From Chromatiales bacterium (GTDB lineage: Bacteria > Pseudomonadota > Gammaproteobacteria > JACCYU01), in assembly GCA_031177845.1 (NCBI GenBank), contig JAPSGG010000022.1, positions 1 to 10,245 of the forward strand: 10,245 nucleotides of DNA, read 5' to 3'. Below the pieces are notes generated by a model. The model was given only the letters and a program-made list of their open reading frames with translations, was not told the DNA's origin and did no database searches. The position numbers and the translations under genes are program-made. Shown here piece after piece: positions 1 to 10,245 of the stretch (within the stretch, counting starts at the first letter, position 1; the number at the start of each line of letters is the position of its first letter).

Positions 1-285
1 GCGCCTGCCGAGCGCCCGGACGAAACCCGAGATCACCGAATCTTTCACGACCGTCACGCGTCCCTGGGTGTTTCGCTGAATGATCCATTTCTCGGGAAGC
101 CCATCCAGGATATGGATGTTGCATAGGGTGCCGTCCGGGTAGAGCGACAGGTGAACCTCGCCCGTAACAACATCCTTAAACGCCGGCAGGAAATGCTGAT
201 GAGCGCTATTGGCGCTCACGCCCATGGTGTCCTTAAAGACCTCGTTCTCCCGCCTGAGCACAATTTCGGTCAACGGCCTGCGCAT
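1..285 (-). CDS. Conserved hypothetical protein, C-terminally cut by window edge
   Basis: An open frame of 95 codons starts at ATG 285 and runs off the left edge without a stop, so the protein is partial. It is preceded by a GAGG about 8 nt upstream of the ATG. The visible part begins MRRPLTEIVLRREN and holds short polar blocks around FLPAFKDVVTGEVHLS (residues 32-47) and HILDGLPEKWI (about 58-68). There is no signal peptide, membrane segment or nuclease motif. From memory these blocks resemble short uncharacterised proteobacterial proteins with an 'F.PAF.D..TG...LS...DG......LDGLP' pattern, but I know no function for them. It lies 82 bp downstream of the methyltransferase on the same strand and may be co-transcribed. 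A role as the cognate restriction enzyme cannot be excluded from the fragment, but nothing seen supports it. Confidence 0.7.
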   Translation of the reverse strand, partial: MRRPLTEIVLRRENEVFKDTMGVSANSAHQHFLPAFKDVVTGEVHLSLYPDGTLCNIHILDGLPEKWIIQRNTQGRVTVVKDSVISGFVRALGRR

Positions 286-367
286 CTCTAGATCCTCAAA
301 AAAACTCTTGATATGCAGCCTCGCTTTCGAGGTCGCCAGGTGTTGTGATGACTTGCCTTGATCTCTA

Positions 368-1240
368 TTACGAATGCCTGGCGAAAATGGTTTCGCGAGA
401 GCGGGTTTCCTGAGACTTGGGTGGGCGTTCATGCACTGGCGCCGCCATGTCACGCATGAATTGCCGGTAGTAATCGGGCTGTATCTCGATGCCCAGCGAG
501 TTGCGATTCATTCGATGCGCCACCCTCAAGACCGTGCCTGATCCCATGAACGGGTCCAGCACCCAGTCGTTTTCCTTGGTGAAAAGCTTGATGAACCACT
601 CGGGGAGCGCCTCCGGAAACACAGCGCTGTGATTCTTATTGCCGCATTCGGTGGCCATGTGCAGGACGTTCGTAGGATAAGCCATCGTGCGGCTCAGCCA
701 ATTAGAGATATTTTTTCCGAAACCACTACCGACTTTCGATTCATCACGTCTCTTGTCAGTCTCGCTAAGTTTCTTGAGACGTGTCTTGGCCCATCCGCCA
801 GTGGGTACCATGACCAAATCCTGAAACATCTTGAACCTTCTAGACTTGTTGAACTGGATCAAACGCTCCCAGGCATCGCGGAATCGGTTGGGCCACTTGC
901 CCGGATAGCAGTTTTTCTTATGCCACACGAATTCTTCTGTCCATAGCCATCCCTGTTTCCTCATCTCTAGGATCATCTCGAGCACGTAGGTGTGCCGCTC
1001 ACCACCAAGGACTCGCTCTTTGATATTCAAGATAAACGTACCGGTCGGGCTCAGCACGCGGAGCAGTTGCTCCGATATCGGCAGAAACCAAGCGACGTAA
1101 TCATCCGGATGAATACCACCGTATGTACGCCTACGCTGATCTGCATAGGGCGGGGAGGTGATGATTAAGCTGATCGAATCATCGCCGAGCTTTTTTAGCT
1201 CCTGCGCGCAGTCTCCAAGGATGGCTTGTTGCAAGACCAT
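368..1240 (-). CDS. Beta-class site-specific DNA methyltransferase (SPPY type, probably N4-cytosine)
   Basis: A 290-residue protein. The catalytic motif IV TSPPY is at residues 28-32, and the AdoMet-binding motif I DPFMGSGT is at 229-236, followed by a Rossmann-strand end at LGIEI. Catalytic motif before AdoMet motif, with the target-recognition region between, is the beta-class order. SPPY, rather than DPPY, is typical of N4-cytosine methylases, so m4C is inferred and the target site is unknown. Motif IV comes within the first 35 residues and the C-terminus is short, so the protein appears complete. The start ATG at 1240 fits the family N-terminus (short strand, then GD, before TSPPY), although no clear Shine-Dalgarno precedes it. 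It sits 244 bp downstream of the GIY-YIG gene on the same strand. Whether it is an orphan or part of a restriction-modification unit is open. No recognisable restriction enzyme is complete in the window. Confidence 0.9.
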   Translation of the reverse strand: MVLQQAILGDCAQELKKLGDDSISLIITSPPYADQRRRTYGGIHPDDYVAWFLPISEQLLRVLSPTGTFILNIKERVLGGERHTYVLEMILEMRKQGWLWTEEFVWHKKNCYPGKWPNRFRDAWERLIQFNKSRRFKMFQDLVMVPTGGWAKTRLKKLSETDKRRDESKVGSGFGKNISNWLSRTMAYPTNVLHMATECGNKNHSAVFPEALPEWFIKLFTKENDWVLDPFMGSGTVLRVAHRMNRNSLGIEIQPDYYRQFMRDMAAPVHERPPKSQETRSRETIFARHS

Positions 1241-1484
1241 AAAACTTCGGATGCGTGCGACCGCTTAGAAATCAGCTTCCATGGCGTAGTAAGAGGATCT
1301 CTTTCTTCGTAACTTAACTGGGTAAGCAATTTAGCGGTGTCTTAAGCGATGACTAAAGGCATCGCACATCAATTCACGCGAACTGCCCCTGGGTCAAATG
1401 TAGTGACACTCGGCCACAACCTCTTAGATTGCGCATTAGCACCACGGGTGGTTTGTAGGAGTGCGATCGCGGCTGTGATGGATA

Positions 1485-1973
1485 TCACCATGACCGAAAC
1501 CATTCACTCAACAAACCAGCATCGCGGTCACTAGGCAAACCACGGTTACCGAGCAAACCAATAGCAGCGCCATTGGGCAGGTCACGATCACTGGGCAAAC
1601 CGAGGCCGGGACCACAAGGCAAGCCACGACTACGTTGCAAATCAAGGCCACGGCGCAGCCGTTGATTTAACACTGGTTGATATTCCTCGCATAGTTCACG
1701 CTCAAGGGAATTTCGCATGGTCTGAGCTGGAACTCGACAAGCTAGCACGGCTGTTGCTCCTTCACGAACGGCAAGAGTCCACTGCTCATGGCAGGGAATG
1801 CGATCCTTAAAGCTATCTGTTTGTCCAACATAGTAGACGCGCCAGCTACCTCTCTCTTGGGACGCAAACATGTAGATGCCGGGAACGGCATACCAACGGG
1901 TGTTGCTATGGGCATATACGCCAAACTCATAAACCTGGCCGGATGAAGATTGCCAAGTAACTTTGTCATTCAT
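1485..1973 (-). CDS. GIY-YIG nuclease-fold protein with 14-residue-repeat C-terminal tail
   Basis: A 162-residue protein. Residues about 30-105 form a compact GIY-YIG domain: PGIY at 31-34, YYVG at 47-50, the conserved Arg58 (KDRI), a Glu in LERE (91-93) and Asn103 in QPVLN. These are the expected active-site positions, so it may be a functional nuclease; substrate and role are unknown. From about residue 109 the protein is a Gly/Leu/Pro/Arg-rich tail of three 14-residue units plus a partial one (consensus xxGLxxxRGLPxxx). I chose ATG 1973 over the TTG at 1988 because GGAG (1986-1983) lies 9 nt before the ATG. The gene begins 27 nt after the nrdB stop with no terminator between, so it is probably the last gene of the nrd operon. 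It could alternatively work with the downstream methyltransferase, but the 244-bp gap and the small domain make this speculative. Confidence 0.82.
   Translation of the reverse strand: MNDKVTWQSSSGQVYEFGVYAHSNTRWYAVPGIYMFASQERGSWRVYYVGQTDSFKDRIPCHEQWTLAVREGATAVLACRVPAQTMRNSLERELCEEYQPVLNQRLRRGLDLQRSRGLPCGPGLGLPSDRDLPNGAAIGLLGNRGLPSDRDAGLLSEWFRSW
1512..1649 (-). repeat. 42-bp tandem repeat (24+18 bp subunits) in the GIY-YIG gene
   Basis: On the plus strand the motif caaacc or a close variant (caggtc, caagcc, caaatc) begins at 1512, 1536, 1554, 1578, 1596, 1620 and 1638. The intervals are 24, 18, 24, 18, 24 and 18 bp, giving a compound 42-bp period with three full periods. All intervals are multiples of three, so the frame is kept and the repeat encodes the 14-residue units 109-122, 123-136 and 137-150. 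Copies are diverged (imperfect), suggesting an older expansion rather than a currently slipping array. Confidence 0.8.
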
Positions 1974-2000
1974 AAGCGCTGGCTCCAAATAGAACGATGC

Positions 2001-3224
2001 CTAATCCCAGCTCAAAGTCCCGCCGGTCTGGTACTCGGTCACGCGCGTCTCGAAGAAGTTTTTCTCTTTGTTCAAGTCCGCCATCTCGCTCATCCATGGG
2101 AAGGGATTCTCCGCGCCTGGCCACAATTCGGCCAATCCAATCTGAGCGCAGCGGCGATTGGCGATGAAGTGCAGGTATTCGTTGAACATGCCGGCATTGA
2201 GGCCTAGCACGCCGCGCGGCATGGTGTCGTGAGCATAGCGGATTTCGAGTTCGGTGGCTTCACGGATCATGTCACGGGCCTCTTCCTTGAACTTGTCATC
2301 CCACAGGTGCGAGTTCTCGATCTTGATCTGGTTGATGACATCGATGCCGAAGTTGAGATGCATGGATTCGTCGCGCAGGATGTATTGCACCTGCTCGGCC
2401 GTACCGGTCATCTTATTGCGCCGTCCGAAGGAGAGGAACTGCACGAAACCGCCGTAGAAGAAGATACCTTCGAAGATGACGTAGAAGGCGATCAGGTCGC
2501 GTAGCAGGCGCTGGTCGGCCTCCGGCGTGCCGGTATGGAAATTGGGATCGCCCAGAGACTGAGTGTAGGGCAACGCCCATGCAGCCTTGTCGTGTACCGA
2601 GGGGATCTCTCGATACATGTTGAAGATCTCTTTCTCGTCTAGCCCCAGCGATTCGACGATGTATTGAAAACAATGCGTGTGCACCGCCTCCTCGAACGCT
2701 TGGCGCAACAGGTATTGACGACATTCCGGGTTGGTGAGATGCCGATAGATGGCTAACACCAGGTTATTCGCAATCAGCGATTCGGCGCTGGCGAAAAACC
2801 CCAGGCTACGTTTGAAGATCAGGCGCTCGTCATCGGTTAGGCCCGCCGGATTCTTCCATAGCGAGATGTCGGCCGACATATTGATCTCGTTGGGCATCCA
2901 GTGATTGGCGCAGCCATTTAAATACTTCTGCCAGGCCCATTTGTATTTAAATGGCACGAGCTGGTTCAGGTCGGCCCGGCAGTTGATGATTTTCTTATCG
3001 TCGACGTGGATGCGGCTGGCACCCATCTCCACCGCCTCCAGACCCGTCGCACCGTGCTCAGCCTCGACGGATGCAGTGTCGATCTGGGCTGCAGGCGATA
3101 CCGCATCATCGGCGGCCAACGAATACGGGTTCATCTTGGCGCCCGCGATCTCTGAATCGGGCGACGCGTTGGACCTGTCCACGTAGTCGATGTGCTCGCT
3201 TGCTGGTTCGTCCCAATTCAACAT
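2001..3224 (-). CDS. nrdB: Ribonucleotide reductase small subunit, class Ic signature (Phe replaces radical Tyr)
   Basis: R2 subunit (407 aa) of aerobic ribonucleotide reductase, which supplies the oxidant that starts NDP reduction in NrdA. The start has an excellent GGAGGTGA just upstream. Residues 1-70 are an acidic, low-complexity extension; the ferritin-like core follows. Dimetal ligands are Glu148, Glu179, His182, Glu252, Glu286 and His289. The position of the E. coli radical Tyr122 is Phe186 (codon TTT, plus-strand 2667-2669), and Asp84 is replaced by Glu148. As I recall the Chlamydia trachomatis class Ic protein (Glu89, Glu120, His123, Phe127, Glu193, Glu227, His230), every interval matches. 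Tyr281 corresponds to its Tyr222, used in electron transfer during activation. The C-terminus (YQTGG, then SWD) is the tail that docks on NrdA. Overall similarity to the Pseudomonas-type NrdB is high. A Mn/Fe cofactor is inferred from the residues, not shown. Confidence 0.96.
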
Positions 3225-3391
3225 TTCTCACCTCCAAGCAATATTAGCTTGCGTTCGGCTGGTGCCAGGCGCGGCTCGGCATCGGCCGGTTTGGGCGGCT
3301 GGGCGGGTGGTTTTGCGCCTGTCTCTTCAATGCGAAACAGGTGGGTAAACTGCACTCTGCGTCGGGCTTGTAGATGGCGATTGATGATCAT
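3218..3391 (-). CDS. Small 57-residue ORF between nrdA and nrdB, function unknown
   Basis: ATG 3391 lies 12 nt after the nrdA stop and is preceded by a strong GGAGGG with 5 nt spacing. The frame runs 57 codons and ends at TGA 3220-3218, overlapping the nrdB start by 7 nt (ATGTTGA), which suggests translational coupling. The product starts [19 protein letters not shown], a basic amphipathic-looking N-terminal segment. It is followed by a Pro/Ala-rich linker (about residues 25-45, [14 protein letters not shown]) and ends with a short hydrophobic LILLGG and a terminal Cys57. No known domain is recognised and there is no signal peptide or clear membrane helix. The gene-like spacing, own ribosome site and placement argue that it is translated. 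It could be an RNR accessory peptide or merely a leader that couples nrdB translation to nrdA. Homology was not testable here. Confidence 0.62.
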
Positions 3392-3403
3392 GGCCGCCCT
3401 CCG

Positions 3404-6274
3404 CTATTGACATGCTTCGCAATCGGGATCATCAATGGCGCACATCATCGGTGGATCTTGTTCGCCCGATCCATTGGTGGGCACCGCATTAAGTTTGCTG
3501 GCGCGGCCGTCGCTCATGGTGCTCTTTTCCACGTGCGTGGCGCCCACCGAGCGCAAGTAGTACGTGGTCTTCAAACCGCGTGTCCAGGCAAGCTTATAGA
3601 GGCTGTCCATCCTTTTGCCGGATGGCTTCGCCATGTACAAATTCAGCGATTGCGCCTGATCGATCCACTTCTGTCGTCGCGAGGCAGCCTCAATTAGGAA
3701 CGCCGGATCCACCTCAAAGGCGGTGGCGTACAGTGCCTTCAAATCCGATGGCACGCGGTCGATGGCCTGCACGCTACCGTCGTAGTACTTGAGATCGTTG
3801 ACCATGACCTCGTCCCACAGACCGCGCTGCTTTAGGTCGTCCACCAGGAAAGGATTGATGCAAGTGAACTCGCCCGACAGGTTCGACTTGACGAACAGGT
3901 TCTGGTACGTGGGCTCAATACTCTGGGTGATGCCACAGATGTTGGAGATCGTGGCCGTGGGCGCAATCGCCATGGTATTGGAGTTGCGCATGCCGATACT
4001 TTGCACCCGCGCGCGGAGCCGCTCCCAGTCAAGCGTGGTGGAGCGATCCATCTCTAGATGGCCGCCGCGCTCCTGTGCCAGACGGTCGATGGAGTCGATT
4101 GGTAGTATGCCCTGGCTCCACAGAGAGCCGTTGAAGCTTGAATAGGCGCCACGCTCCTCGGCCAGGTGAGTTGAGGCCTTGATCGCGTAATAACTGACGG
4201 CTTCCATGGAGCGGTCGGCGAATTCGACGGCGGCCTCTGAGGCATAGGGAATGCGGAGCTTATAGAGCGCATCCTGAAAGCCCATGATGCCTAAGCCCAC
4301 CGGGCGGTGGCGCAAATTGGCCCGCCGCGCCTTTCCCACGCTGTAGTAGTTGTAGTCGATGACGTTGTCCAGCATGCGCATCGCGGTAGCAATGGTCTTC
4401 TCCAGCTTTTTGTGATTCAGCCCTTGGCTGTCCACATGCGCGGAGAGATTGATACTGCCCAGGTTGCAAACCGCGATTTCATCATCCGAGGTGTTCAAGG
4501 TGATCTCGGTGCACAGATTTGAGCAGTGCACCACGCCGACGTGGCCCTGTGGCGAGCGCAGGTTGCAGGGATCCTTGAAGGTCATCCAAGGGTGACCGGT
4601 CTCATACAGCATGTTCAGCATCTTGCGCCACAGGTCCACAGCCCTGATCTGCTTGAAGACCCTGATCTCGCCTCGCGCGGTCCTTTCCTCGTACTCGGCG
4701 TAACGCCGCTCAAAGGCTTGGCCGTAGAGATCATGCAGATCCGGAACCTCGTTCGGCGAAAACAGCGTCCAAGACTTATCCTCCATGACGCGCTTGATGA
4801 ACAGATCCGGAATCCAGTTGGCGGTGTTCATGTCGTGCGTACGCCGGCGATCATCGCCGGTGTTCTTGCGCAGCTCGATGAACTCCTCGATGTCCAGATG
4901 CCAGGTCTCGAGATACGCGCACATCGCGCCCTTGCGTTTGCCGCCCTGGTTCACCGCCACCGCAGTGTCGTTGGCGACCTTTAGAAACGGCACGATGCCC
5001 TGTGACTTGCCGTTGGTGCCCTTGATGTGCGAGCCCATCGCGCGCACACGGGTCCAGTCGTTACCTAAGCCGCCCGCGAACTTGGACAGCATGGCGTCAT
5101 CCTGGATGGATTCGAAGATGCCGTATAAGTCATCCGGCACCGTGGTGAGATAGCAGCTCGACAACTGCGGGCGCAGCGTGCCGGAGTTAAACAGCGTCGG
5201 CGTGGAGCTCATGAAGTCGAACGAGGACAGCAGGTTATAAAACTCGATGGCCGCTGCCTCGCGGTCGATCTCGTTGATCGCGAGCCCCATCGCCACACGC
5301 ATGAAAAACGCCTGCGGCAATTCAAAGCGCGTGCCGCCGAAGTGGACAAGATAACGGTCGTACAGGGTCTGCAGACCGAGATAGGTGAACTGATGGTCCC
5401 GCTCCGGCTTAATGGCGGCGCCAAGCTTGTCGAGGTCGTATTCGGTCGCGAGTTTCTCATCCAATAGTTCCAGTTCAGCGGCCCGTTTGACGTAGTTCTT
5501 AAAGTAGTCGGGATACTGACCGGCCATCTCCTCGAAGGTCGCCTCGCGCGGCTGCCCGGCCAGGAAGGAGAGTGCCTCGCGGCGCAGATTATCCAGCAGC
5601 AGGCGCGCCGAGACGTAGGTGTAATTCGGCTCCTTCTCGATCAGAGTGCGCGCCGCCAGCGTGAGGGCGGTGCCGACCTCGTGCTCTGGCACGCCGTCGT
5701 ACAGGTTGCGCAAAGTCTCGTCAATGATCGGTTGCCGCTCGACGTCCGCGGTCCCGCGGCAGGCCTCGGTCACGACCTTGTGCAATCGCTCGATGTCCAG
5801 CGGCTTTAAGCCGCCGTCGGCGAGGGCAACGGTAACGCATGGCCGCGCGGCGGTCTTTTTTGCCTTGACCTGCTGCGCCGCGCGCGCCTTGGCGTGTTCC
5901 TCACGATACAGCACGTAGGCACGCGCCACTTTGTAATGGCCCCCCCGCATCAGTGCCAGTTCGACTTGATCCTGGATGTCTTCGATATGGAATATGCCGC
6001 CATCGGGCATATTTCGCGTGAGCGCGTGCGTAACCTGTTCGGCGATGCGATCCACCGCCTCGCGAATGCGGCCGCTCGCTGCTGCATTGCCGCCTTCCAC
6101 CGCAAGAAACGCTTTGGTGACCGCGATCTTGATCTTGTTCTTATCGAACGTGGTGACCATGCCGTTACGCCGTATCACGCGGTAACGGCCGGGAGCGGCG
6201 GCGCTGATCTCGGCTGGAGGCGTATCGCGACTGGAGGTCGGCTCGTGATCAGTGGCGGCTGTCGTGATGTGCAT
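3404..6274 (-). CDS. nrdA: Ribonucleoside-diphosphate reductase large (catalytic) subunit, two ATP-cones
   Basis: Catalytic R1 subunit, 956 aa from ATG 6274; it reduces NDPs to dNDPs in the cytoplasm with NrdB. Two consecutive ATP-cone regulatory domains lie at about 30-130 (RYRVIRRNGMVTTFDKNKI region) and 145-235, as in the long Pseudomonas aeruginosa NrdA rather than the 761-residue E. coli form. The barrel carries Cys374 (LSSCYL) and Cys603 (VCNLGS) as the redox pair, Asn586/Cys588/Glu590 (SNLCTE) as the thiyl-radical site, Tyr905/Tyr906 (KTTYYLR) for radical transfer, and the C-terminal shuttle pair Cys952/Cys955 (CEAC). I chose ATG 6274 because GAGG lies 9 nt upstream and a promoter lies at 6350-6379. 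The upstream in-frame ATG at 6397 would precede that promoter. It is the first gene of the nrd operon. Confidence 0.97.
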   Translation of the reverse strand: MHITTAATDHEPTSSRDTPPAEISAAAPGRYRVIRRNGMVTTFDKNKIKIAVTKAFLAVEGGNAAASGRIREAVDRIAEQVTHALTRNMPDGGIFHIEDIQDQVELALMRGGHYKVARAYVLYREEHAKARAAQQVKAKKTAARPCVTVALADGGLKPLDIERLHKVVTEACRGTADVERQPIIDETLRNLYDGVPEHEVGTALTLAARTLIEKEPNYTYVSARLLLDNLRREALSFLAGQPREATFEEMAGQYPDYFKNYVKRAAELELLDEKLATEYDLDKLGAAIKPERDHQFTYLGLQTLYDRYLVHFGGTRFELPQAFFMRVAMGLAINEIDREAAAIEFYNLLSSFDFMSSTPTLFNSGTLRPQLSSCYLTTVPDDLYGIFESIQDDAMLSKFAGGLGNDWTRVRAMGSHIKGTNGKSQGIVPFLKVANDTAVAVNQGGKRKGAMCAYLETWHLDIEEFIELRKNTGDDRRRTHDMNTANWIPDLFIKRVMEDKSWTLFSPNEVPDLHDLYGQAFERRYAEYEERTARGEIRVFKQIRAVDLWRKMLNMLYETGHPWMTFKDPCNLRSPQGHVGVVHCSNLCTEITLNTSDDEIAVCNLGSINLSAHVDSQGLNHKKLEKTIATAMRMLDNVIDYNYYSVGKARRANLRHRPVGLGIMGFQDALYKLRIPYASEAAVEFADRSMEAVSYYAIKASTHLAEERGAYSSFNGSLWSQGILPIDSIDRLAQERGGHLEMDRSTTLDWERLRARVQSIGMRNSNTMAIAPTATISNICGITQSIEPTYQNLFVKSNLSGEFTCINPFLVDDLKQRGLWDEVMVNDLKYYDGSVQAIDRVPSDLKALYATAFEVDPAFLIEAASRRQKWIDQAQSLNLYMAKPSGKRMDSLYKLAWTRGLKTTYYLRSVGATHVEKSTMSDGRASKLNAVPTNGSGEQDPPMMCAIDDPDCEACQ

Positions 6275-6347
6275 GCTATTCGTCCTCAGGTCTTGGATGT
6301 CTGGCAAGCTTGAATTGTGAAACGGATTATGGGCCAGAGCTGGACCA

Positions 6348-6363
6348 GCACTATAGGATGTGG
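6348..6363 (-). promoter_or_regulatory. NrdR box 2 (proximal, covers the -10)
   Basis: GCACTATAGGATGTGG keeps the CAC...GTG ends and the TATA half of the NrdR-box pattern but is less symmetrical in the middle. It starts 32 bp from box 1, about three helical turns, which is the usual spacing of paired NrdR boxes. It contains the -10 hexamer, so occupancy should block RNA polymerase. Confidence 0.75.
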
Positions 6364-6379
6364 TGCGAGATCGAGTCAA
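6350..6379 (-). promoter_or_regulatory. Sigma70-type promoter of the nrdA operon
   Basis: On the minus strand TTGACT (plus 6374-6379) and TATAGT (plus 6350-6355) are separated by 18 bp. Each matches the consensus hexamer at five of six positions. Transcription would start near 6343, giving an untranslated leader of about 70 nt before ATG 6274. The two NrdR-like boxes flank and overlap these elements, which supports the assignment. Confidence 0.78.
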
Positions 6380-6395
6380 GCACAATATACTGTGC
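6380..6395 (-). promoter_or_regulatory. NrdR box 1 (distal)
   Basis: The 16-bp near-palindrome GCACAATATACTGTGC fits the known NrdR-box pattern (acaCwAtATaTwGtgt) almost throughout. It directly abuts the upstream side of the -35 hexamer of the nrd promoter. NrdR is the ATP-cone repressor of ribonucleotide reductase genes in bacteria; its own gene is not in this window. Confidence 0.82.
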
Positions 6396-6488
6396 AAAAC
6401 CCGGTGCGAAGGCTATCCGAAACCTGTGCATAAATTGGGGAAGGATATCGCCGAACTCGGCTTCAACCCGCATCACACAAGGCATAGC

Positions 6489-6512
6489 AAGCTTGATCAA
6501 AGCTTGATCAAG
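6489..6512. repeat. Tandem 11-bp repeat forming an inverted TTGATCAA pair; possible operator
   Basis: AAGCTTGATCA occurs twice head to tail (6489-6499 and 6500-6510). The same bases form an inverted repeat, CTTGATCAA and TTGATCAAG around a 3-bp centre (6492-6512), including a perfect 12-bp palindrome at 6502-6513. It ends 17 bp upstream of a perfect TATAAT on the plus strand, an activator-like position for cysJ. The bound factor is unknown; a LysR-type regulator such as CysB is only a guess. Confidence 0.5.
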
Positions 6513-6529
6513 CGCCTGGTATCAAAAGT

Positions 6530-6535
6530 TATAAT
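6530..6535 (+). promoter_or_regulatory. Candidate -10 element for cysJ
   Basis: A perfect TATAAT on the plus strand, about 200 bp upstream of the cysJ start. No good -35 lies at 16-18 bp; the nearest candidate TTGATC (6504-6509) is 20 bp away and is part of the palindromic block. A weak -35 with an upstream operator would suit an activated promoter, but this could be a chance match in AT-rich DNA. Confidence 0.35.
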
Positions 6536-6636
6536 GAGACTAATAGAAAAATTGAAATCTCAATAGCGCCCGTTTACATGGTTACAAAGGACTTATGGTT
6601 TTTGACCGGAGAATATCCTGGAGCCTAAGACCGTTT

Positions 6637-6654
6637 CGTTATATGAATATAGCG
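6637..6654. promoter_or_regulatory. 18-bp imperfect palindrome upstream of cysJ, possible operator
   Basis: CGTTATAT and ATATAGCG form 8-bp arms around a GA centre with a single mismatch. It is AT-rich and lies 83 bp before the cysJ ATG. It could be a regulator site for the sulfur-assimilation genes or a second promoter element. No protein can be assigned. Confidence 0.3.
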
Positions 6655-6737
6655 ATTGATTCTTTTCCCCCGCAAAATCATGCCGGTATCTTGGCCGCCA
6701 ATAGTGCCTTAACATTGCTTAAAAATTCATCCGGTTC

Positions 6738-8570
6738 ATGCAGTTAATATCCCTGAACGAACATAGTACGCCGCTCACCGAGGAGCAGGCCGATCAGCTC
6801 AATAGGCTGGTTCAGAGCCTCTCTCCCCAACAGGTCACCTGGGTCAGCGGCTTTCTGGCGGGCATCAATTGGGCGAATCAAGGCATGCCCCAGGCACAGC
6901 CAGTTTCTGCCGCGTCGGCCGCCGAACAGCCGCACCTGACGATCCTGTATGGCTCCCAGACCGGGAATAGCGAGGCGATCGCAAAGCAGGCGCAGGCGAA
7001 GGCCATTGAGCGGGGATTCAAAGCCACGGCCAAGGACATGGGCGACTACAAGAAAACCAGTCTCAAGAACGAGCAAAATTTGCTGGTGGTGGTTAGCACC
7101 CATGGTGAGGGCGACCCACCTGATAACGCCCAAGAACTGCACGAATTTCTGCACAGCAAGAAGGCCCCAAAGCTGGAAAGCCTGTGTTTCTCGGTACTGG
7201 CGCTGGGCGATACCAGCTATGAGCACTTCTGCAAGACCGGTCAAGACTTCGATCGGCGATTGGAGGCGCTGGGCGCGCAGAGACTACACGCGCGCGTCGA
7301 TTGCGATGTGGATTACGAGGAAGCGGCCGAAGCGTGGATCAAGGACGCGTTGGCCGCCTTTGCCGAGCGCTTGAAAGGGTCCATACCGGCACCCGCATCA
7401 GTGGTTGCCGCCCCGCAGTCGGCCGCCGCTCCCGCCAAGGTCGCATCGCTTTACACCAAAAAGAACCCGTTTCCGGCCACGGTGCTGGAAAACTTCAGCT
7501 TGAATGGGCGGGGTTCGGCGAAGGAGACCCGCCACGTTGAACTATCACTGGAAGGGTCGGGGCTAGTTTTCGAGCCCGGCGACTCACTGGGGGTGTTGCC
7601 GAACAACTGTCCGCAGCTGGTTGCCGAGCTAATCCAGACGCTTGATCTTAAGCCAGATGAAACCGTGATCACCCACGGGGGCGAGATGACGTTGCAGAAC
7701 GCCCTCACGCACGCCTATGAGATCACTACGCTCACACGCCCTTTCATCGCCAAATATGCCGATCGATGCCAATCGAAAGCGCTATCGGCACTTCTGGCGG
7801 AAGAAAATAAGAGCAATTTATCGGAGTTCATCTACGGCCGCGATATTGTCGATCTCGCGCAGCAGTTTCCTATTAAAGATATCGGCGCGGGCGAGTTTGT
7901 CAGCATGCTGCGCAAGCTGCCGCTGCGGCTCTACTCGCTCGCATCAAGTCAGAAGGCCAACCCCGACGAGGCCCATCTGACCATCGCGGCGGTGCGCTAC
8001 GAGAGCTATGGGCGCCCGCGCAAAGGTGTCGCTTCGATCCACTTCGCCGAACGCCTAACTGAAGGGGACACCATTCCGGTCTATGTCGATAGCAATAAGA
8101 ACTTCAAATTGCCGGCCGACCCCAACGCTCCGATCATCATGGTCGGACCAGGCACCGGCGTGGCGCCTTTCCGGGCGTTCGTAGAGGAACGCGAGGCGCT
8201 GGGCGCTGCGGGCAAGAACTGGCTGTTCTTCGGCGATCAGCATTTCACGACCGATTTCCTTTACCAAATCGAATGGCAACGCTGGCTCAAGGAAGGCGTG
8301 CTGACGCGCATGGACGTGGCCTTTTCAAGGGATACCGAGAAGAAGGTCTACGTTCAACATCGTATGCTGGAGAAGAGCAGAGACATCTATGCTTGGCTGC
8401 AAGACGGCGCCTATTTTTACGTCTGTGGCGATGCTGAGCGGATGGCGCACGACGTGCACGCCGCCTTAATCAAGATCGTCGCCAAAGAGGGCGGATTATC
8501 AGCGCAAAAGGCCGCCGAGTACGTCAAGGGCCTGCAGAAGGACAAGCGCTATCAGCGGGATGTATATTAA
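6738..8570 (+). CDS. cysJ: Assimilatory sulfite reductase (NADPH), flavoprotein subunit
   Basis: A 610-residue diflavin reductase that passes electrons from NADPH through FAD and FMN to the CysI hemoprotein for sulfite reduction to sulfide. An N-terminal helical segment (about 1-60) resembles that of E. coli CysJ. The FMN flavodoxin domain spans about 66-210, with YGSQTGNSE at 71-79, STHGEGDPP at 120-128 and LALGDTSYEHFC at 154-165. An Ala/Pro-rich linker (about 214-236) follows. The FAD domain carries RLYSLASS (397-404), the NADPH domain GPGTGVAPFRAF (470-481), FFGDQ (497-501) and YVCGD (561-565), and the protein ends in YQRDVY. Length and order match the family. ATG 6738 has no evident Shine-Dalgarno, but an in-frame TAA at 6720-6722 limits any earlier start. 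cysI follows after 136 bp. Confidence 0.96.
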   Translation: MQLISLNEHSTPLTEEQADQLNRLVQSLSPQQVTWVSGFLAGINWANQGMPQAQPVSAASAAEQPHLTILYGSQTGNSEAIAKQAQAKAIERGFKATAKDMGDYKKTSLKNEQNLLVVVSTHGEGDPPDNAQELHEFLHSKKAPKLESLCFSVLALGDTSYEHFCKTGQDFDRRLEALGAQRLHARVDCDVDYEEAAEAWIKDALAAFAERLKGSIPAPASVVAAPQSAAAPAKVASLYTKKNPFPATVLENFSLNGRGSAKETRHVELSLEGSGLVFEPGDSLGVLPNNCPQLVAELIQTLDLKPDETVITHGGEMTLQNALTHAYEITTLTRPFIAKYADRCQSKALSALLAEENKSNLSEFIYGRDIVDLAQQFPIKDIGAGEFVSMLRKLPLRLYSLASSQKANPDEAHLTIAAVRYESYGRPRKGVASIHFAERLTEGDTIPVYVDSNKNFKLPADPNAPIIMVGPGTGVAPFRAFVEEREALGAAGKNWLFFGDQHFTTDFLYQIEWQRWLKEGVLTRMDVAFSRDTEKKVYVQHRMLEKSRDIYAWLQDGAYFYVCGDAERMAHDVHAALIKIVAKEGGLSAQKAAEYVKGLQKDKRYQRDVY

Positions 8571-8706
8571 TTTATGGCACTTCCAAACCGATTCAGCCAA
8601 TCGTTTCCGCGCAGGCGGGAACCCGACCAATGCCTACAAAGTCGCAATATAAAGTATCCACCGTTGCAGGCGCGGAAATAAGAGACGCGCTAAACCTGCC
8701 AGTTGT
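8571..8706. other. cysJ-cysI intergenic spacer
   Basis: The 136-bp spacer is longer than usual for a tightly coupled cysJI pair. It holds a REP-like hairpin at 8603-8622 and no convincing T-tract terminator, so read-through from cysJ into cysI is expected. No clear Shine-Dalgarno precedes the cysI ATG, and no gene is seen here. Confidence 0.7.
8603..8622. repeat. REP-like palindrome between cysJ and cysI
   Basis: GTTTCCGC and GCGGGAAC form an 8-bp stem (one G-U pair in RNA) around a GCAG loop. It closely resembles the common dispersed proteobacterial palindrome with core TTCCCGCGCAGGCGGGAA. No T-run follows, so it is not a standard terminator. It may modulate mRNA stability between the two genes. 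Confidence 0.55.
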
Positions 8707-10245
8707 ATGAACGATCAGACCAAGCCCCAGCGCTCCAGCACGGAAGTCATCAAGGAGAACAGCAATTATCTCCGTGGGACTATCGTGGAAGGTCTCGCCG
8801 ATCCCATAACTGGCGCGATCTCCGAGGACGATACCGCACTGCTCAAGTTCCACGGCATGTATCAGCAGGACGATCGGGATCTGCGTCAGGAGCGCCGCAA
8901 GCAGAAACTGGAACCCGCTTACAGCTTCATGGTGCGCGTGCGAGCGACCGGTGGCATCGTTACGCCGAAGCAGTGGCTGGATCTGGACCATATAGCCCGA
9001 ACCTACGCCAACGGCACCATTCGCCTGACGACGCGCCAGTCGTTTCAGCTTCATGGCGTGTTAAAGCGCAACCTCAAACAGACGATCAAGGAGGTCAATG
9101 ACACACTGCTGCATACGATCGCCGCGTGCGGGGACGTGAATCGCAATGTCATGTGCAATCCCAATCCGTACCAGTCGGAGCTGCACGGTGAGGTGTACGA
9201 ATGGGCGAACAAGATCGCCGATTACCTGCTGCCCAGAACCCGCGCCTACTATGAGATCTGGCTGGACGAAAAGCCGGTGGTGCGCAGCCCGGACGTCGAG
9301 CAGGAGCCGATCTACGGTCGCACCTACATGCCGCGCAAGTTCAAGATCGTCATCGCCGTACCACCCAGCAACGACGTGGACGTGTACGCTCATGATCTCG
9401 GCTTCATTGCCATTGCGGGGGACGATGGGCTGAAAGGATTCAACGTCACGGTGGGCGGCGGCTTAGGAATGACCCACAGCGAACCAGAAACCTATCCGCG
9501 TCTGGCCGACGTGATCGGTTTCTGCCGGCCCGAGCAGGTCATCCAAGTGACCGAACAGGTGGTGAAGATTCAACGCGACTTTGGCGATCGCGCCAACCGC
9601 AAGCATGCGCGGCTCAAGTATACGATCGACGATCGCGGCGTTGACTGGTTCAAGGGTGAACTGGAATCCCGCTTGGGATGGCAGCTAGAGCCGGCGCGAC
9701 CGTTCGAATTCACCGACAATGGCGACCGCTACGGCTGGGTTAAAGGCACCAACGGCAAATGGCATCTGACCCTGTTCATCGAGAATGGACGCATCCAGGA
9801 TACGGATGATTTTCCGATGATGTCGGGGTTGCGCGAGATCGCTAAGGTACACCACGGCGACTTCCGGCTGACGCCGAATCAGAATCTCATCATCGGCAAT
9901 GTCGGCACGAAGCAGAGAGCTAAGATCGATGCAATGGTCGAGCAGTACAAGCTAAATGGTATCGAGCACCGCACCGCATTGCGGCTCAACTCCATGGCCT
10001 GTGTCGCGCTGCCGACCTGCGGACTCGCGATGGCCGAGAGCGAACGCTATTTGCCGAGCCTGATCACCAAGTTGGAAGAGGTGATGCTAGATGCCGGTTT
10101 GCGCGATGACGCGATCACCCTGCGCATGACCGGCTGCCCCAATGGTTGCGCGCGACCCTATATCGCCGAGATCGGCTTCGTCGGCAAATCTGTTGGCCAC
10201 TACAACGTGTACTTAGGCGCGGGCTTTGCCGGCGACCGCCTGAAC
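8707..10245 (+). CDS. cysI: Assimilatory sulfite reductase (NADPH), hemoprotein subunit, 3' end cut by window
   Basis: 513 codons are visible from ATG 8707 to the window end with no stop. E. coli CysI has 570 residues, so roughly 55 are missing. It is the siroheme/[4Fe-4S] subunit that reduces sulfite to sulfide in six electron steps, using electrons from CysJ. The first ferredoxin-like half includes the [13 protein letters not shown] block (about 106-118). The coupled-cofactor cysteines are all present: Cys432 and Cys438 ([10 protein letters not shown]) and Cys477 and Cys481 ([10 protein letters not shown]), each two below the E. coli numbering as I recall it. The C-terminal YNVYLGAGF segment matches the family. 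Pairing with cysJ makes the NADPH-linked assimilatory enzyme far more likely than a dissimilatory or ferredoxin-type one. Confidence 0.97.

Follow-up and report, generated by a model that had tools for sequence, protein, structure and literature searches.

The class Ic ribonucleotide reductases (RNRs), enzymes that produce the building blocks of DNA, are characterized by a small subunit (R2 or NrdB) that combines a phenylalanine at the position of the radical tyrosine with a glutamate as the first metal ligand, and by an Mn(IV)/Fe(III) oxidant (PMC8463856, PMC4118035); the tyrosine-to-phenylalanine change at the radical position in class Ic is also discussed in PMC3019208. In the R2c protein of Chlamydia trachomatis (PDB codes 1syy, 4d8f, 4d8g, 4m1h, and 4m1i), Y222 and W51 constitute the electron route for activation of the cofactor (PMC4118035). 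According to the same paper, the choice of metal at site 1 is not explained by the nature of the first ligand alone, and how protein structure sets Mn/Fe versus Fe/Fe loading is described there as unresolved. A second type of class Ic protein, the canonical or Saccharopolyspora type, is found in S. erythraea (PDB code 6y2n), Methylocella tundrae, and some gammaproteobacteria. With regard to the history of these proteins, PMC3824934 refers to one earlier study in which R2c is polyphyletic and gives a single clade in its own, smaller sample; common descent does not enter into the definition of class Ic in the cited passages. Bacterial class Ic enzymes are, then, already known, and the family treated here is a further lineage of them; we found no description of class Ic in this family or in Salinisphaera in the literature searched, and a 2010 survey of Mn/Fe proteins, seen here as cited in PMC4118035, may already list them.

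The window, i.e., the whole stretch of DNA analyzed, comprises positions 1 to 10,245 of contig JAPSGG010000022.1 from a Chromatiales bacterium, an uncultured gammaproteobacterium. On its minus strand, nrdB (2001..3224; an open reading frame of 407 amino acids plus stop) encodes a class I RNR small subunit with a Glu/Phe (class Ic-type) pairing, which contains the PF00268 domain and matches the profile NF005550 (NCBI model PRK07209) with 680 bits against a cut-off of 309. A preliminary description of this DNA had pointed to Glu148 and Phe186 in this protein, and both residues are confirmed: codon 148 is GAA (2781..2783) and corresponds to Glu89 of C. trachomatis, where tyrosine-type proteins have aspartate, and codon 186, at the radical tyrosine position, is TTT (2667..2669) and corresponds to F127; the span 2667..2783 given for the signature ends exactly on these two codons. 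The other metal ligands, all on the same strand and likewise aligned to the chlamydial protein, are E179 (GAG, 2688..2690; E120), H182 (CAC, 2679..2681; H123), E252 (GAA, 2469..2471; E193), E286 (GAA, 2367..2369; E227), and H289 (CAT, 2358..2360; H230), so that the set of six is intact. As the window residues align to these positions, the chlamydial numbering and intervals given in the preliminary description, including F127, are right. Intact ligands with equal intervals are not diagnostic on their own, since Asp/Tyr relatives share them; it is the Glu/Phe pair that is diagnostic, and its use as a mark of class Ic follows a published sequence hallmark (PMC8463856). The tyrosine form given there for comparison, EEAIHTHAY, proved common among other gammaproteobacteria in genome motif scans. 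Also encoded are W109 (2898..2900, minus strand; W51 of C. trachomatis and W48 of Escherichia coli), F256 (2457..2459; F197), Y281 (2382..2384; Y222), and Y398 (2031..2033; Y338, a residue of inter-subunit radical transfer), the last of which we take to correspond to E. coli Y356. These four were rejected as discriminators of class Ic, since nearly all tyrosine-type relatives carry them too (W109, F256, Y281, and Y398 in 264, 263, 261, and 262 of 264 rows, respectively).

The same Glu/Phe pair is present in both genomes of the same family, with codon TTT in G001 and TTC in G002, and nine of the 120 best homologues have it as well, counting the window protein. Eight database proteins with 79.7 to 85.5% identity possess it; P0007 among them is the protein of G002, and the window family amounts to 10 distinct sequences, that of the window among them. 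Because it recurs in both same-family genomes and in seven other database proteins, the pair is no sequencing slip, and its fixation across the family rows seen disposes of the read error in a class Ia protein, which the preliminary description had named among the outcomes that would refute class Ic. A motif scan of the class matched 126 of 369 genomes, and among the matches listed, 11 genomes from six families have the phenylalanine in NrdB; two further phenylalanine matches (G213 C39 and G048 C195) have no NrdB match. The scan of the phylum matched 45 of 299 genomes, with the phenylalanine in the NrdB of eight, six of these from outside the class, and one further phenylalanine match (G412) without an NrdB match. 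At 80 genome_contigs loci, the pairs were Asp/Tyr in 75 and Glu/Phe in five, all Salinisphaera, a sample that is biased because the query's own phenylalanine motif was among the scan patterns and only the top 80 of 473 relatives entered it. Across 487 aligned rows, which are not independent, being related and including 120 from a single search with one S. erythraea protein, Asp/Tyr occurs 300 times, Glu/Phe 183 times, Glu/Tyr three times, Asp/Cys once, and Asp/Phe never. The corresponding counts for the 439 distinct sequences are 271, 164, three, and one, and Phe186 is always accompanied by Glu148. By these sequence comparisons, the Asp-to-Glu and Tyr-to-Phe change is concerted and not the result of drift.

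A few rows have other pairings. L155 and L156 (from G109 and G225) and P0260 possess a glutamate first ligand with a tyrosine at the radical site, the pairing that distinguishes class Id; Glu/Tyr rows fall at two separate places of the NrdB subfamily tree, and the residue at Glu+4 in L155 and L156 is alanine, versus the lysine of class Id. A single sequence, P0048, has Asp/Cys at the ligand and radical positions (HTHAC), possibly an error, and P0001, an NrdB of 608 residues whose core is repeated internally, is probably an assembly artefact.

The Glu/Phe pair belongs to a larger set of residues in the metal pocket, which in the window further includes Cys185 (TGT, 2670..2672, minus strand) and Gly258 (GGC, 2451..2453, minus strand), both of which are threonine in canonical class Ic. 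The set Glu-Cys-Phe-Gly at positions 148, 185, 186, and 258 is found in all 15 rows of the window family (10 distinct sequences) and elsewhere among the 487 aligned rows only in two Salinisphaera-like proteins, P0257 and P0264. The Saccharopolyspora-type rows (135) have Glu-Thr-Phe-Thr, Salinisphaera has Glu-Cys/Thr-Phe-Ala, C. trachomatis has Glu-Thr-Phe-Ser, and most tyrosine types have Asp-Ala/Ser-Tyr-Val/Cys. Residue 185 is threonine, cysteine, or once serine in phenylalanine rows and alanine or serine in nearly all tyrosine rows, and residue 258 is threonine, glycine, alanine, or serine in the former and mostly valine, sometimes cysteine, in the latter. That positions 185 and 258 change along with the Glu/Phe pair argues for an adapted metal pocket rather than a stray substitution. 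When the window protein is compared with P0012, a Tyr/Asp protein, 51 of 335 positions differ, of which 11 (148, 151, 185, 186, 189, 258, 263, 276, 279, 283, and 290) lie in the stretches of sequence that surround the metal site. As a natural pair, these two stand much closer together than the window protein and C. trachomatis R2c (57.7% identity), so that the residues required to switch the cofactor become directly testable, in non-pathogens; many close relatives of the window's bacterium carry the tyrosine version of NrdB.

Each of the related systems combines likeness with difference. C. trachomatis R2c shares the Glu/Phe pair, the six ligands, and the four aligned aromatic residues, but the above identity of 57.7% applies (over residues 72 to 406), the pocket differs, and it never stands beside the window NrdB in any tree that includes both; in three trees it lies near EEAIHTHAY-type Asp/Tyr and Glu/Tyr rows, and in another it is basal, on a long branch. 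The Saccharopolyspora-type proteins, which include the closest solved structure (6y2n), share the Glu/Phe pair but are about 68 to 74% identical (57% for the divergent row L105), differ at 185 and 258, and form a clade of their own with 21 rows, outside of which the window protein falls (100/97). Salinisphaera and Salinisphaera-like NrdBs also share the pair and are about 76 to 82% identical, with cysteine or threonine (once serine) at 185 and alanine (twice glycine) at 258; the NrdA and RpoB of Salinisphaera, however, belong to another lineage than those of the window. The gammaproteobacterial class Ia-type NrdBs (from Solimonas, Sinimarinibacterium, Thioalkalivibrio, Legionella, and others) reach 85% identity over residues 72 to 406, but they carry Asp/Tyr with mostly Ala/Ser185 and Val258 and are of the tyrosyl-radical type by sequence. 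Over its whole sequence, the window NrdB resembles some Asp/Tyr proteins (85%) more than it does canonical class Ic, which reaches 74% at best, or the C. trachomatis protein, at 58%.

Along the minus strand, nrdB follows nrdA (3404..6397), as in the other loci compared, and cysJ and cysI are divergent from both. The NrdA is a class I large subunit that carries ATP cones (NF005544, 1720 bits; ATP-cone, all-alpha, and barrel domains); the TTG listed as its start codon probably lies too far upstream, and codon 42 is an ATG. A motif search recovered in it a short cysteine motif and a Tyr-Tyr motif, which presumably represent catalytic residues. Judged by profile, domains, and motifs, this NrdA is intact and is predicted to be an active partner of the adjoining NrdB. 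The window's genome, which is 78.5% complete, contains one PF00268 and one PF02867 protein; within this incomplete genome neither a second class I small subunit (PF00268 search) nor a match to NRDD was found. As the same-family genomes G001 (99% complete) and G002 (96%) likewise have one protein of each kind, the window NrdB is probably the essential aerobic enzyme. An Nramp-type transporter was not found in the window's incomplete genome and is present once in each of G001 and G002; with Nramp in 5 of 11 genomes (four of six Phe/Glu and one of five Asp/Tyr), manganese transport was set aside as too weak a support. Downstream of nrdB, the segment 368..1988 (minus strand) encodes a weakly GIY-YIG-like product (below the cut-off) and an N6/N4 DNA methyltransferase, which tblastn did not recover near nrdB in the two same-family genomes and 18 other loci, some of whose flanking stretches end soon after nrdB. 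The best matches to NrdB are 65% in the phage collection, 70% in viral_contigs (Asp/Tyr), and 79% among plasmid records (Legionella adelaidensis), and none points to phage or plasmid carriage of nrdB.

We propose that the window very probably encodes an aerobic class I RNR of the class Ic type, with an Mn(IV)/Fe(III) cofactor. This reading is supported by the Glu/Phe pair and by the solved structures nearest in sequence, which are themselves Phe/Glu proteins, namely, 6y2n, at 581 bits, and the R2c of C. trachomatis, at 445 bits, with the remaining chains listed (best 60 of 83) at about 151 bits or less. Class Ia is typified by a radical tyrosine with an aspartate first ligand, and class Id by a Tyr/Glu pair with a lysine near the metal site; the window NrdB has Phe186, Glu148, and, at Glu148+4, Ala152. 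Counting against class Ic, positions 185 and 258 are unlike those of both the canonical and the chlamydial versions, the first ligand alone does not explain which metal site 1 takes (PMC4118035), and the search of the window's incomplete genome gave no Nramp-type transporter. The class named in the preliminary description is most likely right. In such an enzyme, Mn would most likely occupy site 1 of NrdB, on the side of Glu148, with Fe occupying site 2; reaction with O2 would then yield Mn(IV)/Fe(IV), and one-electron reduction via Tyr281 and Trp109 would give Mn(IV)/Fe(III). This center, rather than a tyrosyl radical, would oxidize the NrdA cysteine through a conserved radical-transfer chain comprising Trp109, Tyr398, and the Tyr-Tyr pair of NrdA. 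We infer these metals, oxidation states, and steps from the sequence. An enzyme of this kind might also confer the resistance to oxidants suggested in the preliminary description.

Of the other cofactors that could be envisaged, an Mn/Mn center would also go with a glutamate first ligand and no tyrosyl radical, and class Id, whose oxidant is Mn2(IV,III), does have that ligand (PMC8463856, PMC6754362). Class Id is, however, set apart by its pairing of Tyr with Glu and, in the subgroup that was studied, by lysine at Glu+4 (PMC8463856, PMC6754362), where the window has Phe186 and Ala152, and the nearest solved relatives are Phe/Glu proteins, which renders an Mn/Mn cofactor improbable here. A diiron enzyme with its radical on another residue would find a candidate in Cys185, which adjoins Phe186 and is constant in all 15 family rows (10 distinct sequences), but since threonine (canonical class Ic), alanine or serine (most tyrosine types), and cysteine or threonine (Salinisphaera type) alternate there, 185 looks like a packing position, and we regard such an enzyme as quite improbable. 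Among apicomplexans, some of the second R2 copies likewise lack the radical tyrosine (PMC3824934), which would be the precedent for a non-catalytic or degenerate subunit; the window NrdB, however, is the sole PF00268 protein found in its incomplete genome, as are those of G001 and G002, it retains all ligands and the C-terminal tyrosine, and its Tyr-to-Phe change is accompanied by Asp-to-Glu, making a dead subunit very unlikely. That the protein is an R2-like ligand-binding oxidase (R2lox), which shares the glutamate at ligand 1 and the want of a tyrosyl radical (PMC3824934, PMC4118035), is hardly credible, as it falls below every R2lox cut-off listed (best 59.7 bits against 194, versus 680 for the RNR subunit-beta model), keeps Tyr398, the counterpart of a C-terminal R2 tyrosine that R2lox lacks, and is encoded beside nrdA.

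The protein was placed in R2 phylogenies, as the preliminary description had recommended, and the trees disagree on the exact place of the window NrdB. The first careful tree nested it within Asp/Tyr proteins together with Salinisphaera (98/90). Three trees place it among Asp/Tyr rows, together with Salinisphaera or close to it, two that lack Salinisphaera data also place it among Asp/Tyr rows, and one with reduced columns does so apart from Salinisphaera; in three others, one of them the full-column counterpart of the reduced tree, it belongs to a grade of Phe/Glu rows that has canonical class Ic on one side and the Asp/Tyr proteins on the other. The Phe/Glu rows make up a single split in these last three trees and not in the others, the trees with chlamydial and haloarchaeal rows included. 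Upon addition of Salinisphaera-like intermediates, the Phe/Glu rows come to occupy one side of a branch (79/92). In AU tests, a single Phe/Glu split gave p values of 0.269 without and 0.173 with C. trachomatis, joining the window with canonical class Ic 0.129, and joining Salinisphaera with canonical class Ic 0.407. The union of the window with canonical class Ic was rejected (p = 0.009) in one setting, with Salinisphaera left out and six columns removed, that was chosen after seeing the data. Removing three columns without Salinisphaera gave 0.377, removing the six while keeping Salinisphaera gave 0.364, 0.31, and 0.355, and removing all columns near the metal site gave 0.576 or higher, with the constrained trees outscoring the free search. 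With p between 0.17 and 0.58 in five settings and 0.009 in the one post hoc setting, the data stay compatible with a single switch separating the window protein from the canonical class Ic proteins. We do not claim an independent origin of the window's pair, since its rejection of a shared one depends on that post hoc setting, the other AU tests are non-rejecting, and the added intermediates gave a single split; nor do we assign a direction, Tyr to Phe or the reverse, as trees with distant outgroups are unstable, with long branches. For the wider subfamily, both trees with chlamydial, haloarchaeal, and EEAIHTHAY-type rows added imply three to four changes of the Phe/Glu label, two to three of them forced by starred branches, and 0% of 200 bootstrap trees have one change.

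The host history gives a different picture. In the RpoB tree, the window family, with the window's own sequence partial, groups with L077 (99/95) and then with Thioalkalivibrio (100/100), and Salinisphaera lies elsewhere (100/99). The NrdA tree similarly joins the window with L077 (96) and groups Salinisphaera with two other genomes of the Asp/Tyr type (98), and NrdA rejects a clade of the window and Salinisphaera (p-AU 0.0013); on this tree the Phe/Glu label needs seven changes, six of them forced by starred branches. By NrdA and RpoB the genome belongs next to the Asp/Tyr Thioalkalivibrio type, which is not where NrdB puts it, so cofactor type and host history, as read from these sequences, disagree. 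With columns 148, 185, and 186 removed, NrdB rejects the window with L077 (p = 0.023, and 0.015 in a second run with a slightly different row set) and with L077 plus Thioalkalivibrio-type rows (0.0011 and 0.0008). These rejections vanish (0.376 for L077 and 0.114 with the Thioalkalivibrio type) once every column close to the metal site is taken out, so convergence near the metal site is a live alternative to displacement of nrdB, and we do not adopt displacement as a settled reading. It appears that nrdB has in part followed a course different from that of nrdA, whether it was displaced or was converted in place while its pocket changed convergently. We tentatively suggest, as a scenario that is plausible but falls somewhat short of probable, that the cofactor of this subfamily switched between tyrosyl/diiron and Mn/Fe several times, and that in the lineage of the window's bacterium a change of nrdB alone, by foreign displacement or in-place conversion, beside a resident NrdA inherited with the Thioalkalivibrio type, produced a class Ic enzyme with a Glu-Cys-Phe-Gly pocket chemistry of its own. 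Saccharopolyspora-type class Ic NrdBs are also seen in gammaproteobacteria of three other families (f158, f146, and f171; L141 to L144 and L147). The NrdAs of f158 (80, inside a starred set of 97) and f171 (99) group with Asp/Tyr gammaproteobacteria, and as a class Ic NrdB stands beside such an NrdA, replacement of nrdB alone is likely in these two families.

A further feature concerns the N terminus of NrdB (residues 1 to 12; 3189..3224, minus strand), where MLNWDE resembles LSWD of the C-terminal tail, which we take to be the NrdA-binding tail. An initial methionine, up to three residues, and then L.W[DNE] form the start of 108 of 119 homologues. NW[DE] occurs within the first 30 residues of 43 of the 119, versus 0.6% in shuffles, and in none of the 120 proteins from the S. 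erythraea search. It is possible that the N terminus functions as a second tail for the large subunit.
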